IMG/VR virus record: IMGVR_UViG_3300031521_000025
Span: 47,458-111,457 of that record
Direction: 5' to 3' (one strand)
DNA: 64,000 bases
Origin: a virus
Positions 1 to 64,000 of this stretch are shown here, one piece after another. The stretch's first letter is position 1; each line of letters opens with the position of its first letter. A program made the translations under genes and the position numbers. A model generated the notes under the pieces. That model was not told the DNA's origin. It saw nothing but the letters and a program-made list of their open reading frames with translations, and ran no database searches.

Positions 1-2
1 GT

Positions 3-728
3 AATGATAATTCGTTATCAGAATCAGATGGTCTTGCTATGTGGTTTAATACAAACACACCATCTTTAATTATGCGAAATAATGGTGTTAATAATGATAC
101 TAATTGGGGTCTTACAGTATCTAATAATACTTGGTATTTATATACTGTTACTATATCATCAACTACAGGATTACATTTATATCTAAATGGTGTAAATGTT
201 GCAAATAATGCAAATGCGAAAGCATATTCAAGATCAAATAACACTTATTTTTATATAGGATCGGCAGGTAACCCCAATTACTATTTCACTGGTAAAATGG
301 ATGAAATACGTTTTTATAACAGAGTGTTATCTGATATAGATGTTTCGACATTATATTTTTCAACAAAGGATGGAAAAGAAAACCTAAATTCAGTATCAAT
401 AATACAAAACATAGATATATCTCAATCTTTTGATGAAAAAGTTGGATTAATTAGTCCGGTTTTAAACCTTGACGTAGCTCAATCTTTAGAAGAAAAAGTA
501 GGTTTAGTAAGTCCAGTAGTTAATCTTGATATAGCTGCAACATTAGAAGAAAGAACATTAGCTTTTACTCTTATATTAGGGCAAGAAAACGAAAATCAAA
601 GAAATGTAATTCATCATTGTGGAACATCTTCTCAAAATCAATCAAATTCAAACAAAATTTGGATAGATAAAGGTTTTGTGAAAATAATAGCTCAAAGTAA
701 TATAGAACACAGTCAAATTGTTGTTTAA
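3..728 (+). CDS. LamG-domain tail fibre/adhesin, C-terminal part (5' end outside window)
   Basis: The reading frame is open from the first bases of the window, so the start lies upstream; the ATG at 39 is internal. The visible 242 residues begin inside a laminin-G/concanavalin-like jelly-roll domain: the run WYLYTVTISS, then LYLNG, then FTGKMDEIRFYNRVLS is the classic LamG_3 ending. After it come about three degenerate repeats of roughly 22 residues (DISQSFDEKVGLISPV, DVAQSLEEKVGLVSPV, DIAATLEER) and a polar C-terminus. LamG domains bind glycans and are common in tail fibres of Bacteroidetes phages, so a receptor-binding role is inferred. The next gene starts a new transcription unit at 809. 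Confidence 0.75.
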   Translation, partial: NDNSLSESDGLAMWFNTNTPSLIMRNNGVNNDTNWGLTVSNNTWYLYTVTISSTTGLHLYLNGVNVANNANAKAYSRSNNTYFYIGSAGNPNYYFTGKMDEIRFYNRVLSDIDVSTLYFSTKDGKENLNSVSIIQNIDISQSFDEKVGLISPVLNLDVAQSLEEKVGLVSPVVNLDIAATLEERTLAFTLILGQENENQRNVIHHCGTSSQNQSNSNKIWIDKGFVKIIAQSNIEHSQIVV

Positions 729-766
729 AAAAAATAAAAGATTTATTTACTTTTTTGTTTGTTTTT

Positions 767-780
767 TTTTATATTTAAAA
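767..780 (+). promoter_or_regulatory. Phage promoter motif
   Basis: Contains TATATTTAAAA about 30 nt before the ATG at 809, matching the motif repeated before many transcription units in this window (consensus about CTTATWTTTAAAW). Activity is inferred from position and recurrence. Confidence 0.5.
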
Positions 781-808
781 TAAAAATAATTACCATATTT
801 TTTAGAAA

Positions 809-970
809 ATGACTTTTAAATATTACATATTACTTTTTGTAATTATAAGTTTTCTTATAATAATTATAGGTTTAGAAAAACAAACTAAAAGTGAATATAA
901 AAGATATTTAAAAAAAGGAGGAGTTTTATCTTTCAAAGAATTCAAAAAAAAATACTATACTGAAGATTGA
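809..970 (+). CDS. Small single-pass membrane protein, 53 aa
   Basis: ATG at 809 follows a promoter motif; the TGA at 968 directly abuts the ATG of the receiver gene at 971. Residues 5-22 (YYILLFVIISFLIIIIG) form one hydrophobic segment; the rest is lysine-rich and would lie in the cytoplasm (KEFKKKYYTED at the end). I do not recognise the family. Tight spacing suggests co-expression with the response-regulator-like gene. The function is unknown. Confidence 0.6.
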   Translation: MTFKYYILLFVIISFLIIIIGLEKQTKSEYKRYLKKGGVLSFKEFKKKYYTED

Positions 971-1330
971 ATGAAAATACTTATTGTAGACGACTCTAAA
1001 ACATCCGTAAAACTCATAGAAGAGCTCATTAAACACGCTTTTAGAGATTTTGTATACCAAAGTGCATTTAATGGAAAAGAAGGTTTAGAATGCTATAATA
1101 AAACAAAAGATTTTGACTTAATTATTACAGATTATCAAATGCCTTGCATAAACGGTAATTGTTTAATCAAACAAATAAAACAAATAAACTCTAATATTTT
1201 AAGTATTTGTATATCTTCTGAAAGTTTTATAAAAGATGATGATATATTTGATTTTATTTTACAAAAGCCAATCCATAAAGAAGAATTTATCTCTATTTTA
1301 CAAAAAATAAAAAACAACTATAATGTTTAA
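971..1330 (+). CDS. Stand-alone CheY-like response regulator receiver domain
   Basis: The 119 residues are a single receiver domain with no output domain. The acidic pair D7-D8, the phosphoacceptor D54 (in LIITDYQMP), a serine at about 82-83 and the conserved lysine K99 (LQKP) are all present, so phosphorylation by a host histidine kinase or small phosphodonors is plausible. In bacteria such proteins act by binding a partner when phosphorylated. It sits immediately after the small membrane gene and overlaps the amidohydrolase start (1323) by 8 nt, so the three are probably translated together. A receiver domain is rare in phages; the target is unknown. Confidence 0.85.
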   Translation: MKILIVDDSKTSVKLIEELIKHAFRDFVYQSAFNGKEGLECYNKTKDFDLIITDYQMPCINGNCLIKQIKQINSNILSICISSESFIKDDDIFDFILQKPIHKEEFISILQKIKNNYNV

Positions 1331-2363
1331 TACTCATATTCATGTTTTCACAAAAGAAGATGTTCCTTCAAATTTTCTTCCTTTTAAATTAGTAAGAATT
1401 TTAGCAGACAAAGAAGGATACGAAATAATTGCAAGAGTTTTACATAATTTAAATCCTTGGACAAAAAATGATGTATTTGATAGATATTTAGAGTTTGTAA
1501 AAGAGGGAAGACTCGGTAGTCAAACTAACATTTTTGAAGATGTAGCAAAGTTTTATCCAATAGATACAAAGTTTTTTGTTTTACCTATGGATATGGAATA
1601 TATGGGTGCAGGAACTACAGCAAGAGTATATAGAGATCAACTTAAAGAATTAATAGAATTATCTAAAGTTGATAAAAGAGTTGTTCCTTTTGTAATGGTT
1701 GACCCAAGAAGACCAGAAATAGAAGGTTTTGTTTTAAACAATAATTTTGCAGGTATAAAACTATATCCAAATTTAGGATACTTTCCTTATGATAAAGATT
1801 TAATGTGGATATATAATTATTGCAGTAAATTTAATAAACCAATTGTTGCGCATTGCACTCCTGATAATCCAGTACATTTTAAAGGATCAAAACAAGAATT
1901 AAAAGAATTATTGTTAAAATCTAAAGGTGTAGTAAATTTAAAAGGATCTAATCAAAAATTATGTGCTCAATTTATGGATCCTTATAATTATGTTTCTATT
2001 TTAAATAACTATAAAGATGTAAATATTTGTTTAGCTCATATGGGCGGAGAACAAGAAGTTTTAAAATATTTAAAAGGAGAAAAAAACACAATTACAGAAA
2101 AAATTTTAAATTTAATTGTAATGTATCCTAATCTTTATACAGATATTAGTTATACATTATCAAACAAAAAACTATATTCTTTCCTTGATAAATTATTAGA
2201 TGATGATAGATATAAAAACCGTATTCTTTTTGGAAGCGATTTTTATATGAATAAAACCAAAGGAGATGAAACTCTATTTAGCAAAAATATTAAAGAAATG
2301 TTAGGAGATAAAAAATTTGAATTAATTAGTAACACAAATGTTAATAGTTTTTTGAAATCTTAA
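1323..2363 (+). CDS. Amidohydrolase-family metal-dependent hydrolase (TIM barrel)
   Basis: The 346-aa protein has the amidohydrolase-2 signature in order: N-terminal HIH (H5, H7), IKLYP with K146, VAHCT with H177, LAHMGG with H239 and the final FGSDFY with D306. These are the metal ligands and catalytic Asp of the amidohydrolase TIM barrel, so the enzyme looks intact. Substrates in the family include carboxylic acids, amides and lactones; the sequence does not show which. It overlaps the receiver gene by 8 nt and converges on the minus-strand gene ending at 2360 with a 4-nt overlap. This is an unusual cargo gene for a phage. Confidence 0.8.
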   Translation: MFNTHIHVFTKEDVPSNFLPFKLVRILADKEGYEIIARVLHNLNPWTKNDVFDRYLEFVKEGRLGSQTNIFEDVAKFYPIDTKFFVLPMDMEYMGAGTTARVYRDQLKELIELSKVDKRVVPFVMVDPRRPEIEGFVLNNNFAGIKLYPNLGYFPYDKDLMWIYNYCSKFNKPIVAHCTPDNPVHFKGSKQELKELLLKSKGVVNLKGSNQKLCAQFMDPYNYVSILNNYKDVNICLAHMGGEQEVLKYLKGEKNTITEKILNLIVMYPNLYTDISYTLSNKKLYSFLDKLLDDDRYKNRILFGSDFYMNKTKGDETLFSKNIKEMLGDKKFELISNTNVNSFLKS

Positions 2364-2866
2364 ATTTGTGATTCTAAATATTTCTCTTTGTTAAATTTAT
2401 CTAGCAAGTTATTTAAATTTCTTTTAGAATTTACACCTACTTCATCATGCACAGTAGGTTTTAAATAAGGAACAATAGCAGGTGTCGTTATCATATTTGC
2501 TTTTTCTCCTTTATAGTTATAGTTTACCCATTCTATTTGAGGAACTAAAGTATCTTTATTTATTTTTTCTAAAATTTTAGGAAACAATTTCAAAAAAGTA
2601 GGTAAATCTTGTTTTAAGTTAGAAATTATTTCGTTTATCAACTCTTTATATTCTTTTGAAGTAGCATTATTGTTTGGTTGCTTACAAAGACGAGATAATT
2701 GCAAATTTCTTATTTCTATTCTTGCTTTAAGTATTTTTCTTTCTAAAATTCTTTTTTTTTGTGTTTTATTTAAAGTAATTTCATTTTCTATTAAAATAAC
2801 TTTAGTTTTTGAAAGACTTTGGAGTTGTTCTACTAAAAAGTCTAATTTGTTTTTAACTTTATTCAT
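2360..2866 (-). CDS. Unknown protein, truncated paralogue of the upstream gene
   Basis: 168 residues, highly charged and predicted helical in the N-terminal half. The second half matches the C-terminal part of the neighbouring 461-aa protein: both have LPTFLKLFPKI followed by an E-x-x-NK stretch, and both end with a conserved DxFNKxxYL motif. It therefore looks like a tandem duplicate carrying only the C-terminal module. It lies 4 nt downstream of that gene on the same strand. Function unknown; no catalytic motif visible. Confidence 0.7.
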   Translation of the reverse strand: MNKVKNKLDFLVEQLQSLSKTKVILIENEITLNKTQKKRILERKILKARIEIRNLQLSRLCKQPNNNATSKEYKELINEIISNLKQDLPTFLKLFPKILEKINKDTLVPQIEWVNYNYKGEKANMITTPAIVPYLKPTVHDEVGVNSKRNLNNLLDKFNKEKYLESQI

Positions 2867-2870
2867 TTTT

Positions 2871-4256
2871 TTAAGCTAAATTTCGGTTTAAATAAGTTTT
2901 TTTGTTAAAATTGTCTAAAACACTTTGCATATGTGACTTAAAATCTTCGCTTATTGTGTCCGTACCTTTTCTTATTCCTAAATACCAAGCAATTGCATAA
3001 GGAATAATTACATCTTTATTATTTAATTGAGTTTTAAACACAAGAGGTTTAGATTTATTTAATTCTTCATTTATTTTAGGGAATAATTTTAAAAATGTAG
3101 GTAAATATTCATTTATATTGTTTTTTATTTCTTTTACAAAATCAATATAATTCGAATGTGTTTCATTATTTTTAATTTCTTTATAAATAGAGTTTAGTTT
3201 TAAACCATCAACTTCTTTTTTTGCGTTTAAAATATCTTGATTTAATTGTTTTTCAAGTTTTTCTTTTTTTGATAGCCCAAAGATTTCTACCAACAAAACT
3301 TCTTTTCCTGTAGTTCTTTCTAATTGTTCTATTAAAATTTTAAGAACAACTTCTTCTTTTTTTAAACTTTTTTGATCACTAAAGTATTTAGAATAATAAA
3401 TATTATAAAGAGTAATTCCTTTACTTGTTAATTTAGATGTTATTCCATAAGAGTTTAATTGCCCTTGAACAACTTTTGCCATCATTGTATCACAAATAAG
3501 ATTAACTTCTTTGTATTTTCCTACATTTACTAAATCAATAGATCCAGAGCATTTAAAAGAAACAGGTTTTACTCCACTTGGAGTTTTAAGATTTATTTCA
3601 AAAGGAGAGCGGTTTGAATATTCTCCTTTTACTACATAAGGAAGATCTTCTTTTTTTACAATATTTTTTTGAACATCTCCAGATAAGTTTTTAATTATAG
3701 CATCTATGTTAATTTCGGTTGTTTTAGGTTCATAGATTTGAACCTTTGCCGTGTGATATTTAATATATTCGTTAGAAACAGCAGATCCTCCTTTTGTTAT
3801 TCCAATTTCTTCATGAGACTTCATATATTTCTCCATACTACCTGTATCATTAGATAGTAAAATTGTTTTAGCAATATCATTATAAACAGGACTCCAAAAT
3901 ATATTTCCTGTTTTTGAATTACCCACTTCACTATCTTTTGAAGAAACTGCAATCGCAGCAGGGTAAATGTTATTATTATATTTACAAGTAAATATCCCAA
4001 AGATAAAAGCACCATATTCAAATTTACTATGTTCAGCTTCAATAATTTTACTTGATATAGTGTCAACAATTTTACTTTTTATATCTTGTTCTATTTCTTT
4101 TTTGTATTTCAAATGTTCTGAATTTAAAAAATCAACAGATACAGAACAGTTATCTATTCTTGTTTTTTTTCTTTCCCAAAAATGTGTATCTTTTTCTTTA
4201 GTTCGAGCTTCTCTCGATGCATCGCGATATTTTAATTCTTTTAAAAGAAGTTTCAT
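2871..4256 (-). CDS. Unknown 461-aa protein with duplicated C-terminal module
   Basis: First gene of a minus-strand pair, preceded by a promoter motif at 4274-4286. Residues 1-300 are a mixed alpha/beta region (YGAFIFGIFTCKY, YPAAIAVSS, FKCSGSIDLVNVG) that I cannot assign. Residues from about 300 form a charged helical module that recurs as the separate 168-aa gene downstream. No signal peptide or membrane segment. The function is unknown; the compact pair looks like accessory phage cargo. Confidence 0.75.
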   Translation of the reverse strand: MKLLLKELKYRDASREARTKEKDTHFWERKKTRIDNCSVSVDFLNSEHLKYKKEIEQDIKSKIVDTISSKIIEAEHSKFEYGAFIFGIFTCKYNNNIYPAAIAVSSKDSEVGNSKTGNIFWSPVYNDIAKTILLSNDTGSMEKYMKSHEEIGITKGGSAVSNEYIKYHTAKVQIYEPKTTEINIDAIIKNLSGDVQKNIVKKEDLPYVVKGEYSNRSPFEINLKTPSGVKPVSFKCSGSIDLVNVGKYKEVNLICDTMMAKVVQGQLNSYGITSKLTSKGITLYNIYYSKYFSDQKSLKKEEVVLKILIEQLERTTGKEVLLVEIFGLSKKEKLEKQLNQDILNAKKEVDGLKLNSIYKEIKNNETHSNYIDFVKEIKNNINEYLPTFLKLFPKINEELNKSKPLVFKTQLNNKDVIIPYAIAWYLGIRKGTDTISEDFKSHMQSVLDNFNKKTYLNRNLA

Positions 4257-4273
4257 TATATTCTTTATTTGTG

Positions 4274-4286
4274 TTTTTAAATATGA
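4274..4286 (-). promoter_or_regulatory. Phage promoter motif (minus strand)
   Basis: Reads TCATATTTAAAAA on the minus strand, about 18-30 nt before the ATG of the 461-aa gene. Same motif as at other unit starts. Confidence 0.45.
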
Positions 4287-4355
4287 TATTTTTAATTATC
4301 TCACAAAAAGTAAGCTAATCATCAAGGTTGAAATAATAAGCTTAAATTAATAGGT

Positions 4356-4907
4356 TTAAATAAGTTTGAAATCTAAATTTGTTTGTTTAAAATGTTTTAA
4401 CATTTTAATTAAAGCTGCGTAAACAAAAGGATCTTGTGCTTTAAGAAAGTTATCTGTCCAAAAACATTTAGCTTCTTTTTCTAGCTTACTTCCATCAGTA
4501 GTAGCTTTTCCTTTTTCTTTGTTTGTTAAATCAACAGTAAACAAATAATAAACAGTATCTGAACTTTTAATTCCAAACATTTCTCCTAATTCAACAATAT
4601 CTTCTTTAGTTATAGAGTAACCAGCTTCTTCTTTAAGTTCTATAATGGCAGTTTCTAAAGGACTATTATTTTTTTCAACACTTCCTGTTAAAGAAGAAAT
4701 AATTTTTTTATTTAAATCCCAACAAGGAGTTAATTCATCTCTTAAAAGAATTTCAAATTTACCTTTTTGATTTCTATATGGTAAAATTACAATTTTTTTT
4801 CCATCACAACTTTTCTCATGACTATAAACGTAACCATTTATTCCTTTTTTTTCATCAACAAGTTCTCTTAACTCTATCCATTTATTGGTTTTAAGGATGT
4901 TTATCAT
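4356..4907 (-). CDS. Nudix hydrolase
   Basis: 183 residues with a Nudix box starting at G75: E90, E93, E94 and G96 (IELKEEAGY) match the E-x-x-E-E-x-G core, which binds the catalytic Mg2+. Two usual positions differ (N81 for Glu and I89 for Arg), so catalysis may be altered. The C-terminal part follows the ADP-ribose/NDP-sugar pyrophosphatase type (Y-LFTVDL, then an acidic stretch), but the substrate cannot be named. Its ATG overlaps the stop of the 79-aa gene upstream (4904), indicating a two-gene operon. Phage Nudix enzymes often sanitise nucleotides or act on host NAD or RNA caps. Confidence 0.8.
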   Translation of the reverse strand: MINILKTNKWIELRELVDEKKGINGYVYSHEKSCDGKKIVILPYRNQKGKFEILLRDELTPCWDLNKKIISSLTGSVEKNNSPLETAIIELKEEAGYSITKEDIVELGEMFGIKSSDTVYYLFTVDLTNKEKGKATTDGSKLEKEAKCFWTDNFLKAQDPFVYAALIKMLKHFKQTNLDFKLI

Positions 4908-5143
4908 TTTTTTATTTTTATTGTTAAACTTTGATTAAAACTATTTTCTTTGCTAAAAAAAACTAATTCGCAAAAATTGTTTATTTTTTTGCAAATTTGG
5001 TAAAGTTCATTGAACTCGTTGCTACTAAAACAACTTGTTGTTAGTTCAACTTCAATAACTTCTTTTTCTAAAAAACAATAATTAAATAAAACTAAATTGT
5101 TTTTGTTTAACCATTCTAAAATAAAATCTAGATTTTTATCCAT
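4904..5143 (-). CDS. Unknown small protein, 79 aa
   Basis: Starts at 5143, about 15 nt after a minus-strand promoter motif, and its stop overlaps the Nudix start by 4 nt. The sequence is mostly hydrophobic/charged alternating (FILEWLNKNNLVLFNYCFLEKEVIEVEL is split by charged residues), without signal peptide or known motif. It probably folds as a small alpha/beta domain. The translational coupling suggests it acts with the Nudix protein. Function unknown. Confidence 0.6.
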   Translation of the reverse strand: MDKNLDFILEWLNKNNLVLFNYCFLEKEVIEVELTTSCFSSNEFNELYQICKKINNFCELVFFSKENSFNQSLTIKIKK

Positions 5144-5157
5144 AATATTTAATGTTT

Positions 5158-5172
5158 TGTTTTAAATATCAA
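5158..5172 (-). promoter_or_regulatory. Phage promoter motif (minus strand)
   Basis: TTGATATTTAAAAC on the minus strand, upstream of the 79-aa/Nudix pair. Together with the plus-strand motif at 5232 it forms a divergent promoter region (5144-5255). Confidence 0.45.
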
Positions 5173-5231
5173 AAAAAACACATATTGCTGGAAAATAACT
5201 ATAGATTTTTAAAAAAAGTTATAAAAAAAAA

Positions 5232-5244
5232 CTTATTTTAAAAT
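5232..5244 (+). promoter_or_regulatory. Phage promoter motif
   Basis: CTTATTTTAAAAT, 12 nt before the ATG at 5256, a close match to the consensus. Confidence 0.5.
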
Positions 5245-5255
5245 AAAAAAGATAA

Positions 5256-5933
5256 ATGGAAATAAATTATTTTAATTACATTGGACAAGCAGCTGTTTTT
5301 GTAATAACAACTAAAGTTTTAGTTACTTTTTATAAAAACCAAGCAAGTAAAATAAAAGAGAAGAAAGCAAAAAAGCTTCAGGAAGTAGAAAAAGACAAAG
5401 AAATAGAAGATTGGGAAATAGGGGATTTAATTCAAGTATCTCCAGAAAAGTTCGGAAAAGAATTTGTCGAAATTAATTCAAACAGACCAGGTGTTTTGTT
5501 TGCAACATTATCAAAATGGAATAAAGAGAAATGCGAAGCTGTTTTTAATAATGGATTATCAGTTATTTTTTTAATTAACGAAATAGTAGCTAATCATTCT
5601 TTTCTTGCAAGAAAAGATAAAAACCAAATGACAAGTTTTATGGAAAAAACAAAAAACAAACCATTTGATCAATTATTACAAGAATATCAAAAAGAATCCA
5701 AAAATACTGACAAGTTTTCTACAATTAGTGGAGAAATTAAAAGTTTAAACCCAGAAGTGATTCAAAATTGCTCGTTTAATTTTGAAGAAATCGAAGTTTT
5801 AGGAGTTCCTCTTATTGAAATGCATAAAAATGAATTAGATCTAGTAATGGATTTAGCTATTTCTTTTGAAAACTACGAACTCGCAGGCGCTATAAAAAAC
5901 TTTATTGAAGAAAGATTTCCTGAAGTAAAATAA
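5256..5933 (+). CDS. Membrane-anchored protein with a UVR-like C-terminal motif
   Basis: 225 residues. Residues 8-26 (YIGQAAVFVITTKVLVTFY) are a probable N-terminal membrane anchor, followed by a lysine/glutamate-rich linker. A middle domain (about 50-115) contains beta-rich SH3-like sequence (GDLIQVSP, GVLFATLSKW, NGLSVIFLINEI). The last 35 residues (LDLVMDLAISFENYELAGAI) resemble the UVR motif used by UvrB/UvrC and Clp adaptor proteins for protein contacts. The combination suggests an adaptor or scaffold at the membrane, but this is inference. It has its own promoter motif. Confidence 0.6.
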   Translation: MEINYFNYIGQAAVFVITTKVLVTFYKNQASKIKEKKAKKLQEVEKDKEIEDWEIGDLIQVSPEKFGKEFVEINSNRPGVLFATLSKWNKEKCEAVFNNGLSVIFLINEIVANHSFLARKDKNQMTSFMEKTKNKPFDQLLQEYQKESKNTDKFSTISGEIKSLNPEVIQNCSFNFEEIEVLGVPLIEMHKNELDLVMDLAISFENYELAGAIKNFIEERFPEVK

Positions 5934-5949
5934 TTTTTTTTGTTAAATT

Positions 5950-5961
5950 TTATATTTAAAG
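5950..5961 (+). promoter_or_regulatory. Phage promoter motif
   Basis: TTATATTTAAAG, 7 nt before the ATG at 5969; unusually close to the start codon, so the transcript would be nearly leaderless. Confidence 0.4.
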
Positions 5962-5968
5962 TAAAAAA

Positions 5969-6199
5969 ATGATACTTAAAGAATATAGTTTAAAAGAAAA
6001 ATCCAAATTAGTTAAACTCATTAACTATTTACAACCTTTAGTTCCAGAAGATAGTATGGAAAAAGTTTTAGATTTTTACGAATATTTCGATGAAAGTTTT
6101 TATGAAATTGAAAATATAGCTGTTTATGATGAATTTATGGACAGTTTAAAACAACTAGCTGAGAAAAATACAATTAAATTACCAGAAGAATTATTATAA
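5969..6199 (+). CDS. Unknown small acidic protein, 76 aa
   Basis: All-helical acidic sequence (LVKLINYLQPL, VLDFYEYFDESFYEI, FMDSLKQLAEK). It ends one base before the ATG of the 53-aa gene, so the two are co-transcribed. No motif recognised. Confidence 0.6.
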   Translation: MILKEYSLKEKSKLVKLINYLQPLVPEDSMEKVLDFYEYFDESFYEIENIAVYDEFMDSLKQLAEKNTIKLPEELL

Positions 6200-6200
6200 A

Positions 6201-6362
6201 ATGTCAAAAATTATAGATTTAGATTCTCTTTCTTTAGAAGAAAAAGAATCTATTATTGTTTTATTACAAAAAGAAATTCAAGAAGAAAAAGAAAAAAAAG
6301 AAGCTGCTAAAAACGTAGCAGCTTACAAAGAACTAATGAGTTGTATAACTAAAAAAAGTTAA
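6201..6362 (+). CDS. Unknown small coiled-coil protein, 53 aa
   Basis: ATG at 6201 directly follows the upstream stop; TAA at 6360. The protein reads MSKIIDLDSLSLEEKESI, then a Glu/Lys-rich helix (EIQEEKEKKEAAKN) and CITKKS at the end, typical of short phage helical proteins. It abuts a convergent small gene on the minus strand. Function unknown. Confidence 0.5.
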   Translation: MSKIIDLDSLSLEEKESIIVLLQKEIQEEKEKKEAAKNVAAYKELMSCITKKS

Positions 6363-6539
6363 TCAACTTTCAGTTTTTATACAAAAAATTAAATAACTAG
6401 TAGCAACAGGTGCTCCAATAGGAACAAGCTTGTCTACATAATAGTTTTGTTCAACTAAATCATCTACAAAAGATTTTAAACCATTAACAGTAATTGTAAT
6501 TGGTTGGTAAATAAATGTTTCTTGTTTTGGTACTGCCAT
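6363..6539 (-). CDS. Unknown small protein, 58 aa
   Basis: Minus-strand frame with ATG at 6537-6539 and stop at 6363-6365, filling the gap before the DNA polymerase gene. It reads MAVPKQETFIYQPITITVNG, then SFVDDLVEQNYYVDKLVP and SYLIFCIKTES: a balanced, non-low-complexity sequence with alternating strand and helix character, which argues it is real. It lies 21 nt downstream of the polymerase stop and is probably co-transcribed with it. Function unknown. Confidence 0.5.
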   Translation of the reverse strand: MAVPKQETFIYQPITITVNGLKSFVDDLVEQNYYVDKLVPIGAPVATSYLIFCIKTES

Positions 6540-6560
6540 TTTTTATGTTTTAAAGTTAAA

Positions 6561-8093
6561 TTATTCTAAATCTTTCCAATTCTTTCCGAACTTTAAAGAA
6601 GTTTTTGCAATTAATTGCTTTTCAGGTTCTTCTAATATTTTTATTATATCTTCAACAATTTCAGTATTATTTATTAGACTAACACTAAGGTTAAATAAAA
6701 TTGAATCATGTTTTTGTAATAATATTCTATTTGTAGAAGGGTATTGTTGTAAATATTTTTTTAATTTATCTATTTTTGTTATTAAAAAGTCTGCAGCTGT
6801 AGATTGAATAAAGTTATTTAAATAAGCCCATTCTTTTTCTGGATATATATTCCTACCAAAATAATTAATTATTTTATTTGAATTCTTAAACTCTAATTCT
6901 AGTGCCATCTTCGTTTCTTCAAAAGGCTTTACAAACTCTTCTAATTGTTCTTGAAGTTTTTCTTCGTTTAAATTAAAATTTGGAAATTCTCCTTTTAAAG
7001 ATTTTATTGAATTCGAAATAGATTGTCCGTATAAAATACTATAATTGATTCTTTTAGCAACATCTCTATAACTTTCATCATTAAACAACTCTTTAGCTAA
7101 CTTTAAATGAGGATCTTCTGAAAAATCTAAACCACAAAGTTGTCTTAATAAAGAATATTCAAAATAATCATAATCAAATTCTAATAACATACATTTTTTT
7201 TCTGCGATTACTATATCTCTATTGTTTTTAGATAAGTTTTGGATATTAAAATTCTTTTTTGAAGAATATATTCTACCTGTAATTTTATCAGTGCCTTTAT
7301 AAGCTTGTTTTAAATATTCTTCATTTTCTAAGTTATTTAATATACTAAAATAAATATTATCTTCTAAGTTTAAAATTTTTTCTTTATCAATTCTAACTTT
7401 TAAAGAAGATAAATAACTTTCAACTTCATAAGCTTTATTCCAAATGGCTAATGTTTCTTGAGATAAACCAAGATTGTTAAATTTATCAACCCATTCTAAA
7501 CAAGCAACTCCTATATGTAAATCTATTTTATCATCAAATAAATGTAATTTTTTGAAATCTTTTAAAGAAATATAATAGTTTGTGGTTTTTAAATAAGATT
7601 GAAAATAAAAATAATTATCCCAAGAATAAAAAACACAATCTGGAAATAATTCTTTTAGTTGCTTAATTAATTTTTTTGTATTTAAAGTTTTAGCATAAAA
7701 AAAGTTATAAATTTTCTTATCTATATAATAAACTTTATCACCAGATGTTATAGTTAAAAAAAGATCAGTTTCAAAAACAAATACTGATTTTGATAAAGTT
7801 ATGTTTTCAAATTCTAAATAATTTTTTACAATAGTAAATTTTTTTATTAAGTTTTTGTAACAATGATAAAGAAAATTGTTTAAAGATTCTTCATATTTAT
7901 CAGATTCTGTTTCAGAAAATATATAATATACATTTTCTTTTATTTTTTTATTAGAAACATTTAATTCTGGATATAAACCAATAGCTCTATTCATACCTAC
8001 AATTAATACAGGCTTATCTCTATTTTCTATAGAAGTAGAACTAATTGTTTCTAATAAAGGGTGTTCATCACCAACTATATATCCTAAATACAT
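6561..8093 (-). CDS. Family A DNA polymerase (Pol I type), short, no exonuclease domains
   Basis: 510 residues. Polymerase motifs appear in order: TGRIYS at 272 with FNIQNL (as TGRxSSxxPNLQN in Pol I), motif A around D307 (FDYDYFEYSLL), motif B R343-x3-K347 to Y355-G356, and motif C H462-D463-S464. The N-terminal 250 residues lack recognisable 3'-5' or 5'-3' exonuclease motifs and are shorter than in E. coli Pol I (928 aa). It probably copies DNA without proofreading, for repair, gap filling or as one of two replicases, since a PolIII alpha is also encoded at 46318. A CTTATTTT motif lies about 25 nt upstream on the minus strand. Confidence 0.85.
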   Translation of the reverse strand: MYLGYIVGDEHPLLETISSTSIENRDKPVLIVGMNRAIGLYPELNVSNKKIKENVYYIFSETESDKYEESLNNFLYHCYKNLIKKFTIVKNYLEFENITLSKSVFVFETDLFLTITSGDKVYYIDKKIYNFFYAKTLNTKKLIKQLKELFPDCVFYSWDNYFYFQSYLKTTNYYISLKDFKKLHLFDDKIDLHIGVACLEWVDKFNNLGLSQETLAIWNKAYEVESYLSSLKVRIDKEKILNLEDNIYFSILNNLENEEYLKQAYKGTDKITGRIYSSKKNFNIQNLSKNNRDIVIAEKKCMLLEFDYDYFEYSLLRQLCGLDFSEDPHLKLAKELFNDESYRDVAKRINYSILYGQSISNSIKSLKGEFPNFNLNEEKLQEQLEEFVKPFEETKMALELEFKNSNKIINYFGRNIYPEKEWAYLNNFIQSTAADFLITKIDKLKKYLQQYPSTNRILLQKHDSILFNLSVSLINNTEIVEDIIKILEEPEKQLIAKTSLKFGKNWKDLE

Positions 8094-8146
8094 TTGCTTT
8101 TTTACTAGTAAAATAAGTAAAAAAAAGCAAAATAGGTAATTATTAC

Positions 8147-11100
8147 TTAAGTATAAGCACTATTTAATCCAGGTATTAATTTACCGCTTTGAGATGTTAC
8201 ATTTACATTATCTTTTTGAGGAATATCATACGAAGGTTTTGTAAAACTCATTTCTTTTTGAATATTTAATACGGCTTGTGCTTGTCTAACAGTTTTTTTA
8301 TACTGTCTGGCTTTAGAAGCATCATTTAAATCAGTATTTTGTTGTTTTAAACCATCAACATTAATTTTTAAATCTTCAACAGCTGTAAACATTAAAGCTT
8401 CATCTTCAGGATCAGGATCCATTCCAGAGTCGGTAGTTTGACTATCTGTTCTAATACAATCAGGAATATAATAAATATCTTCAATATCATAATCTTTTCT
8501 ATGATAAAATCTACAATATTCAGAAGACGGTTCATCTTCATGTATAATATCAATATTTAGAGAAACTTGAACACCCATTGGCATTGCTCCTACCTTTGAT
8601 GCATTTAAATCTACAGCCATGTTTTCGTAATCATCTACATTTAACCCTGTTATTCTTCCTGTAGCGTCTATAAAATCACCAATTCTTATTCTTATAATTG
8701 GTTGTTCTTTCATTTTTCCATCGTTTCTATACCAAGGATAACAACATTGAGCTAAAAATGTTAATTTACTCCATAACATTTCTGGAGTTCCTGTCATTTG
8801 TCCAGGAACAATTCCTGAATACATTCCTCTTGTAAAAGAAGGAAACCCTAAAGTTCCAGAACCCCATTCAGGTAAATACTTTCTTAACTCTTCCAATCTT
8901 TCTTTGTCAGTTAATTGATTTTCATATATATCTTTTGCTTCTGCTTTATTTTTTTTTGCAATTTTAGCTAACTCAGGATCTTTATTTATTTCTTTTTGTT
9001 CAGCCATATCTTTAGCAGCTTTTATTCCCGCTAAAAGAACTTCTGTTGAAAAATCAGAAGCCATATAAAAAGATATTGTTAATTGTCTTGATGTTGATTT
9101 ATATATTCCAACCTTTTCACTTCTACCGTAAAACTCTTGAGTACTCCATTCAGGTGTGTAACTATCATTATAGCTTTGAATGTAAGCAGGAAAAACCATT
9201 CTATTTGGAATTTCAGATCTTAATTGTCCGTTTTTAATAGGGTTTTTTGTGTAAAAATCGCCATTAGTATGTCTACCATGTAGTTTTTCAATAAAAAATT
9301 TATATGAACCAGGTGTGTAATTTCTATATTGGTTCAACATTTCTTCTAATTTCTTAGTAGTAGGGACATCAGGTGTTCCATATGTATAAGGGTTTTGCCC
9401 TTCAGGTACAGAAAATCCTTTATTTATTGTTCCGCCTGAAAATTTATACGATGTTAAGTTTGCAATTTTTCTTCCATTCGCTGAATCTTGAGTAGAAATA
9501 TTTTCTCCATGTTTTGGAAAAGTAGAAGCATTTGAAGTCAACCCAGAAGATTCGTAAGAAGTTCTAGGATCAGTACTAGTTGCTGAATCTTTAGAGTTTG
9601 AAGAATTATCTCCTATGTTTGTAGAAGTAGGATGATGTTGAGCAAAAAGTTTTTTTGCTTTTTGCGATTTTGCTTCGTTAATTTCTAAAGTTGTCTTTTT
9701 TTCGTTTTCTTTAGCTGATTTATCAGAAGAAGTTGTGCTGAATCCTTCACTTGTTGAAGATTTTTGTGATAAAATATCTCTTACATAGTTGATTTTTTTT
9801 TCATATGTTTTATCATTTGAATTAATTAAAGGATCTTTTGAGAAATCAATACCACTTTCTGAAGCATTTTGAGACTCTACCGCAGATGAAAAATATTTAT
9901 TTGTTGCGTCTAAAAAATCTGTATTATTTGTAGCATTTTTTTCGCTTTTTGATTTGTCAAGAGATGCGCTTTGTGTTAATTCTTTCCCTGTATCTCCAGT
10001 AGCAGATACTAATCCAGGATTAGGGTTATTATTTACGAAACCTTTATCTAAAATTTCTTTTTGTTGTTTTATTATTTTTTCTGGATTGTTTTCTGTAACA
10101 TTATTAGGGTTAACGATTTTTTTGTCTATTTTTTTTTCAACAGTTAAATCATCTAAAGAATATCTAGTTTTAATATTATTTTTTCTTGCAAAATCTTTAG
10201 CTTGTTTATCTAAGCCACCGTAATATTTTTGAATACTCAAATCAAATTGAATTCCTTTATATTCTACTCCAAGACCTCCTCCAAAACTTAAAGTACTTGG
10301 ATCAAGATGAAATCCCCAATCAGCATATAATTTATTATCTTTTAGTTTGTCAATAATTGTATTAAAAGATATTTTTTGTGCAATAGCATGTTTTGCAACA
10401 TCTTTATAATAATTAGCGGTTGACTTTAAACCATAGTTGTTGTCAATAATGTTTTTGTTTTGATTAGCTTTCCCTAAAAGAGTATTTTGCATTATATACA
10501 AATCTTTTTTTGTATCACTAAAAGTTTTTACATTTTTTGCATCTAATTGATTTTCATCGCTAATATTTTCAACATCTTTATAATATTTAGAAGTATCTTT
10601 ATTTTCTTCAGTTATAATAACTTTTTCTTCTAATTGATTAGAGTTACTTAATTGACTTATTTCTTTATTGTAATAAAGCTCAGTTTCTTTATCAGCTTCG
10701 CTATTTTGTTGAACTTCACTTAATTGGTTTAAATTACTTAAATTTTCAACATCTTTATAATATTTAGAAGTATCTTTATTTTCTTCAACCACAATAACTT
10801 TTTCTTCAAGTTGGTTTAAGTTGCTTAAAGGGATAACTTCATCTTTATAATACTTAGAAGTGTCTTTATTCTCCTCAATTATAATAGCCTGTTCTTCTAA
10901 TTGATTAGAATCACTTAAAGGTGTAACAACATCTTTATAATATACAGAAGTGTCTTTGTTTTCCTCGATTACAATAACTTGCTCTTCAAGTTGATTTGAG
11001 TTACTTAAAGGAGTAACAAGATCTTTGTAATACTTAGAAGTATCTTTATCTTCCTCAACTACAATAACTTTTTCTTCCAACTGGTTTGAATTGCTTAATT

Positions 11101-11404
11101 CAGATAATTGAGAATAATATTCTTTGGTTATTTTACCGTAATCAGTTTGAGGCGCAAAAGTTAATCCAAGCTCTTTTATTTTTTCATAATAAGCTATAAT
11201 ATTATCATCTGTTGTCTTATGAGTTTCTTGTTGTTGTTTTAAATATATTAAACCTAAGTTAGCAACATTTTTATAATAAGATGTTAATTCAAGTTCAGTA
11301 AATTTTTCTGAAGAAATAATTTTACCTTTTAGTGCTTCTTGTAAAAAAACAACTTCTTTTAAGCTGTTTTTAATACTTTCTTCTATATTTTTTAAATCTG
11401 CCAT
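8147..11404 (-). CDS. Large baseplate/tail structural protein with tandem repeats
   Basis: I place the start at ATG 11404 (MADLKNIEES), 7 nt after the tape-measure stop, because the longer frame to 11458 would overlap that gene. The product is about 1085 aa. Residues roughly 95-300 are about seven repeats of 32 aa built on NQLEEKVIVVEENKDTSKYY. A low-complexity Ser/Thr/Asn/Lys linker follows. The C-terminal about 400 residues are a structured module (FPAYIQSYNDSYTPEWSTQ, FYGRSEKVGIYKSTSRQLTI, IRIRIGDFIDATG) with the look of a tail-tube/baseplate beta domain. Its position after the tape measure supports a baseplate hub or tube-initiator role. The exact T4 equivalent is not clear. Confidence 0.55.
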   Translation of the reverse strand: MADLKNIEESIKNSLKEVVFLQEALKGKIISSEKFTELELTSYYKNVANLGLIYLKQQQETHKTTDDNIIAYYEKIKELGLTFAPQTDYGKITKEYYSQLSELSNSNQLEEKVIVVEEDKDTSKYYKDLVTPLSNSNQLEEQVIVIEENKDTSVYYKDVVTPLSDSNQLEEQAIIIEENKDTSKYYKDEVIPLSNLNQLEEKVIVVEENKDTSKYYKDVENLSNLNQLSEVQQNSEADKETELYYNKEISQLSNSNQLEEKVIITEENKDTSKYYKDVENISDENQLDAKNVKTFSDTKKDLYIMQNTLLGKANQNKNIIDNNYGLKSTANYYKDVAKHAIAQKISFNTIIDKLKDNKLYADWGFHLDPSTLSFGGGLGVEYKGIQFDLSIQKYYGGLDKQAKDFARKNNIKTRYSLDDLTVEKKIDKKIVNPNNVTENNPEKIIKQQKEILDKGFVNNNPNPGLVSATGDTGKELTQSASLDKSKSEKNATNNTDFLDATNKYFSSAVESQNASESGIDFSKDPLINSNDKTYEKKINYVRDILSQKSSTSEGFSTTSSDKSAKENEKKTTLEINEAKSQKAKKLFAQHHPTSTNIGDNSSNSKDSATSTDPRTSYESSGLTSNASTFPKHGENISTQDSANGRKIANLTSYKFSGGTINKGFSVPEGQNPYTYGTPDVPTTKKLEEMLNQYRNYTPGSYKFFIEKLHGRHTNGDFYTKNPIKNGQLRSEIPNRMVFPAYIQSYNDSYTPEWSTQEFYGRSEKVGIYKSTSRQLTISFYMASDFSTEVLLAGIKAAKDMAEQKEINKDPELAKIAKKNKAEAKDIYENQLTDKERLEELRKYLPEWGSGTLGFPSFTRGMYSGIVPGQMTGTPEMLWSKLTFLAQCCYPWYRNDGKMKEQPIIRIRIGDFIDATGRITGLNVDDYENMAVDLNASKVGAMPMGVQVSLNIDIIHEDEPSSEYCRFYHRKDYDIEDIYYIPDCIRTDSQTTDSGMDPDPEDEALMFTAVEDLKINVDGLKQQNTDLNDASKARQYKKTVRQAQAVLNIQKEMSFTKPSYDIPQKDNVNVTSQSGKLIPGLNSAYT
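10541..11105 (-). repeat. Tandem coding repeats, about 96 nt each, seven copies
   Basis: Seven imperfect copies encode LSNSNQLEE, a hydrophobic VIVVEE stretch, then NKDTSKYYKD. Copies 1-4 and 6 are close; copy 5 (SEVQQNSEADKETELYY) and the last are divergent. Such arrays usually make extended or oligomerising segments and vary in number between strains. Confidence 0.85.
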
Positions 11405-11411
11405 TTTTATA

Positions 11412-14273
11412 TTACTTTTGTTGAACTGATATTTTACCTCCACCGAATAAAGGATCACTACTTGAATTAACTATTACTGTGTTATTGTTGTTATTTGTAT
11501 TATTATTTGCTACTGAAGCGCTTGTACCTCTTGCGTTTTGATCTGATCTTTCACCAGTTGCTCTTGTAGGGACAATATCTTTAACTGAACTAAGAGCCAT
11601 TGAATATTCTCCTTTATCTCCTTTAATATTTGCTTCAGGAGTAACAGGAGAAGCATTAGATGCTACACCAAACATTTCATCCCATGAATTTGCACTAATA
11701 TCTTTTTTTGCTGGTTCTGAATCAAAAAAGTTTAAATATTTTACTAAAGAGTTAAATCCGTCTATTAATTCATCTAAACCATTAGAGAACCACCCTAAAA
11801 TATCATTTATAGGTAAAAAATAATTAATAAAATCAAGTATAGTACTTCCAACTTTATTAAATATATTAGAAAACCAATTAGAAGTGTTTTGCCATATATT
11901 AGAAAACCAACTTGCCGTGTTTTGCCATATATTAGAAAACCAATTAGAAATATCTTTCCACATGTCAGAAAACCAATCTCCAATTTTATCTGCAACCCAA
12001 GAAATACCTTTCCATAGTAATTCAAAAGATTTATAAACTAAATATCCAACTGCAATTAAAGGTAAAAAAGCTATTTTAATAATATCCCATATAACATCTT
12101 TAAATTCGTAAATAACATATCCTAATAAAGCTATTGCTGCAACGACTGCTATTACAGGCCATGATATAGTTAAAAGCGCAAAACCGGCTGCTAAAGCTTC
12201 TGCAGCTAATAAACCTAAAGGAATAACGTTTGCTAAAGCTGCAAAAGCCATAGCTGTTAAAGAAGGTAAATAAGCAATAGCTATAATACCAATAACATAC
12301 CCTAAATATTCTCCTAAAGTTTGCAAAGTGCTTGAAACTACTTCAACGACTGGCATGATGTAAGAACTTATACTATCCCAAATAGAAGAAAGAGCTCCAA
12401 AAACATATGTAAACGTTTCACCTACTCCTGTTATAACACCTATAAGAAAATCTAATCCAGTAATTATAAAAGCAATTGAAATTGCAAAATCAAGAATAGG
12501 TTTAACAAATGACCAAATTGCAGAAGTAATATCAATAAATGCTTTTATTAAAGGGCCAAAAACTTTAGCTAATGGGTCAACTATTGTACTCCGTAAACTT
12601 CCTGATAGCATAGAAAGTGATTCTAGTATTGTTCTGTTTTTAACTTCTTCGTTTTTTATCTGTAATTTTTGAAAGAAATTAGCCTTTTCTGGACTCATTA
12701 GTTTTTCAAGAGCAATACCTGTCTCTTCTGACATTTTTCCTAAACGACTAACAGCTTGAATAGCTTCTTGATCTATTCCTGCTCCTTTTAGGGTTGCTAT
12801 ACCAGCGTTAGTAACTCCATGCTCTCCCATCATACCTTTAGCTTTTAAATCTTTAGCTAAATTTCCAACCATTATTCCTATTGCTTTATCGCCTTGGCCT
12901 GTTTGTTTTAAAGCATATATTTTAGCCATATTGTTTGCTGTATTCCCTAATTCTAACGCAGCAAATGATTGTTGTTTGGTAAATAAATCTGTAACTGATT
13001 CTAATCCACCGATTGAACCCATTAAAGTGTTTACATTTGAACCTAAGAGTGTAGCATATAAAGCTAAGTTTTTCATACCTTGAAGTTGAGTGAAATAATA
13101 ACTTCCTGCTAATGCTGCTACTTGTTGTAAATTTTTAACTGCTGCTTCCATACTTAATCCTGCGTCTTTTGCAGCATCTGCAGTTTCTGTAGCTAAAAGT
13201 GTTGATTCTTTTAACCCAGTATTGTAATTCATTGTTAATTCTCTTACAGCTTCTGATAAATTAACACCCCAAAGTTTGCTATACTTTGCAGCTTCTTTTC
13301 CGAAATATAACATTTCGTCTCCAGCTTCTTTCAAGTTTGTTTTCATTCCAGCTATTTGGCCAAACCCATCTGTAAATAACCCACCCATTGCTTTTGAAAA
13401 ATCTTCCATAGAAAGATTACTCATTAATAGTTGTGTTTTTAAACTTTCAGCAGAGCCAGTCATGTTACCCATTGCATCAGAATTTATCATAAATGCATTA
13501 AATAAACCGCTAGAATTTCTAGTCATTTCAATTAAGACACTGTTTAGCTCGGTTATCTGTTTCCAAACCATTTCTGCAACATCTTTAAGGATATCAAAAG
13601 CTACTTTTACTAACATTAACTCTTCGGCTGTATATCCAGCTTCAACTCCTGCAGTAATAATAGAGTTTTCGAAAGAAGTCATAAAGTTATCTTTTAACGC
13701 ATTTTGCACGTTGTTAATACCTCCTTGAAAAGTTTTTAAATTATCCATAGCAAATCCTTTATCTAAAAGACTTTTCATTTTGTCTTCAAATTCAGCTCCA
13801 GATATTGCACCAAAATCAAGTTCGTCTTTTAATTTATCTATTTGTAAAGATAAATCTTTTGCTGCTTTTTCAGCAACATCTATTTTAGAAAACTTTGATT
13901 GATAATTGTCAAATGATTTAATAAGTTTTTCGTTAGCTTTTTCTGTAGCTTTTTCTTGACTTTCTATTTGTTTGTTTATTATTAAAGCTTTTGCTCTTTG
14001 TTTGTCTAAATTTTTCTCTAAAGCTTCAATTTTTTCAAGATTTTCAGGCTCTTTTCTCCTAACATCATCAAGTTTTTTTTGAGCTTTTACTATTCTTTCT
14101 GTTATAGTATTAGCTGTAACTTCTAATTCTTCTAAATTTTTAGTAGCTTTATCAAAATTTAAAGCAGCACCTTCAGGAGTACTAGCTTTATTTGTTACAG
14201 ACGATTTTCCTGAGGTTTTAATTATAGAACTAAAACCTTGCCCCATAAGATCAAATAATTGGCCGAATTTCAT
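11412..14273 (-). CDS. Tail tape measure protein
   Basis: 953 residues. The N-terminal 180 residues are a charged coiled coil (EELEVTANTITERIVKAQKK and following). The middle has amphipathic helices with GSLRSTIVDPLAKVFGPL, then several long hydrophobic segments at about 575-760 (FAISIAFIITGLDFLIGVIT; IGIIAIAYLPSLTAMAFAAL). Three near-identical NWFSNIWQNT repeats follow at about 770-810, a feature common in tape measures. It sets tail length and is ejected with DNA. At 953 aa the tail would be roughly 140 nm by the usual 1.5 A per residue rule. It is read divergently from the gp26-like gene. Confidence 0.8.
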   Translation of the reverse strand: MKFGQLFDLMGQGFSSIIKTSGKSSVTNKASTPEGAALNFDKATKNLEELEVTANTITERIVKAQKKLDDVRRKEPENLEKIEALEKNLDKQRAKALIINKQIESQEKATEKANEKLIKSFDNYQSKFSKIDVAEKAAKDLSLQIDKLKDELDFGAISGAEFEDKMKSLLDKGFAMDNLKTFQGGINNVQNALKDNFMTSFENSIITAGVEAGYTAEELMLVKVAFDILKDVAEMVWKQITELNSVLIEMTRNSSGLFNAFMINSDAMGNMTGSAESLKTQLLMSNLSMEDFSKAMGGLFTDGFGQIAGMKTNLKEAGDEMLYFGKEAAKYSKLWGVNLSEAVRELTMNYNTGLKESTLLATETADAAKDAGLSMEAAVKNLQQVAALAGSYYFTQLQGMKNLALYATLLGSNVNTLMGSIGGLESVTDLFTKQQSFAALELGNTANNMAKIYALKQTGQGDKAIGIMVGNLAKDLKAKGMMGEHGVTNAGIATLKGAGIDQEAIQAVSRLGKMSEETGIALEKLMSPEKANFFQKLQIKNEEVKNRTILESLSMLSGSLRSTIVDPLAKVFGPLIKAFIDITSAIWSFVKPILDFAISIAFIITGLDFLIGVITGVGETFTYVFGALSSIWDSISSYIMPVVEVVSSTLQTLGEYLGYVIGIIAIAYLPSLTAMAFAALANVIPLGLLAAEALAAGFALLTISWPVIAVVAAIALLGYVIYEFKDVIWDIIKIAFLPLIAVGYLVYKSFELLWKGISWVADKIGDWFSDMWKDISNWFSNIWQNTASWFSNIWQNTSNWFSNIFNKVGSTILDFINYFLPINDILGWFSNGLDELIDGFNSLVKYLNFFDSEPAKKDISANSWDEMFGVASNASPVTPEANIKGDKGEYSMALSSVKDIVPTRATGERSDQNARGTSASVANNNTNNNNNTVIVNSSSDPLFGGGKISVQQK

Positions 14274-14283
14274 TTTTGTTTTA

Positions 14284-14297
14284 GTTTAAATATAAAG
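14284..14297 (-). promoter_or_regulatory. Phage promoter motif (minus strand) for tape measure operon
   Basis: CTTTATATTTAAAC on the minus strand, 11 nt before the tape-measure ATG. With the plus-strand copy at 14345 it makes a divergent pair for tail genes. Confidence 0.5.
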
Positions 14298-14344
14298 AAG
14301 TTAATCTGTTTTTGAGTAATTGTTAATAAAAGATAAAAAAAAAT

Positions 14345-14356
14345 CTTATATTTAAA
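14345..14356 (+). promoter_or_regulatory. Phage promoter motif
   Basis: Perfect CTTATATTTAAA, 22 nt before the ATG at 14379. Confidence 0.55.
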
Positions 14357-14378
14357 TTAAAAAAGTAAATTTAAAAAT

Positions 14379-15299
14379 ATGGATGAAATTTTAGAAAAAG
14401 CAGAAGATAGAGGATCAACTGTTAGTACCTCTAACATTAATAACGCAGATGGAGAAGCAGAATATGTTTATTTGCCATCTAAAGGTGTTTTTTATAAAGG
14501 TAAGTTTAAAGGTCTAGATAAATTAAAAGTTAGAAAATTAGATTACACAGATGAAGATATTCTTACAACAAAATCTTATTATGACAATAATACTTTGTTT
14601 GATGAAATACTAAAAAACACTATTGTTGACGAAAATGGATTTAAAGCAGAAGATTTAGTTCCAATCGATCGTGATACTATTATTTGGTGGTTAAGAATAG
14701 GTTCGTTTGGTTCTGAATACCAAATACCTTATACTTGTACTAACCCTAAATGTAAAGTGAAAACTAATATTATTTGGGATTTGTCTGATTTCGACATGCC
14801 TGATTTACCTATTGAAGTTGAAGAAGAAATAGTTGAAACAGGTGGAATTCTTATTACTTTACCTCTTTCTAAATTAAAGTGTAAAATAACTGTTGCGTCT
14901 ATAGGAAAAGAGCTTAAAGTTCATAAGTTTTTAACAAAAAGAAAAGAAACCGTTAATAAAAAGAACCCAAGTTTAAATATTACAAAAGAATTTACAATAA
15001 CTGGTCGTCTTTTAGCTGCTATTGAAAAAGTTTATGATATTTCAGGTAAAGAATATTCAGGGATTGATGAAACTATAAATTGGTTAAATTCAGCATATAA
15101 CGGAAAACCACTTCCTATTATAGATTCTCGCTATATAATTAAAAAAATTAAAGAAATCACAATGGAAGTTAATACAAAGAAAGATATAGAATGTCCTTCT
15201 TGTAACCACATTGAGGAGGGTGTGAGAATGCCAATGAGCATTTACTTTTTTTGGCCTGAATTTGAAGAGTTATCGGGAGTATCTAATAAAATCAATTAA
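14379..15299 (+). CDS. T4 gp26-like baseplate hub / tail assembly chaperone-type protein
   Basis: 306 residues. The N-terminal half has YVYLPSKGVFYKGKF and KLKVRKLDYTDEDIL, typical of the T4 gp26-type baseplate family (region that addresses 'LPS+G' and 'lr.lt..De'). Two zinc-ribbon-like Cys pairs occur: CTNPKC at about 127-132 and CPSC near 274-277, ending in MPMSIYFFWP. It stands directly divergent from the tape measure gene, the classical place for tail assembly chaperones. A second conserved-looking frame overlaps its 3' end (15262-15420), which may be a separate small gene or a +1-frameshift extension. Assignment to gp26 is from remembered family pattern, not a search. Confidence 0.6.
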   Translation: MDEILEKAEDRGSTVSTSNINNADGEAEYVYLPSKGVFYKGKFKGLDKLKVRKLDYTDEDILTTKSYYDNNTLFDEILKNTIVDENGFKAEDLVPIDRDTIIWWLRIGSFGSEYQIPYTCTNPKCKVKTNIIWDLSDFDMPDLPIEVEEEIVETGGILITLPLSKLKCKITVASIGKELKVHKFLTKRKETVNKKNPSLNITKEFTITGRLLAAIEKVYDISGKEYSGIDETINWLNSAYNGKPLPIIDSRYIIKKIKEITMEVNTKKDIECPSCNHIEEGVRMPMSIYFFWPEFEELSGVSNKIN

Positions 15300-15420
15300 T
15301 TTTTTAGTCTTCTGGGGGAGAATAGATTACCAATCAACTTTAAGAATGCCAATAAAAAAAAGAAGAGATTGGTTAAAATTAACCCAAGAGAATTTAAAAA
15401 TATTATATGGAAAAAAATAA
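15262..15420 (+). CDS. Small overlapping frame after the gp26-like gene (start unclear, or +1 frameshift product)
   Basis: In the +1 frame relative to the upstream gene, an open stretch from 15238 runs to TAA at 15418-15420. It encodes INFLVFWGRIDYQSTLRMP, then IKKRRDWLKLTQ and NLKILYGKK. The composition is protein-like, unlike random AT-rich frames. A strong terminator starts right at its stop. There is no ATG before 15346; TTG at 15262 or ATT at 15295 could initiate, or ribosomes could slip +1 from the gp26-like frame, which stops at 15297. Small ORFs of this kind often follow gp26-type genes, and frame-shifted chaperone pairs next to tape measures are well known. Confidence 0.5.
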   Translation: MKSYREYLIKSINFLVFWGRIDYQSTLRMPIKKRRDWLKLTQENLKILYGKK

Positions 15421-15458
15421 CAAAAAAGGTGAAACAATAAAATTTCACCTTTTTTGTT
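15419..15458 (+). terminator. Intrinsic terminator
   Basis: Perfect 16-bp stem (15419-15434 with 15443-15458), loop CAATAAAA, with T6 inside the descending arm. It begins at the stop of the small overlapping frame, supporting that frame as the true end of the unit. Confidence 0.8.
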
Positions 15459-15519
15459 GAAATAATTTGGTTTGAATAAAAAAAAATAATAAATTTAACA
15501 AATTTTAAAAACAAAAAAA

Positions 15520-16014
15520 ATGAATAGACCAATAGAAAGAATAGATTATTTTCTTGATAATATTGATTGGGTAAACCTAATTAGAAATATTTGGAAAATT
15601 GAAGGCGATTTAATTTTTCAACTTGAGGGGTTTGAATTGGAAAAATTCGCGAAAGAATTATCTCTTTGTAAAGAAGATATAAGAAAAAAATGGAGACAAG
15701 AAAGTGATTTAAGAATATCACAAGTGTTAATTACCAATAACTACCTTCCTTACATACCAGGGTTTTGGTATGGACTTGAAGATTGGCAAATTTTATTAAA
15801 ACAAGGAATAAATCCAAGAAATTTTTTACTTTGGGGAACTTTTGGAGTTAACAGAGATACATTTAAATGGATTTTAGTTAAAAACATGAGTTTTTCTCAT
15901 ATTAAAAACATTTTAAATGATTTTCAAAGCAAAAATCAACTACTACATCCAGAATTTTTAAAAGCTTTCAAAGATGAATTAAAATATGACTTTAAAACCA
16001 TTGAAAATGAATAA
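15520..16014 (+). CDS. Unknown protein, 164 aa
   Basis: Trp- and Ile-rich, predicted mostly helical (MNRPIERIDYFLDNIDWVNL; DLRISQVLITNNYLPYIPGF; YGLEDWQILLKQGINP). No motif I recognise. Its 3' end overlaps the HPRT start (ATG at 16007), so the two genes are translationally coupled. It begins about 60 nt after a terminator. Function unknown. Confidence 0.65.
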   Translation: MNRPIERIDYFLDNIDWVNLIRNIWKIEGDLIFQLEGFELEKFAKELSLCKEDIRKKWRQESDLRISQVLITNNYLPYIPGFWYGLEDWQILLKQGINPRNFLLWGTFGVNRDTFKWILVKNMSFSHIKNILNDFQSKNQLLHPEFLKAFKDELKYDFKTIENE

Positions 16015-16546
16015 AAAAGTCACATTACATGATAAAAATTTTGTCTTATTTAAGACACAAGATCAAATAAACAATACAATAAAGAAAATTGCAACAAGTA
16101 TAAACAGTATGAACCCTATTAATTCAGTGTTTATCCCTGTTTTAAACGGTTCTTTTATGTTTACAAGTGATTTGTGTAAAGAACTAAAAATACTTCCGGA
16201 AATTCAATTTATTAAAGTCAAATCTTATGAAGATTTTGAATCATCTGGCAAGGTTACTGAATTAATAGGCTTAAAAGATTCTTTAGAAGGAAAAACTGTT
16301 TTTATTATTGAAGATATAGTTGATACTGGTATAACAATATCAAATCTTTATAATAAAATTAAACTTATGAATCCTAAAGAAATTTATGTAGTTACTTTAT
16401 TGTTTAAACCAGATAAATATAATGGAGGTCTTGATATAAACATTTTATATGGTTTTTCAATTGCAAATGATTTTGTGGTTGGTTATGGAATGGATTATAA
16501 TGAACTCGGTAGAAATCTTAAAGAAATTTATGTTTTAAAAGAATAA
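16007..16546 (+). CDS. hpt: Hypoxanthine(-guanine) phosphoribosyltransferase
   Basis: 179 residues from ATG 16007; the ATG at 15986 is in frame but would add seven residues and overlap the previous gene more. The PRPP-binding signature VFIIEDIVDTG lies at about 98-108 with the acidic pair E102-D103, followed by ITISNL. PVLNGSFMF near 44-52 and VGYGMDYNELGRN near the C-terminus match bacterial HPRT. The enzyme converts hypoxanthine or guanine plus PRPP to IMP or GMP, salvaging purines for phage DNA synthesis. It is unusual in phages. The gene ends at a strong bidirectional terminator. Confidence 0.85.
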   Translation: MNKKVTLHDKNFVLFKTQDQINNTIKKIATSINSMNPINSVFIPVLNGSFMFTSDLCKELKILPEIQFIKVKSYEDFESSGKVTELIGLKDSLEGKTVFIIEDIVDTGITISNLYNKIKLMNPKEIYVVTLLFKPDKYNGGLDINILYGFSIANDFVVGYGMDYNELGRNLKEIYVLKE

Positions 16547-16594
16547 AACATAAAAAAAGAGTTAAATTTGATTTTAACTCTTTTTTTATGTTTT
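16545..16594. terminator. Bidirectional intrinsic terminator
   Basis: Perfect 22-bp stem (16545-16566 with 16573-16594) with a 6-nt loop TTTGAT. A7 on one side and T7 on the other allow termination in both directions, between the convergent hpt and resolvase genes. Confidence 0.85.
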
Positions 16595-17174
16595 ATCTTA
16601 CTCTTTTTGTTTTTTTAATGGTTTTATTAATGTAGCCTTTGCCTGTAATATATGCGTCAGAACAGTCTAAAACAAAATCTTCATATACTGTTTTTCCTTT
16701 ATCTTTTCCTCTAGTTACTACCCTAGTTGGAAAATAGCTTTCTCCTAATTCAGCCAAAACATAAGCAAACATCTGCTCTTTTTGTTTCACTCCTGTGTTT
16801 TTTTTCATTATAGCGGTAGGAAATGCATATTTTCTTGAATCAGTTACAGTCATTGTATCAATCTTTAATCCAAGCTTATAACAGATTAATTGATAGCCAA
16901 AATTAGCTTGACTTAATGTAGTGGTAGTTTTAGAAGAACTATTCCCTCCAAACATCGCAACAAAAGCTTCTTCAATTACAACTTCGTCAATTTCGCTATG
17001 TCTTACAAGAATATCTTCTTTCAACCACTTTTCAAACTCTAATACTTTTTCTAATAAAGTATCTTTTTGAGGAACAGACCAGTGACTAATTTCAATTAAT
17101 TCACATGTTTCTTTACTCCATATACAAAACCCCACAGTTTTCGTAGAAGCATCCAGACTCAATAATTTTTTCAT
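16593..17174 (-). CDS. RuvC-like Holliday junction resolvase
   Basis: 193 residues with an RNase H-fold nuclease pattern: LSLDASTKTVGFCIW at the N-terminus (catalytic D8), VVIEEAF with E68/E69, and a C-terminal FVLDCSDAYITG with D170 and D173. These are the four acidic positions of RuvC and poxvirus A22-type resolvases. It likely resolves branched DNA made during recombination-dependent replication and before packaging, the job of endonuclease VII in T4. It is a single-gene unit: a CTTATTTTATAG motif lies on the minus strand upstream and it ends at the shared terminator. Confidence 0.8.
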   Translation of the reverse strand: MKKLLSLDASTKTVGFCIWSKETCELIEISHWSVPQKDTLLEKVLEFEKWLKEDILVRHSEIDEVVIEEAFVAMFGGNSSSKTTTTLSQANFGYQLICYKLGLKIDTMTVTDSRKYAFPTAIMKKNTGVKQKEQMFAYVLAELGESYFPTRVVTRGKDKGKTVYEDFVLDCSDAYITGKGYINKTIKKTKRVR

Positions 17175-17241
17175 AATTTTAATGTTTTATCTATAAAATA
17201 AGAAAAAATAAGTGTATTTAGAAATAAATAACTAATATCTA

Positions 17242-17490
17242 ATGAACCTTAAAGGAAGTTATATCAATTTAGGAGAAACACCTACAGAAAGATTAAGAAA
17301 TAAACTTAATCCAATTTTACATATAATAGATATGCTTCAAAGTGGGGATACAGACACTGAAGATGTTAAATTTATGATAACTCAAGCAAAGAGAGTTGAT
17401 ATAGATGAAATTGTAACATATATTGAAGATTGCGAAACTTTAATATACGATGATGTTAAAAAACCTTGGGAAGACCTTATAAAAAAATAA
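17242..17490 (+). CDS. Unknown small acidic helical protein, 82 aa
   Basis: Reads MNLKGSYINLGETPTERLRN, then a helical region LNPILHIIDMLQSG, DTEDVKFMITQAKRV and an acidic end. The NLGETPTERLRNKLNPIL part is well-formed protein sequence, but I know no family. It stands alone, divergent from the resolvase. Function unknown. Confidence 0.6.
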   Translation: MNLKGSYINLGETPTERLRNKLNPILHIIDMLQSGDTDTEDVKFMITQAKRVDIDEIVTYIEDCETLIYDDVKKPWEDLIKK

Positions 17491-17659
17491 TTCATTTTTC
17501 TTTTTTGCAATAATTTTATTACCACATTGTTATAAACTTTTGTGTTTGTATTTACATGCTTTAGTTATAAATTAAAAAGTTTTTTACTATTTATTTTTAC
17601 TTTATTTAGAAAAAAAAACTTATATTTAAAACATAATTATTATAAACCAATAAATAAAA
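17491..17659 (+). promoter_or_regulatory. Intergenic leader of the ribonucleotide reductase, with promoter motif at 17620-17632
   Basis: 169 nt without a gene. It carries a perfect promoter motif CTTATATTTAAAA at 17620, 28 nt before the ATG at 17660. I see no riboswitch fold (in particular no cobalamin-type B12 box) and no strong hairpin. Confidence 0.5.
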
Positions 17660-18820
17660 ATGTATAGTCATAACAATGTATTAAAAAATGCGATTCAATA
17701 CTTCAATGGAGATGAATTAGCAGCTACTGTTTGGATGAACAAATATTGTTTGAAAAACAACAATGGAGATTTTTTAGAAAAGTCCCCAGAGGATATGCAC
17801 AAAAGACTTGCTAAAGAATTTGCAAGAATTGAAAAGAAATATCCAAACCCTATGTCAGAGGAAAAAATATTTGAATTAATTAATCGTTTTGATTATATTG
17901 TTCCTCAAGGCAGTCCAATGTCTGGTATAGGAAATAATCATAAAATTCAATCTATTTCAAATTGTTTTGTTATCAAAAACCCTTATGATTCTTATGCAGG
18001 GATATTTAAAACAGAGCAAGAAATGGTTCAATTAATGAAACGTAGAGGCGGAGTTGGGTTTAGTATACATTCTTTAAGACCTAAAGAAATGCCGACAAGC
18101 TCTGTTTCAGAAAAAAGTTCAGGAATTGTATTATTTTCAGAAAGATTTAGTAATGGAACAAGAGAAGTTGCTCAAGATGGAAGAAGAGGAGCTCTAATGT
18201 TAAGTTGTAGAGTTGATCATCCAGATATTGAAAGTTTTATAGATGCTAAATTAGATTTAAAGAAAATTACAGGAGCAAATGTATCTATAATGATTACGGA
18301 TGCTTTTATGGAAGCTGTAAAAGTTGATGGAGAATACGAATTAACTTTCATAGGAGAAAAAGGATCAATCTCAAAGAAAATTAAAGCAAAGAAAGTTTGG
18401 GATAAAATAATGTTTAATGCGCATAAAAGTGCAGAACCAGGAATTCTTTTTATGGATACTATTCATAATGAATCTCCTGTTAAAAATTACGGAGAAGAAT
18501 GGGTAGAAACTTCCACTAACCCCTGTGTTACTGGAGATACAATTGTAAAGACTTTAAATGGTGACTTAACTATAAAAGAAATTTTTGATAATAAAATTTT
18601 AGCAGATATTTATTCTTATAACACAGAAACTGAAAAAATAGAAGTTGATAAAATAGAAAATGTTTATTTAACTAGAAAAAACGCTAATGTTATAGAATTA
18701 GAATTAGATAATGGAGAAAGTATAAAATTAACCCCAGATCACAAAGTTTATACAAAAAACAGAGGCTGGACCCCTGCAGGTGTTTTAACAACAGAAGATA
18801 TTTTATTAAAAATTGAGTAG
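17660..18820 (+). CDS. nrdJ: Class II ribonucleotide reductase, N-terminal fragment fused to split N-intein
   Basis: 386 residues. Residues 1-288 are the N-extein of an adenosylcobalamin-dependent RNR: ISNCFVI with redox C102, then RRGGVGFSIHSLRP and TREVAQDGRRGALMLS. The extein ends ETSTNP. Residue 289 is the Cys that starts a 98-aa N-intein: CVTGDTIVKTLNGD at the front and TPDHKVYTKNRGW (block B with the TxxH) near the end, then a genuine stop. The C-half lies at 19614 after an endonuclease gene. The two polypeptides must be joined by trans-splicing into an about 826-aa enzyme that makes dNTPs. The intein resembles the metagenomic NrdJ-1 split intein. Promoter at 17620. Confidence 0.9.
   Translation: MYSHNNVLKNAIQYFNGDELAATVWMNKYCLKNNNGDFLEKSPEDMHKRLAKEFARIEKKYPNPMSEEKIFELINRFDYIVPQGSPMSGIGNNHKIQSISNCFVIKNPYDSYAGIFKTEQEMVQLMKRRGGVGFSIHSLRPKEMPTSSVSEKSSGIVLFSERFSNGTREVAQDGRRGALMLSCRVDHPDIESFIDAKLDLKKITGANVSIMITDAFMEAVKVDGEYELTFIGEKGSISKKIKAKKVWDKIMFNAHKSAEPGILFMDTIHNESPVKNYGEEWVETSTNPCVTGDTIVKTLNGDLTIKEIFDNKILADIYSYNTETEKIEVDKIENVYLTRKNANVIELELDNGESIKLTPDHKVYTKNRGWTPAGVLTTEDILLKIE
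18524..18817 (+). other. N-terminal half of split intein 1
   Basis: 98 codons from the catalytic Cys (TGT at 18524) to the last codon before the stop. Contains block A (CVTGDTIV) and block B (LTPDHKVYT). No endonuclease or C-terminal block is fused. Confidence 0.9.
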
Positions 18821-18829
18821 AAATCCGTG

Positions 18830-18877
18830 CCGATTCTATATTTAAATAAAAAGAAAATATGGAAAATATAGAATCGG
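18830..18877 (+). promoter_or_regulatory. Inverted repeat enclosing the endonuclease start codon, overlapping a promoter motif
   Basis: Perfect 14-bp repeat: CCGATTCTATATTT at 18830-18843 pairs with 18864-18877; the 20-nt loop holds ATG 18859. The promoter motif TTCTATATTTAAAT (18834-18847) overlaps the upstream arm. RNA read through from nrdJ could fold and hide the start; RNA begun at the local promoter would lack the upstream arm. Confidence 0.7.
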
Positions 18878-19656
18878 TAAAATCTTTATTAGAAGAAATT
18901 CAAAAAAGAGTTTTTTTAACAACAAGTACTTTAGTAAGGGTAGATAAAAACGGAAAAACAGTTAGAGTGGGTTGTGTAGCTCACGATGAAAAGAAAATAA
19001 AAGAAGATCCTCGTTACAAAACAACAAAAGATTGGTTATATTACAAATATATAAAAGAAGAATATAGTAGAAATTATTTAATTAAAGAATATAACTTAAA
19101 AGTTTCTTTATCTGTTTTTAAAAAAATATTTGAAATATTTGAAATTCCTGCAAGATGTTTAGGTACTGTTACTAATAGAACAAAAAGCCTAAGAAGTGAA
19201 AAGTCAAAAAAAGAATATGAAAAAAAAACTGGTTGGTGGGATAAAAAAGTATTTAGAGTTAATAAAGAATATAGCGGTAGAGGAATTCAAGGTTATTATT
19301 TTAACAAATCACTTCAAAAATTTGTATGGCTGCGAAGCTCTTACGAATATATTTACGCTAAGTGGTTAGATAATAATAACTGGGAGTGGGATGTAGAATT
19401 TAAAAGATACGAAGTAAAAGATAAAATTTATAGACCTGATTTTTTTATTTTCAACAATGGTGTTTTAAAAAAAATAGTTGAAATAAAAGGTTATTGGAAT
19501 AATACAAGTTGGAAAGTAGAAGAATTAAATAAAATATTAAAAATTGATGTTGCAATTATCAACAAAGAGGAAATTAAAAATTATACAATTAATGTTAGAA
19601 AAGATATAAAAGAATGGAAGGAAATAAGATTAAAGAAATTAGAATTAAAAAAATAA
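18859..19656 (+). CDS. Free-standing PD-(D/E)XK homing endonuclease within split intein 1
   Basis: 265 residues between the two intein halves. The N-terminal 110 residues are basic and include a helix-turn-helix-like stretch (YIKEEYSRNYLIKEYNLKVS) likely to bind DNA. The nuclease core is LRSSYEYIYAKWLD, then YRPDFFIFNNG and VEIKGYW: the PD...ExK catalytic pattern. It would cut intein-free nrdJ alleles and promote homing of the split intein. The last 43 nt overlap the C-intein ORF (19614). Expression is probably controlled by the hairpin and promoter at its start. It is not in frame with either intein half. Confidence 0.8.
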   Translation: MENIESVKSLLEEIQKRVFLTTSTLVRVDKNGKTVRVGCVAHDEKKIKEDPRYKTTKDWLYYKYIKEEYSRNYLIKEYNLKVSLSVFKKIFEIFEIPARCLGTVTNRTKSLRSEKSKKEYEKKTGWWDKKVFRVNKEYSGRGIQGYYFNKSLQKFVWLRSSYEYIYAKWLDNNNWEWDVEFKRYEVKDKIYRPDFFIFNNGVLKKIVEIKGYWNNTSWKVEELNKILKIDVAIINKEEIKNYTINVRKDIKEWKEIRLKKLELKK

Positions 19657-19739
19657 ACATAATTCAAAACGAAGATGTTTATGATATTACAGTTAAAAAA
19701 AATCATAATTTTTTTGCAAATGGTTTGTTAATTCATAAT
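19614..19739 (+). other. C-terminal half of split intein 1
   Basis: 42 codons from ATG 19614 to the terminal Asn before extein Cys (TGC at 19740). Overlaps the end of the endonuclease gene in another frame. Confidence 0.9.
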
Positions 19740-21356
19740 TGCGGAGAAATCCCACTGTGTGAGTTTGATTCTTGCAGGTTATTATCTCTTAATTTATTTG
19801 GATACGTAGTTAATCCTTTTACACCTGAAGCATATTTTGATTTTGAATTATTCAAAGAACATGTTAATTATGGTCAAAGAATGATGGATGATATTGTTGA
19901 TCTTGAGTTAGAAAAAATAGATATCATTTTAAATAAAATTGAAAACGACAAAGATGATGAAATTCTAAAACAAGTCGAAAGAGATTTATGGACAAATATT
20001 AAAAGAAAAGCAATATTAGGCAGAAGAACAGGTTTTGGGATAACAGCCGAAGGTGATATGCTTGCTGCTTTAAATATTCGTTATGGAACTCCAGCCGCTA
20101 CAATTTTTTCAATTGAAGTACATAAAACTTTAGCAATTTATAGTTACAAAACTAGTATAGATCTTGCAGAAGAAAGAGGTTGTTTTCCTATTTGGGATAA
20201 AGAAGTAGATGTAAAAAGTAATTACATTCAAAGAATTTTGCCAGAATTAAAACAAATAGGATATGAAGAAAAATATTTTAAATTTGGTAGAAGAAATGTA
20301 GCAAATCTTACAATTGCTCCTGCAGGATCTGTATCTTTATTAACAAGAACTACTTCTGGAGTAGAACCTGCGTTTATGATTTCTTATAAAAGAAGAAAAA
20401 AAATAAACCCTGAAGATGAAGGTGTAAAAGTTAATTTTGTTGATGTAAACGGTGACGCTTGGGAAGAGTATAATGTTTTTCATCCTAAATTTAGTTTATG
20501 GGCTAAAGTAAATGGATATGATACAGATTATATTAAAACATTACCTCAGAGCGAATTAGATAAAATTATTGAAAAATCTCCTTATTATAAAGCAACTTCT
20601 GCTGATGTTGATTGGGTAGAAAAAGTTAAGATGCAAGGAGCTATTCAAAAATGGATAGATCATTCAATTAGTGTTACTGTAAATATCCCAAAAGAAACTA
20701 CTGTTGAAACTGTAAATAAAATTTACACTGCAGCTTGGGAATCTGGCTGTAAAGGAATGACTATTTATAGAGATGGAAGTAGAAGTGGAGTAATGATTTC
20801 AAATGACGAACAAGATAGTAAATTTGAATATGTTGATTCTGCTAAAAGACCTAAAGAATTAGAATGCGACATTCATCACTTATCAGCATTAGGCAGCAAA
20901 TGGATTGTATTAATTGGATTACATGAAAATAAACCTTATGAAATTTTTGCACTTAAAGATGTCCAAGATAATGTTGAATTTGCAAAAAACTATACTAAAG
21001 GTAAAATTGTAAGAAGAAAAAAAGGTGTTTATGATTTAGTAAGTATAAAAGATCAAGTTTTACTAAAAGATATTGCTTCTTATTTTGAAACTGATGACGA
21101 AAGAGCTTCAACCAGAAGATATTCTTTAATGTTAAGACATAGAATACATCCTAAATATATTGTTTTTCAAGCAGAAGAAGAACCAGGATCTATTGTAGCT
21201 TTCAACAAAGCAATTGCTAGAACTTTAAAAAAATATTTAACTGAAGAAGATTTAAAATCTGTAGGAAAAGTATGTAAAGAATGTGGTTCTGAAAACTTAG
21301 CTATACAAGAAGGTTGTTTAGTTTGCTTAAATTGTGGAAGCTCTAAATGCGGATGA
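19614..21356 (+). CDS. nrdJ: Class II ribonucleotide reductase, C-terminal fragment with split C-intein
   Basis: 580 residues. Residues 1-42 are the C-intein: MEGNKIKEIRIKKI, then NEDVYDITV and block F/G HNFFANGLLIHN ending in the catalytic His-Asn. Residue 43 is Cys, first of the C-extein CGEIPLCEFDSC, which corresponds to the NPCGE thiyl-radical cysteine site of class II RNR; splicing thus rebuilds the active site. Further on are ILGRRTGFGITAEGDML, NLTIAPAGSVSLLTRTT and GMTIYRDGSR. The end is a Cys-rich zinc-ribbon-like tail (CKECGSENLA, CLVCLNCGSSKCG). No NrdB-type subunit is in the window, consistent with class II. Ends at a terminator at 21379. Confidence 0.9.
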   Translation: MEGNKIKEIRIKKINIIQNEDVYDITVKKNHNFFANGLLIHNCGEIPLCEFDSCRLLSLNLFGYVVNPFTPEAYFDFELFKEHVNYGQRMMDDIVDLELEKIDIILNKIENDKDDEILKQVERDLWTNIKRKAILGRRTGFGITAEGDMLAALNIRYGTPAATIFSIEVHKTLAIYSYKTSIDLAEERGCFPIWDKEVDVKSNYIQRILPELKQIGYEEKYFKFGRRNVANLTIAPAGSVSLLTRTTSGVEPAFMISYKRRKKINPEDEGVKVNFVDVNGDAWEEYNVFHPKFSLWAKVNGYDTDYIKTLPQSELDKIIEKSPYYKATSADVDWVEKVKMQGAIQKWIDHSISVTVNIPKETTVETVNKIYTAAWESGCKGMTIYRDGSRSGVMISNDEQDSKFEYVDSAKRPKELECDIHHLSALGSKWIVLIGLHENKPYEIFALKDVQDNVEFAKNYTKGKIVRRKKGVYDLVSIKDQVLLKDIASYFETDDERASTRRYSLMLRHRIHPKYIVFQAEEEPGSIVAFNKAIARTLKKYLTEEDLKSVGKVCKECGSENLAIQEGCLVCLNCGSSKCG

Positions 21357-21378
21357 TAATTTTCAAATTACAATAAAG

Positions 21379-21415
21379 AAAACCCTTAAATAAAATAAAA
21401 ATATTTAAGGGTTTT
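21379..21415 (+). terminator. Intrinsic terminator after nrdJ
   Basis: Perfect 14-bp stem (21379-21392 with 21402-21415) containing CCCTTAAA/TTTAAGGG, followed by T-rich sequence. Confidence 0.8.
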
Positions 21416-21426
21416 TTGTTTTATTT

Positions 21427-21436
21427 CTTATATTAA
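21427..21436 (+). promoter_or_regulatory. Phage promoter motif (variant)
   Basis: CTTATATTAA, 8 nt before the ATG at 21445 and just after the nrdJ terminator; a shortened match to the consensus. Confidence 0.4.
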
Positions 21437-21444
21437 TAATAAAA

Positions 21445-21633
21445 ATGAAAAAGATAAATGTTGCAAGATTAGAACTTTGTTTAGAGTCGAAAAGTGTATC
21501 TCCTGAAATGAAAAATATTATTACAATAGCTGTAACTAATTTTATTTCTGTAAATTGTGGCGATGTAGCTCAAACGTCACATATTCAAAATTATATGCTT
21601 TTAGACGATTTAGGTTTATTAATAGAATATTAA
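21445..21633 (+). CDS. Unknown small protein, 62 aa
   Basis: Reads MKKINVARLELCLESKSVSP, then MKNIITIAVTNFISVNCGDV and HIQNYMLLDDLGLLIEY. A compact helical protein of no known family, first of a two-gene unit with the 59-aa gene at 21639. Confidence 0.55.
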   Translation: MKKINVARLELCLESKSVSPEMKNIITIAVTNFISVNCGDVAQTSHIQNYMLLDDLGLLIEY

Positions 21634-21638
21634 AAAAA

Positions 21639-21818
21639 ATGAAAATGAAAAAGAAAAATACACTTTGGTTGCATAATCATGCTGGAGACGAAGCTTTTTT
21701 AGGTTTAGGTAAAGATCATGTTATTGTTGACAGAGAAGATTGGGAACAAGCACTTTCTTATAGAAAAATAATTGAAGAAATTGAAGAAATAATGGAAGAA
21801 AAGTTAAAAAAAGTGTAA
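21639..21818 (+). CDS. Unknown small acidic protein, 59 aa
   Basis: I start it at ATG 21639, just after the previous stop (21633), rather than at an earlier in-frame ATG that would overlap that gene. Sequence: MKMKKKNTLWLHNHAGDEAF, then GKDHVIVDREDWEQALSY and a Glu-rich helix. No family recognised. Confidence 0.55.
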   Translation: MKMKKKNTLWLHNHAGDEAFLGLGKDHVIVDREDWEQALSYRKIIEEIEEIMEEKLKKV

Positions 21819-21825
21819 AAAAAAA

Positions 21826-21837
21826 CTTATATTAATA
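21826..21837 (+). promoter_or_regulatory. Phage promoter motif (variant)
   Basis: CTTATATTAATA, 35 nt before the ATG of queC at 21872. Confidence 0.45.
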
Positions 21838-21871
21838 TTAGAAAAAAGTAATTAATAAAAAAAATAAAAAA

Positions 21872-22669
21872 ATGAAAACATTTGGAATTTTAAGCATTAG
21901 TGGAGGGATGGATTCTACCGCACTACTAATAAACATGTTGGAGAAAAACATGGATGTTAGATGTCTTTCGTTCAATTATGGACAAAAACATAAAGTTGAA
22001 CTTGAAAGAATTAAAAAAAATATTGAATATCTTAAATCTAAAGGATTTAATGTTGAACATAATGTTGTTGATATTTCTATTTTAGGTAAACTTTACAATT
22101 CTGCTTTAACAACAGAAGGTGTTGCTGTACCTGAAGGTCACTATGCTGAAGAAAATATGAAAGCAACAGTAGTTCCTAACAGAAATGCAATTTTTAGTTC
22201 TATGGTTTACGGTTACGCTTTATCTCTTGTAAAAGATGAAGACGGAGGTCAAGCATATATAGCTTTAGGTATTCATTCAGGTGATCATGATATTTATCCA
22301 GATTGTAGAGCAGAATTTAGAGATGCTTTAGAATATGCATTTAAAATTGGCAACTGGGATTCAGAAAAAGTAGAATACTATACACCGTATATCGATGGAG
22401 ATAAATTTAGCATTCTTCAAGAAGCTGAAGTAAATTGCAAAAAACTAGGACTTGATTTTCAAGTAATTTTCGGAAATACAAATACTTGTTATAACCCTAA
22501 TAGCAATGGAGAATCATGCGGAAAATGTGGTTCTTGTCAAGAGCGTTTATTAGCTTTCAACAAACTAGGATATAAAGATCCTGTAACATATTCTTCTGAT
22601 TATAACGAGTTAATTACAAACGTTTTAAAGTCGGAAGAAAATTTTAAAAATTCACAAAAAAAAGCATAA
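21872..22669 (+). CDS. queC: 7-cyano-7-deazaguanine synthase QueC
   Basis: 265 residues. The PP-loop SISGGMDST (8-16) binds ATP; SFNYGQKH at 33-40 and VPNRNAIF at 101-108 are QueC hallmarks; C206, C216, C219 and C222 form the zinc site. The enzyme turns 7-carboxy-7-deazaguanine, ATP and ammonia into preQ0. In phages preQ0 feeds DNA rather than tRNA modification when a DpdA-type transglycosylase is present, as it is here at 54782. QueD is at 41970. QueE and FolE are not in the window. The gene has its own promoter motif and is followed by a hairpin at 22676. Confidence 0.92.
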   Translation: MKTFGILSISGGMDSTALLINMLEKNMDVRCLSFNYGQKHKVELERIKKNIEYLKSKGFNVEHNVVDISILGKLYNSALTTEGVAVPEGHYAEENMKATVVPNRNAIFSSMVYGYALSLVKDEDGGQAYIALGIHSGDHDIYPDCRAEFRDALEYAFKIGNWDSEKVEYYTPYIDGDKFSILQEAEVNCKKLGLDFQVIFGNTNTCYNPNSNGESCGKCGSCQERLLAFNKLGYKDPVTYSSDYNELITNVLKSEENFKNSQKKA

Positions 22670-22675
22670 ATTTTC

Positions 22676-22696
22676 GAGAGTTTTCTGAAAATTCTC
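22676..22696 (+). terminator. Hairpin after queC, abutting a promoter-like motif
   Basis: Stem GAGAGTTTT / AAAATTCTC with CTG loop (one G-T pair), followed at once by CATATTTATAA (22696-22706), a promoter-motif variant for the SSB gene. Probably a weak terminator before a new start. Confidence 0.5.
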
Positions 22697-22765
22697 ATAT
22701 TTATAATAAATAAAGTAATGGTTCCGGGTAACCTATTTAGTATTAATTAAAAAACAAAAAAAACA
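22697..22765 (+). promoter_or_regulatory. Leader of the SSB gene with small hairpin
   Basis: After the promoter-like ATATTTATAA comes GGTTCCGGGTAACC (22720-22733), the most GC-rich spot in the region; it can form a 4-bp stem and may be a protein-binding or autoregulatory site, as known for the T4 gene 32 leader. Speculative. Confidence 0.3.
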
Positions 22766-23605
22766 ATGACAAACGCAGCAACAAAATTGCAAGAGACGTT
22801 ATCACGTCTAAACAAAATGACCAGTCAAAAAAAAGGTAGTGGAACTGGCAAAAAAATCAATTATTGGAAACCAAAACAAGGTAAAAATGAATTAATCGTT
22901 TTACCGTTCGCAGCTTTAGGTGATCCGTTTTTCGAATGGGGAGAACACAAAGGTCTTTTAGAGCCTTCTTATTTATCAATCCCTTGTGCACAACATTTTG
23001 ATGGTAGTCCATGTCCAATTTGTGAGGTTGTAAAAGATCTTAAAAAAGCGGATTGGAAAGGAAATAAAGAAATGTGGGCTCCAATCGAAACAAAAGTTCG
23101 CTATTATTCACCTGTAGTTGATTTAGCTAATATTGAAGCAGGTATTCAATGGTTTAGTTACGGAAAAACAGTGTTAAGTCAATTCCAAACTTGGCTTGTA
23201 AATCTTGAAGAAGATGAACTTCCTTTTTACAGTGTTGAAAATCCTGAAAAAATTATTGTTAACTATGATAAAGAAGCTGATGCTGCTTTAAAATATAAGT
23301 TAGACAAAAAAGCTATCAAAAAACTTCCTGAAGGTTTAGATCTTGAAGAACTAGTTGAAGGTATGGAAGATTTAGGTGCACTTTTAAATCAATACAAAAG
23401 AGATGATAATGCATTAGCTCAAATTGTTGATGATTATTTAAAAGTATTTGCTGAATCTCTTTCTGATGATGATGAAGAAGAAGAAAAAACAACTGAAACT
23501 CCTGAAGTAAAAGAAACATCAGAAAGTAATGATGATGACGATGATGACGACGATAAAGATGTTGATGACACTCCAAAGTTGAAATCTCTTAAGAAAAAAC
23601 AATAA
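22766..23605 (+). CDS. Single-stranded DNA-binding protein, T4 gp32-like
   Basis: 279 residues. The basic N-terminus (LSRLNKMTSQKKG) resembles the gp32 cooperativity (LAST) region, followed by INYWKPKQGKNELIVLPF, the OB-fold start. C74, H77, C83 and C86 (PCAQHFDGSPCPIC) form the gp32-type zinc site. The last 50 residues are an acidic tail (runs of Asp and Glu) ending KLKSLKKKQ, the partner-recruiting region of gp32. It coats ssDNA and organises the helicase, recombinase and polymerase. It lies upstream of recA and FEN genes. Terminator at 23615. Confidence 0.88.
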   Translation: MTNAATKLQETLSRLNKMTSQKKGSGTGKKINYWKPKQGKNELIVLPFAALGDPFFEWGEHKGLLEPSYLSIPCAQHFDGSPCPICEVVKDLKKADWKGNKEMWAPIETKVRYYSPVVDLANIEAGIQWFSYGKTVLSQFQTWLVNLEEDELPFYSVENPEKIIVNYDKEADAALKYKLDKKAIKKLPEGLDLEELVEGMEDLGALLNQYKRDDNALAQIVDDYLKVFAESLSDDDEEEEKTTETPEVKETSESNDDDDDDDDKDVDDTPKLKSLKKKQ

Positions 23606-23614
23606 CAACTCTTT

Positions 23615-23647
23615 AAAAAAGAGAGAATTTACTTCTCTCTTTTTTTT
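23615..23647 (+). terminator. Intrinsic terminator after SSB
   Basis: 13-bp stem AAAAAAGAGAGAA with TTCTCTCTTTTTT, 5-nt loop, ending in a T9 run. Confidence 0.85.
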
Positions 23648-23684
23648 TACAATTCAAACAAATTTTAATCTAATATAATTAAAA

Positions 23685-24944
23685 ATGGCAAAAGAAAATA
23701 AAGTTGTCGTAGACGATATCTTTGCAAAATTAATAGCTGAACAAAACAGTATTTCTCCAGGAGCAGCTGTTGCAGGCGATGAAATGTTCGCTGCAGTAAA
23801 AATTTGGATCCCAACAGGTTCTACAATTTTGGATACTATTATAGCTAACAAACCAGGTGGTGGTTGGCCTGCTGGAAGAACTGTTGAAATATATGGACAA
23901 GAATCTATTGGAAAATCTACATTAGTTTTTTCAGGATTAGCAAACGTTCAAAAAATGGGAGGTATTGCTATGTATTTTGATGTTGAGCAAGCAGGTTCTC
24001 AAGAAATGATGGAAAATAATGGAGTAGATTTAAGTAGGTTAATTGTTTCTAAATTAACTTCTATTGAAGAGATTTTTAAAGTTTTAGAAAAAAACCTTCA
24101 AACAATTATTAACACTAAATCATATAAAGATAAACCTGTTCTTGTTTGTATGGATTCATTAGCTCAAATGACTACGGATGCAGAATTGGAAGCGGATTAT
24201 GATTTTAATATGAATATTAATCTTAAAAAAGCAGTTCAAATTGGAAAAGCTTTAAGAAAGATAACTCCATATTTAAATGAAGCAAATGCTTGTTTAATCA
24301 TTATCAACCAGTTACGCGATATGCCTGGGACGACATATGGAGATCCTACCACCACGCCAGGGGGTAAAGCCCTCAAGTTTGCTGCGTCTGTTCGCATAAA
24401 ATTAATGGGAAAAACCCCCGTTCGTGTTTTAGATCCTATTACACAAGAGATTTATGACAATGCTGTAGAAGAATGGTATAATGAATGTGAAATTTGGAAA
24501 GAAAATGGCGGAGGGAAAACTGGAGCGAAAAAACCAGCAAAACCAAAGAAAACAGATTTTAAAGGAAGTGAAGTAACTGTTGGAAATGATGTTACAGCAA
24601 CTCTTGTTAAGAATAAAGTAGGACCTCCAAATAGAGAAGCAGAGTTTAGAATTATCTTTACTGAAGGTATTATTGAAGAAGAAGCATGGTTTGATTATGC
24701 TACAAAATTCAAAATTATTGAAAATGAAAATGCTTTTACTTATAAGTTTTCTGAAAAAAGTAAAATTGTTTTTGAAAATGAATTAGGCCCAATTCTTTTT
24801 AAAAGAGATGAATGGTTGGAGAACGTAATGGTGGATGTTGACATTAGAGAACAAGTAAAAAACCAAATTGTTAAAATGTTAACACAATCAACTAAAGGAG
24901 CTAAAGCAGCACCTGCTAAATTAGGCGAAGAAGACGAGGAATAA
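23685..24944 (+). CDS. RecA/UvsX-family recombinase
   Basis: 419 residues. Walker A GQESIGKST at about 71-79, FDVEQAG (the RecA catalytic Glu motif), Walker B VLVCMDSL near 150, and the L1/L2 region INQLRDMPGTTYGDPTTTPG. This last part is typical of UvsX-type phage recombinases (INQLR..IGVMFGNPETTPGG). It forms filaments on gp32-coated ssDNA and drives strand exchange for recombination-dependent replication. A longer C-terminal region (VDVDIREQVKNQ, then an acidic tail) exceeds RecA. It overlaps functionally with the FEN gene 3 nt downstream. Confidence 0.9.
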   Translation: MAKENKVVVDDIFAKLIAEQNSISPGAAVAGDEMFAAVKIWIPTGSTILDTIIANKPGGGWPAGRTVEIYGQESIGKSTLVFSGLANVQKMGGIAMYFDVEQAGSQEMMENNGVDLSRLIVSKLTSIEEIFKVLEKNLQTIINTKSYKDKPVLVCMDSLAQMTTDAELEADYDFNMNINLKKAVQIGKALRKITPYLNEANACLIIINQLRDMPGTTYGDPTTTPGGKALKFAASVRIKLMGKTPVRVLDPITQEIYDNAVEEWYNECEIWKENGGGKTGAKKPAKPKKTDFKGSEVTVGNDVTATLVKNKVGPPNREAEFRIIFTEGIIEEEAWFDYATKFKIIENENAFTYKFSEKSKIVFENELGPILFKRDEWLENVMVDVDIREQVKNQIVKMLTQSTKGAKAAPAKLGEEDEE

Positions 24945-24947
24945 GCT

Positions 24948-25922
24948 ATGCAAAGTAGAATTCTGTACATAGATGGCTTTAATTTGTTTCAAGCGAATTA
25001 TCGCTCTAATATAGCGCTAGATACAAATGGAGAACCTATAGGAGGGTTTATTGGAGTACTACAACAATTGAGGGGGTTAATTTACAAATTTTCCCCTCAA
25101 AAAGTACTTATGGTATTCGATGGACCAGATGCAGGTTTAAGAAGAAGAAGTTTGTATAGTGGATATAAATCAAAAAGAAGAGCAAAAAAACGATGTGCTA
25201 CAGTAAAATTAGGAGATGATTTGATCCAAACAGATAATGAATCAGAGCAATTAGAAAAATTGTTTAATGCTTTAAGAGTTTTGCCTGTACAATTGATTTC
25301 AGTTCCTTTTTACGAAGCCGATGATGTAATTTCTTATTTAGTTGCTAGAAACCCTGAATATAACAATATAATTGTATCTAACGATAAAGATTATTTACAA
25401 AGAATAACTGAAACTACACATGTTTATCAATTTACGAAAAAAAAATTGATGGATTTGAAAAAAGTAGAAGAAGAATTTGAAATTAATCCTAAAAATATTC
25501 TTTATTATAGATCAATAGTTGGAGATAGTTCGGATGAATTAATAGGGATTAAAGGATTAGGTAAAGATATTATAAATAAAATATCTGCGTTTAAAGAAAG
25601 AGCTTTTGATTCTTTTGGAGATTTTTGGAGTGAAATAGAAAGTCTTGAAGAAGGGAAAAGTAAAAAAATAAAACTACTTAAAGAAAATCAACAGCAAGCT
25701 TTGTTAATGTATCAATTAATGAGATTGGATGAAACTAGTTTAAATCAAAGAGCTATTAATTTAGTAAGATCTCAATTAGATGAACAATTAGATAAGCCTT
25801 TTTCCAGTATTGGGTTTAAAATCTTTTGCACAAAAAACAAGCTTAATATTCAGTTAAAAGATCCTGATAGTTTTTTAAGTGGGTTTTTTGCACTTAAAAG
25901 AAAAATAGAAATAAATACTTAA
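24948..25922 (+). CDS. 5'-3' exonuclease / RNase H (FEN family, T4 rnh-like)
   Basis: 324 residues. The N-terminal ILYIDGFNLFQ, VLMVFDGPDAGLRR, FYEADDVISYLV and IIVSNDKDYLQ give the acidic metal-binding cluster of flap endonucleases; GDSSDELIGIKGLGKDI is the helix-hairpin-helix. It removes RNA primers and flaps from lagging-strand fragments. It starts 3 nt after the recA-like stop, so the two form an operon that ends in a strong terminator at 25922. Confidence 0.88.
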   Translation: MQSRILYIDGFNLFQANYRSNIALDTNGEPIGGFIGVLQQLRGLIYKFSPQKVLMVFDGPDAGLRRRSLYSGYKSKRRAKKRCATVKLGDDLIQTDNESEQLEKLFNALRVLPVQLISVPFYEADDVISYLVARNPEYNNIIVSNDKDYLQRITETTHVYQFTKKKLMDLKKVEEEFEINPKNILYYRSIVGDSSDELIGIKGLGKDIINKISAFKERAFDSFGDFWSEIESLEEGKSKKIKLLKENQQQALLMYQLMRLDETSLNQRAINLVRSQLDEQLDKPFSSIGFKIFCTKNKLNIQLKDPDSFLSGFFALKRKIEINT

Positions 25923-25965
25923 AATAAAACAAGCTAAAATTAAAACATTTTAGCTTGTTTTATTT
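25922..25965 (+). terminator. Intrinsic terminator after FEN
   Basis: Perfect 18-bp stem (25922-25939 with 25948-25965) around AAGCTAAAA/TTTTAGCTT, loop TTAAAACA, T-rich descending arm. Confidence 0.85.
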
Positions 25966-25985
25966 ATAAAACTGAGAAAAAAATT

Positions 25986-25999
25986 CTTATATTTAAAAT
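25986..25999 (+). promoter_or_regulatory. Phage promoter motif
   Basis: Perfect CTTATATTTAAAAT, 23 nt before the helicase ATG at 26022. Confidence 0.55.
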
Positions 26000-26021
26000 G
26001 TAATTAGTTATATAAAAAAAC

Positions 26022-27353
26022 ATGCAAGAAAATAATTTAAAAAAGTTCGGTCAAGATTTTCAATTATCAGTGCTTTCTCTTTTTTTTCAAGATAAATCTT
26101 TTACAAACAAAATTAAAGATATTTTAGAACCTGACTATTTTGATAATAAGTATTCTAAATGGTTTTGTGAAAAAGGTTTAGAATACTTAGAAAAATATAT
26201 GAACTTTCCATCTTCTGTAAAGGTTTTTAATATTTTAAAAACAATAATTGAAAAAGAAGTTGAAGAAAAAATGGCTAAAACATATCTTAGTGTTTTAGAA
26301 AAAATTTCAGAAGTTGAGTTAAGCGATAGAGAATATGTAGAAGCAGAAGTTTTTAATTTTTGTTTTACTAAATTTGCGTTAAAACAATTAGAAGAACAAA
26401 AAAATCAAATATTGTTAAACAATTTTGATGATGCAAGAAGGGTTGCTTTTAGTACATATACACCTATAGCAAAAAACAGTCAAGAGTTTTCTTTAAAAAA
26501 AGATTATAAGATTGCTTCAAAAGCCAAAGAACATTTAAATCCAATTCCTTTTCCGTTTAAAACTTTTACAGAAAACACAAGTGGAGGTCCTGGTGCTGGA
26601 GATTTAGCTATCATTATGGCTCAATCTAACTTTGGAAAAAGTAACTTTTTAGTTGCTTGGGCAAGACACGCGGCTGAAGTTGGACATAACGTTATTTATT
26701 TTACTTTAGAAACCAAAGGAGAGCAATTAATTGATAGAGCAATTGCAGGGTTAACAAGAATTAACCAAGCGGAGTTAATAAACCATGAAAAATTAATTGA
26801 ATCTAGGGTTAATAAAGTTTTAGGTGATGTTAAGTTTATTAAAATAAAATCTACCTTAGCTCGAATAGAAGTAGTTAAACAAAAAATTGAAGAAGAAAAA
26901 GCAAACGGCTTCTTTCCTGATTTTGTTATAATTGATGGACTAAATCAATTAAAAGCTTCTAAAGGTATGAATTTCAATGGAAATTCAAATGATAAATTTG
27001 AATATCTTTCTGAAGAACTTAGAGACATGGGAGAAGAATATGGAATCCCTATAGCAACCGCCTTTCAGAGTAACAGATGTTTAGCTTTAAACACTTTAGT
27101 GGATTTAAAAGATAAAGGTAAAGTTAAAATAATATCTTTAAAAGAAGGCGATGAAATTTTAACACATAAAGGGTATAAGAAAGTTACTAAAATATACCCA
27201 ACAGAAAAACAGCCTGTTTATAAAATCAAGTTAAAATCTGGTAAAGAAATAATATGCTCGGGAAAACATGAGTTTCCTTTAGAAAATGGAGAATTATTAA
27301 GCATAGAAGAAGGGTTGCAGCAAGGTTTCAAACTATTGACAAAAAAAATATAG
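26022..27353 (+). CDS. DnaB/gp41-type replicative helicase, N-terminal fragment fused to split N-intein
   Basis: 443 residues. The N-terminal domain (1-160) is helical; the RecA-like motor has Walker A MAQSNFGKS (K206, S207), catalytic E230 (FTLE) and Walker B FVIIDGL (D305). The extein ends at 352 in IATAFQSNR, the DnaB H4-type motif. Cys 353 begins a 91-aa N-intein (CLALNTLVDLKDKG; KEIICSGKHEFP as block B), then a stop. The C-half is at 28612, after an endonuclease gene. Sequence and insertion point closely resemble the gp41-1 split intein known from marine metagenomes. Trans-splicing would give a 457-aa 5'-3' helicase for replication. Confidence 0.88.
   Translation: MQENNLKKFGQDFQLSVLSLFFQDKSFTNKIKDILEPDYFDNKYSKWFCEKGLEYLEKYMNFPSSVKVFNILKTIIEKEVEEKMAKTYLSVLEKISEVELSDREYVEAEVFNFCFTKFALKQLEEQKNQILLNNFDDARRVAFSTYTPIAKNSQEFSLKKDYKIASKAKEHLNPIPFPFKTFTENTSGGPGAGDLAIIMAQSNFGKSNFLVAWARHAAEVGHNVIYFTLETKGEQLIDRAIAGLTRINQAELINHEKLIESRVNKVLGDVKFIKIKSTLARIEVVKQKIEEEKANGFFPDFVIIDGLNQLKASKGMNFNGNSNDKFEYLSEELRDMGEEYGIPIATAFQSNRCLALNTLVDLKDKGKVKIISLKEGDEILTHKGYKKVTKIYPTEKQPVYKIKLKSGKEIICSGKHEFPLENGELLSIEEGLQQGFKLLTKKI
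27078..27350 (+). other. N-terminal half of split intein 2
   Basis: 91 codons from Cys TGT 27078 to the codon before the stop at 27351. Block A CLALNTLV, block B ICSGKHEFP. Confidence 0.9.
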
Positions 27354-27361
27354 TTGTTTGA

Positions 27362-27420
27362 AAAGAAAGTTGTATTTAAATATAAAATGGAAAATAAATT
27401 AAAAAAATACAACTTTCTTT
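27362..27420 (+). promoter_or_regulatory. Inverted repeat enclosing the endonuclease start codon, overlapping a promoter motif
   Basis: Perfect 16-bp repeat AAAGAAAGTTGTATTT (27362-27377) pairing with 27405-27420; the 27-nt loop holds ATG 27387. A promoter motif AGTTGTATTTAAATA (27368-27382) overlaps the upstream arm. Same architecture as at 18830-18877, with unrelated sequence in the arms. Confidence 0.7.
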
Positions 27421-28610
27421 GTTGTAAAAAATACAAAGATCTTGTTTTGACTAACGATCAAATTGAAGAAATAAAAAAAATTCAAGATTTTTACGGCAAG
27501 AAAAAATTCAACGATCAATGGGGTAAAATAAAACATTTAGTAAAGGCAAAATATTCTCCTGATTGGGTTGAGAAAATTATTTCTTTAAAAAAAACAAATA
27601 ACTCTTCTTTAAAGTGGTTTATTGTGTTATATGGAGAAGAGGAAGGAAAATTAAAATACCAAGAAAAAAACATCAAAGTAGGAGGATCTTTAAATTCTTA
27701 TATTTTAAAATATGGAAAAGAAGAAGGTTCTGAAAGATATAAAAAAGCTTGTGAAAGTAAAAAAGGTCAATCTACAGAACAATGGTATATAAATAGATAT
27801 GGAGAGGAAGAAGGAAAACTAAAATGGAAAAAAATAAAATCTTCATGGAAGGAAGCTAATTTAAAAACAATAAAAGAAGGAAAAAGAAAAGGAAATGGAA
27901 GAAGTTTAAAAGAATATGTTTTAAGATATGGAGAAAAAGAAGGAGAAAGTTTATGGAGTAAAAGAAACTTGAAGCAAAGTCAAAGGTTTAGTTTGCAATA
28001 TTATACAGATAAATACGGAATAAAAGATGGAAAAAATAAATGGCAAGAATATTGTAAAAAAATGGATAAAGGATCTTTACAATATTTTACGAAAAAATAC
28101 GGAGAAGAAGGGTTAAACAGATATAAAGAAAGAAGTAAAGTCTGTAATTTTGGAGGCATGGGTTTAGAAAACTTAATTTTAAAATACGGAGAAGAAGAAG
28201 GGAGAAATAAATACCAAATATGGGTAAATAAAACCATGATTAATAAAAACAAAAGTATTAATTATAGTAAAATTTCTCAAGAATTATTTTGGAACATTTA
28301 CAATGAACTACCTGTAAGTTTAAAAGAAAAAGTGAAATTTGCAGAATTAAACGAAGAGCAAATGTTTAAAGTTTGGAAAAATGGAATGACTGTAATATTT
28401 GTAGATTTTAAACTTAATAAATGTATAATTGAATTTCAAGGAACTTATTGGCATAGTTTTTTAGAAGTTCAAGAAAAAGATAAAAAAAGAATTGATTTTT
28501 TAGAAAACTATGGTTATAAAGTCTTATGTTTAAAACAAAAAGATTATTTAAAAAATAAAATTAGCGTTACTAAAAATTGTATAGAGTTTTTACTTAAAGA
28601 AAGCAAATAA
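27387..28610 (+). CDS. Free-standing Vsr-like homing endonuclease within split intein 2
   Basis: I start it at ATG 27387 in the hairpin loop (407 aa); an upstream in-frame ATG at 27354 directly follows the N-intein stop and would add only 11 residues. Residues 80-270 contain about six repeats of a module ILKYGEEEGKxxY/W with spacing near 25-40 residues, probably DNA-binding units. The C-terminal 100 residues are the nuclease: VIFVDFKLNKCIIEFQG, TYWHS, then KDKKRIDFLENYGYKVLCL, the fold of Vsr-type/EDxHD endonucleases. It would cut intein-less helicase genes. It ends 1 nt before the C-intein ATG. Confidence 0.8.
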   Translation: MENKLKKYNFLCCKKYKDLVLTNDQIEEIKKIQDFYGKKKFNDQWGKIKHLVKAKYSPDWVEKIISLKKTNNSSLKWFIVLYGEEEGKLKYQEKNIKVGGSLNSYILKYGKEEGSERYKKACESKKGQSTEQWYINRYGEEEGKLKWKKIKSSWKEANLKTIKEGKRKGNGRSLKEYVLRYGEKEGESLWSKRNLKQSQRFSLQYYTDKYGIKDGKNKWQEYCKKMDKGSLQYFTKKYGEEGLNRYKERSKVCNFGGMGLENLILKYGEEEGRNKYQIWVNKTMINKNKSINYSKISQELFWNIYNELPVSLKEKVKFAELNEEQMFKVWKNGMTVIFVDFKLNKCIIEFQGTYWHSFLEVQEKDKKRIDFLENYGYKVLCLKQKDYLKNKISVTKNCIEFLLKESK

Positions 28611-28611
28611 A

Positions 28612-28743
28612 ATGATTAAAGAATTAGAGCTATTAGAATTAGATGAAATAGAAAGTATAGAGTTTTTGGGAGAAGAAGAAACTATTGATATTTGTGTAGA
28701 AGATACTCATATGTTTTTTGCAAACGACATATATACCCACAAT
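28612..28743 (+). other. C-terminal half of split intein 2
   Basis: 44 codons ending THN before extein Ser (TCG at 28744). Very like the gp41-1 C-intein in length and in the FFAND-x(3)-THN end. Confidence 0.9.
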
Positions 28744-29061
28744 TCGGGTTTCAACACAGAATACGCAGATGAACAAAGTATTGGTAAAGCAATTGAAGTA
28801 TATCAAGTATGTGATTTAATGATTTTCTTTACACAATCCATAGGGATGCAAGATCAAGAAGAATGTTATGGTCAATTAATGAAAAACCGCTTAGGTAAGA
28901 AAGGGATAGCTTTAAAAATTGGATATAACCCAAATCATGCTACTTTTGAAGAATTGGAAGTCGTTAGTAGATTAAGTTTAATGGATAAAGGAGAAAAAGG
29001 TTCTGTTTTAAGAGGAATTGATAAAATAAGAAAGCAAAATTTAGAAAGAGCTCAAAAATAA
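28612..29061 (+). CDS. DnaB/gp41-type replicative helicase, C-terminal fragment with split C-intein
   Basis: 149 residues. Residues 1-44 are the C-intein: MIKELELLELDEIES, then ETIDICVEDTHMFFANDIYT and the terminal HN. Residue 45 is Ser, the +1 nucleophile, starting the C-extein SGFNTEYADEQSIGKAIEVY, which carries the end of the DnaB motor (VYQVCDLMIFFTQS and an arginine-finger-like KNRLGKKG). Alone it cannot be a helicase; it needs trans-splicing with the 26022 product. The gene runs into a HAD hydrolase gene 16 nt downstream. Confidence 0.88.
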   Translation: MIKELELLELDEIESIEFLGEEETIDICVEDTHMFFANDIYTHNSGFNTEYADEQSIGKAIEVYQVCDLMIFFTQSIGMQDQEECYGQLMKNRLGKKGIALKIGYNPNHATFEELEVVSRLSLMDKGEKGSVLRGIDKIRKQNLERAQK

Positions 29062-29077
29062 TTAATAAAATAAAAAA

Positions 29078-29449
29078 ATGATAAGAAAAAGAATAATAGC
29101 TATTGATTTTGATGGTACAATTTTTGAAAATGCATGGCCTGAAGTGGGAACAATAAGAGAAGATGCGGTAGAAGTTATACAAGCTTTACATGAAAATGGA
29201 AATAAAATCATTATTTGGACATGTAGAGGCGGAGAAAATTTAAAAGATGCATTAAATGCTTTAGGAAAATATCAAATCCCTTATGATGCTGTAAATGAAA
29301 ACATAGTTGAGGTGAAAACTGATTTTAATCCATATCCTAAAATATATTATGATATTTTAATTGATGATCGAAATTTAGGTGGAGTGTTAAGCTGGAAAGA
29401 AATAGGGGAAATACTATTAAAAGAAAAAAACCCAATTAGTTTAATTTAG
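29078..29449 (+). CDS. HAD-superfamily phosphatase, small
   Basis: 123 residues. Motif I IIAIDFDGTIFEN (D10 and D12 by family role), motif II IIIWTCRGG and C-terminal DILIDDRNLGG as motif IV. This compact, capless form is common in phages and is usually annotated as a nucleotidase or polynucleotide phosphatase; substrate not determinable. It lies between helicase and a PP-loop gene with 16- and 3-nt gaps, in one operon. Confidence 0.8.
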   Translation: MIRKRIIAIDFDGTIFENAWPEVGTIREDAVEVIQALHENGNKIIIWTCRGGENLKDALNALGKYQIPYDAVNENIVEVKTDFNPYPKIYYDILIDDRNLGGVLSWKEIGEILLKEKNPISLI

Positions 29450-29452
29450 AAT

Positions 29453-30208
29453 ATGAAAAATGTATTAATTTTATCAAGTAGTGGTTTAGATTCTACTTAT
29501 TTAGTCTATGATAATTTAAAAAAAGGAAATAGAGTAACTTCAATTTATGTTGAAGTTACAAATAATTCTTGTAAAGTTGAAGTGGAAAAAAAAGCTTTAG
29601 TAAACCAAGAATTATTTTTTCAAAAAAACTTTCCAAATTTAGATTATTATCTTAAATTAGATAATACAAGTGTTTCTTTAAGAGATGTCGATTATGATTT
29701 GATTTTTACTCAAATACCAATCTGGGTTTTTGCAGTTATTTTTAACACAAGAAATATCGATGAAGTTCAAATTGGTTACGTTATGAATGATGATGCAATA
29801 TCTTATTTACAAGACATTAAAGACATATATAATCAATTTAGTTCGATAAGTACTAGAGAACTGCCTGAATTAACTTTTCCTTTAGCTAAGTTAAAAAAAC
29901 ACGATTTTATTTCTAAATTACCAAAAGAGTTGTTGGAAAATGTTACTTTTTGTGAATGGCCTTCCGTGGTTGAAGGGATAATGAAACCATGCGGAGATTG
30001 TCCTGCTTGCAGAAGATATAAAAACGAAGGACTGTATAATAAAATAATTAAAGAAAGCCACCAAGTTTATACTATTAATTCAAAAGATTTTGCAGTATTA
30101 AGTGATGAAATAAAAACAGAAAACTATGGAAGTATTAACCCGCCAGAACAGTTGCAAGTTATAACTCCTTATCAATATAAACTTGAATTTCCAAGTGATA
30201 ATAATTAA
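29453..30208 (+). CDS. QueC-like PP-loop ATPase
   Basis: 251 residues with a PP-loop LSSSGLDST at 7-15 (QueC consensus SGGxDS, here SSGLDS) and a C-terminal Cys cluster KPCGDCPACRRY that matches the QueC zinc site. It lacks the NYGQ and VPNRN motifs of the true QueC at 21872 and has divergent middle sequence. It is a second member of the family, possibly acting on a deazaguanine base, nucleotide or DNA substrate (phages carry several such QueC relatives). The exact reaction is unknown. Sits in the helicase-HAD operon. Confidence 0.7.
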   Translation: MKNVLILSSSGLDSTYLVYDNLKKGNRVTSIYVEVTNNSCKVEVEKKALVNQELFFQKNFPNLDYYLKLDNTSVSLRDVDYDLIFTQIPIWVFAVIFNTRNIDEVQIGYVMNDDAISYLQDIKDIYNQFSSISTRELPELTFPLAKLKKHDFISKLPKELLENVTFCEWPSVVEGIMKPCGDCPACRRYKNEGLYNKIIKESHQVYTINSKDFAVLSDEIKTENYGSINPPEQLQVITPYQYKLEFPSDNN

Positions 30209-30223
30209 TAAAAAACAAATAAA

Positions 30224-30784
30224 ATGAAATATTTTTACCTACAACCAAGACAATCTGGAAAGACAGATAAAGCAGTTTACGAATACTTAAAAGATAAAGA
30301 CAATACTTTACTTGTTGTTCATAACAATGAAAACACAAAAAGATTTAAATCGATAAACTCTAATATTAAAAATGTTATATTAGAAAAAGATTTAAAAGAA
30401 AGTATTGAAAAAAAACAATTCAAAACTATCATTCTTGACGAATATTTATCTTATAAAAACAAAAAGAAAGTTTACGAAATTGTAAATTCTACTTCAGTAT
30501 CAAATATCTATATAATTTCATCTCCAAATAAAGTTTACAAAAAAGAACTATTTGAGATTGTAAAAGATTGCAAAAAACATGATTTTATTTCTGTATCACC
30601 AGAAGAATTATTTAAATTTCCAAAAGAAGATTTTGAGGAATTATATTATAATTTCATTACTGACAAAGATACTATTCTTATAGATAAAAGGTTATCTTCT
30701 ATTTCTTTAAAAGAAGAAGAAATGAAAAACAAAATAGGAGAGGAATTGTTTAATTTAGAAGTTTCAATTCAATACTTAAAGTAA
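30224..30784 (+). CDS. Small P-loop NTPase-like protein
   Basis: 186 residues. Walker A-like FYLQPRQSGKTDKAVYE (K14, T15) and Walker B-like KTIILDEY near 65-71, then a strand IYIISSP (sensor-like). The layout matches the ATPase core of terminases and SF1/2 helicases, but no nuclease or motor domain follows. It may be a stand-alone regulatory ATPase. It is 15 nt after the PP-loop gene and 1 nt before the next gene. Confidence 0.6.
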   Translation: MKYFYLQPRQSGKTDKAVYEYLKDKDNTLLVVHNNENTKRFKSINSNIKNVILEKDLKESIEKKQFKTIILDEYLSYKNKKKVYEIVNSTSVSNIYIISSPNKVYKKELFEIVKDCKKHDFISVSPEELFKFPKEDFEELYYNFITDKDTILIDKRLSSISLKEEEMKNKIGEELFNLEVSIQYLK

Positions 30785-30785
30785 A

Positions 30786-31043
30786 ATGTTTCAAAGAAAA
30801 GCAAAAAAAGACCCTGAAGTAATATATTACTTTGATAAAAGCCAACTAGATAGAGAAGTTGGAGGATATAACTTATTGTTTATTTTAGAACAATTATTTC
30901 CAAAATCTAATAAAGATTTTTTAATTGTTAGTTTTAGAAAACATATAAATATTCCTAACGTCCCTTACGCAGGATTAATTCAAATGTTTTTACAACATAT
31001 TGCAAATTCTGGTCATACAATGTTATTAATAAATTACAAATAA
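30786..31043 (+). CDS. Unknown small protein, 85 aa
   Basis: Mixed alpha/beta (VIYYFDKSQLDREVGGYNLL; FLIVSFRKHINIPNVPYAGL). No recognised family. Closely packed between the P-loop gene and the DHH gene, 3 nt from the latter. Confidence 0.6.
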   Translation: MFQRKAKKDPEVIYYFDKSQLDREVGGYNLLFILEQLFPKSNKDFLIVSFRKHINIPNVPYAGLIQMFLQHIANSGHTMLLINYK

Positions 31044-31046
31044 AAA

Positions 31047-32048
31047 ATGAATATAAAAAAAATAACTTCTTATTTTTCTAAAAAAAAATTAGATCAATCG
31101 ATAAGTGACAAAAAAGTAACATGTGTTTATCATTCAGTAGATTTTGATGGGTTTGCATCTGCAGCAATAGTTAAAAAGAAATTTCCTAATGCAGAATTAA
31201 TTGGATGGAATCATTATGAAAAAATACCTAAAATAGATTTAGAAAGTTATGTTATAATATGTGATATTGCTTTTCCTCCTCAAAAGATGAAAGAATTAGC
31301 AATGGAAAGAAATGGTCGTTTATTATGGATAGATCACCATATATCTTCTATCAAAAAAATGGATGATTATTTTAAAGATATGTATCCATTTGAATGTTAT
31401 ACTAAACTAGGAAAAGCAGCTTGTGAATTAACATGGGAATCAATGTTTCCTAATAAACCTTTACCGAAAAGTATAAAATTGTTGAGTGATTATGATGTTT
31501 GGAATAATCAAGATTCAAGAAATTGGAATGAATCAGTTTTACCTTTTCAATATGGATTAAAAGTAATCTGTGATAGTGTTGAAGAGTTTCCTTATGAAAT
31601 TTTAGAAAAAAACGATAAACTTATAAACAATATTATTTCATCAGGAAAAAGTGTTTTATCTTATCAAAAGAAACAAGATTTTAGAATGAGCAAAAGAAGT
31701 TTTGTCTGTCAATTTATGGGATATAATACAGTTTGTTTGAATATAAGAGGTAGTTCTAATTCATTTGATAATTGCTATGATCCTGAAGTTAATGATTTAA
31801 TGTTAACTTTTATTTATAATGGAAAAGAATATGATTGTTCTTTATATACTCAAAAAGATAACATCGATTGTTCTGAAATAGCAAAACAACTTGGGGGTGG
31901 TGGTCATAAAAAAGCTGCAGGTTTTTCAATTAAAGACATAATGATAAATTTAAAAAGTCTACCATTAACATCTTTAACTGAAGCTCCTATAGTTAAGAAA
32001 AAGAAAAAATATAAAAAGAAAAAAAAGAAAGTTGTTGAGAAAGACTAA
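31047..32048 (+). CDS. DHH-family phosphoesterase (RecJ/nanoRNase-like)
   Basis: 333 residues. HSVDFDGFASAA (D32, D34), ICDIAF (D73), IDHH (D96-H98) and LLSDYD are the four DHH metal motifs; GGGGHKKAAGF at about 288 is the DHHA1 substrate motif. It probably degrades short oligonucleotides or acts 5'-3' on ssDNA; the length fits NrnA-type enzymes rather than full RecJ. The last 25 residues are a lysine-rich tail. Its stop overlaps the convergent gene by 4 nt; a terminator lies inside that neighbour at 32071. Confidence 0.85.
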   Translation: MNIKKITSYFSKKKLDQSISDKKVTCVYHSVDFDGFASAAIVKKKFPNAELIGWNHYEKIPKIDLESYVIICDIAFPPQKMKELAMERNGRLLWIDHHISSIKKMDDYFKDMYPFECYTKLGKAACELTWESMFPNKPLPKSIKLLSDYDVWNNQDSRNWNESVLPFQYGLKVICDSVEEFPYEILEKNDKLINNIISSGKSVLSYQKKQDFRMSKRSFVCQFMGYNTVCLNIRGSSNSFDNCYDPEVNDLMLTFIYNGKEYDCSLYTQKDNIDCSEIAKQLGGGGHKKAAGFSIKDIMINLKSLPLTSLTEAPIVKKKKKYKKKKKKVVEKD

Positions 32049-32599
32049 GTTAAAAACTTTCCTAATCTTGAATCTCTGCCTAATAAACTATTGGCAGAGA
32101 TTTTTTGGTCTATAATAGGAAAACAAAGTGCTTCTTCATCGATTTGTGTGCAAGTAAATACTATTGACATTGCTTCATTATCAGTATTTATTGAATATTT
32201 ATTTGCATCTAAAAGAGTTTTATCATGAATATAATAAAATTCACGTTTTGTTGCAAAATAATTTCCAATTTGAGGCATTATACCTATTTCTTTTAATTGA
32301 TCAATAAAACAACTAAATTTTAAATTTAAAAATTTTTGAGGAATCCTTTCTAATTCGGATTGGCTACTTTCTGTTATTTCAATAGTTCCGTATATTTGTA
32401 TACCATTAGGGTTTACCCATTCTTTCATTAAAAGTTCACCATAAAGGTTTTTTTTGCTTTTATTATAATCAATTTCAAAATACAACAAAGAAGTATCTGT
32501 ATAATTTTCTATAGCTTGTCTTGATTTCTTTTTTAAAAAACTTTCAGATTTATTTCCAAAACCTATTTTTTCTCCATGAGCATCGTGTCTTAAATCCAT
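32045..32599 (-). CDS. Unknown protein, possibly a virion connector
   Basis: 184 residues with MDLRHDAHGEKIGFGNKSES at the start and beta-rich middle (YGTIEITESSQSELERIPQK; GNYFATKREFYYIHDK). The phrase 'GI-MPQIGNYF...YYIHDKT' recalls head-tail connector/neck proteins of myoviruses, but this is only a resemblance. It is a lone minus-strand gene inside a plus-strand region, with a TTGTATTTAATAA motif upstream (32615-32630). Function unproven. Confidence 0.55.
   Translation of the reverse strand: MDLRHDAHGEKIGFGNKSESFLKKKSRQAIENYTDTSLLYFEIDYNKSKKNLYGELLMKEWVNPNGIQIYGTIEITESSQSELERIPQKFLNLKFSCFIDQLKEIGIMPQIGNYFATKREFYYIHDKTLLDANKYSINTDNEAMSIVFTCTQIDEEALCFPIIDQKISANSLLGRDSRLGKFLT
32071..32104 (+). 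terminator. Terminator of the DHH gene embedded in the opposing gene
   Basis: Perfect 10-bp stem AATCTCTGCC / GGCAGAGATT (32071-32080, 32093-32102) followed by TTTT. It lies within the last codons of the minus-strand gene, so the sequence is both coding (minus) and terminator (plus). Confidence 0.65.
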
Positions 32600-32650
32600 T
32601 TTAGTATTTTTTTATTAAATACAAATTATTTAAACTTTAAAGAAAAAAAA

Positions 32651-32662
32651 CTTATTTTAAAG
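32651..32662 (+). promoter_or_regulatory. Phage promoter motif
   Basis: CTTATTTTAAAG, 8 nt before ATG 32670. Confidence 0.5.
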
Positions 32663-32669
32663 AAAAAAA

Positions 32670-33263
32670 ATGAAAGAAAAGAAGGAAAAAAAAACAAAAA
32701 AAGATAAAAAGAAAGAAGTGAAGGAAGAAAAGCCTCTTTCTAAAACAATTGAAAATAGAATTAAAGCTTTAGAAAATAATTTTGATGAAGAAATACAAGA
32801 TCTTTATAAAGCTTTAAACATCACAAAAGTGAATGGAGATAAATCAATTGAAGTTACTGGCGATGTTAATTTTAGCGGTCTAGGGTTGAAAAAAATCCCT
32901 TTTTCTTTTAGGAAAATAATAGGAGATTTTGATTTTTCAGACAATGAACTAGAAAGTTTAGAAGGATGTCCTGAGGTTGTAATAGGTAGTGCTTATTTTA
33001 ACAATAATAAATTAACATCTCTTAAACATAGTCCTGAAAAAGTTAGTGGTTTATTTGATTGCTCTAATAACCAGTTGATAAATTTAAAAGGCGGACCTTT
33101 AAAAGTTGAATGTTCGTTTTTTTGCGAAAGTAATAAACTAGAATCATTAGATGGAATACCTAAATTAATAGGAGAAGATTTTATAGCAACAGAAAACCCT
33201 ACTGTTTTTGTGAAAAAAGAAGTAAAAGGGTTAAGTAAAATAAAAGGAGAAATTTTTGTATAA
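32670..33263 (+). CDS. Leucine-rich-repeat-like protein with lysine-rich N-terminus
   Basis: 197 residues. The first 26 are almost all Lys and Glu. From about 65 a ladder of 20-residue repeats follows: FSGLGLKKIPFSF, FDFSDNELESLEGCP, AYFNNNKLTSLKHSP, FDCSNNQLINLKGGP, FFCESNKLESLDGIP. These are the phage/bacterial LRR type with N-x-L-x-x-L and Pro at the turn. LRRs bind proteins; the partner is unknown. It is 17 nt before the SbcCD-fusion gene and likely co-transcribed. Confidence 0.8.
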   Translation: MKEKKEKKTKKDKKKEVKEEKPLSKTIENRIKALENNFDEEIQDLYKALNITKVNGDKSIEVTGDVNFSGLGLKKIPFSFRKIIGDFDFSDNELESLEGCPEVVIGSAYFNNNKLTSLKHSPEKVSGLFDCSNNQLINLKGGPLKVECSFFCESNKLESLDGIPKLIGEDFIATENPTVFVKKEVKGLSKIKGEIFV

Positions 33264-33280
33264 CAAAATAATTATAAAAA

Positions 33281-36200
33281 ATGATTAAAGAAAAATTACC
33301 ACTTAAAATTGCACACATTTCAGATTTGCATATTTTTAACGAAAAAAGACATAGTGAACATATACATGTTATAGATAATTTAAAAAAACAGTTAATATTA
33401 GATAAACCAGATATAATTTATTTAGGAGGAGACATTGTTGATTCTAAATCAAGAATTAGCCCTGAACAATTAGATATTGTCAACTATTTCTTTTATTCAA
33501 TGACTGACATATCTCCTGTTATATGCATTATTGGGAATCATGATGCTAATTTGTACGTAAAAGAAAAATTAGACGCTTTAACACCGATTATTAACGAATT
33601 AAAGCCGGTTAATCCAATATATTTGTTAAGAAATTCTGGAGTTTACAATTTGTTCAATATAGATTGGATAGTTTGGAGTAGATTAGATGATAAAAACCCA
33701 CTAGAAGGTTATAAATTTGGAGAAAATTACACTATTGGCTGTTATCACGGTCCAGTAGAAGGTTCTATAACAGATTCAGGGTGGAATAAGTTTTCTAAAA
33801 CAAAAAAAATTGGAGATTTTGAAGATTGTGATACTATTATGTTAGGAGATATTCACAAATTACAATTTTTCAAAAGTAAAAGCGCTACAAATTACTTTAA
33901 TTGCGCGTATAGTGGTAGTACTCACCAAATTACAGTTGACGAAAGTGAAATAAAAGGATATTTGTTATGGCAACTTGATAGTTCTTTGAATACCTTCATT
34001 CCAGAGTTTAAGCAAATTGAAAATGATTATTCTGTAAAAACTATTCATGTAAAAGATATTGCAACTACAAAATTTAAACCTAGTCAAGTTTTAAGATTAG
34101 TAGTTCCTTCAGATATAACAGCTGCCGATACTATTTCTTTGCAAAATAACATTTCTAACAACATTATTTTCAAAAGAGAAAAAAAAGATTCGATAGTTAT
34201 TAATGATATTAAATCGGAAGAAAAAAACAAAACTGTTTTAAGCGAAAAAGAATATTTTTATAAATATTTTAAAAACTTAGGATTAGACGATGATGTGATA
34301 AAACAATTAGAAGTTTTAGATGACAAATATAATTTAGCAATAAATAACAAATCTTACAATTCTAATGAATATTTTCTTAAAGAATTAGAAATTAAAAACT
34401 TTCTTTGTTTTAAAGGAGTGAATAATGTCAATTTTGAAGAAATAAATGGACTAGTTGGTTTATTTGGAGAAAATGGAATTGGAAAAAGTTCTTTAATGTT
34501 ATCAATAATGTTTTGTCTTTTCAATAAAACATTAAAAGATTCTAATAAATTTATAAAGCTTGTTAACGACCAATTAAATGAAGCTGAAGAAGTTTATGTA
34601 ATGTTAAAGTTAATTATTAGTGGAGCATTATGGGAAATTAAAAGAAGTTTAGTAATAAATAGCAAATTTACTTCAGCAACTCCTAAATTAGAAGTATATG
34701 AATATGTAAATGGAAAGAAAGCTCCAAGACATAAAGAGGATAGAATTGCAACAGATAGAGATGTATTATCTTTATTAGTGGGAAATGAAAATATATTTTC
34801 TACAACAGTTTTAAGTTCGCAAAACCAACAAGTAGAATTTACTGATAAAGAAAACGCAGAAAGATTAGAATTAACAAATCAATTTTTAGGGTTAGATGCA
34901 AATGCATTAAAACACAAATTAAGCAATCAAGAGTTATTAAAATTGAAAGTTGAAAATGAAAATTTAGAAAAAAACATTTTAAACTTAGAACAACCTAACT
35001 CTATAGAAGAAAAAAAAGAAAATTCTGAAGAAATTATAAAACTTCAAGGAGAAATAATTAATAATGAAAGAAAATATATTGATTTAAAAAACAAAGAAAA
35101 AGATGTTCTTCAAAATCAATTAAGTAAAATCCCTTTAATTACTTTTGAAAAAACTTATGAAGAAATGTTGTTATGCGAAGAAGATGAAAATAACAAAATT
35201 AAAATTATTGAAACTACAATTAAAACTTTAGAAGAAGAAAATGAAGAAAAAAAACTAGACTTAATTAAAAACGGAGAAGAGTTAATAACAGCTAATTCTC
35301 AAAGTGTTTTAATTTTAAAAGAATGGAAAAAGTTTTCTAAATTAGATCATTATAGTTGGAATGCAGAAAAAATAGATAATAAAGATATTATTACTTCTTT
35401 TAATCTTCAAATAACTTCTATTAAGGAAGATATAAACAAAATAAGCAAAGAATATGATTTAGTGAAGAAAGAATTAGATGAAAATGAAAATTATTTAATT
35501 GAAGAAAAAAAACAAAAAGGAAAAATTTTAAAACTATGGAAAGAAGAAAAAGATTATTTAGATTGGAATCCAGTTTTAATAAATTATAATGATTTAATAG
35601 AATCATACGAAGAACAAATTGTAATAAAAAAAGATTTACTTGAAAAAGAAATTTGTCCTACGTGCGGCCATAAACAAACTGATATAAAAAAAATTGAAAA
35701 TGAAATTTTAACGTTACAATTATCGATTAAATCAAAACAAACAGAAGAAAAGGAATATAACGAAAAAATAGAAGAGTTAAAAAAAATAAAAAAACAACTT
35801 TTAGATAAAGATAAAATAATTGATTCTTATAACAATAAAAAAGAAAACAAAAAAAGTTTATTTGAACAAATAGAAAAAAATAACAACAAAAAAGAAGAAA
35901 AATTACAAAAAATAACTGATTGTGAAAACAAAATAGTTAATTTAACAAAGCAACAAACTGAATCAAACTCGAATAATAACAAAGGGTTAGAAATAATAAA
36001 AAAAATTAAAGATAATGCATATTGTATTTCTAATTTTGAAACTATTGCAAATAATTTAAATCTTTTTATAGAAAGAAACAACAATAAAATACAAAAACAT
36101 AAAAATGAAATTGAAACTCATATATTTGAAATAAAAAAAATCAATAATGATAAGGAAAAATATTTAGATAACAAGGAAAAAATTAAAGAAAGGAACGAAA

Positions 36201-36856
36201 TTGAAGTTGAACTAAGTAAACTTATTTCTTTGATTCAAGAAAAAGAAAATAATTTAACTCCTATTATAAAAATAATTGAAAAAGAAAAAATAAATATTGA
36301 AATTTTCAATGATCAATTAAAAAAATACGAAGATAAACTTATTGAATTAAGAAACCATTCAGATAAGTTAAATTTATATTCTTATTATGTAAATAGTATG
36401 AGTAAAAAAGGAATATCTTTATTGATTTTAAAAGATTTTATTCCTTTTATTAATGATGAATTAAATAACACTTTAACTGATTTGTTTGATTTTAGTATTG
36501 AATTTGAAATTTCAGACAAAAATACTTTAGAAATAAGTTTTTGTTATGATAATTTACCAAAAAAATCAAAAAGGGATATAAATCAAGCTTGCGGAAAAGA
36601 AAGTACTATAGTTAATTTAATTATTAGAGCTGCATTGACGAAAATAAGTAAATTACCTAAACCTTCTTTGTTGTTGTTAGATGAAAAATTTGCTATGTTA
36701 GATAAAAATAATTTATTGAAGCTGCCAAAGTTGCTTGAAAAACTAAAAGAACAATATAGTGTTATAATTATGATTACTCATGATGATAATATTAAAGAAT
36801 GGCCAGATAATTACATTATTTTAAAAAATAATTTAGGTGTTACTACCATTGTTTAA
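33281..36856 (+). CDS. SbcD-SbcC (Mre11-Rad50, gp47-gp46) fusion protein
   Basis: 1191 residues holding both subunits of the recombination nuclease. N-terminal Mre11-type phosphodiesterase: SDLHIF (D15, H17), GGDIVD (D51), GNHDAN (N86-D88), CYHGPVEG and LGDIHK near 184. From about 370 the Rad50-type ATPase begins: Walker A GENGIGKSS at about 396-404, then a long charged coiled coil, a zinc hook CPTC (C792, C795), signature-like QACGKEST near 1104 and Walker B LLLLDEKFAML at about 1131. In T4 and bacteria these are two genes in an operon. It processes DNA ends for recombination-dependent replication. No frameshift; the join is in frame at roughly residues 330-370. Confidence 0.9.
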   Translation: MIKEKLPLKIAHISDLHIFNEKRHSEHIHVIDNLKKQLILDKPDIIYLGGDIVDSKSRISPEQLDIVNYFFYSMTDISPVICIIGNHDANLYVKEKLDALTPIINELKPVNPIYLLRNSGVYNLFNIDWIVWSRLDDKNPLEGYKFGENYTIGCYHGPVEGSITDSGWNKFSKTKKIGDFEDCDTIMLGDIHKLQFFKSKSATNYFNCAYSGSTHQITVDESEIKGYLLWQLDSSLNTFIPEFKQIENDYSVKTIHVKDIATTKFKPSQVLRLVVPSDITAADTISLQNNISNNIIFKREKKDSIVINDIKSEEKNKTVLSEKEYFYKYFKNLGLDDDVIKQLEVLDDKYNLAINNKSYNSNEYFLKELEIKNFLCFKGVNNVNFEEINGLVGLFGENGIGKSSLMLSIMFCLFNKTLKDSNKFIKLVNDQLNEAEEVYVMLKLIISGALWEIKRSLVINSKFTSATPKLEVYEYVNGKKAPRHKEDRIATDRDVLSLLVGNENIFSTTVLSSQNQQVEFTDKENAERLELTNQFLGLDANALKHKLSNQELLKLKVENENLEKNILNLEQPNSIEEKKENSEEIIKLQGEIINNERKYIDLKNKEKDVLQNQLSKIPLITFEKTYEEMLLCEEDENNKIKIIETTIKTLEEENEEKKLDLIKNGEELITANSQSVLILKEWKKFSKLDHYSWNAEKIDNKDIITSFNLQITSIKEDINKISKEYDLVKKELDENENYLIEEKKQKGKILKLWKEEKDYLDWNPVLINYNDLIESYEEQIVIKKDLLEKEICPTCGHKQTDIKKIENEILTLQLSIKSKQTEEKEYNEKIEELKKIKKQLLDKDKIIDSYNNKKENKKSLFEQIEKNNNKKEEKLQKITDCENKIVNLTKQQTESNSNNNKGLEIIKKIKDNAYCISNFETIANNLNLFIERNNNKIQKHKNEIETHIFEIKKINNDKEKYLDNKEKIKERNEIEVELSKLISLIQEKENNLTPIIKIIEKEKINIEIFNDQLKKYEDKLIELRNHSDKLNLYSYYVNSMSKKGISLLILKDFIPFINDELNNTLTDLFDFSIEFEISDKNTLEISFCYDNLPKKSKRDINQACGKESTIVNLIIRAALTKISKLPKPSLLLLDEKFAMLDKNNLLKLPKLLEKLKEQYSVIIMITHDDNIKEWPDNYIILKNNLGVTTIV

Positions 36857-36865
36857 TTTTTTTTT

Positions 36866-36878
36866 CTTATTTTAAATA
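36866..36878 (+). promoter_or_regulatory. Phage promoter motif
   Basis: CTTATTTTAAATA, 19 nt before ATG 36898, right after the SbcCD stop. Confidence 0.55.
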
Positions 36879-36897
36879 CATAAATATCACATTTAGA

Positions 36898-37512
36898 ATG
36901 GCCTATAGTAAAAATATAAAAGGAATAGCTGGAGAAGTTTTCGTAAAAAAATATTGCAAAGAAAACAATATTAATTACACAGCAACAAGTGAAACACAAA
37001 ACAGAGAAGAAGGTATTGATTGCTATATAGATAATATAGCAATTGATATAAAAAATACAGATTGTATTTATTTTCTTCAAATTGATTTTAATGGGACTTT
37101 TTTAGCTAGACACCCTTTTAGAGATTCAAGCAAAGCTACTCATTATTGTTTTGTAGATGTAAACGAGAAAGGTGACGGAAAATTTAAAAGTTTTGTTCCT
37201 ATAACAAATTATTTGTTAGATAATTATTTTAACAATGCACAAGATTTGGAAAGTTTCAAAGAAGCTTTACAAGCAATGAATAACAAAAGTTGTTTTGAAT
37301 ATGGTTCAAGCATAGAGCAGGCAGCTTTTGTTGTTAAAAAAACTTTAACTCCTTATTTGAAAAATTCTTATATTTTTTATAATATAAACCGAGACACATT
37401 ACAATTAGCAGATTTTAAGATAATAATAAAAAAAGAAGAAATAAAGAAGGTTATGAAAAAAGAAGAGAAGAAAATTAAACCAAAAAGAGAAGTTATTGAA
37501 ATAAATTTATAA
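36898..37512 (+). CDS. Putative PD-(D/E)XK nuclease-fold protein
   Basis: 204 residues. The start KGIAGEVFVKKYCKENNI carries a conserved Glu in a helix, then GIDCYIDNIAIDIKNTD gives a D-x(n)-D-x-K pattern (ID-IK) as in PD-(D/E)XK enzymes such as Holliday resolvases and restriction-like nucleases. The rest is alpha/beta with a lysine-rich tail. The role could be DNA repair or host DNA breakdown. It follows a promoter motif and leads a long plus-strand operon (to about 42572). Confidence 0.55.
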   Translation: MAYSKNIKGIAGEVFVKKYCKENNINYTATSETQNREEGIDCYIDNIAIDIKNTDCIYFLQIDFNGTFLARHPFRDSSKATHYCFVDVNEKGDGKFKSFVPITNYLLDNYFNNAQDLESFKEALQAMNNKSCFEYGSSIEQAAFVVKKTLTPYLKNSYIFYNINRDTLQLADFKIIIKKEEIKKVMKKEEKKIKPKREVIEINL

Positions 37513-37517
37513 TTAAG

Positions 37518-37844
37518 ATGTTAAACAATTATTTTTTTGTATTTAAAATATCTAATTTTGCTGAAAAAGTTTTATTAGATGAAAAAACTTCAAGTTATAT
37601 AAAGTTTTTCTTGAAGCTAAGGTTAAAAAAAGTTAAATATTTTGAAACCTTTGATGTTGATGATAGTTCTTATGTTGTAATAGGTTCAGCTTATGTTGAA
37701 AAAAATGTTAAGTTGAAAGTTTTTTTTCTTGAATTATATGCACACTTAAAAGATGAAAAAATAAAACCTTCTTTTAAAATGAAAGAGAAAGTAATAAATA
37801 ATGTTAATTTGAAAATGTTTAAAATATCTAAATTTAAATGGTAA
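37518..37844 (+). CDS. Unknown protein, 108 aa
   Basis: Basic and hydrophobic (YFFVFKISNFAEKVLLDEKT; YVVIGSAYVEKNVKLKVFFL). No motif recognised. Overlaps the dNMP kinase start by 7 nt; same operon. Confidence 0.6.
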   Translation: MLNNYFFVFKISNFAEKVLLDEKTSSYIKFFLKLRLKKVKYFETFDVDDSSYVVIGSAYVEKNVKLKVFFLELYAHLKDEKIKPSFKMKEKVINNVNLKMFKISKFKW

Positions 37845-38386
37845 AAATAATAATGCTTTTAGGTGTTTCCAAAAGCGGAAAAGACACAACAGGAGAAGAG
37901 CTGGTAAAAAATAATTATATTAGAATAGCCGCTGCAGATAAAGCAAAACAAGAGTTTTGTGAAATAAATAATATTCCTCTTGAATATCTAATGGTTCAAG
38001 GCCCTTTAAAGGAAAAATATAGAGGTGCTTTAATTGAATATGCAGAAGATAAAAGAAAAATAGATAAATGTTATTGGATAAATAAAGCATTTGAACCATA
38101 TTTAGATAATGAATCTGTTTTAAAACCAGGTAGATATGTAATAACAGACTTTAGAAGAATAGATGAAATAGATTGGTTTTATTCAATGAAAGAAAAAGGA
38201 GTTGATGTTAAAATTATTTTAATTGAAAGACCAGGAACTATAGAAAATGATGTTTTAACTTTAAAAACATTAGCTAGAGCAGCAAGAGAAGCTATTATAT
38301 ATGATAAAATAGTAAATGATTCTTCGTTAGAAGATTTAAAAATAAAAATAAATAATCAAATAATTAAAATAAAAGACAATGAGTAA
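37838..38386 (+). CDS. Deoxynucleoside monophosphate kinase-like (T4 gp1 type)
   Basis: 182 residues. P-loop GVSKSGKDTTGEEL at 9-22 with K15, D16 and T17; IRIAAADKAKQEF; VITDFRRIDEIDWF (the D-x-R region of phage dNMP kinases). It would phosphorylate dNMPs for phage DNA synthesis and may accept modified nucleotides. Genes overlap on both sides (7 and 8 nt). Confidence 0.7.
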   Translation: MVKIIMLLGVSKSGKDTTGEELVKNNYIRIAAADKAKQEFCEINNIPLEYLMVQGPLKEKYRGALIEYAEDKRKIDKCYWINKAFEPYLDNESVLKPGRYVITDFRRIDEIDWFYSMKEKGVDVKIILIERPGTIENDVLTLKTLARAAREAIIYDKIVNDSSLEDLKIKINNQIIKIKDNE

Positions 38387-38576
38387 TTTTTATGTAACTT
38401 TTAAAAAAAATGGGATTTTAAAAAGAGGTGTATTATCAGAATCGCAATACAAAGTGTATTCAAGTGATAATTCTGTTTCTAACCTTGAGGTACACCCGTC
38501 TCAAAAAACAATGGAAGAATATTATAATATTTCTATTGGAAAATCTGGGTCTAGTAAAAGTTTATTGTTAGGGTAA
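38379..38576 (+). CDS. Unknown small protein, 65 aa
   Basis: MSNFYVTFKKNGILKRGVLS then QYKVYSSDNSVSNLEVHPSQ. Short beta-type sequence; no family. Overlaps the dNMP kinase by 8 nt and abuts the next ATG exactly (38577). Confidence 0.55.
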   Translation: MSNFYVTFKKNGILKRGVLSESQYKVYSSDNSVSNLEVHPSQKTMEEYYNISIGKSGSSKSLLLG

Positions 38577-38990
38577 ATGAGCTATACTGAACAAATAAAA
38601 AATGCTTATCTTTTTAAAAAAGGATTAAAGCAAAGTTTAACTGAAAGTGAAGCTAATTTATCTCTTTTATATTCTGAAGAGGAATTAAAAAACATTTTTT
38701 ACGAAAAAACAGAAAATGTTAAACCTGAAGTTGTAAATAAAATGATATTCTTAGCAAAAGAAGCTTTAGATAAACTAAAAGGAGAAGAATATGAAAAACT
38801 AAACACAAGTTTCAACAACATCTTAAACGGATGGGAGTTAGGGCATGGTGAAAAAGTTAAAATTTCAAAACTTAATCAAGAAGAAATTAGAATTCTTTAT
38901 AAAGATTTGTTAGAATTGTTTAATAAAAATAAAATAAAACTTTCTTTAGAAGAAATAAATTTAAATTTAATAGATACACTAAATAAATAA
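38577..38990 (+). CDS. Unknown helical protein, 137 aa
   Basis: Charged helical sequence (MSYTEQIKNAYLFKKGLKQS; EELKNIFYEKTENVKPEVVN). No catalytic motif. Ends 4 nt before the dCTP deaminase-like gene. Confidence 0.6.
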   Translation: MSYTEQIKNAYLFKKGLKQSLTESEANLSLLYSEEELKNIFYEKTENVKPEVVNKMIFLAKEALDKLKGEEYEKLNTSFNNILNGWELGHGEKVKISKLNQEEIRILYKDLLELFNKNKIKLSLEEINLNLIDTLNK

Positions 38991-38994
38991 ACAA

Positions 38995-39498
38995 ATGATA
39001 TATAATCCAAAAAAAGCATTAGAAAATGGGTTTTTAATTGCACCAGAGCAAGTTGATTTAGAAAAAAACATACAACAAAATGGAGTAGATGTAGATTGTG
39101 ACAAAGTTTTTTTGATACAATCTGAACCTTTAATCATAAGTGAAGATTTTAAATCTGGAACTGGTTCTATAGAAATTCTTCCAGAAAAAGTATACGGTTT
39201 GGATGAATCAAAAGAATGGTTTTTTTTAAAAGCAGGGCGTGCATATACTTTTGATTCAAGTTTTAATGTAAATGTTCCTAGTTTTTTAGGAGCAAAACTA
39301 ATAGGAAGGTCAACTTTCAACAGAAATGGAATTTTAATTAGAAGCTCTTGGTATGATTCAGGTTTTAAAGGAAACGCTGGTGCAACTATATACTGTTTTA
39401 GAGATCTTATAATTGAAAAAGGAACTAGAATTGCTCAAATAATTTTCGAAGAAGCAGATTCTTCAAGTATGTATAACGGTCAATATCAAAGCAAATAA
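38995..39498 (+). CDS. dCTP deaminase / dUTPase-family enzyme
   Basis: 167 residues. IQQNGVDVDCD at 26-36 (family QPxSvDl motif), GRSTFNRNGILI at 104-115 (R105, S106) and SSWYDSGFKGNAG at 117-129 match the trimeric dUTPase/Dcd fold, closest to dCTP deaminase by the GRSxxxRxG and D-x-G-F-x-G patterns. It makes dUMP or dUTP precursors for dTMP, or removes dUTP. Which reaction cannot be fixed by eye. Confidence 0.8.
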   Translation: MIYNPKKALENGFLIAPEQVDLEKNIQQNGVDVDCDKVFLIQSEPLIISEDFKSGTGSIEILPEKVYGLDESKEWFFLKAGRAYTFDSSFNVNVPSFLGAKLIGRSTFNRNGILIRSSWYDSGFKGNAGATIYCFRDLIIEKGTRIAQIIFEEADSSSMYNGQYQSK

Positions 39499-39499
39499 T

Positions 39500-39721
39500 A
39501 TGATTGTAACAGCGTTAATTATTTCAATTATTTCTTTATTAGTTGGTATATTTTCAATTTATTCATGCATTCAGTTTGTAAAAAATCTTAAAACTACAGA
39601 TGATACAATAATAGCTTTAGATAAAAAAGATGATGAAACTAGGCAAATAATTATGAAAGCTATTAAAAAAGAATTAATTGACACAGATGGTAGTTTAAGA
39701 AAAAGTTATGAAATGGAATAA
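39500..39721 (+). CDS. Small single-pass membrane protein, 73 aa
   Basis: Residues 2-28 (TALIISIISLLVGIFSIYSC) are a membrane segment, followed by a charged cytoplasmic tail. One base after the deaminase-like stop. Function unknown. Confidence 0.6.
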   Translation: MIVTALIISIISLLVGIFSIYSCIQFVKNLKTTDDTIIALDKKDDETRQIIMKAIKKELIDTDGSLRKSYEME

Positions 39722-39723
39722 AA

Positions 39724-40152
39724 ATGAGTATAGATTTTAAAAAAAACAAAAAAGTTGAATTGCTTTTAATAGCACAAACTTTAAACCTAGAAGTAGATAG
39801 TGAAACAACAAGAAATGATTTGATTGCTAAAATTGAAGAATATGTTTTAATTAACGATACTTCTGAAGAGCAAATTAAAGAAATTTTGTTTCCTTCAATT
39901 GAAAAAAACATTACAGATGTTGATTCATCAATTGATCAAAAAGAACAGTCATTAGAAAATGTTATTAAAATTGATAACCTTGATTCAGAAGTTCTTACAG
40001 AAAAAACCCCATTTTCAAAACTAAGTAAAATGGAAAAAGAATGGGCTACTTTTTTGAAAGATAGAAATATGTCTGCAAGAGAGTTTTTAACCTATAGACC
40101 AAAAATACTTCAAAAAGAAATTATTGAATCTTTAGAAAAATATGGATATTAA
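39724..40152 (+). CDS. Protein with N-terminal HeH/SAP-like domain, 142 aa
   Basis: Residues 10-45 (VELLLIAQTLNLEVD, then TRNDLIAKIEEYV) match the helix-extension-helix pattern of HeH/LEM/SAP modules, which bind DNA, RNA or proteins. The acidic linker is followed by a C-terminal helical part (FSKLSKMEKEWATFLKDRNM). It overlaps the ClpP-like start by 11 nt. Role unknown, perhaps an adaptor for the protease. Confidence 0.6.
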   Translation: MSIDFKKNKKVELLLIAQTLNLEVDSETTRNDLIAKIEEYVLINDTSEEQIKEILFPSIEKNITDVDSSIDQKEQSLENVIKIDNLDSEVLTEKTPFSKLSKMEKEWATFLKDRNMSAREFLTYRPKILQKEIIESLEKYGY

Positions 40153-40678
40153 TAAATTTAAATTATTAGAAGATGGCGTTGATATCGACAACGCCAGCAT
40201 TTACTTTTCTGGGCCTATCGAAAGTGATTTTCTATTCTTATTAAGAACAAGAATAGAAATGTTAAAAATTTACAACAAAGAAAGAAGTAGAGGTAATTCT
40301 AGTTTTACTATTAAATTATTTATTGATTCTATTGGAGGTGATTTAATTTCAACCTTTTGCGCAATAGAATATTTTGAAAGATTAAAAAAAGATAATGTTT
40401 TATTAGATATTATTGCAGAGGGTCGGTGTTACTCTTCTGCTTTAGTATTACTTTTAGGGGCAACAGGAAAGCGCTTTGCAGTTCCTAGTACAATTTTTAT
40501 GTATCATAAATTTACAAATTACTTACCAGCAAAAGAGTTAAATGATTTTATTTCTTTGAAGTTTGAAAAAACTTTAAAGAATTGCGATATTAAAACAATT
40601 GAGTTTACTGAAAAGGATTATTATTTTGGAATTAGTGATGCATTAAAATATAATGTAATTAATAATATTTTTGTTTAA
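40142..40678 (+). CDS. ClpP-like serine protease
   Basis: 178 residues. FIDSIGGDLISTFCAIEYFE is the ClpP oxyanion strand (family 'NSPGG'), AEGRCYSSALVLLLGATGKR contains the catalytic Ser (S98) and FMYHK the His (H122), each in ClpP spacing. The IGG replaces the usual PGG. The protein is slightly shorter than E. coli ClpP (207 aa). It may mature virion proteins or replace host ClpP subunits; no Clp ATPase is seen here. Its overlap with the HeH-domain gene and position just before the sigma gene suggest co-regulation. Confidence 0.8.
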   Translation: MDINKFKLLEDGVDIDNASIYFSGPIESDFLFLLRTRIEMLKIYNKERSRGNSSFTIKLFIDSIGGDLISTFCAIEYFERLKKDNVLLDIIAEGRCYSSALVLLLGATGKRFAVPSTIFMYHKFTNYLPAKELNDFISLKFEKTLKNCDIKTIEFTEKDYYFGISDALKYNVINNIFV

Positions 40679-40693
40679 AAAAAAATTTAAAGT

Positions 40694-41533
40694 ATGAGAT
40701 CACCCGTAAAATTAAGCGAATCAAAAAAAAGACTCTTTTTAGAACCAGAAGTCGTAACTTATTTAAAAAACGTTGAAAAGCTTAAAAAGAATTTTACAAA
40801 AGATGAAGAAAGAGAGTTAATTATTAGAGCTCAAAAAGGAGATATTGAAGCTAGAAATGCTTTAGTAGAAGATAATTTAAAGTTTGTAGTAGCTTGTGCG
40901 AAAGAATTTCATAATCACAAAACAAACATTAGAGATTTAATTAGTAGCGGTAATTTAGGGTTAATAAATGCAATTAATAAATATGATCTTACAAAAGATT
41001 CAAAATTAATATCTTGCGCAGTTTGGTGGATTAAAGCCGAGTTGCAAAATTACATTTACGACAATACTTTAGTTCACATTCCTCTTAATAAAATTAAAGA
41101 AGTTGAAAAAGTTAATGCTAGAATTAAAAGTACAGAAGAAAAAGGTGATTTTTTAAACGCTGAAGATACATTTTCTTCTTCTAAAGTAAGTTATTCTCAA
41201 GCATCAAGTGGAATGGAAAATCTTGTAAGTTTAGACATTTCAAATAGTTTAGAAAACGAAGACGCTTACGAAATCCCTTCAAACAATACTATTGATTCTT
41301 ATAGTATTTTTAAATCTAAAGATAATCTATATAACGTAAATAAAGTTTTAAAAGTATTAACACCACTTGAAAAAGAATTATTCGTTGAAAAATATGGAAT
41401 TTATGGAGAAGAAGCTAGAACAGACGAAGTTTTGTGTACAAAGTTTGGAATAAGTAGTTTTGTTGTAAAAAAAACAATTAAAAGTTCTATTGAAAAAATT
41501 AATAAAGTTATTAAAATTGAAGAATTAGTATAA
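40694..41533 (+). CDS. Phage-encoded sigma-70-family RNA polymerase sigma factor
   Basis: 279 residues. Region 2: DNLKFVVACAKEFHN, then DLISSGNLGLINAINKYDL and SCAVWWIKAELQNYIYD (2.3-2.4, the -10 recognition helix). VHIPLNKIKEVEKV follows as region 3. Region 4 is weak: LTPLEKELFVEKYGI and LCTKFGISSFVVKKTIKSSI (HTH-like). It would direct host RNA polymerase to phage promoters; the CTTATWTTTAAAW motif in this window is the obvious candidate. A probable stress- or late-type factor. Confidence 0.88.
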   Translation: MRSPVKLSESKKRLFLEPEVVTYLKNVEKLKKNFTKDEERELIIRAQKGDIEARNALVEDNLKFVVACAKEFHNHKTNIRDLISSGNLGLINAINKYDLTKDSKLISCAVWWIKAELQNYIYDNTLVHIPLNKIKEVEKVNARIKSTEEKGDFLNAEDTFSSSKVSYSQASSGMENLVSLDISNSLENEDAYEIPSNNTIDSYSIFKSKDNLYNVNKVLKVLTPLEKELFVEKYGIYGEEARTDEVLCTKFGISSFVVKKTIKSSIEKINKVIKIEELV

Positions 41534-41535
41534 TT

Positions 41536-41967
41536 ATGATAATCAAGAAAAAATATAAATTTGAAGCTGCATATGTAGATGAAGACGGTGTTCAAGGAGG
41601 TAGTTTTGAAATGCATGTAAGTTTTAAACTAAAAACTTCAAAAGAAGTTTTAGAATCGGTAGAAAAAATTGCAGATAATTTTGATCATTCTATAATGTTT
41701 TCTACCACAAACAATAATGTTCTTTTTTTAAAAGATTCATCTGAAAGAAAAATTATTTTAGAAAATATTCATACAAAAAACATAACTCCGCTTTTATATG
41801 CTTATTTAACATTATATAGCATCCCAACTGAAGTTAGAAAGCTTATTAAACAAATAGAAGTTGATGATACTAAAGATACTTCTTATGTAATAAAACAAAG
41901 TGATTTAAAAAAAGAAGAAAAAAAAGATTTTATTCCTTTATTTAGTATAGAAAATTTAAAAAAATAA
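41536..41967 (+). CDS. Unknown protein, 143 aa
   Basis: Beta-rich start (KYKFEAAYVDEDGVQGGSFE) and mixed end. Located 2 nt after the sigma stop and 2 nt before queD; no motif recognised. Confidence 0.6.
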   Translation: MIIKKKYKFEAAYVDEDGVQGGSFEMHVSFKLKTSKEVLESVEKIADNFDHSIMFSTTNNNVLFLKDSSERKIILENIHTKNITPLLYAYLTLYSIPTEVRKLIKQIEVDDTKDTSYVIKQSDLKKEEKKDFIPLFSIENLKK

Positions 41968-41969
41968 AA

Positions 41970-42572
41970 ATGGAAATTAGAAAAGAGTTTACTTTTAAAG
42001 GAGCGCATCGTGTATGTAATTGTAGTTCAGATAGATGCAAATATTCTATTCATGGTCATAAATATGTAGTCGAAATTTTTATTTCGTCAGAACCAGATGA
42101 AAATAATCAAATTTTAGATAACGGCCAAATGGTTTATGATTTTGGTTTAACAAAAACATCTTTAAAAGATTTTGTAAAATCGTTTGATAACACATATGAG
42201 TTATGGAATAAAGAATCTGAAGAATTTAAAAGCAACATCAAAAAAATAAACAAAAGATGGGTTGAGTTGCCTTTTTCTCCTAGTGCAGAATCATTGTCAA
42301 TTATGTTTTTAAAAGTTGCAAATACAATTTTAGCTAATACTACAACAAACAACGGAGAAAAAAGAATATTTGTTACTAGAGTTAAAGTACACGAAACAAG
42401 AACAGGTTATGCAGAAGCAACCATTGAAGATTTGAAATCAATTAATTATGAAATTAAAGATATTATTTTCTCTCAAGGTGTTTTAGATGCATTTTCTCAA
42501 GAATTTAAAGATGTTGTATTTAATAACATAGGTGTTTTTATTAATCCTATAGTAGAACAACAAATTTTTTAA
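41970..42572 (+). CDS. queD: 6-carboxy-tetrahydropterin synthase QueD-like
   Basis: 200 residues. FKGAHRV (H13), catalytic C23 and YSIHGHKYVVEI (H28, H30) form the zinc site and active site of QueD/PTPS enzymes; FDNTYELW and a C-terminal VKVHETRTGYAEA (conserved Glu) complete it. The longer insert (about 100-150) is unusual. It catalyses dihydroneopterin triphosphate to 6-carboxytetrahydropterin, the step before QueE and QueC. Fits with QueC (21872) and DpdA-like (54782) for deazaguanine DNA modification. Confidence 0.85.
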   Translation: MEIRKEFTFKGAHRVCNCSSDRCKYSIHGHKYVVEIFISSEPDENNQILDNGQMVYDFGLTKTSLKDFVKSFDNTYELWNKESEEFKSNIKKINKRWVELPFSPSAESLSIMFLKVANTILANTTTNNGEKRIFVTRVKVHETRTGYAEATIEDLKSINYEIKDIIFSQGVLDAFSQEFKDVVFNNIGVFINPIVEQQIF

Positions 42573-42577
42573 AAAAA

Positions 42578-42590
42578 GTAATATTTAAGA
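42578..42590 (+). promoter_or_regulatory. Phage promoter motif (variant)
   Basis: GTAATATTTAAGA, 13 nt before ATG 42604. Confidence 0.4.
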
Positions 42591-42603
42591 ATAAACTTTT
42601 ATT

Positions 42604-43242
42604 ATGATTGCAATATCAGCACGAGAAAGAATGGCAATGGTTGAAAATGGATATAATCCATTAATTGATCAGGACGTAATTAACTTTAGAGAAGGTACAA
42701 AGCCACAAGTTGGAGTTAAACATTTTGTAGAAGGAAATGGAGAATTTTCTTTTAATAGTTTAGGAGAAAAGCATATGACTTCTATACAAGATCAATATTA
42801 TGATGAAGATTTTACATCTTCTGTAGCAGAAGAAATTAAAGCAGAAGTTCCTGAGTTTTTTACTCAAACAAAAGCTTCCAATTCAAGAGAAAGTTTAAAA
42901 AACTCTATGGATAATTATAAATCTAAACCAGTTGATTTAAATGCTAAACTTCAATCTGTAATACAAAACAAAATTGCTCCTCAAACTGTAAAAAAAGAAG
43001 GTGTTACTTTAGATGTTGTTAAAAAAGCAGGATATAGTTCAGGTGCAAAATATTTAAATGCGTTTCATGCATTAATAAAGAGTCCTAGCGAACAAAATAG
43101 AAATTTTTTGCTTGAAAAAATTGGAGAAATGTTGCAAGAAGAAGAAAAATATAAAAATTCTACAGGATATAAGTCTTTCCAAGCAGGATTAGCAGATGCA
43201 GAAGCAAAATTGTATAAACTTTTAACAGAAAAAAGAAAATAA
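42604..43242 (+). CDS. Unknown protein, 212 aa
   Basis: Mostly helical, with an N-terminal MIAISARERMAMVENGYNPL, a polar linker and a C-terminal helical domain (LDVVKKAGYSSGAKYLNAFH; LLEKIGEMLQEEEKYKNSTG). Its stop overlaps the next start (TAATG). Could be structural or regulatory; no motif. Confidence 0.6.
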   Translation: MIAISARERMAMVENGYNPLIDQDVINFREGTKPQVGVKHFVEGNGEFSFNSLGEKHMTSIQDQYYDEDFTSSVAEEIKAEVPEFFTQTKASNSRESLKNSMDNYKSKPVDLNAKLQSVIQNKIAPQTVKKEGVTLDVVKKAGYSSGAKYLNAFHALIKSPSEQNRNFLLEKIGEMLQEEEKYKNSTGYKSFQAGLADAEAKLYKLLTEKRK

Positions 43243-44321
43243 TGAGTATAGATTCAAAAATAGGTTATGAAATTATCGATAATTATGTAGATTCCTTAAA
43301 AAAAGAGGAATTAATTCCTTTGGTAACTAAATTACTTAAAGAATCTGATAGTCAAAAAACTTTATTGTCTAATTTAGTTGATTCTTTTATTAAAGTTAAT
43401 AATGATGACCAAATTATAGAAGAAAACTGGGATTGGTTTGTTGAAACTTTAAATCAAGTAGAAAAAGAGAAAGAGTTTATTCAATTTTGTAGAAAAATTA
43501 ACATAAAACTATATGTTTTAAGACATTTTACTAAAATTAAATTTGGTGATGCTAAATTTATTGAAAATGAATTAAAGTTTAAATTAAAAACATATTTTAA
43601 TTTACTTAAAGCAAACACTAAATCAAAATTTATTCAAAATTTATATGATTTGCCTTTCGAATTTTCTTCTTTATTAGTTAGATATTACACAAATATTTTA
43701 ATTGAAGAAGAAGAAAAAAGAGATGCTTTTAAAGCTTCAAAAAAAATTGCTGATACTTGCTTAAAAGATGTTTTAGAAAAGAAAAATGATTTTTTAAAAC
43801 AAATTAATGATATTTCATTAGGATTATATACAAATATTTCTTATGGAGTTATTAAAGAATTGCTTGATATGAGGGTCTTTTTTAACTATAATGCTTTAAA
43901 TGCAGGAGCTCTTGAGTTTATTGTAAGATTTATCAACTCTAAAGAAAAAGAATTAGAAGAAAAATATGGAAAAAATTCTTCAGAATTAACAAAAGAGTTA
44001 ATTTTTTCATACCCATGTTATATTTTTCATATAAAAAGAATTAAAGAAGGAAAAGATGCTCCTTTTTTCTTGGAAAATGGAACACAAAACGAAAAAAAGG
44101 AATTTACATATGATGATTATGTTAAAAAGATTTTAGAACCTAAGAATTATTCTCCTACAACAAGAGAATTTGGAGATACTGTTGATATAGATTCAGAAAT
44201 GGAAAACTCTGAACTTTCTTCCGATGATGAAGGTGGTAGTTTAGAAATGGGTAGTGAAGAACCTATTGAAAGTGTTGAAACTGAAGAACCTACAGAAGAA
44301 GATTTAATGTCTCAAATTTAA
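43242..44321 (+). CDS. Unknown protein, 359 aa, acidic C-terminus
   Basis: Helix-rich from 1 to 300 (KEELIPLVTKLLKES; EFIQFCRKINIKLYVLRHFT; ISLGLYTNISYGVIKELLDM), then a Ser/Glu/Asp-rich tail ending TEEDLMSQI. The acidic tail may recruit a partner, like SSB tails. Coupled by a 1-nt overlap to the 212-aa gene. Function unknown. Confidence 0.65.
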   Translation: MSIDSKIGYEIIDNYVDSLKKEELIPLVTKLLKESDSQKTLLSNLVDSFIKVNNDDQIIEENWDWFVETLNQVEKEKEFIQFCRKINIKLYVLRHFTKIKFGDAKFIENELKFKLKTYFNLLKANTKSKFIQNLYDLPFEFSSLLVRYYTNILIEEEEKRDAFKASKKIADTCLKDVLEKKNDFLKQINDISLGLYTNISYGVIKELLDMRVFFNYNALNAGALEFIVRFINSKEKELEEKYGKNSSELTKELIFSYPCYIFHIKRIKEGKDAPFFLENGTQNEKKEFTYDDYVKKILEPKNYSPTTREFGDTVDIDSEMENSELSSDDEGGSLEMGSEEPIESVETEEPTEEDLMSQI

Positions 44322-44353
44322 AATTTACTTTTTTTAGTTTTTTTTAAAATTTG

Positions 44354-44366
44354 TTGTATTTAAAAC
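44354..44366 (+). promoter_or_regulatory. Phage promoter motif before tRNA
   Basis: TTGTATTTAAAAC, 7 nt before the tRNA; suggests the tRNA is transcribed almost from its own 5' end. Confidence 0.4.
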
Positions 44367-44372
44367 ATATAT

Positions 44373-44444
44373 TGCGGGGTATATCAAGGGTGGATTAGCT
44401 GACTCATTATCAGCCGGTTGTCGGTTCGAGTCCGACCCCCGCTA
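44373..44444 (+). tRNA. tRNA with CAT anticodon (Met or Ile2)
   Basis: Acceptor GCGGGG (44374-44379) pairs with CCCCGC (44437-44442). Anticodon stem GCTGA / TCAGC (44398-44402, 44410-44414) encloses loop CTCATTA with anticodon CAT at 44405-44407. T-arm GTCGG TTCGAGT CCGAC (44420-44436) is canonical. The D-arm is short (TATC / GAT, 3 pairs). The first acceptor pair would be T-T, a mismatch, and no CCA is encoded. Lacking the three G-C anticodon-stem pairs of initiators, it is elongator Met or lysidine-type Ile. Confidence 0.85.
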
Positions 44445-44453
44445 CTAAATTTG

Positions 44454-44483
44454 AAAGAGTTAATTATTTAACTCTTTTTTTTT
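44454..44483 (+). terminator. Intrinsic terminator after the tRNA
   Basis: 10-bp stem AAAGAGTTAA / TTAACTCTTT with TTAT loop and a T9 run, 10 nt after the tRNA. Confidence 0.85.
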
Positions 44484-44528
44484 GCTTTATTATTAATTGA
44501 TTTTGGTTGCTATTTTTAGTTTTTATTT

Positions 44529-44542
44529 CTTATTTTAAATAC
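44529..44542 (+). promoter_or_regulatory. Phage promoter motif
   Basis: CTTATTTTAAATAC, 14 nt before ATG 44557. Confidence 0.55.
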
Positions 44543-44556
44543 AAAACAAAGTTATT

Positions 44557-45303
44557 ATGGCAAATGAAAATTTAGAAGAAGAAGATTTAATTTCGTTAGA
44601 TGAAAATTCTAAAAACGAAGATTTTTTACAATCTCTTGTAGAAAAAATGGATGTTAAATATGAAAAGAAAAGTGAAAAGAAAAAAAACAAAAAACCTATG
44701 AAGTTAGAGAAAGAGTTTGAAGAAGAACCTAAAAAAGAAGTTGAAGAAAAACAAGAATCAACTTTAATATCAAACAATATTGAAGAACAAGTAATTATTC
44801 TTGATACACTTGAAAAAAAAGAACCTGAAAAAGAAATAATTGAAAGTATTGTTTTAAAAACTAAACCTGATAATGTTTTTGTTTATTCTTGTGTAGTTGG
44901 AGACTTTAAACACGAATATTATTCTTATTATGTTGCAGCTTACACTCCAAATAATTCTATTGAAATTATTGAGCCATTTCAAGCTGGTATAATGTCAGAA
45001 ACTATTCTAAACAAAAAAACTGTAACTACAAAATATAAAAAAGAGTTAAAAGAATCTATATTTTTAAGTTTAGAAATAGGTGTTAATATTCAAACAGTAA
45101 AATATGACAAATGGATGAATTTAGAAAAAGAAAGAGTAGTAGATCTTTTTGAAAAAACTGTTTTAAATGAATATAGAAAACTTAATAGAGAAATAAAAGT
45201 AAAAAAAGTTGATGTTGACAAAACAATTAACTATCACAATGTTTCTTATGAAGAAACTCCAGATCAAGTAAGACAAAGATTAGCAGGGCAAGTAGGCGGA
45301 TGA
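44557..45303 (+). CDS. Unknown protein, 248 aa, charged N-terminus
   Basis: Residues 1-100 are Glu/Lys-rich and disordered; the C-terminal 140 form an alpha/beta domain (NVFVYSCVVGDFKHEYYSYY; IEIIEPFQAGIMSETILN). Ends NYHNVSYEETPDQVRQRLAG. No family known. Overlaps the next gene by 4 nt; the unit 44557-46221 precedes the polymerase gene. Confidence 0.6.
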   Translation: MANENLEEEDLISLDENSKNEDFLQSLVEKMDVKYEKKSEKKKNKKPMKLEKEFEEEPKKEVEEKQESTLISNNIEEQVIILDTLEKKEPEKEIIESIVLKTKPDNVFVYSCVVGDFKHEYYSYYVAAYTPNNSIEIIEPFQAGIMSETILNKKTVTTKYKKELKESIFLSLEIGVNIQTVKYDKWMNLEKERVVDLFEKTVLNEYRKLNREIKVKKVDVDKTINYHNVSYEETPDQVRQRLAGQVGG

Positions 45304-45827
45304 AAATAATTTCTAAAGAAGGGTTTTCTCTTTTAGAGAGAAAATTTAAAGTTAAAATTAGTAAAGGGTATTTAAAACCTATTGTGTGTTTACATTTTTA
45401 CGAAAAAGAAGATAGTTTAATAAAACAATTTAGAGATTATTTATCTGATAGTGATGTAAGGTATAGTTTTAATTTTTACGATGTTGAAGTTTCTCAAACA
45501 GAGTTAATAAAAATTTTTGCAGACAAATATTTAGAAGATGGTAGATTTTGGTATTCTTATGATAAAATACATAATTGCAAAACTATGGATCACCAACAAC
45601 TTTCAAATTGTGTAAATAATTTAGATATTTTATTGACTTTAAACAAAATATCTTCTCAAAACGCGGAAGAGTATTTAAAAAACTTAAATGAATCTATAAT
45701 CCCTGAATTAAAAGAAAGGTTTGGAGAAAATATTCTAGAATATAAACCTTCAGGAGATTATGAGAAAACATTATTTAACGAATATTTAAAAATTATAAAA
45801 AAAGAAAAAAAAGATGTTAAAGAATAA
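45300..45827 (+). CDS. Unknown protein, 175 aa
   Basis: Alpha/beta with LKPIVCLHFYEKEDSLIKQF and FWYSYDKIHNCKTMDHQQLS. Coupled to both neighbours (4-nt and 14-nt overlaps). Function unknown. Confidence 0.6.
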   Translation: MKIISKEGFSLLERKFKVKISKGYLKPIVCLHFYEKEDSLIKQFRDYLSDSDVRYSFNFYDVEVSQTELIKIFADKYLEDGRFWYSYDKIHNCKTMDHQQLSNCVNNLDILLTLNKISSQNAEEYLKNLNESIIPELKERFGENILEYKPSGDYEKTLFNEYLKIIKKEKKDVKE

Positions 45828-46221
45828 TTGCTTTTATAAATTGTTTGGTCATACAATTTATGTTTATGATTACAAACCATGGGGTGGAGATTATAAAGTT
45901 TTTTATAGAACTATAGATGGTAAAGAAGATTCTTATGTTGGAAGTATTTACGACATAAGAGAAGATTTTTCTGAAACTGAAGATGAATTTACTCTAAAAC
46001 CTAAAGTAGATATAGAAAAACACTTACAAGTTCCTGAAAAAACTAATATAGAACAAAAAAAAACAACTAATTATTATAAAATAGTTAAATATTATGATAA
46101 TAGCAAAACAAAAGGTGTTGTTTTAAAAAAAGATATCTTTGGGAAAGATTTAGCTTATGCATTATTAGGTAATATAAAAAAAACAAACAAAAAAGACATT
46201 TTAGGTGTAGAAATACAGTAA
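45814..46221 (+). CDS. Unknown protein, 135 aa
   Basis: Two-part protein: an aromatic N-terminus (NCFYKLFGHTIYVYDYKPWG, a small beta domain) and a lysine-rich end. Last of a three-gene operon ended by the 20-bp hairpin at 46248. Confidence 0.55.
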   Translation: MLKNNCFYKLFGHTIYVYDYKPWGGDYKVFYRTIDGKEDSYVGSIYDIREDFSETEDEFTLKPKVDIEKHLQVPEKTNIEQKKTTNYYKIVKYYDNSKTKGVVLKKDIFGKDLAYALLGNIKKTNKKDILGVEIQ

Positions 46222-46247
46222 AATAATTTAAAAAAAATTTGTTTCGT

Positions 46248-46299
46248 AAGGTTTTTAATTGTATTTTTACTCGTTATTTAAAATACAATTAAAAACCTT
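46248..46299 (+). terminator. Perfect 20-bp inverted repeat with a promoter motif in its loop
   Basis: 46248-46267 pairs perfectly with 46280-46299; 12-nt loop. The right arm is followed by TTTAATTTT, so it can terminate the upstream operon. A promoter motif GTTATTTAAAATAC (46273-46286) runs from the loop into the right arm and would start dnaE transcription. Confidence 0.65.
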
Positions 46300-46317
46300 T
46301 TTAATTTTAAAAAAAAT

Positions 46318-47904
46318 ATGAATTATTTACCCCTTGTTCAAGTCCACATGCACACCAGTGGTTCTTTATTAGATGGTGTTGGAAGTATTAAAAGATATAT
46401 TCAAAAAGCTAAAGAATATAATCACCCAGCAATTTGTTGCACAGATCATGGAAATGCTATTTCTTTATATCAATTTTACAAAGAATGTAAAGAAGAAAAA
46501 ATTAAACCTATTTTAGGTTGCGAGTTTTATGTTACTCCTAATTTAGATGTTAAATTGCAAAACAAAAAAAGAGAAGTTATTGATAGAGATAAACATCTTA
46601 TCGTTTTAATAAAAAACGAACAAGGTTATAAAAACTTTTGTAAATTAATACATTTTTCTTTTGTAGATGGTTATTATTATAAGCCGAGAATAACTTTTGA
46701 TAAATTATGGGAAAACAAAGAAGGATTAGTTGTTTGTTCTGCTTGTGCCGCAGGTCCTATAAGTCAATTGATAACTAATGAAATGTTTAACGAAGCAGAT
46801 GAATGGTTTAAGAAATTTAAATCTGAATTTGGGGAAGATTTTTATGCAGAAATTCAATTAAATGAATTGGTTGGAAAAAAAGAAGAATTAGGTATTGATC
46901 AAAAAGAAATTAATGATTATATAATTAAATTAGCAAAAAAATATAAAGTTAAAACTATTGTTTCTGGAGATATTCATTACGCAGATCAAGAAGATTCTAA
47001 ATTGCAAGATATTGTAATTAATTGTATGCAAAGAAAAGATGGAGCTGCAACTGAAATGGGCCAATCTTTTATTCATGCAAGACGTTTATATTATCAATCA
47101 TCAGAAGATTTTTTTCTTTTTAATAAAGAATTTGAATATCATTATGATGAAGAGTTTTTGAAAGAATGTTTTGAAAATTCTTTAGAAATTGTAGATAAAT
47201 GTAATTTTGATTTTAAAACGAATGTAAATAATTACCCAAAATTTCCTTTACCTGAAGGCACAGATTTAAAAAAACATGTTACTAAGTTGGCTTTTAAAGG
47301 GTTGGAAAAATTATTAGAGATTCGTATTGAAAAAGGAGAAGAATTTAGTGATGAGTTTTTAGAACAATATGAAAAAAGAATAGAATACGAAATAAAAATA
47401 ATTGCAGATAAAGGATATTTGGATTACTTTCTCGTTTATCATGATATGATTAAATGGGCAAAAGAAAACGGACTTCAGGTAGGAATAGGGCGTGGTAGTG
47501 CTGCAGGATCTTTGTTGTCTTATTCATTGGGTATTATATCTCTTGATCCTATAGAACACGGGCTTTATTTCGAAAGATTTATGAACCCTGATAGAAATAG
47601 CCCCCCAGATATTGACTGTTTATTAGAAGACAGTTTAGTCTTATTACCAGATAATTCTTTTAAAAAAATTATTGACTTACAAATTGGAGATGAAGTACAA
47701 ACTAATGAAGGTGTTGCAATTGTTTTGTTGAAACAAAAAAGAAGCAAAAAAACAAAAGAAAAAATATTTGAAATTGAATCAGAAAAAGGGGGAATTTTAA
47801 GATTAAGTGAAGATCACATTATTCCTGTATTAAGAGAAAACGAAGGTTATAAAGAAATCAAAGTAAAAGATTTAAAAATTACTGATTTTTTAATAGGGAT
47901 TTAA
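46318..47904 (+). CDS. dnaE: DNA polymerase III alpha, N-terminal fragment fused to split N-intein
   Basis: 528 residues. PHP domain at the N-terminus: VQVHMHTSGSLLDG (H10, H12), CCTDHGNAIS and SGDIHY. Then the polymerase fingers/palm start: GIGRGSAAGSLLSYSLGI and ERFMNPDRNSPPDID, where two catalytic acids lie. After residue 433 Cys begins a 95-aa N-intein (CLLEDSLVLLPDNSF; RLSEDHIIPVLRE as block B) and a stop. The split falls inside the PDIDxD active site. The C-half is at 48092. Mature protein about 1216 aa. It is the phage replicase, distinct from the Pol I-type enzyme at 6561. Confidence 0.9.
   Translation: MNYLPLVQVHMHTSGSLLDGVGSIKRYIQKAKEYNHPAICCTDHGNAISLYQFYKECKEEKIKPILGCEFYVTPNLDVKLQNKKREVIDRDKHLIVLIKNEQGYKNFCKLIHFSFVDGYYYKPRITFDKLWENKEGLVVCSACAAGPISQLITNEMFNEADEWFKKFKSEFGEDFYAEIQLNELVGKKEELGIDQKEINDYIIKLAKKYKVKTIVSGDIHYADQEDSKLQDIVINCMQRKDGAATEMGQSFIHARRLYYQSSEDFFLFNKEFEYHYDEEFLKECFENSLEIVDKCNFDFKTNVNNYPKFPLPEGTDLKKHVTKLAFKGLEKLLEIRIEKGEEFSDEFLEQYEKRIEYEIKIIADKGYLDYFLVYHDMIKWAKENGLQVGIGRGSAAGSLLSYSLGIISLDPIEHGLYFERFMNPDRNSPPDIDCLLEDSLVLLPDNSFKKIIDLQIGDEVQTNEGVAIVLLKQKRSKKTKEKIFEIESEKGGILRLSEDHIIPVLRENEGYKEIKVKDLKITDFLIGI
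47617..47901 (+). other. N-terminal half of split intein 3
   Basis: 95 codons from Cys (TGT 47617) to the codon before stop 47902. Block A CLLEDSLVLL, block B LSEDHIIP; differs strongly from inteins 1 and 2. Confidence 0.88.
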
Positions 47905-47942
47905 CGTCATAATCTATAAATATACCAAAAAGATGATGTTAA
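47901..47942 (+). promoter_or_regulatory. Degenerate start-region hairpin of the lost endonuclease gene
   Basis: TTAACGTCAT (47901-47910) pairs with ATGATGTTAA (47933-47942), 10 bp with one G-T. The loop holds TATAAATATA, a promoter-like motif variant. It sits where the two intact loci carry start-codon hairpins; here no ATG opens an endonuclease frame. Confidence 0.4.
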
Positions 47943-48147
47943 CGTAAGAACACTAAGGTCAGCAAAAGATGTATGGGAAAAAGATAGAAAAAGAAAAGTT
48001 GATATAATTAATGCTTTAAATTCAGAAGTAATTGTTATATGGGAAAATGATTGGAAAACAAAAAAAGAAGAAATAATAAATTATATAAAATATGTTGTAC
48101 AAAATAAAATCGATAAAGGAAATACAATCAGAAAAAAAACTTGTTGA
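47920..48147 (+). pseudogene. Remnant of a Vsr-like homing endonuclease in split intein 3
   Basis: An open frame with no start codon between the intein halves. It reads VNVRTLRSAKDVWEKDRKRK, then VDIINALNSEVIVIWENDW and KTKKEEIINYIK, the C-terminal end of Vsr/EDxHD-type endonucleases (compare the C-terminus of the 27387 gene). The catalytic part is gone. The C-intein ATG (48092) lies inside this frame in another phase. It shows that an endonuclease once occupied this site too. Confidence 0.7.
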
Positions 48148-48220
48148 TATTACTTTAAATAAAACTAATTTATTCTATGCAAAAAGTAAAGAAAGCAATC
48201 ATTGCTTTCTTGTACATAAT
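48092..48220 (+). other. C-terminal half of split intein 3
   Basis: 43 codons from ATG 48092 to the terminal Asn before extein Cys (TGC 48221). Confidence 0.88.
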
Positions 48221-50572
48221 TGCGATGTGTCTGAAAGAGAGCCAATCAGAAAATATTTTGAAGAAAAATATGGCAAAGAATCTGTATATGGTGTAATGAC
48301 TCAAACAGTATATCAAGTTAAATCTTCTTTACAAGACGCAAGTAGAGGTTTAGAAAAAGACACTTCTTTTCAGTCTACTTTAATGAGAGAAATTACTAAA
48401 TTACCTGAACTTGATGACGCTAAAAACATTAAAGAATATTTTGATAACTTAGCAAAGAATAATTCTTTATCAGATGCTTGTTATGATTGGTATACAGATA
48501 ATCAAGATACTATTTATTGGGCGGACAAATTAATGGGGCTAACAAAAAATGTTGGAACACATGCTGGAGGTATTGTTATTTCTCCAGGGCCAATATATGA
48601 TTATATTCCTGTTACAAAAGCTGGAAAAGAAATTGTAACAGCTTTTAGAGAGTCAGATGGTAGTGGTCATGATTTATCTGATTTAGGTTTATTAAAATGT
48701 GACATTCTTGGTCTTAAAACATTAAAAGTAATTAGAAGTTGTATAGATGATGTAAAAAAAGATTTAGATATTGATATTTCAGATTCTTTAAATTTTTTAG
48801 ATCTTAAAGATAAAAAACTTTATGAGAAATTTAATAAAGGAAACAATGTTGGTATTTTTCAAATGGATGGAGCTGCTCCTTCTTTTTTAATTAAAACAAT
48901 TAACCCTGATTGTTTTGAAGATATTAATGCTATTAACGCTATTAACAGACCTGGACCTTTAGAAACTTTCGGAAAAGTTTATGGACAATGGAAAAGATGG
49001 GAAAAAGAAGGAAATGAAGTTGAGTTAGCTAAAATTGAAAACGAAAGATATCCTTTTGAATTTATGAAAAGCTCTTTGTCTGATACTTACGGATGTTTAC
49101 TTTATCAAGAAAGTCTGATGTTAATGGTGTGTGAAATAGCTGGTTTTAATATGGGAGAAGCTGATACTTTAAGAAGAGCAATTGGTTGGCCAAAATCACA
49201 TCCTAAATATTATACTGTAGAAAAGTTATTTACTAAGCTAGAAGAAGGGATATTAAAAAAAGGATATTCACAAGATGACTCTGAGTTGTTTTTAGAATAT
49301 TGTCGCAAGTTTTCAGGCTATTCTTTTAACAAATCACATTGTGCTTGCTATTCTTATACTGCTATGCAAACATTGTGGTTGAAAGTTTATTATCCTGAAT
49401 ATTTTTATGCTAACTTACTAAACGTTGAACCATTTGAAAATTATCAAAATATAGTAGCTGACGCAATTTCAAATGGAATTAAAATTTTATTCCCAGCCAT
49501 CAACAAAGCTTCTTATAACTTCAAAGCAGAAAAAGGAGCAGTAAGAATAGGATTTAAAGCTTTAAAAGGATTTGGTGATGCAGCCCAGGAAGAATTGTTG
49601 TCAATGAATCTTACTCAATATGAAAATATATATGATATATTAGCATTACCTTTCAAGAAAGTAAATTCTGCAGCGTTTCAATGCCTTATTGATTGCGGAG
49701 CATTTGATGAATTTGGAATAGAAAGAGAAAAGATTGAAGTTGTAAGAAATCTTTATAAAGACCCACAAGTTCAAAAATGGTTTACTAGAGAAAAAGGATA
49801 TTTAGATATTGCAACTATACCTGAAATGTTACTTCAAGTTAAAGAAGAAAAACTATTAGAGGTAATTGAAGAATTAAAACCTTTAGAAGTAAAAAGAAGA
49901 CGAATGATTCAAGATTTACAAATTGAAAACGCTATAAATCTTTTATATGATAAATATTCTGAAATTGCAACAAAAGAGCAAATTAAAACTGCAGTAGATA
50001 CTTTAGAAGATGTTAAAATTACTGCAAAAAAGGCGTTTAAATTGATTGGAATTGAATTAAGTAATATTGGAGTAGATACGCAAGAGTTAATTGATTATTT
50101 AACGTCTATGAAAGATTCTATTGAAGAAATAGATGAAGACCTTTTACCAAAACCTTGGATTGAAATGGTAAATAGAATAATTCCTTATGTTACCTTCAAG
50201 CCATTAACAGAAAAACAAAAGGACGACAAACTTGAAAAAATATTAGGGTTTTCTTTAACATTAGTAAATAACTTAAGTAAACTTATTTTTCTATCTGAAC
50301 AATATCCAGATTTAAACCTTAAAAGTTTATCAAGTCACTCAGACGAAAATGATTTATGCTATTGGTATTTAATGGATAAAACCACTTTAAAAACTAAAAC
50401 AGGTAAAGACTATTGGGTGTTAAAAATTACAGATGGTGTATCAACAGTTAACGCTAAATGTTGGGAAAAGATAGATTTTAAAAAAGATGAAGCTTATGTT
50501 TCTCATTTAAAAAAAGACCAATGGGGTCATATGATTAAAATAGATGAATATTTAAATCAAATAGAGATGTAA
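48092..50572 (+). CDS. dnaE: DNA polymerase III alpha, C-terminal fragment with split C-intein
   Basis: 826 residues. Residues 1-43 are the C-intein MLYKIKSIKEIQSEKKLVD to CFLVHN, ending in His-Asn (with an insertion before LVHN compared with the other two). Cys 44 and Asp 45 begin the C-extein CDVSEREPIRKYFEEKYG, supplying the third catalytic Asp of PDIDxD. Later motifs: GTHAGGIVISPGPI, FQMDGAAPSFLI, NAINRPGPLETF, YQESLMLM, YSFNKSHCACYSYTAMQT, and an OB-fold near the C-terminus (TGKDYWVLKITDGVSTVNAK). No beta-clamp motif seen by eye. Ends before a terminator at 50589. Confidence 0.9.
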   Translation: MLYKIKSIKEIQSEKKLVDITLNKTNLFYAKSKESNHCFLVHNCDVSEREPIRKYFEEKYGKESVYGVMTQTVYQVKSSLQDASRGLEKDTSFQSTLMREITKLPELDDAKNIKEYFDNLAKNNSLSDACYDWYTDNQDTIYWADKLMGLTKNVGTHAGGIVISPGPIYDYIPVTKAGKEIVTAFRESDGSGHDLSDLGLLKCDILGLKTLKVIRSCIDDVKKDLDIDISDSLNFLDLKDKKLYEKFNKGNNVGIFQMDGAAPSFLIKTINPDCFEDINAINAINRPGPLETFGKVYGQWKRWEKEGNEVELAKIENERYPFEFMKSSLSDTYGCLLYQESLMLMVCEIAGFNMGEADTLRRAIGWPKSHPKYYTVEKLFTKLEEGILKKGYSQDDSELFLEYCRKFSGYSFNKSHCACYSYTAMQTLWLKVYYPEYFYANLLNVEPFENYQNIVADAISNGIKILFPAINKASYNFKAEKGAVRIGFKALKGFGDAAQEELLSMNLTQYENIYDILALPFKKVNSAAFQCLIDCGAFDEFGIEREKIEVVRNLYKDPQVQKWFTREKGYLDIATIPEMLLQVKEEKLLEVIEELKPLEVKRRRMIQDLQIENAINLLYDKYSEIATKEQIKTAVDTLEDVKITAKKAFKLIGIELSNIGVDTQELIDYLTSMKDSIEEIDEDLLPKPWIEMVNRIIPYVTFKPLTEKQKDDKLEKILGFSLTLVNNLSKLIFLSEQYPDLNLKSLSSHSDENDLCYWYLMDKTTLKTKTGKDYWVLKITDGVSTVNAKCWEKIDFKKDEAYVSHLKKDQWGHMIKIDEYLNQIEM

Positions 50573-50588
50573 TCAAAAACATATAACT

Positions 50589-50624
50589 AAAAAAGGAAGT
50601 AATTAATTTTATTTCCTTTTTTTT
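50589..50624 (+). terminator. Intrinsic terminator after dnaE
   Basis: 10-bp stem AAAAAAGGAA / TTCCTTTTTT with a 14-nt loop, ending in a T8 run. Confidence 0.75.
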
Positions 50625-50693
50625 TGCTTTTTTAGTTGGTTTGTATTAATATAGTTTGTATATTTAGATGTAAATTAGAAATAAACTTGTTGT

Positions 50694-51212
50694 ATGGAAA
50701 TTGAGATTATAAATAAAGTAGCTTATTATAAAGCTTTAGCTGAAAAAGCATATAACATTTATTTTTCGATAAAAGAAATTAAATTTAATTTATCAGGAAA
50801 AATTGCAGGGCAAGCTATATGTGAATTTGGAAATTATTTTTTAAAATTCAATTCTTCAATTTATAACAATCCAATTAACAGTAATAACTTTCTTGAAACT
50901 ACTATACCTCATGAAATTGCTCATTTAGTAGTTTTTGAATTAACTAAAAGAAAAATATTTATTAACCCAGCGCCTCACAGAAAAGAATGGAAACAAGTAA
51001 TGGAGGTTTTAAAAGCTCCAATTAAAATTACTCATAATTTCAATTTAGAGTTATCTAACGCTACTGAAAAAATGTTTGTTTACAAATGTGCATGCAAAAC
51101 ACATTATTTATCTAAAATAAGGCACAATAAAATAGAAAGAGGGTATGACTATTTTTGTAAAGATTGTCGTACAAAAATTTCTTTTATGAATAAAACAGAA
51201 ACCCATATATAA
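50694..51212 (+). CDS. SprT-like zinc metalloprotease
   Basis: 172 residues. HEIAHLV (H73, E74, H77) is the zinc site, PHRKEWKQVM gives the third-ligand region of SprT/Spartan proteins, and the C-terminal CACKTH...CKDC is a zinc ribbon. In eukaryotes SprT proteins digest DNA-protein crosslinks; in phages the role is not established. It is a single-gene unit between two terminators. Confidence 0.8.
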   Translation: MEIEIINKVAYYKALAEKAYNIYFSIKEIKFNLSGKIAGQAICEFGNYFLKFNSSIYNNPINSNNFLETTIPHEIAHLVVFELTKRKIFINPAPHRKEWKQVMEVLKAPIKITHNFNLELSNATEKMFVYKCACKTHYLSKIRHNKIERGYDYFCKDCRTKISFMNKTETHI

Positions 51213-51214
51213 AA

Positions 51215-51239
51215 AAAGGAATCTAAAAAAGATTCCTTT
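51215..51239 (+). terminator. Intrinsic terminator after the SprT-like gene
   Basis: 9-bp stem AAAGGAATC / GATTCCTTT with a 7-nt A-rich loop; T run short. Confidence 0.6.
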
Positions 51240-51441
51240 AAATATTAATTAACTTTACCCTTAAATCAAGTTCCGAGGGATTCCAACCCTCATCTTCCTT
51301 AAACTAAAGGTGCTTTGTCATTAAGCTATAAACGAAAGCTTGAAGTTTGAATAATAGCATCCCCATCCTAGGGTGAACACGTAGTTCTCATATTGTAGGT
51401 CTCGACTCTACTATACTTTATCAGGTTTTTAATTAATTTTT
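51240..51441. ncRNA. Non-coding region with tRNA-like hairpins, unresolved
   Basis: About 200 nt without a gene and with more GC than its surroundings. On the minus strand a T-arm-like hairpin GAGGG TTGGAAT CCCTC (51275-51291) lies downstream of a D-arm-like AGCTTAATGACAAAGCA (51309-51325) and an anticodon-arm-like CCTTTAGTTTAAGG. But the anticodon stem does not form five pairs, the acceptor is poor and the invariant C of the T-loop is G. A second hairpin GTAGG TCTCGAC TCTAC is at 51396-51412. This could be decayed tRNA genes or a structured RNA. Confidence 0.3.
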
Positions 51442-52299
51442 TCAATATCCAGGTTTATAATCTAAAACTTCATAATCTTCGTCTTTTTGAGTAGGATGAA
51501 ATACATTATTTGTTTTTTGTTCGCTAAGATCAACAGTTGCTTCTTCAATTAAAATTGCAGAATCTCTAGATTTTTCAACAATAGAAAATGTAAATTTATT
51601 AGGTCTTTCTCTTTTTTGAACATCTTTTGAATCACGAATATAAGCCCATAATTCAAGGTCAGAAGTTAATGTATAATAATTTTTTCCAGTATCTCCTCTT
51701 TTGGTTACTTCTAAAGTGCAAATTTTTAAAGGATCGGCTGCTTGTAAATGAAACTTTTCTCTATCTAAAGTAACTACAACTCTTTTGTTTTCAAAATATT
51801 TTAACATCTGCTCTTCGTATTGATTAGCATATTCTCTTAAAGTTGTTATAAATTTTATAGTGTAAAAAACTTTTAAAAACTTAGGAGCTTTAGTAACATA
51901 TTCATTATAAACTACACCTTGCGCTTTTTGAACAGGTTCTACATAAATAACTTTTTTATAAGAAGGGTTTGTTCTAAAAAGCATTTCATCATTAGTTCTC
52001 CAACAAGTAAAATATGGTAATTTTAAATATTCAGTAAAATCATCAAATTTATCAGGATGGTCGTTTCTTAAAGAAGCTATTTCTGCATCTAACAGAATCA
52101 ATTCAACAGGTTCATTTGCAACAGTAAATTTATTGTGAAAAGTTCTATAAATACATTCATCTAAATTTTCTAATGTAATAGTTCTTAACACAAAATTAGT
52201 ATGTTCATCTACGTTATGTGATGGGTTGTTAGGTGCAGAAAGGTTATCACTAATATCTGTATTTACACGACCATATTTATCTTTTTTTCTTAAACTCAT
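51442..52299 (-). CDS. Probable virion structural protein, 285 aa
   Basis: Alpha/beta with FVLRTITLENLDECIYRTFH, FKFITTLREYANQYEEQMLK and VVVTLDREKFHLQAAD. No signal peptide. It is the second gene of a minus-strand pair behind the neck-like protein (19-nt gap), so it probably belongs to the head-tail joint; there T4 places gp14 and gp15. I do not recognise the family. Function not shown by sequence. Confidence 0.55.
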   Translation of the reverse strand: MSLRKKDKYGRVNTDISDNLSAPNNPSHNVDEHTNFVLRTITLENLDECIYRTFHNKFTVANEPVELILLDAEIASLRNDHPDKFDDFTEYLKLPYFTCWRTNDEMLFRTNPSYKKVIYVEPVQKAQGVVYNEYVTKAPKFLKVFYTIKFITTLREYANQYEEQMLKYFENKRVVVTLDREKFHLQAADPLKICTLEVTKRGDTGKNYYTLTSDLELWAYIRDSKDVQKRERPNKFTFSIVEKSRDSAILIEEATVDLSEQKTNNVFHPTQKDEDYEVLDYKPGY

Positions 52300-52318
52300 T
52301 TTAAGTATATTTATTTAA

Positions 52319-53419
52319 CTATCCAACAAAAATCAGACGAGGTGACAGTGAGTTAATCTTAGCTCCATTTTCAGCAATATTTTTTTTACTTTCCATAATA
52401 CTCTCATAATCAATAGCTTTTAACAAGGCATCCAGTTCTTCATATAATTTTTCAATTTCCTCTTTTGATTCGTCCAATAAAGATTGATAATCAAATTCAA
52501 CTTGATAATCTGAATCAGGAGATGCAATTTTTTTTACAGCCCTTAATTTAGAACCAAACATGTATTTAGCTAATGCAACTGTATAATCTAATAACCAATC
52601 TTTAGAAACTGTATTTAAAGAAGAATAAGGAACTACTTGAGTTTGAACTTGAGTAGGGTTACTAATTAAAACATGATCTGCATCTTGGCCTTCTAATCCT
52701 AAAAAATCTATTTCATCAAAATAATAATAATAAATTCTTGTTCCAGCAGGAGCTAAACTAAAAGGTCTTCCAGGCATTGGTGTTAACTCAACCATATCTC
52801 CTGAAATATTATAGAAAAATTCGCTTTTTAAAACTTTATTTCTCATTTCTATAGATTGTCCTAATAAAACTACATCAAAGATGTTTCCTAAATAAGACAT
52901 CATACTATTTCCATACATTAGTCCATTTAAAGAAAAAGTTGTAAGCCCACCATCTATTTGACCTGGTTCTAAACCTGGCATTCCCATGATTTCTGGTTTA
53001 GCAACCCACATTATTTTATGAATTCTTCTTGTTCCAGGACGATAAGGGATATTTGAATCTACAGATAAGTCATAAACTTGTCTCATTTCTGTAATTGTAA
53101 AAAAATCTTGCTTCCATTTAGTTTTTCCACCAACTCTTGCCATAGAAGCAAACCAATCACTTACTTTTTGAGCTAGCCCAAAGTTTTCAGTTATAAATTT
53201 TCTTGTAAAATCAATATTAGCTGGTTGACCTAATATGTTTCCAAAGTCATTTCTAATTTGCCAGTTGTCAATATAACGTAAAAATTTAGTTAAAGCTCTT
53301 CTTAAAAGAATTTTAATTTCCTTTTCTTCAATATTTACATCTACTTCTTCTCCTCCGAGCAATACAACAACATATTCGTAAATTTCCTTAATCTCTTCAT
53401 TTGTAGCATCTACTAACAT
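52319..53419 (-). CDS. T4 gp13-like neck protein (tentative)
   Basis: 366 residues. The C-terminal part DWLLDYTVALAKYMFGSKLR, then DYQVEFDYQSLLDESKEEIE with a following helix recalls the T4 gp13 pattern (a helix before 'WG-NL', then a Gly-rich loop and 'eA..Ei..L'). The middle has many Met, Gly and Tyr residues (MPGLEPGQIDGG; RPFSLAPAGTRIYYYYFDEI), as in capsid-connector proteins. gp13 completes heads and binds tail. The call is a remembered pattern only. Upstream GTATTTATAAAA may be its promoter (53449-53460). Confidence 0.45.
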   Translation of the reverse strand: MLVDATNEEIKEIYEYVVVLLGGEEVDVNIEEKEIKILLRRALTKFLRYIDNWQIRNDFGNILGQPANIDFTRKFITENFGLAQKVSDWFASMARVGGKTKWKQDFFTITEMRQVYDLSVDSNIPYRPGTRRIHKIMWVAKPEIMGMPGLEPGQIDGGLTTFSLNGLMYGNSMMSYLGNIFDVVLLGQSIEMRNKVLKSEFFYNISGDMVELTPMPGRPFSLAPAGTRIYYYYFDEIDFLGLEGQDADHVLISNPTQVQTQVVPYSSLNTVSKDWLLDYTVALAKYMFGSKLRAVKKIASPDSDYQVEFDYQSLLDESKEEIEKLYEELDALLKAIDYESIMESKKNIAENGAKINSLSPRLIFVG

Positions 53420-53507
53420 TTTATTTTGTTTTAAAGTTATTGTTTTTTTTATAAATACAAAAAAACATATTTATTATTTTGTTTTGTGTTTATATTTTAT
53501 GTATTTT

Positions 53508-53520
53508 TATTTTTTAAATA
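53508..53520 (+). promoter_or_regulatory. Phage promoter motif (variant)
   Basis: ATTTTTTAAATAA, 10 nt before ATG 53530, in the divergent gap 53420-53529. Confidence 0.35.
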
Positions 53521-53529
53521 ACATAAGAG

Positions 53530-54057
53530 ATGAAAAAATCGGCAGATGTAACAAAATACGAACCACAATGGCAAATTATTAGGTCTATTGTTAAAGGGAA
53601 ATACAATAATAATTTAGATGAAAAGTTTTCTTTAGTTGAAAATTATTTCAAACAAACTTATTCTTATGATAGATGGGAAAGAGTATATAATTGGTCTGAA
53701 GGTTTGCAAAGAGGTTTTAGAAATAAAAATGAAGAAAAAGTAGGCTATATACAAGAAAAATTAGATTACTTAATGTCTTTGAAACCAGACGAAAGTAATA
53801 TTTGTCATAATCTTAATTATGAAATTTTAAATAATTACAGCAATGATGTTTTGATAAATTTATTTAAAGATTTGTTAAAAAGAAATATTACTTGGTTACA
53901 AGGAGGATATTTAAACAAAGAATTAAATGAATTTATTGATATTGTTTTATATTATATTAAAGATAAAAATAAAATAGAAAAACAAATAATTTCTTTAAAT
54001 GAATTTAGAGAATACTCTAAGACAGTAAAATGTACTTATAAATTTGTTTTTTATTAA
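53530..54057 (+). CDS. Unknown protein, 175 aa
   Basis: Starts MKKSADVTKYEPQWQIIRSI and is all-helical (VENYFKQTYSYDRWERVYNW; YEILNNYSNDVLINLFKDLL). No motif known. A single-gene unit; new promoter motif follows at 54138. Confidence 0.6.
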   Translation: MKKSADVTKYEPQWQIIRSIVKGKYNNNLDEKFSLVENYFKQTYSYDRWERVYNWSEGLQRGFRNKNEEKVGYIQEKLDYLMSLKPDESNICHNLNYEILNNYSNDVLINLFKDLLKRNITWLQGGYLNKELNEFIDIVLYYIKDKNKIEKQIISLNEFREYSKTVKCTYKFVFY

Positions 54058-54137
54058 TAAGTGAATATTTATCTTCTTTTTTTTGTTTTATATAATTATT
54101 TTAAGTATCTTTATCTTATCAAGTTACAAATAAATTT

Positions 54138-54150
54138 CTTATTTTAAATA
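54138..54150 (+). promoter_or_regulatory. Phage promoter motif
   Basis: CTTATTTTAAATA, 7 nt before ATG 54158. Confidence 0.55.
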
Positions 54151-54157
54151 TAAAAAG

Positions 54158-54694
54158 ATGAAAGAAACAAAAATAGCTATTATTGGATCGCATTCATGTG
54201 GAAAAACAACCGTAACTAATGCATTAAAACAAAAAGAAGAGTTAAAAGATTACGTTTTTATTGATGAAATTGTAAGAACTTTAGCTAAACAAGGTGTAAA
54301 AATAAATAAAGGAGCAGATCATGCATCGCAAACTCGCATTTTAGAGGAACATTACAAAAATATATTTAAATATTCAAATTTTGTAACAGATCGAAGTGCA
54401 ATAGATGCTTTTACATATGCAACCTGGGATTATTTACATGGAAATTTTACATATGAAGAGCATAAAACCCATGAAAGAATATTTTTAGATTGTATTAATT
54501 CATATAGTTATGTTTTTTACATTCCTATTGAGTTTGATATTGTTCCAGATGGGTTTAGAAATACAGAAAAAGACTACCAAAAAGAAATTGATGAATTATT
54601 TGTAAAAATTATTCAAAAATATAATATTAAAACAACAAGATTGACAGGAACTTGTGAAAATAGAGTTAGACAATTTTGCGAAAACTTAAAATAA
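54158..54694 (+). CDS. P-loop kinase-like ATPase (NadR/AAA_28 type)
   Basis: 178 residues. Walker A AIIGSHSCGKTTV (8-20), FIDEIVRTLAKQG (lid/switch) and FVTDRSAIDAFTYATWD as in AAA_28 nucleoside kinases (NadR C-terminal domain). A conserved RNTEKDYQKEID follows. It probably phosphorylates a nucleoside or NAD precursor, possibly the modified base intermediate given the DpdA-like gene 90 nt downstream. Confidence 0.7.
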   Translation: MKETKIAIIGSHSCGKTTVTNALKQKEELKDYVFIDEIVRTLAKQGVKINKGADHASQTRILEEHYKNIFKYSNFVTDRSAIDAFTYATWDYLHGNFTYEEHKTHERIFLDCINSYSYVFYIPIEFDIVPDGFRNTEKDYQKEIDELFVKIIQKYNIKTTRLTGTCENRVRQFCENLK

Positions 54695-54695
54695 G

Positions 54696-54785
54696 ATGAA
54701 AAAAATAATAAAAAGCATTAAAGGTTATTTTAAATCATTCAAGAAAGTAAAAACCACTAAACATTTTAGAGAAGTAAGAATATGA
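54696..54785 (+). CDS. Very small basic protein, 29 aa
   Basis: MKKIIKSIKGYFKSFKKVKT then TKHFREVRI. It fills the gap between kinase and DpdA-like genes; its TGA overlaps the next ATG (ATGA at 54782). Highly basic, amphipathic. Existence inferred from overlap architecture only. Confidence 0.4.
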   Translation: MKKIIKSIKGYFKSFKKVKTTKHFREVRI

Positions 54786-55582
54786 GTATTAAACTATCCC
54801 ACGAAGTTCCATTATGTATGTTAAAAGAAAGTAAATCTTTTAACGATTATGATTATGCATTAGTACATTTATTTGAAGAATGTCCTGATTATTATCAATT
54901 TTATAAAGATTCTGTAGAAGAAGGTCGTCATGTACTATTAGATAATAGTTTATTTGAGTTAGGAAAAGCTTTTGAAGAAGAAAGATTCTCGGAATGGGTA
55001 AAAAAATTAAAACCTACCGAATATATTATTCCAGATTCAATGAATAATGCAAAAGAAACAATTGACAATTTACATTCTTGGATGGCTAAATATAATAATT
55101 TACCAGGAAAGAAAATTGGAGTAGTTCAAGGCGCAGATTTTGAAGAAATGGTCATGTGTTATAAAGAATTAGCAAAACATGTAGATAAAATAGCAATTTC
55201 TTTTGGTTATAAATATTTTTCTCAAAACAATTTCAATATTGAAGGAAATAAATGGAAAATAATGTGTGATAATAGACAAAAGTTTATTGATACATTAATT
55301 GATTATGATATTATTGATAAATCGAAGCCACATCACCTCTTAGGTAATGCATTACCTATAGAATTTAAACATTATTCTTCTAAAAGATATAGTTTTATAG
55401 AAACAATTGATACAAGTAACCCTATTATACATGGAATTTTAAATATCAGGTATAAAGAAGATGGTCTTCAAGAAAAAGAATCTATAAAAATGGTAGAATT
55501 ATTTAATGCACAAATAACACCAGAACAAAAAGAAGTTATTAACTACAATATTAATAAATTTAGAGAAATAAACCATATCTAA
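54782..55582 (+). CDS. dpdA: DpdA-like tRNA-guanine transglycosylase family protein (phage deazaguanine DNA modification)
   Basis: 266 residues. MSIKLSHEVPLCMLKESK, then FNDYDYALVHLFEE, VLLDNSLFELG (D54), YIIPDSMNN (D85) and KKIGVVQG at 111-117 form the phage DpdA pattern: a small TGT relative without the C-terminal tRNA-binding part. It would swap guanine in DNA for a 7-deazaguanine such as preQ0 made by the QueC/QueD proteins in this window. It lies between a kinase gene and an exported protein, followed by two glycosyltransferases. Confidence is from the pattern; a search would confirm. Confidence 0.8.
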   Translation: MSIKLSHEVPLCMLKESKSFNDYDYALVHLFEECPDYYQFYKDSVEEGRHVLLDNSLFELGKAFEEERFSEWVKKLKPTEYIIPDSMNNAKETIDNLHSWMAKYNNLPGKKIGVVQGADFEEMVMCYKELAKHVDKIAISFGYKYFSQNNFNIEGNKWKIMCDNRQKFIDTLIDYDIIDKSKPHHLLGNALPIEFKHYSSKRYSFIETIDTSNPIIHGILNIRYKEDGLQEKESIKMVELFNAQITPEQKEVINYNINKFREINHI

Positions 55583-55592
55583 AACCACATTT

Positions 55593-56075
55593 ATGAAATA
55601 TGTTTTTTTATTCGCTTTTCTTACAGCATCAGTATGCTTAAAAGCTCAAGATTGTGTAGACTATTGGAATTATTGTCATAATGATACAGTAAACAACTAC
55701 CATGATAGTTATAAATTAGTCGTTGACGGAAAAGGAAGAGGAGTAAGTGTTAGTGGTTTTGTGCTTGATACAGAAACAGTAGAAACAGAGTTTACTCTTT
55801 CGCCTGGAAGGGATTACAGAATGAGTGTTTGTAGTGGCTCTAAAAACAAACCAATTATTAAGTTATATGAATTTGGAACTCAAAATGTAATTTATAGTAA
55901 TGTTGAAAATGATACTATAAGTGTTTTTGAGTTTGAACAAAGATTTGTTGTTAAAGTAAAAGCGGTAGTTAGTTTACCTGCTCAAAAAAGAAAATCTACC
56001 GCAGGAATGTTGAAACTTAAAACTCAAAGATATTGTTTAGGCTTCAAACTTGAATCAATGATAACTCGCAAATAA
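55593..56075 (+). CDS. Exported protein with signal peptide, 160 aa
   Basis: MKYVFLFAFLTASVCLKAQ is a signal peptide with cleavage after A18 (Bacteroidetes-style KAQ). The mature part is beta-rich with four Cys (C21 after cleavage, CHND and SVCSGSKNK), suggesting a disulfide-bonded periplasmic or surface protein. It starts 10 nt after the DpdA-like stop. Phage-made exported proteins can block superinfection or alter the envelope; this is only inference. Confidence 0.65.
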   Translation: MKYVFLFAFLTASVCLKAQDCVDYWNYCHNDTVNNYHDSYKLVVDGKGRGVSVSGFVLDTETVETEFTLSPGRDYRMSVCSGSKNKPIIKLYEFGTQNVIYSNVENDTISVFEFEQRFVVKVKAVVSLPAQKRKSTAGMLKLKTQRYCLGFKLESMITRK

Positions 56076-56092
56076 CAAAGTATTTTTTTAAG

Positions 56093-57229
56093 ATGAATAA
56101 CAAGAGACATATACATATAATAAGCCAAGAAAATGCAAGTATAGGCGAAGTAACAAAGGATATTGTTGATGGGTTGAAAAATGATTTTGTAATTACAGAA
56201 GAGTTCTTAGGAGAAATTCCAAAAACTAAAGAAATATTGTTATGTCATTATATTTCACCTGCAATAGTAGAACATGAATGCTTTAAAGATTTTAGATATA
56301 AAGTTTTAATATTTCCAATAGATGGAACAAAGTTAATTCAAAAATATATTGATTGTCTTAATCAATTTGATTTAATAATTACTCCAGCTCATGCAGGTCT
56401 TAGAATTTTAAAGAATAATGGTGTTACAACTCATATAAAAGTTATACCTAATTTTTGGAAAAGGGAACATTTAGAAGCTCCTTTAAAAATAAAGCAAAAA
56501 AGTTTAGATAAAGAAATAAAAGATAAATTTGTTTTCTATTATGAAGCAAATTTATACCCAAGAAAAGGATATGAAGAATTATTGTATAATTTTACCAAAG
56601 AGTTTTCTAGCAATTCTTTTGAAAGCGAAGCAGTTCTTCTTATTAAAACAGATAATTCTTTAAAAACATATGAATATTTTGAAAAGTTAAAAGAAAAAAT
56701 AATTGAAATACAAAATCAATATGTTTTCCCTGCTAAAATTGTAAAAATATCACAAAATTTAAAATTTGATGATTTAAAAAAAATTTGGCATAAGATAGAT
56801 TGTTATGTACATCCTGCAAGAATAGAAGGGTTTGGTATTCCTTTATTAAGAATGTCTGTTTTAAATAAGCCAATTATTGTTTTAGATAACATTAATAGCG
56901 GATATAATGATTATCTTAATTTTTATCCTTGTTGTTTTAAAATATTTTCTCATAACGTTATTGCTTTAAACGAAGTAAATAAAGTGTACTCTGAATCTTC
57001 TCAATGGAAAATTGCAGAAGAAGCTTCTTTTAGAGAAACTTTAAGGCTTGTGTATCAAAAATATAAAGCAAAAGAATATAATTGTGAAGAAAAAATACAA
57101 TTTTTTAACTTTCATTATTACATTAAAGATTATTTATACGAAAATATCATGAAAGAATATAAAAAGACTTTTGAAAGTTTTGAATCTAAAAACCTTTTTG
57201 TAGAATCTAAATTTATAAGTAATGAATAG
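56093..57229 (+). CDS. GT4-type glycosyltransferase
   Basis: 378 residues with a GT-B fold: N-terminal IHIISQENASIGEVT, KDKFVFYYEANLYPRKGYEE (strand after linker) and the C-terminal donor site IDCYVHPARIEGFGIPLLRM, whose EGFGIP corresponds to the E-x7-E region of GT4 enzymes. It overlaps the next glycosyltransferase by 8 nt. Targets could be hydroxylated or deazaguanine DNA bases, or host surface glycans. Substrate unknown. Confidence 0.75.
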   Translation: MNNKRHIHIISQENASIGEVTKDIVDGLKNDFVITEEFLGEIPKTKEILLCHYISPAIVEHECFKDFRYKVLIFPIDGTKLIQKYIDCLNQFDLIITPAHAGLRILKNNGVTTHIKVIPNFWKREHLEAPLKIKQKSLDKEIKDKFVFYYEANLYPRKGYEELLYNFTKEFSSNSFESEAVLLIKTDNSLKTYEYFEKLKEKIIEIQNQYVFPAKIVKISQNLKFDDLKKIWHKIDCYVHPARIEGFGIPLLRMSVLNKPIIVLDNINSGYNDYLNFYPCCFKIFSHNVIALNEVNKVYSESSQWKIAEEASFRETLRLVYQKYKAKEYNCEEKIQFFNFHYYIKDYLYENIMKEYKKTFESFESKNLFVESKFISNE

Positions 57230-58337
57230 TAAAACAATTGGAATAAAATATATTTGTCCTAGTGGAAACTCAGGATATGCAGAGGCTGCAAAAGATTACA
57301 TAATAGGTTTATCTCAAACCGATATTCCTTTAACAGTTTCTTTAATGAAAATGGATAATTCAAACTATTTGCAAGGCGAAAGAAATCAAATTGTTAATAA
57401 ATTTGTCAATAAAGTTATTAATTACAATAAAGTTATTATACATTCTACACCTGAGTTTTGGAATAAAATTTATATTGAAGAAAAAACAAAAAACAAAGAT
57501 GTAGAAGTAATTGGAATGGTTGTATGGGAAACCAGTAAAATTGATGATAGATGGATTGAATGGATTAACGAAGTTGATAGGGTAGTTGTTCCTTGTTTTC
57601 ATAATAAAGAAGTTTTTTTAAATTGCAACATTATTAAACCAATTGAAGTTGTTCCTCATATTTTTAAACCTTTAGTTGAAACAACTTTAAAATTAAGTGA
57701 AGTTAACAATAATGATTTTGTTTTTTACACTATAGGTCAATGGTCTGTCAGAAAAGGAGTAGAAGATACAATTAAAACTTATTTAAATACTTTTAATGAT
57801 AATGATAAAGTTTGTTTAATAGTTAAAACTTTTAAAAGTAATTATGCAGAAGAAGAAAAGCAGAAAATAAAAAATAGAGTTAATTCTTTAATTTCGCAAT
57901 TTCAACATCCTGCTAAAGTTGTTTTAATTACTGATGAATGTACAGATGAAGAAATTTCTGCAATCCACAAAACAGGAAGTTGTTATGTAAGTTTATGCAA
58001 ATCTGAAGGTTGGGGTTTAGGGGCTTTTGATGCAGCAGGGTTAGGTAAATCAGTTATTATTACTGGTTACGGAGGTCCTGTAGATTTTTTACTTCAAGAA
58101 ACTGTTAAAAATGAATTAATTTCTGTAGAAGGTATGGAATGGATTCCTTGGTATAATAATACTCAAAAATGGGGAAACCCTGATTTGAAACATGCAAGTG
58201 AATTAATGTTGCTTGCAAAAGAAAATCAAAACAATGATAACTGCAAATCTGTTTTAAAACAACAATCTGAAAAAATACAAAAAGAATATTCTTATAGTTT
58301 TATTACTCAAAAATTAATATCCTTTTTAAACAGATAA
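57222..58337 (+). CDS. GT4-type glycosyltransferase, second copy
   Basis: 371 residues, GT-B. FVFYTIGQWSVRKGVEDTIK and SCYVSLCKSEGWGLGAFDAA (EGWGLGAFDAAGLGKSVI motif), then IITGYGGPVDFLL. Clearly related in layout to the 56093 product but divergent, so not a recent duplication. Overlaps it by 8 nt: one operon. Possible functions as above. Confidence 0.78.
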   Translation: MNSKTIGIKYICPSGNSGYAEAAKDYIIGLSQTDIPLTVSLMKMDNSNYLQGERNQIVNKFVNKVINYNKVIIHSTPEFWNKIYIEEKTKNKDVEVIGMVVWETSKIDDRWIEWINEVDRVVVPCFHNKEVFLNCNIIKPIEVVPHIFKPLVETTLKLSEVNNNDFVFYTIGQWSVRKGVEDTIKTYLNTFNDNDKVCLIVKTFKSNYAEEEKQKIKNRVNSLISQFQHPAKVVLITDECTDEEISAIHKTGSCYVSLCKSEGWGLGAFDAAGLGKSVIITGYGGPVDFLLQETVKNELISVEGMEWIPWYNNTQKWGNPDLKHASELMLLAKENQNNDNCKSVLKQQSEKIQKEYSYSFITQKLISFLNR

Positions 58338-58369
58338 AAATATACTTTTTTTACAAAATTAATTAAAAA

Positions 58370-58383
58370 CTTGTATTTAAAAA
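58370..58383 (+). promoter_or_regulatory. Phage promoter motif
   Basis: CTTGTATTTAAAAA, 37 nt before ATG 58421; opens the tail-fibre unit. Confidence 0.5.
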
Positions 58384-58420
58384 TAAATTTTAAGTATTAA
58401 TTAAATAAAAATTAGAAAAA

Positions 58421-58594
58421 ATGTTAACTTTAGCAGCAGAAAAATTATTATCATATTTTAATAGATATAAAATATCATCAGGTGATTATTTTTATCATTT
58501 AGCAAAATTCCCAAAAGCAGAAAAAAAAGGTGATTTTGCATCAGCTTTTAATGAATTGCTTGAAACATACGGATATACTCCTTTCTACGCTTAA
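58421..58594 (+). CDS. Small tail-associated protein, 57 aa, paralogue of the next gene's N-terminus
   Basis: MLTLAAEKLLSYFNRYKISS, then GDYFYHLAKFPKAEKKGDFA, SAFNELLETYGYTPFYA. It matches residues 1-57 of the next protein (LSNAAQKLL, YYYHCIYHPKAE, FASAFDELLGIYGY), so it is a duplicate of that module alone. Probably a small structural or fibre-attachment protein. Ends 8 nt before the next ATG. Confidence 0.6.
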   Translation: MLTLAAEKLLSYFNRYKISSGDYFYHLAKFPKAEKKGDFASAFNELLETYGYTPFYA

Positions 58595-58602
58595 TAAATA
58601 AA

Positions 58603-59271
58603 ATGTTAAGTAATGCAGCTCAAAAACTATTAACATGGCTAGGGGTATACGATTTTACCCCTGGTTCATATTACTATCACTGCATTTATCACCCAAAAGC
58701 AGAAAGAAGAGGTCTTTTTGCATCTGCTTTTGATGAATTATTAGGAATTTATGGATATCAATCTGAATATCCAATTGAGCCGTTAACTCTTGACTATATA
58801 ATTAACCAATCTCCAAATCATGGTGATTTTACTTTAGATATTACAGCGGTAGATGCTTCTTATAAAGCAAAAAGTTTAAATTCAAATGCTACTACTGAAG
58901 TTAAAGCAGGACAAATCATCGTTGATGAAAATGGCGAAGAAATTAGTATATCTGCAAATGATGCAAGTTTAAATAATTTAAGTGTAAACAATACAATTAT
59001 TGATAATGTAGCTGATGCTAAAGAAAATAATCAAGCTACAAACTTAGGTCAAGTAACAGCTATTGTTACTGAAAAAACTTCAACATATGTTTATAATCAA
59101 TTAACACCTTCTACTGATTGGACTATTAATCACAACCTAAATAAATTCCCAACAGTAACGGTAGTAGACTCTGCAGGTACAGAAGTTTGGTGCGAAGTAT
59201 ACTATATTGATTCAAATACAATTAAACTACAATTGTCTGCTCCATTTAGCGGAACTGTTTATTGTAATTAA
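58603..59271 (+). CDS. Tail fibre-type protein, 222 aa
   Basis: N-terminal module shared with the 57-aa gene (1-57), a middle linker with ASLNNLSVNNTIIDN repeats, then a C-terminal domain STDWTINHNLNKFPTVTVVD ending TVYCN. The 'W.I.HNL...P.V.V.D..G' pattern is common in phage fibre and adhesin ends (also in the next gene's end). Virion receptor-binding or baseplate attachment is inferred. Confidence 0.65.
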   Translation: MLSNAAQKLLTWLGVYDFTPGSYYYHCIYHPKAERRGLFASAFDELLGIYGYQSEYPIEPLTLDYIINQSPNHGDFTLDITAVDASYKAKSLNSNATTEVKAGQIIVDENGEEISISANDASLNNLSVNNTIIDNVADAKENNQATNLGQVTAIVTEKTSTYVYNQLTPSTDWTINHNLNKFPTVTVVDSAGTEVWCEVYYIDSNTIKLQLSAPFSGTVYCN

Positions 59272-59345
59272 AAACCAACATTTACTTTTCATTATTTCAA
59301 TTTAATTGATTTTATATGTATTTAATACAAGAATATTGCTTAAAA

Positions 59346-59360
59346 GTAATATTTAAATTA
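59346..59360 (+). promoter_or_regulatory. Phage promoter motif (variant)
   Basis: GTAATATTTAAATTA, 21 nt before ATG 59382. Confidence 0.4.
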
Positions 59361-59381
59361 AACGTATAAAATCAATTAATA

Positions 59382-60575
59382 ATGAAATTACTTACCAACC
59401 TCGATCTTGGGAAAAACCAAATTCTTAATGTAGCTTTACAAAATTTAGCAGTACATCCAGGATCTCCAGCAAATGGACAAATTTATTATAACACTACAGA
59501 TAAAGCAGTTTATTTTTATGATGGAACTGCTTGGCAATCTGTTTTAGGTGATATAACTTCTGTAAATGCAGGAAATGGTTTAACTGGTGGTGGTGCTTCA
59601 GGAACTGTTTCTTTAGGTGTGTTAATAGATGGTTCTACTCTATCGGTAAGTGCTTCTGGAGTTAAAATTTCAAGCGGTGGTGTATCAGCAACAGAATTGG
59701 CTTCAAATGCTGTTACAACTATTAAACTTACAGATAAAAATGTAACTTTTGCAAAAATTCAAGATGTTGCTACTATGACTGTATTAGGTAGAGTAACAGC
59801 AGGAACAGGAGTTACTGAATCAATTGGAATTGTAACAGATTTAGCAAATGCTTCAGCATCTACGTTAGCAACTTCTACAGCTATTAAAACTTATGTTGAT
59901 AATACTTTAACAGGGTTTGGAAACCTTGAAGGTAGTTTTGATGCTACAAATACAACCTTTCCAGTAGGTTCGGGTGGTGGAACAAAAAAAGGTGATTATT
60001 GGTATGTTTCTACACCTGGCAATATTGGAGGTTTACATCAACTTAATACAGGTGATGTTTTAATTGCAAATAAAGATAATGCTTCTACAACATCAGCTGC
60101 AGATTGGATTTTTCTTGAAAGTAATTTTAACCAAGCAACTACTACTGTTTTAGGTTTAGTAAAATTAGCAACAAATGCTTTAGGTCAAGGATTAACAGAT
60201 ACAACTTCTGTGATTACTCCAGCTGTTTTAGGGACAATTCTTGCTTCTGAAACTCAAAAAGGTATAGCTCAAGTAGCTACACAAGCTCAATCAGATGCAG
60301 GAACTGACGATACAACAATTGTAACTCCTAAAAAATTAAAAGCTACTTTAGATTCTAGAACTGGTGGTTATGCTGTTAGTTTAGGAGATGGAGTAGCAAC
60401 AGCATATTCAATATCACATAACCTTGGAACTTTAGATGTAATAATTGACCTTGTAGAAGTTTCAACTGGAGCTACTGTATATACTGATATTTCAAGAACA
60501 TCTACAACAACCATAAATATATCATTTTCTGTTGCACCTACAACAAACCAATTTCGTGTTGTAATAAAAAAATAA
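59382..60575 (+). CDS. Tail fibre protein, 397 aa
   Basis: The N-terminal MKLLTNLDLGKNQILNVALQ, then NGQIYYNTTDKAVYFYDGTAW, is the standard fibre-start module (labels 'g.iyyntt..k...y.gt.W'). Ala/Thr/Gly-rich repeats follow, with GTDDTTIVTPKKLKATLDS before the end. The C-terminal ATAYSISHNLGTLDVIIDLV...FRVVIKK is a tip domain related to that of the previous gene. Binds host surface; receptor unknown. Confidence 0.75.
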   Translation: MKLLTNLDLGKNQILNVALQNLAVHPGSPANGQIYYNTTDKAVYFYDGTAWQSVLGDITSVNAGNGLTGGGASGTVSLGVLIDGSTLSVSASGVKISSGGVSATELASNAVTTIKLTDKNVTFAKIQDVATMTVLGRVTAGTGVTESIGIVTDLANASASTLATSTAIKTYVDNTLTGFGNLEGSFDATNTTFPVGSGGGTKKGDYWYVSTPGNIGGLHQLNTGDVLIANKDNASTTSAADWIFLESNFNQATTTVLGLVKLATNALGQGLTDTTSVITPAVLGTILASETQKGIAQVATQAQSDAGTDDTTIVTPKKLKATLDSRTGGYAVSLGDGVATAYSISHNLGTLDVIIDLVEVSTGATVYTDISRTSTTTINISFSVAPTTNQFRVVIKK

Positions 60576-60605
60576 TTACAAAATTATATAACTGAAAGAT
60601 AAAAA

Positions 60606-63600
60606 ATGAAAATTTTAAATAATTTAATAGTAGCTGGAAATGCATCAGCTAAAAACCTTTCAGGAACAAATACTGGAGATCAAGATTTATCAGGTTTAGT
60701 TTCTTATACTGGAGCAGTCTCAGATATTTCTATTAACAATAAAAGAATAACTGATGTAAAAGAAGTTCAATTTTCAAATAATATTATTTTTACTTCTGAA
60801 CAAAAAGCAGCAATGCCAATTGGCACTAAATTTTGGGATTTTACTAATAGATGTTTAACAACAAAAGTATCTGTTGATGTTTTCGTTCAAGAAAATCAAG
60901 AGCAAAATTTATTGCTTAAAAACAATTCTGCAAGCATATTACTTAACGGTAGATATGTTCGTATTGTTGGGTTTGATGCTGTATCCAATTTGTTTTTAGT
61001 TGAATATTCAGATAACTCTACTTTAGAATCTTCTTATGTAGATTACATGTTGACTGAAGATATTTCAATTGGTGAAGTTGGTATAGGTATTAAAAATGGT
61101 ATTGTACATGACCTAAACACAACTGGAGGGATAAGCAATAACCCTGTATATTTAGGCTTAAACGGTCTGCCTTCTTCAACAAAACCGTTGTTTCCAAACT
61201 ATATAGTAGTAACTGGAGTATATGGAAATATTGACTCTACTAATGGAAATATTTTAGTTGATGTAAACAAACCAGCGCAATACTCTATTAATGATTTGCA
61301 AACACAAGTTGATTTAAAAGCTATGCAAAATCCTGGTGTTTGTCAAAAGTTGCCTGTTAAACCGGTCGATATTGTAATTGATCCTATTGCTTTAACATTA
61401 ACAATTGCTACAATAAATAATGGTCAAACGATCTCTGCATCTAACCCAATCCGTATATTCACAGATGGATCAGGTATCATAAATAAATGGGAGAAAACTA
61501 CTCCTCAAACTGTATCATTTACAAAAACAAATGGTGTATGGTATTTTCATTTTGATAATACAGGAACATTGGTAGCTACTCAAACTCCTTGGTCTGACTT
61601 TAATATAATTGCTGCAATATACAGATTTTACTTGAATGACCAATTAGCTAATGCTGATATGATTACAGTAAGAGCATGGGAAGTCCATTTAAATGATATT
61701 TCAGCATCTGATCATGCATGGAAACACGCACAAGGTACAATTTATGAAAGCGGATTTGATATTGTATGTACACCTTTAGCTACAGGTACTCCAAATACTT
61801 CTGGGATAAACACATGTATATCATTAACTACTGGAAAAAACTCGGATGATGGATTGGAGTATACAGTAACAAATACTCAAACTCCTACTTTAGGATTTCA
61901 ACAAGATTTAGGTATTACAACTGCTGCTAATATAACAGTATCAAATGGTGCTTTATTCAAAGTAAGAACTAACGATGCTCAAGGTAGATTATCGTTTTTA
62001 AATGCTACTCGTTTTCCATTTGCATGGGATACTGTAACAAATAGACCACAATATATAACTTCATTAGGAGTTAGAACTTTAGTAACAGATAATAGATGGT
62101 TCGTTTATTATATCTATGCTTTGCAAGATGACAAAGTAGGTGAAGCTATTAAAATCGTATCAGCCGAATCTGAATTTACATCTTTAGTGTTAGCTCAAGC
62201 TCATGCATGGGAAAATTTACAAGCTTTATATGCTACATTGAATGATAAAGAAATCAGACCTTTATATAAAATTATTTTTTATAATGACAATAGCGGTGAA
62301 GGAGCTTATAGTTCAGCTGTTAAATATACTGTCATTAGAGATTTTACAGATATTAGAAGACAAAAAGTTACATCAACCGCTGCTTCAACTGGAAGTGTAT
62401 TAGCTAGTAATGTAGTTACAATACCTACAGTAAATTTGCTAGGAACAAATGCTGAGACTAAGTTTACGGAAATTGATAATTATATTACTAATCATAGACC
62501 TTGGATAACAAGTGGTCATACAGGTAATGCTAACAAGTTAATGTCAACTGATGCTAGTGGTAATGCTAGTGAGACAGATTCTTTAAATACATATTCTAGC
62601 AAAATAGGATTTAAAGCCTACCATTCAACCGATTGGTTTAATACTGGCACCGTTAGCAGTAATGGGACTACGATTACATTTTCTTCTTCTGTTTTAACTA
62701 CGAATGTTAACAACGACGGACAGCAACCCATAATCAATATAGGAGGTGTATTTAGGGTGATATTAAATAGGATAAGCGGAACGCAAGCAACCATTGACTC
62801 GCCATTGCCTATTGAAGTCGTTAATTCAACCTACTACGCTAGGGCTTTGGCTTACAGCGGAAATCATATTTATTCTGACCTAGGGTATAGTGCTTTTTCA
62901 ATAGCTAATAATGCTCAAATAAATTCAAGATTCTTCTTATCTAATGGACTTGACAGTTATAAAGAAATAAGAATATGGGAAAAGCAGTTACTAGCTTCTA
63001 AAACATCGGGAAATTTCGAAAATGATGGTGCAAAATTACATTTTACAGACTTAACGCTAACACGTAGAGCTTTAGCAACAGAAGATAATTTCGTATCATA
63101 CCAACCAACTGCATTTTACTCAACTGGAACTGTATCAGTTTCGGGAACAACAGTAACGATAGTTGGTGGTACTTTTCAATCTTTATTAGCTAACAATAGT
63201 AAAATAAGATTTTCTAACGGAGAAGAAAGGTTAATTACTGGATATACTGATGTTACTCATATAACTATTGATAGAACAACAGGAGGAACACTTTCCGGAG
63301 CAACTTTCTCAATTTATTTGAAAAGATTATTTGATGATGGAACTAATTTAAAAACTATTTCTAATGCAGGTGTTTTATTAAATGTATTAGATGATTCACA
63401 TAAACCATTATCTACTAGTGGTCACACAGGGACGCCTTTAACAGTATTAGGGTTTGACGGTAGTGGAAACCCAGTTTTTAATAACCCTAACTCTCTTACG
63501 AGTTTAGTAACAATAACTGATAATACATCAAAAACAACAATAACAGATGCGGTTACATACGCAGGGTTACTTTTATCAAATAATACATTAGCAACCGCAA

Positions 63601-64000
63601 CTGTTAACCAAGTTGCTCCAGCTTTAATATTTGCAGGAAGTGGATGGGCTTCAACACCAGCTCAAAGTCAAAATGTTAAATGGGCAATTACAGAAGATAT
63701 AACAACAAGTGGTACAAATCCTACTTCAATGTTAAAATTTAGTGTATCTATAAATGGAGGTACTTTTACAGAAAGATTTAGCATTGGTAGTGATTATGTT
63801 ATAGGTAGTTTTGCATATATGTCTACTAATGGAAATAATCAATTTCAATTAGCAAATGTTGGAACAGGTTACAATCCAGGGTTGACAATGTATAACGCAA
63901 CAGATACAACAGAGGTAGCAACTATACAAAATTCACCAAGTATAAGGTTTACAAATAGAGCTTGGAATACAACAGCATTAGCATCAAAAACAAATACAAT
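60606..64000 (+). CDS. Large tail fibre/adhesin protein, 3' end outside window
   Basis: ATG at 60606, open through the window edge (over 1130 residues visible, no stop). MKILNNLIVAGNASAKNLSG then TNTGDQDLSGLVSYTGAVSD is a typical phage fibre start. The body has jelly-roll-like segments, a repeated WxTSGHTG/LSTSGHTG motif and STGTVSVSGTTVTIVGGTF strands. It is the largest visible gene of the tail-fibre unit. The LamG gene at the window start could belong to a similar module. Confidence 0.75.
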   Translation, partial: MKILNNLIVAGNASAKNLSGTNTGDQDLSGLVSYTGAVSDISINNKRITDVKEVQFSNNIIFTSEQKAAMPIGTKFWDFTNRCLTTKVSVDVFVQENQEQNLLLKNNSASILLNGRYVRIVGFDAVSNLFLVEYSDNSTLESSYVDYMLTEDISIGEVGIGIKNGIVHDLNTTGGISNNPVYLGLNGLPSSTKPLFPNYIVVTGVYGNIDSTNGNILVDVNKPAQYSINDLQTQVDLKAMQNPGVCQKLPVKPVDIVIDPIALTLTIATINNGQTISASNPIRIFTDGSGIINKWEKTTPQTVSFTKTNGVWYFHFDNTGTLVATQTPWSDFNIIAAIYRFYLNDQLANADMITVRAWEVHLNDISASDHAWKHAQGTIYESGFDIVCTPLATGTPNTSGINTCISLTTGKNSDDGLEYTVTNTQTPTLGFQQDLGITTAANITVSNGALFKVRTNDAQGRLSFLNATRFPFAWDTVTNRPQYITSLGVRTLVTDNRWFVYYIYALQDDKVGEAIKIVSAESEFTSLVLAQAHAWENLQALYATLNDKEIRPLYKIIFYNDNSGEGAYSSAVKYTVIRDFTDIRRQKVTSTAASTGSVLASNVVTIPTVNLLGTNAETKFTEIDNYITNHRPWITSGHTGNANKLMSTDASGNASETDSLNTYSSKIGFKAYHSTDWFNTGTVSSNGTTITFSSSVLTTNVNNDGQQPIINIGGVFRVILNRISGTQATIDSPLPIEVVNSTYYARALAYSGNHIYSDLGYSAFSIANNAQINSRFFLSNGLDSYKEIRIWEKQLLASKTSGNFENDGAKLHFTDLTLTRRALATEDNFVSYQPTAFYSTGTVSVSGTTVTIVGGTFQSLLANNSKIRFSNGEERLITGYTDVTHITIDRTTGGTLSGATFSIYLKRLFDDGTNLKTISNAGVLLNVLDDSHKPLSTSGHTGTPLTVLGFDGSGNPVFNNPNSLTSLVTITDNTSKTTITDAVTYAGLLLSNNTLATATVNQVAPALIFAGSGWASTPAQSQNVKWAITEDITTSGTNPTSMLKFSVSINGGTFTERFSIGSDYVIGSFAYMSTNGNNQFQLANVGTGYNPGLTMYNATDTTEVATIQNSPSIRFTNRAWNTTALASKTNT

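Follow-up and report, generated by a model that had tools for sequence, protein, structure and literature searches.

Hairpin and late-promoter control is already known for several phage endonuclease genes, namely I-TevI, I-TevII, I-TevIII, segB and mobE (PMC2988022). In T4, a hairpin in the long early RNAs blocks translation of I-TevI, whilst a late promoter inside it gives rise to RNA without the 5′ arm (PMC2988022). The I-TevI operator is a copy resembling the homing site and overlapping the promoter, and through it the enzyme represses its own late promoter (PMC2988022). In Aeh1 mobE and T4 segB, a free-standing endonuclease gene adjoins an early gene or lies within it, the early gene being that of a reductase in the case of mobE; an RNA hairpin hides the start and there is a late promoter (PMC2988022).

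The DNA considered here, referred to as the window, is a stretch of 64,000 nucleotides from the virus record IMGVR_UViG_3300031521_000025 (111,457 bp, 27% GC). Two of its genes, those for a gp41 helicase and for the ribonucleotide reductase NrdJ, are fractured: each consists of two gene halves with intein halves, and a different endonuclease gene occupies each gap. Enzyme genes which a split intein divides into halves, an endonuclease gene of a Vsr-like family lying between them, were reportedly described by Dassa et al. 2009 (NAR 37:2560), whose abstract is said to mention gene control elements in some loci. The two hairpins found at the endonuclease starts of the window belong to a wide pattern, the mechanism of which is known from T4-like phages (PMC2988022).

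Fractured genes and their parts

The features of both loci are collected in Table 1. The helicase N-half ends with a TAG codon, and the intein cysteine directly follows ATAFQSNR. The start assigned to the 407-residue endonuclease is consistent with its homologues. Its catalytic domain is homologous to PDB 3r3p, with acidic and histidine residues conserved (block VDFK..IIEFDGDYWH). Judged by its sequence, the protein is a Vsr-like (EDxHD) homing endonuclease with putative cleavage activity. A third putative endonuclease gene, of HNH type, is present in the same record (L007:4568-5407); it has a perfect TATATTTAA 5′ of its start and no long repeat.

Table 1. Coordinates of the features discussed, numbered from the first nucleotide of the window
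Feature	Position	Strand	Remarks
nrdJ N-half + N-intein	17660-18820	+	PF02867, PF14890
AATCCGTGCCG, possible copy of reductase insertion site	18822-18832	+	1 mismatch to AAYCCNTGYGG; not significant alone
nrdJ endonuclease hairpin CCGATTCTATATTT	18830-18843 / 18864-18877	+	14 bp; 20-nt loop; ATG 18859 in loop
Second endonuclease gene (PD-(D/E)xK-like)	18859-19656	+	265 aa; weak profile match to T7 endonuclease I, 7e-4
C-intein + nrdJ C-half	19614-21356	+	PF02867, PF14890
DnaB-like (gp41) helicase N-half + N-intein	26022-27353	+	PF03796 3e-14, PF14890 5e-5
gp41 hairpin 5′ arm AAAGAAAGTTGTATTT	27362-27377	+	Perfect complement of 27405-27420
Promoter-like motif TGTATTTAA	27371-27379	+	1 mismatch from TATATTTAA; overlaps 5′ arm
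Vsr-like endonuclease gene	27387-28610	+	407 aa; DUF559 3.5e-5; PDB 3r3p profile match 8e-7
gp41 hairpin 3′ arm AAATACAACTTTCTTT	27405-27420	+	Within codons 7-12 of endonuclease gene
C-intein + helicase C-half	28612-29061	+	C-intein matched by 80 viral loci
Sigma-70 family factor	40694-41533	+	PF04542 8e-8; phrog_351 1e-34
Third hairpin, before tail-fibre-like gene (59382-60575)	59302-59379	+	TGTATTTAA at 59317, beside 5′ arm

Hairpins at the endonuclease starts

The preliminary description placed a perfect 16-bp inverted repeat at 27362-27420 and assigned it a particular layout. The coordinates are exact, with 16/16 positions of the arms complementary around a 27-nt loop. The layout also holds: the N-intein stop (27351-27353) is followed by the promoter-like motif lying over the 5′ arm, by the ATG (27387) in the loop and by the 3′ arm inside the coding region. 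The fold is more stable than dinucleotide shuffles (z = -4.4) and matched no family in an Rfam search. The stem is A+U-rich and no U-run follows the 3′ arm. A Shine-Dalgarno (SD) site is not evident at this start, and the start codon is unpaired, residing in the loop and not in the stem; the accessibility predicted for it rises only slightly, from 0.79 to 0.96.

The nrdJ endonuclease start carries a second repeat, and the two are indeed, as had been claimed, different in sequence and alike in layout, with the motif TATATTTAA at 18837-18845 and a fold z of -6.1 against dinucleotide shuffles. The layout of hairpin plus promoter recurs at an ordinary structural gene of the window, the tail-fibre-like gene, where 15 bp pair perfectly and 18 bp at 94% (z = -7.8, dinucleotide shuffles).

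The promoter-like motif and a candidate sigma factor

Among the 9-mers located up to 60 nt 5′ of ORF starts in the record, TATATTTAA shows the strongest enrichment; it is found in 13 upstream regions (25 occurrences in total). It is enriched 18.5-fold at these positions, is predominantly in the sense orientation (13 versus 3) and mostly lies 7-30 nt 5′ of the ATG. Genes preceded by it include those for the tape measure and the baseplate hub, and TGTATTTAA is also found 5′ of further genes. Counts of TATTTATA versus TATAAATA before ATG codons in four other phage records were too noisy to establish the orientation of the motif there, while the sense orientation is clear in the record of the window. 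We infer that the motif is a promoter which is active late. It may not be strictly late, since it also occurs 5′ of nrdJ and of the helicase gene. The phage encodes a sigma-70 family factor which is, from its sequence, a candidate reader of TATATTTAA.

A proposed late-expression switch

We consider it probable that the hairpin and the motif together form an I-TevI/mobE-type switch for late expression of the endonuclease. RNA reading through from the helicase gene upstream would fold around the endonuclease start, and translation would thereby be blocked. RNA begun at the motif would, by analogy with T4 late promoters, start near 27385-27390, at about the ATG; because the motif overlaps the 5′ arm, this RNA would lose that arm and could be translated. 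The endonuclease would thus be made only when the internal promoter is active, presumably late. Since the ATG of the window lies in the loop, any repression would need to work through the ribosome footprint.

Recurrence in homologous loci

Comparison loci (80 per search) were collected with C-inteins and endonucleases as queries, and the starts of other genes in these loci or contigs served as controls. The nrdJ endonuclease or the helicase alone as query gave no matches in viral contigs; the C-intein/endonuclease alignments did match. In 25 distinct loci of the gp41 type, the endonuclease starts had a fold z of -1.94, versus -0.06 in 180 control starts (p=1.3e-6), and TATTTA[AT] occurred within 45 nt of 23/25 of these starts, as against 32/180 controls (p=2e-13). 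Reductase-type starts (n=26 loci) gave a fold z of -3.40 versus -0.38 in controls (p=1.5e-9). Fold stability was confirmed in held-out loci of both the gp41 type (p=1.6e-4) and the reductase type (p=6.6e-8). Taken individually, about half of the gp41-type starts and a third of the reductase-type starts are not significant. In many relatives, such as L025, L048, L062 and L185, the 3′ arm includes the start codon or a sequence resembling an SD site, as in T4 I-TevI and Aeh1 mobE (PMC2988022).

The inverted-repeat search across split-intein loci which the preliminary description had envisaged speaks for function: the hairpin recurs in both endonuclease families. As a limit to this, the repeat is absent from the endonuclease starts of L015 and L047, and L010, the closest homologue (48% identity), has neither hairpin nor motif. 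C-intein starts in 11 loci where no endonuclease ORF was detected showed no hairpin and one motif. Two of these, L086 and L088, have gaps of ~190-230 nt and may hold an endonuclease remnant. The hairpin is not universal, since no significant hairpin accompanies the endonuclease homologues of other fractured genes (those for DNA polymerase, helicase and terminase; L001 and L003).

Fractured genes also exist in cultured phages. Klebsiella phage KP13-7 (OP617745; L334:1789) has a fractured nrdA with a 14-bp hairpin directly before the inserted ORF, TAATAAATA in its loop and a z of -5.5. In the T4-like Vibrio phage vB_VmeM-32 (KU160494; L335:993-1062), DNA polymerase and RecA-like genes are fractured, and the depositors annotated a terminator just 5′ of the inserted ORF at 1062.

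Copies of the predicted target site near the promoter motif

The 5′ regions of the endonuclease genes frequently contain copies of the predicted target site of the endonuclease in the host gene. The reductase insertion-site pattern AAYCCNTGYGG (codons Asn-Pro-Cys-Gly), allowing at most 1 mismatch, was present in 13/26 reductase-type 5′ regions and 0/178 control starts (p=9e-14), whilst none of 300 permuted patterns matched more than 2 regions. Because the pattern was first spotted by eye in these same loci, the result from held-out loci, in which 9/25 had a copy versus 0/178 controls (p=1.5e-9), is important. The gp41-type loci have, ~25-60 nt 5′ of the ATG, a copy in antisense of the Trp-Thr-Ala-Val-Gln codons, which in the helicase lie just before the intein insertion site. 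The match of this copy to the helicase of its own locus (15.0, versus 6.7 in control regions; p=7e-11) is also better than that to the helicases of other loci (361 versus 282 +- 15, p=2e-4), and held-out loci agree (p=3e-8). For example, where the helicase of L073 reads WTASQ the copy reads TGG ACA GCA TCA CAA, and where that of L039 reads TVSQ the copy reads ACA GTG TCT CAA. Copies beside the promoter were seen in endonuclease 5′ regions across L009-L331, L172 and L239 being further examples. By analogy, these copies resemble the autorepression operator of I-TevI; in the gp41 type they track the target of each host.

We are inclined, if only a little, to think that two unrelated endonuclease families independently built the same three-part module, comprising a start-hiding hairpin, an internal late promoter and a target-copy operator that keeps pace with the target gene. 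Were this so, the operator would allow the specificity of the enzyme to be read out from sequence alone.

The enrichment of copies in these regions also lends itself to a different explanation of the repeats, according to which they are DNA operators, that is, inverted endonuclease-binding sites by the promoter through which the gene is self-repressed, the folding of the RNA being incidental. Some reductase-type loci (L189, L307, L308 and L316) do have copies in both arms. However, the stems often reach well beyond the copy (~22 bp in L189, ~23 bp in L011), they contain G-U pairs, their loop lengths vary widely, and a target-site copy sought in the gp41 hairpin region of the window yielded none that was convincing. 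We regard this explanation as unlikely.

Chance, co-variation of the arms and termination

Long repeats might be expected by chance in DNA of 27% GC, and a composition artefact could be argued from the lack of a hairpin in the closest homologue. An order-2 Markov model was applied to the whole 111,457-bp record for perfect repeats with arms of at least 14 bp and loops of 3-60 nt. It predicts 0.25 such repeats, against 9 observed; with arms of at least 16 bp, 0 are expected and 6 observed. Loops of at least 20 nt occur in just 3/9 of the repeats, those at the starts of the gp41 endonuclease, nrdJ endonuclease and tail-fibre-like genes; all three thus lie at gene starts, with TATATTTAA or TGTATTTAA (TATTTAA) lying within the 5′ arm or adjacent to it. 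The remaining 6/9 have loops of at most 14 nt and are terminator-like. The other perfect repeats at 16543-16596, 46248-46299, 25922-25965, 15419-15458 and 21379-21415 are long, have short loops and are probably terminators.

The arms themselves were compared between loci in an arm-swap test, in which the 5′ region of a locus was paired with its own start region or with the start regions of other loci. Own-locus duplexes were more stable in both families (-11.4 versus -8.9 kcal/mol, n=65; -14.4 versus -10.1 kcal/mol, n=52), with p=5e-5, the floor of the test, in each; the arms therefore co-vary. The covariation check put forward in the preliminary description stands in this form. Its column-wise counterpart was less successful: in two small alignable clusters, only 1-2 pairs had changed on both sides, for the most part no more than in shuffles. 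As compensatory columns are so few, a point which chance could also claim, the argument for covariation rests mainly on the arm-swap. The earlier view that the repeats reflect function and not chance is upheld, in that the repeat recurs at homologous fractured-gene endonuclease starts with arms which differ in sequence yet pair. The Markov expectation and the difference between endonuclease and control starts lead us to reject pure chance; as two unrelated endonuclease families both show an excess and co-varying arms, a result seen again in held-out loci, chance or composition is very improbable.

Least probable of all is a role in terminating transcription or in RNA processing that would limit read-through into the endonuclease gene, a reading which could be likened to the six terminator-like repeats of the record and to the weak terminators near the starts of T4 mobE and segF (PMC2988022), but which we reject on the features of loop and stem (27 nt, A+U-rich, U-run absent after the 3′ arm) and which is at odds with the read-through needed for the downstream C-intein half.

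Comparison with known systems

Both fractured genes and the hairpin/late-promoter switch have been described before. As far as the literature searched shows, and Dassa et al. 2009 aside, the breadth of the pattern, the co-variation of the arms and the target-tracking copies are new. With the fractured genes of that study the window shares the split-intein layout and the Vsr-like family. The catalytic domain of the gp41 endonuclease matches by profile that of the I-Bth0305I-type (EDxHD, Vsr-like) homing endonuclease (3r3p). According to its PDB record, 3r3p is a mobile intron protein, whereas the protein described here lies in a split-intein gap and has an N-terminal region of YGEEEG repeats.

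The target-site copies would allow endonuclease recognition sequences to be predicted and autorepression to be tested directly, and the proposed switch suggests how an essential early gene can harbour an endonuclease. The closest parallels are with T4 I-TevI, I-TevII and I-TevIII, which share the layout of a hairpin with an internal promoter, putative in the window, together with the target copies found in relatives. The T4 genes reside in group I introns and encode GIY-YIG or HNH enzymes, whereas those described here reside in split-intein gaps and encode Vsr-like or PD-(D/E)xK-like enzymes; the promoter motif also differs, as does the position of the ATG, which the window has in the loop. 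Two further parallels, Aeh1 mobE and T4 segB, belong to the HNH and GIY-YIG families and, in contrast to the present genes, are not associated with a split intein. The proposed switch would carry the T-even control scheme over to the fractured genes of many environmental phages, with the scheme recurring in other enzyme families.
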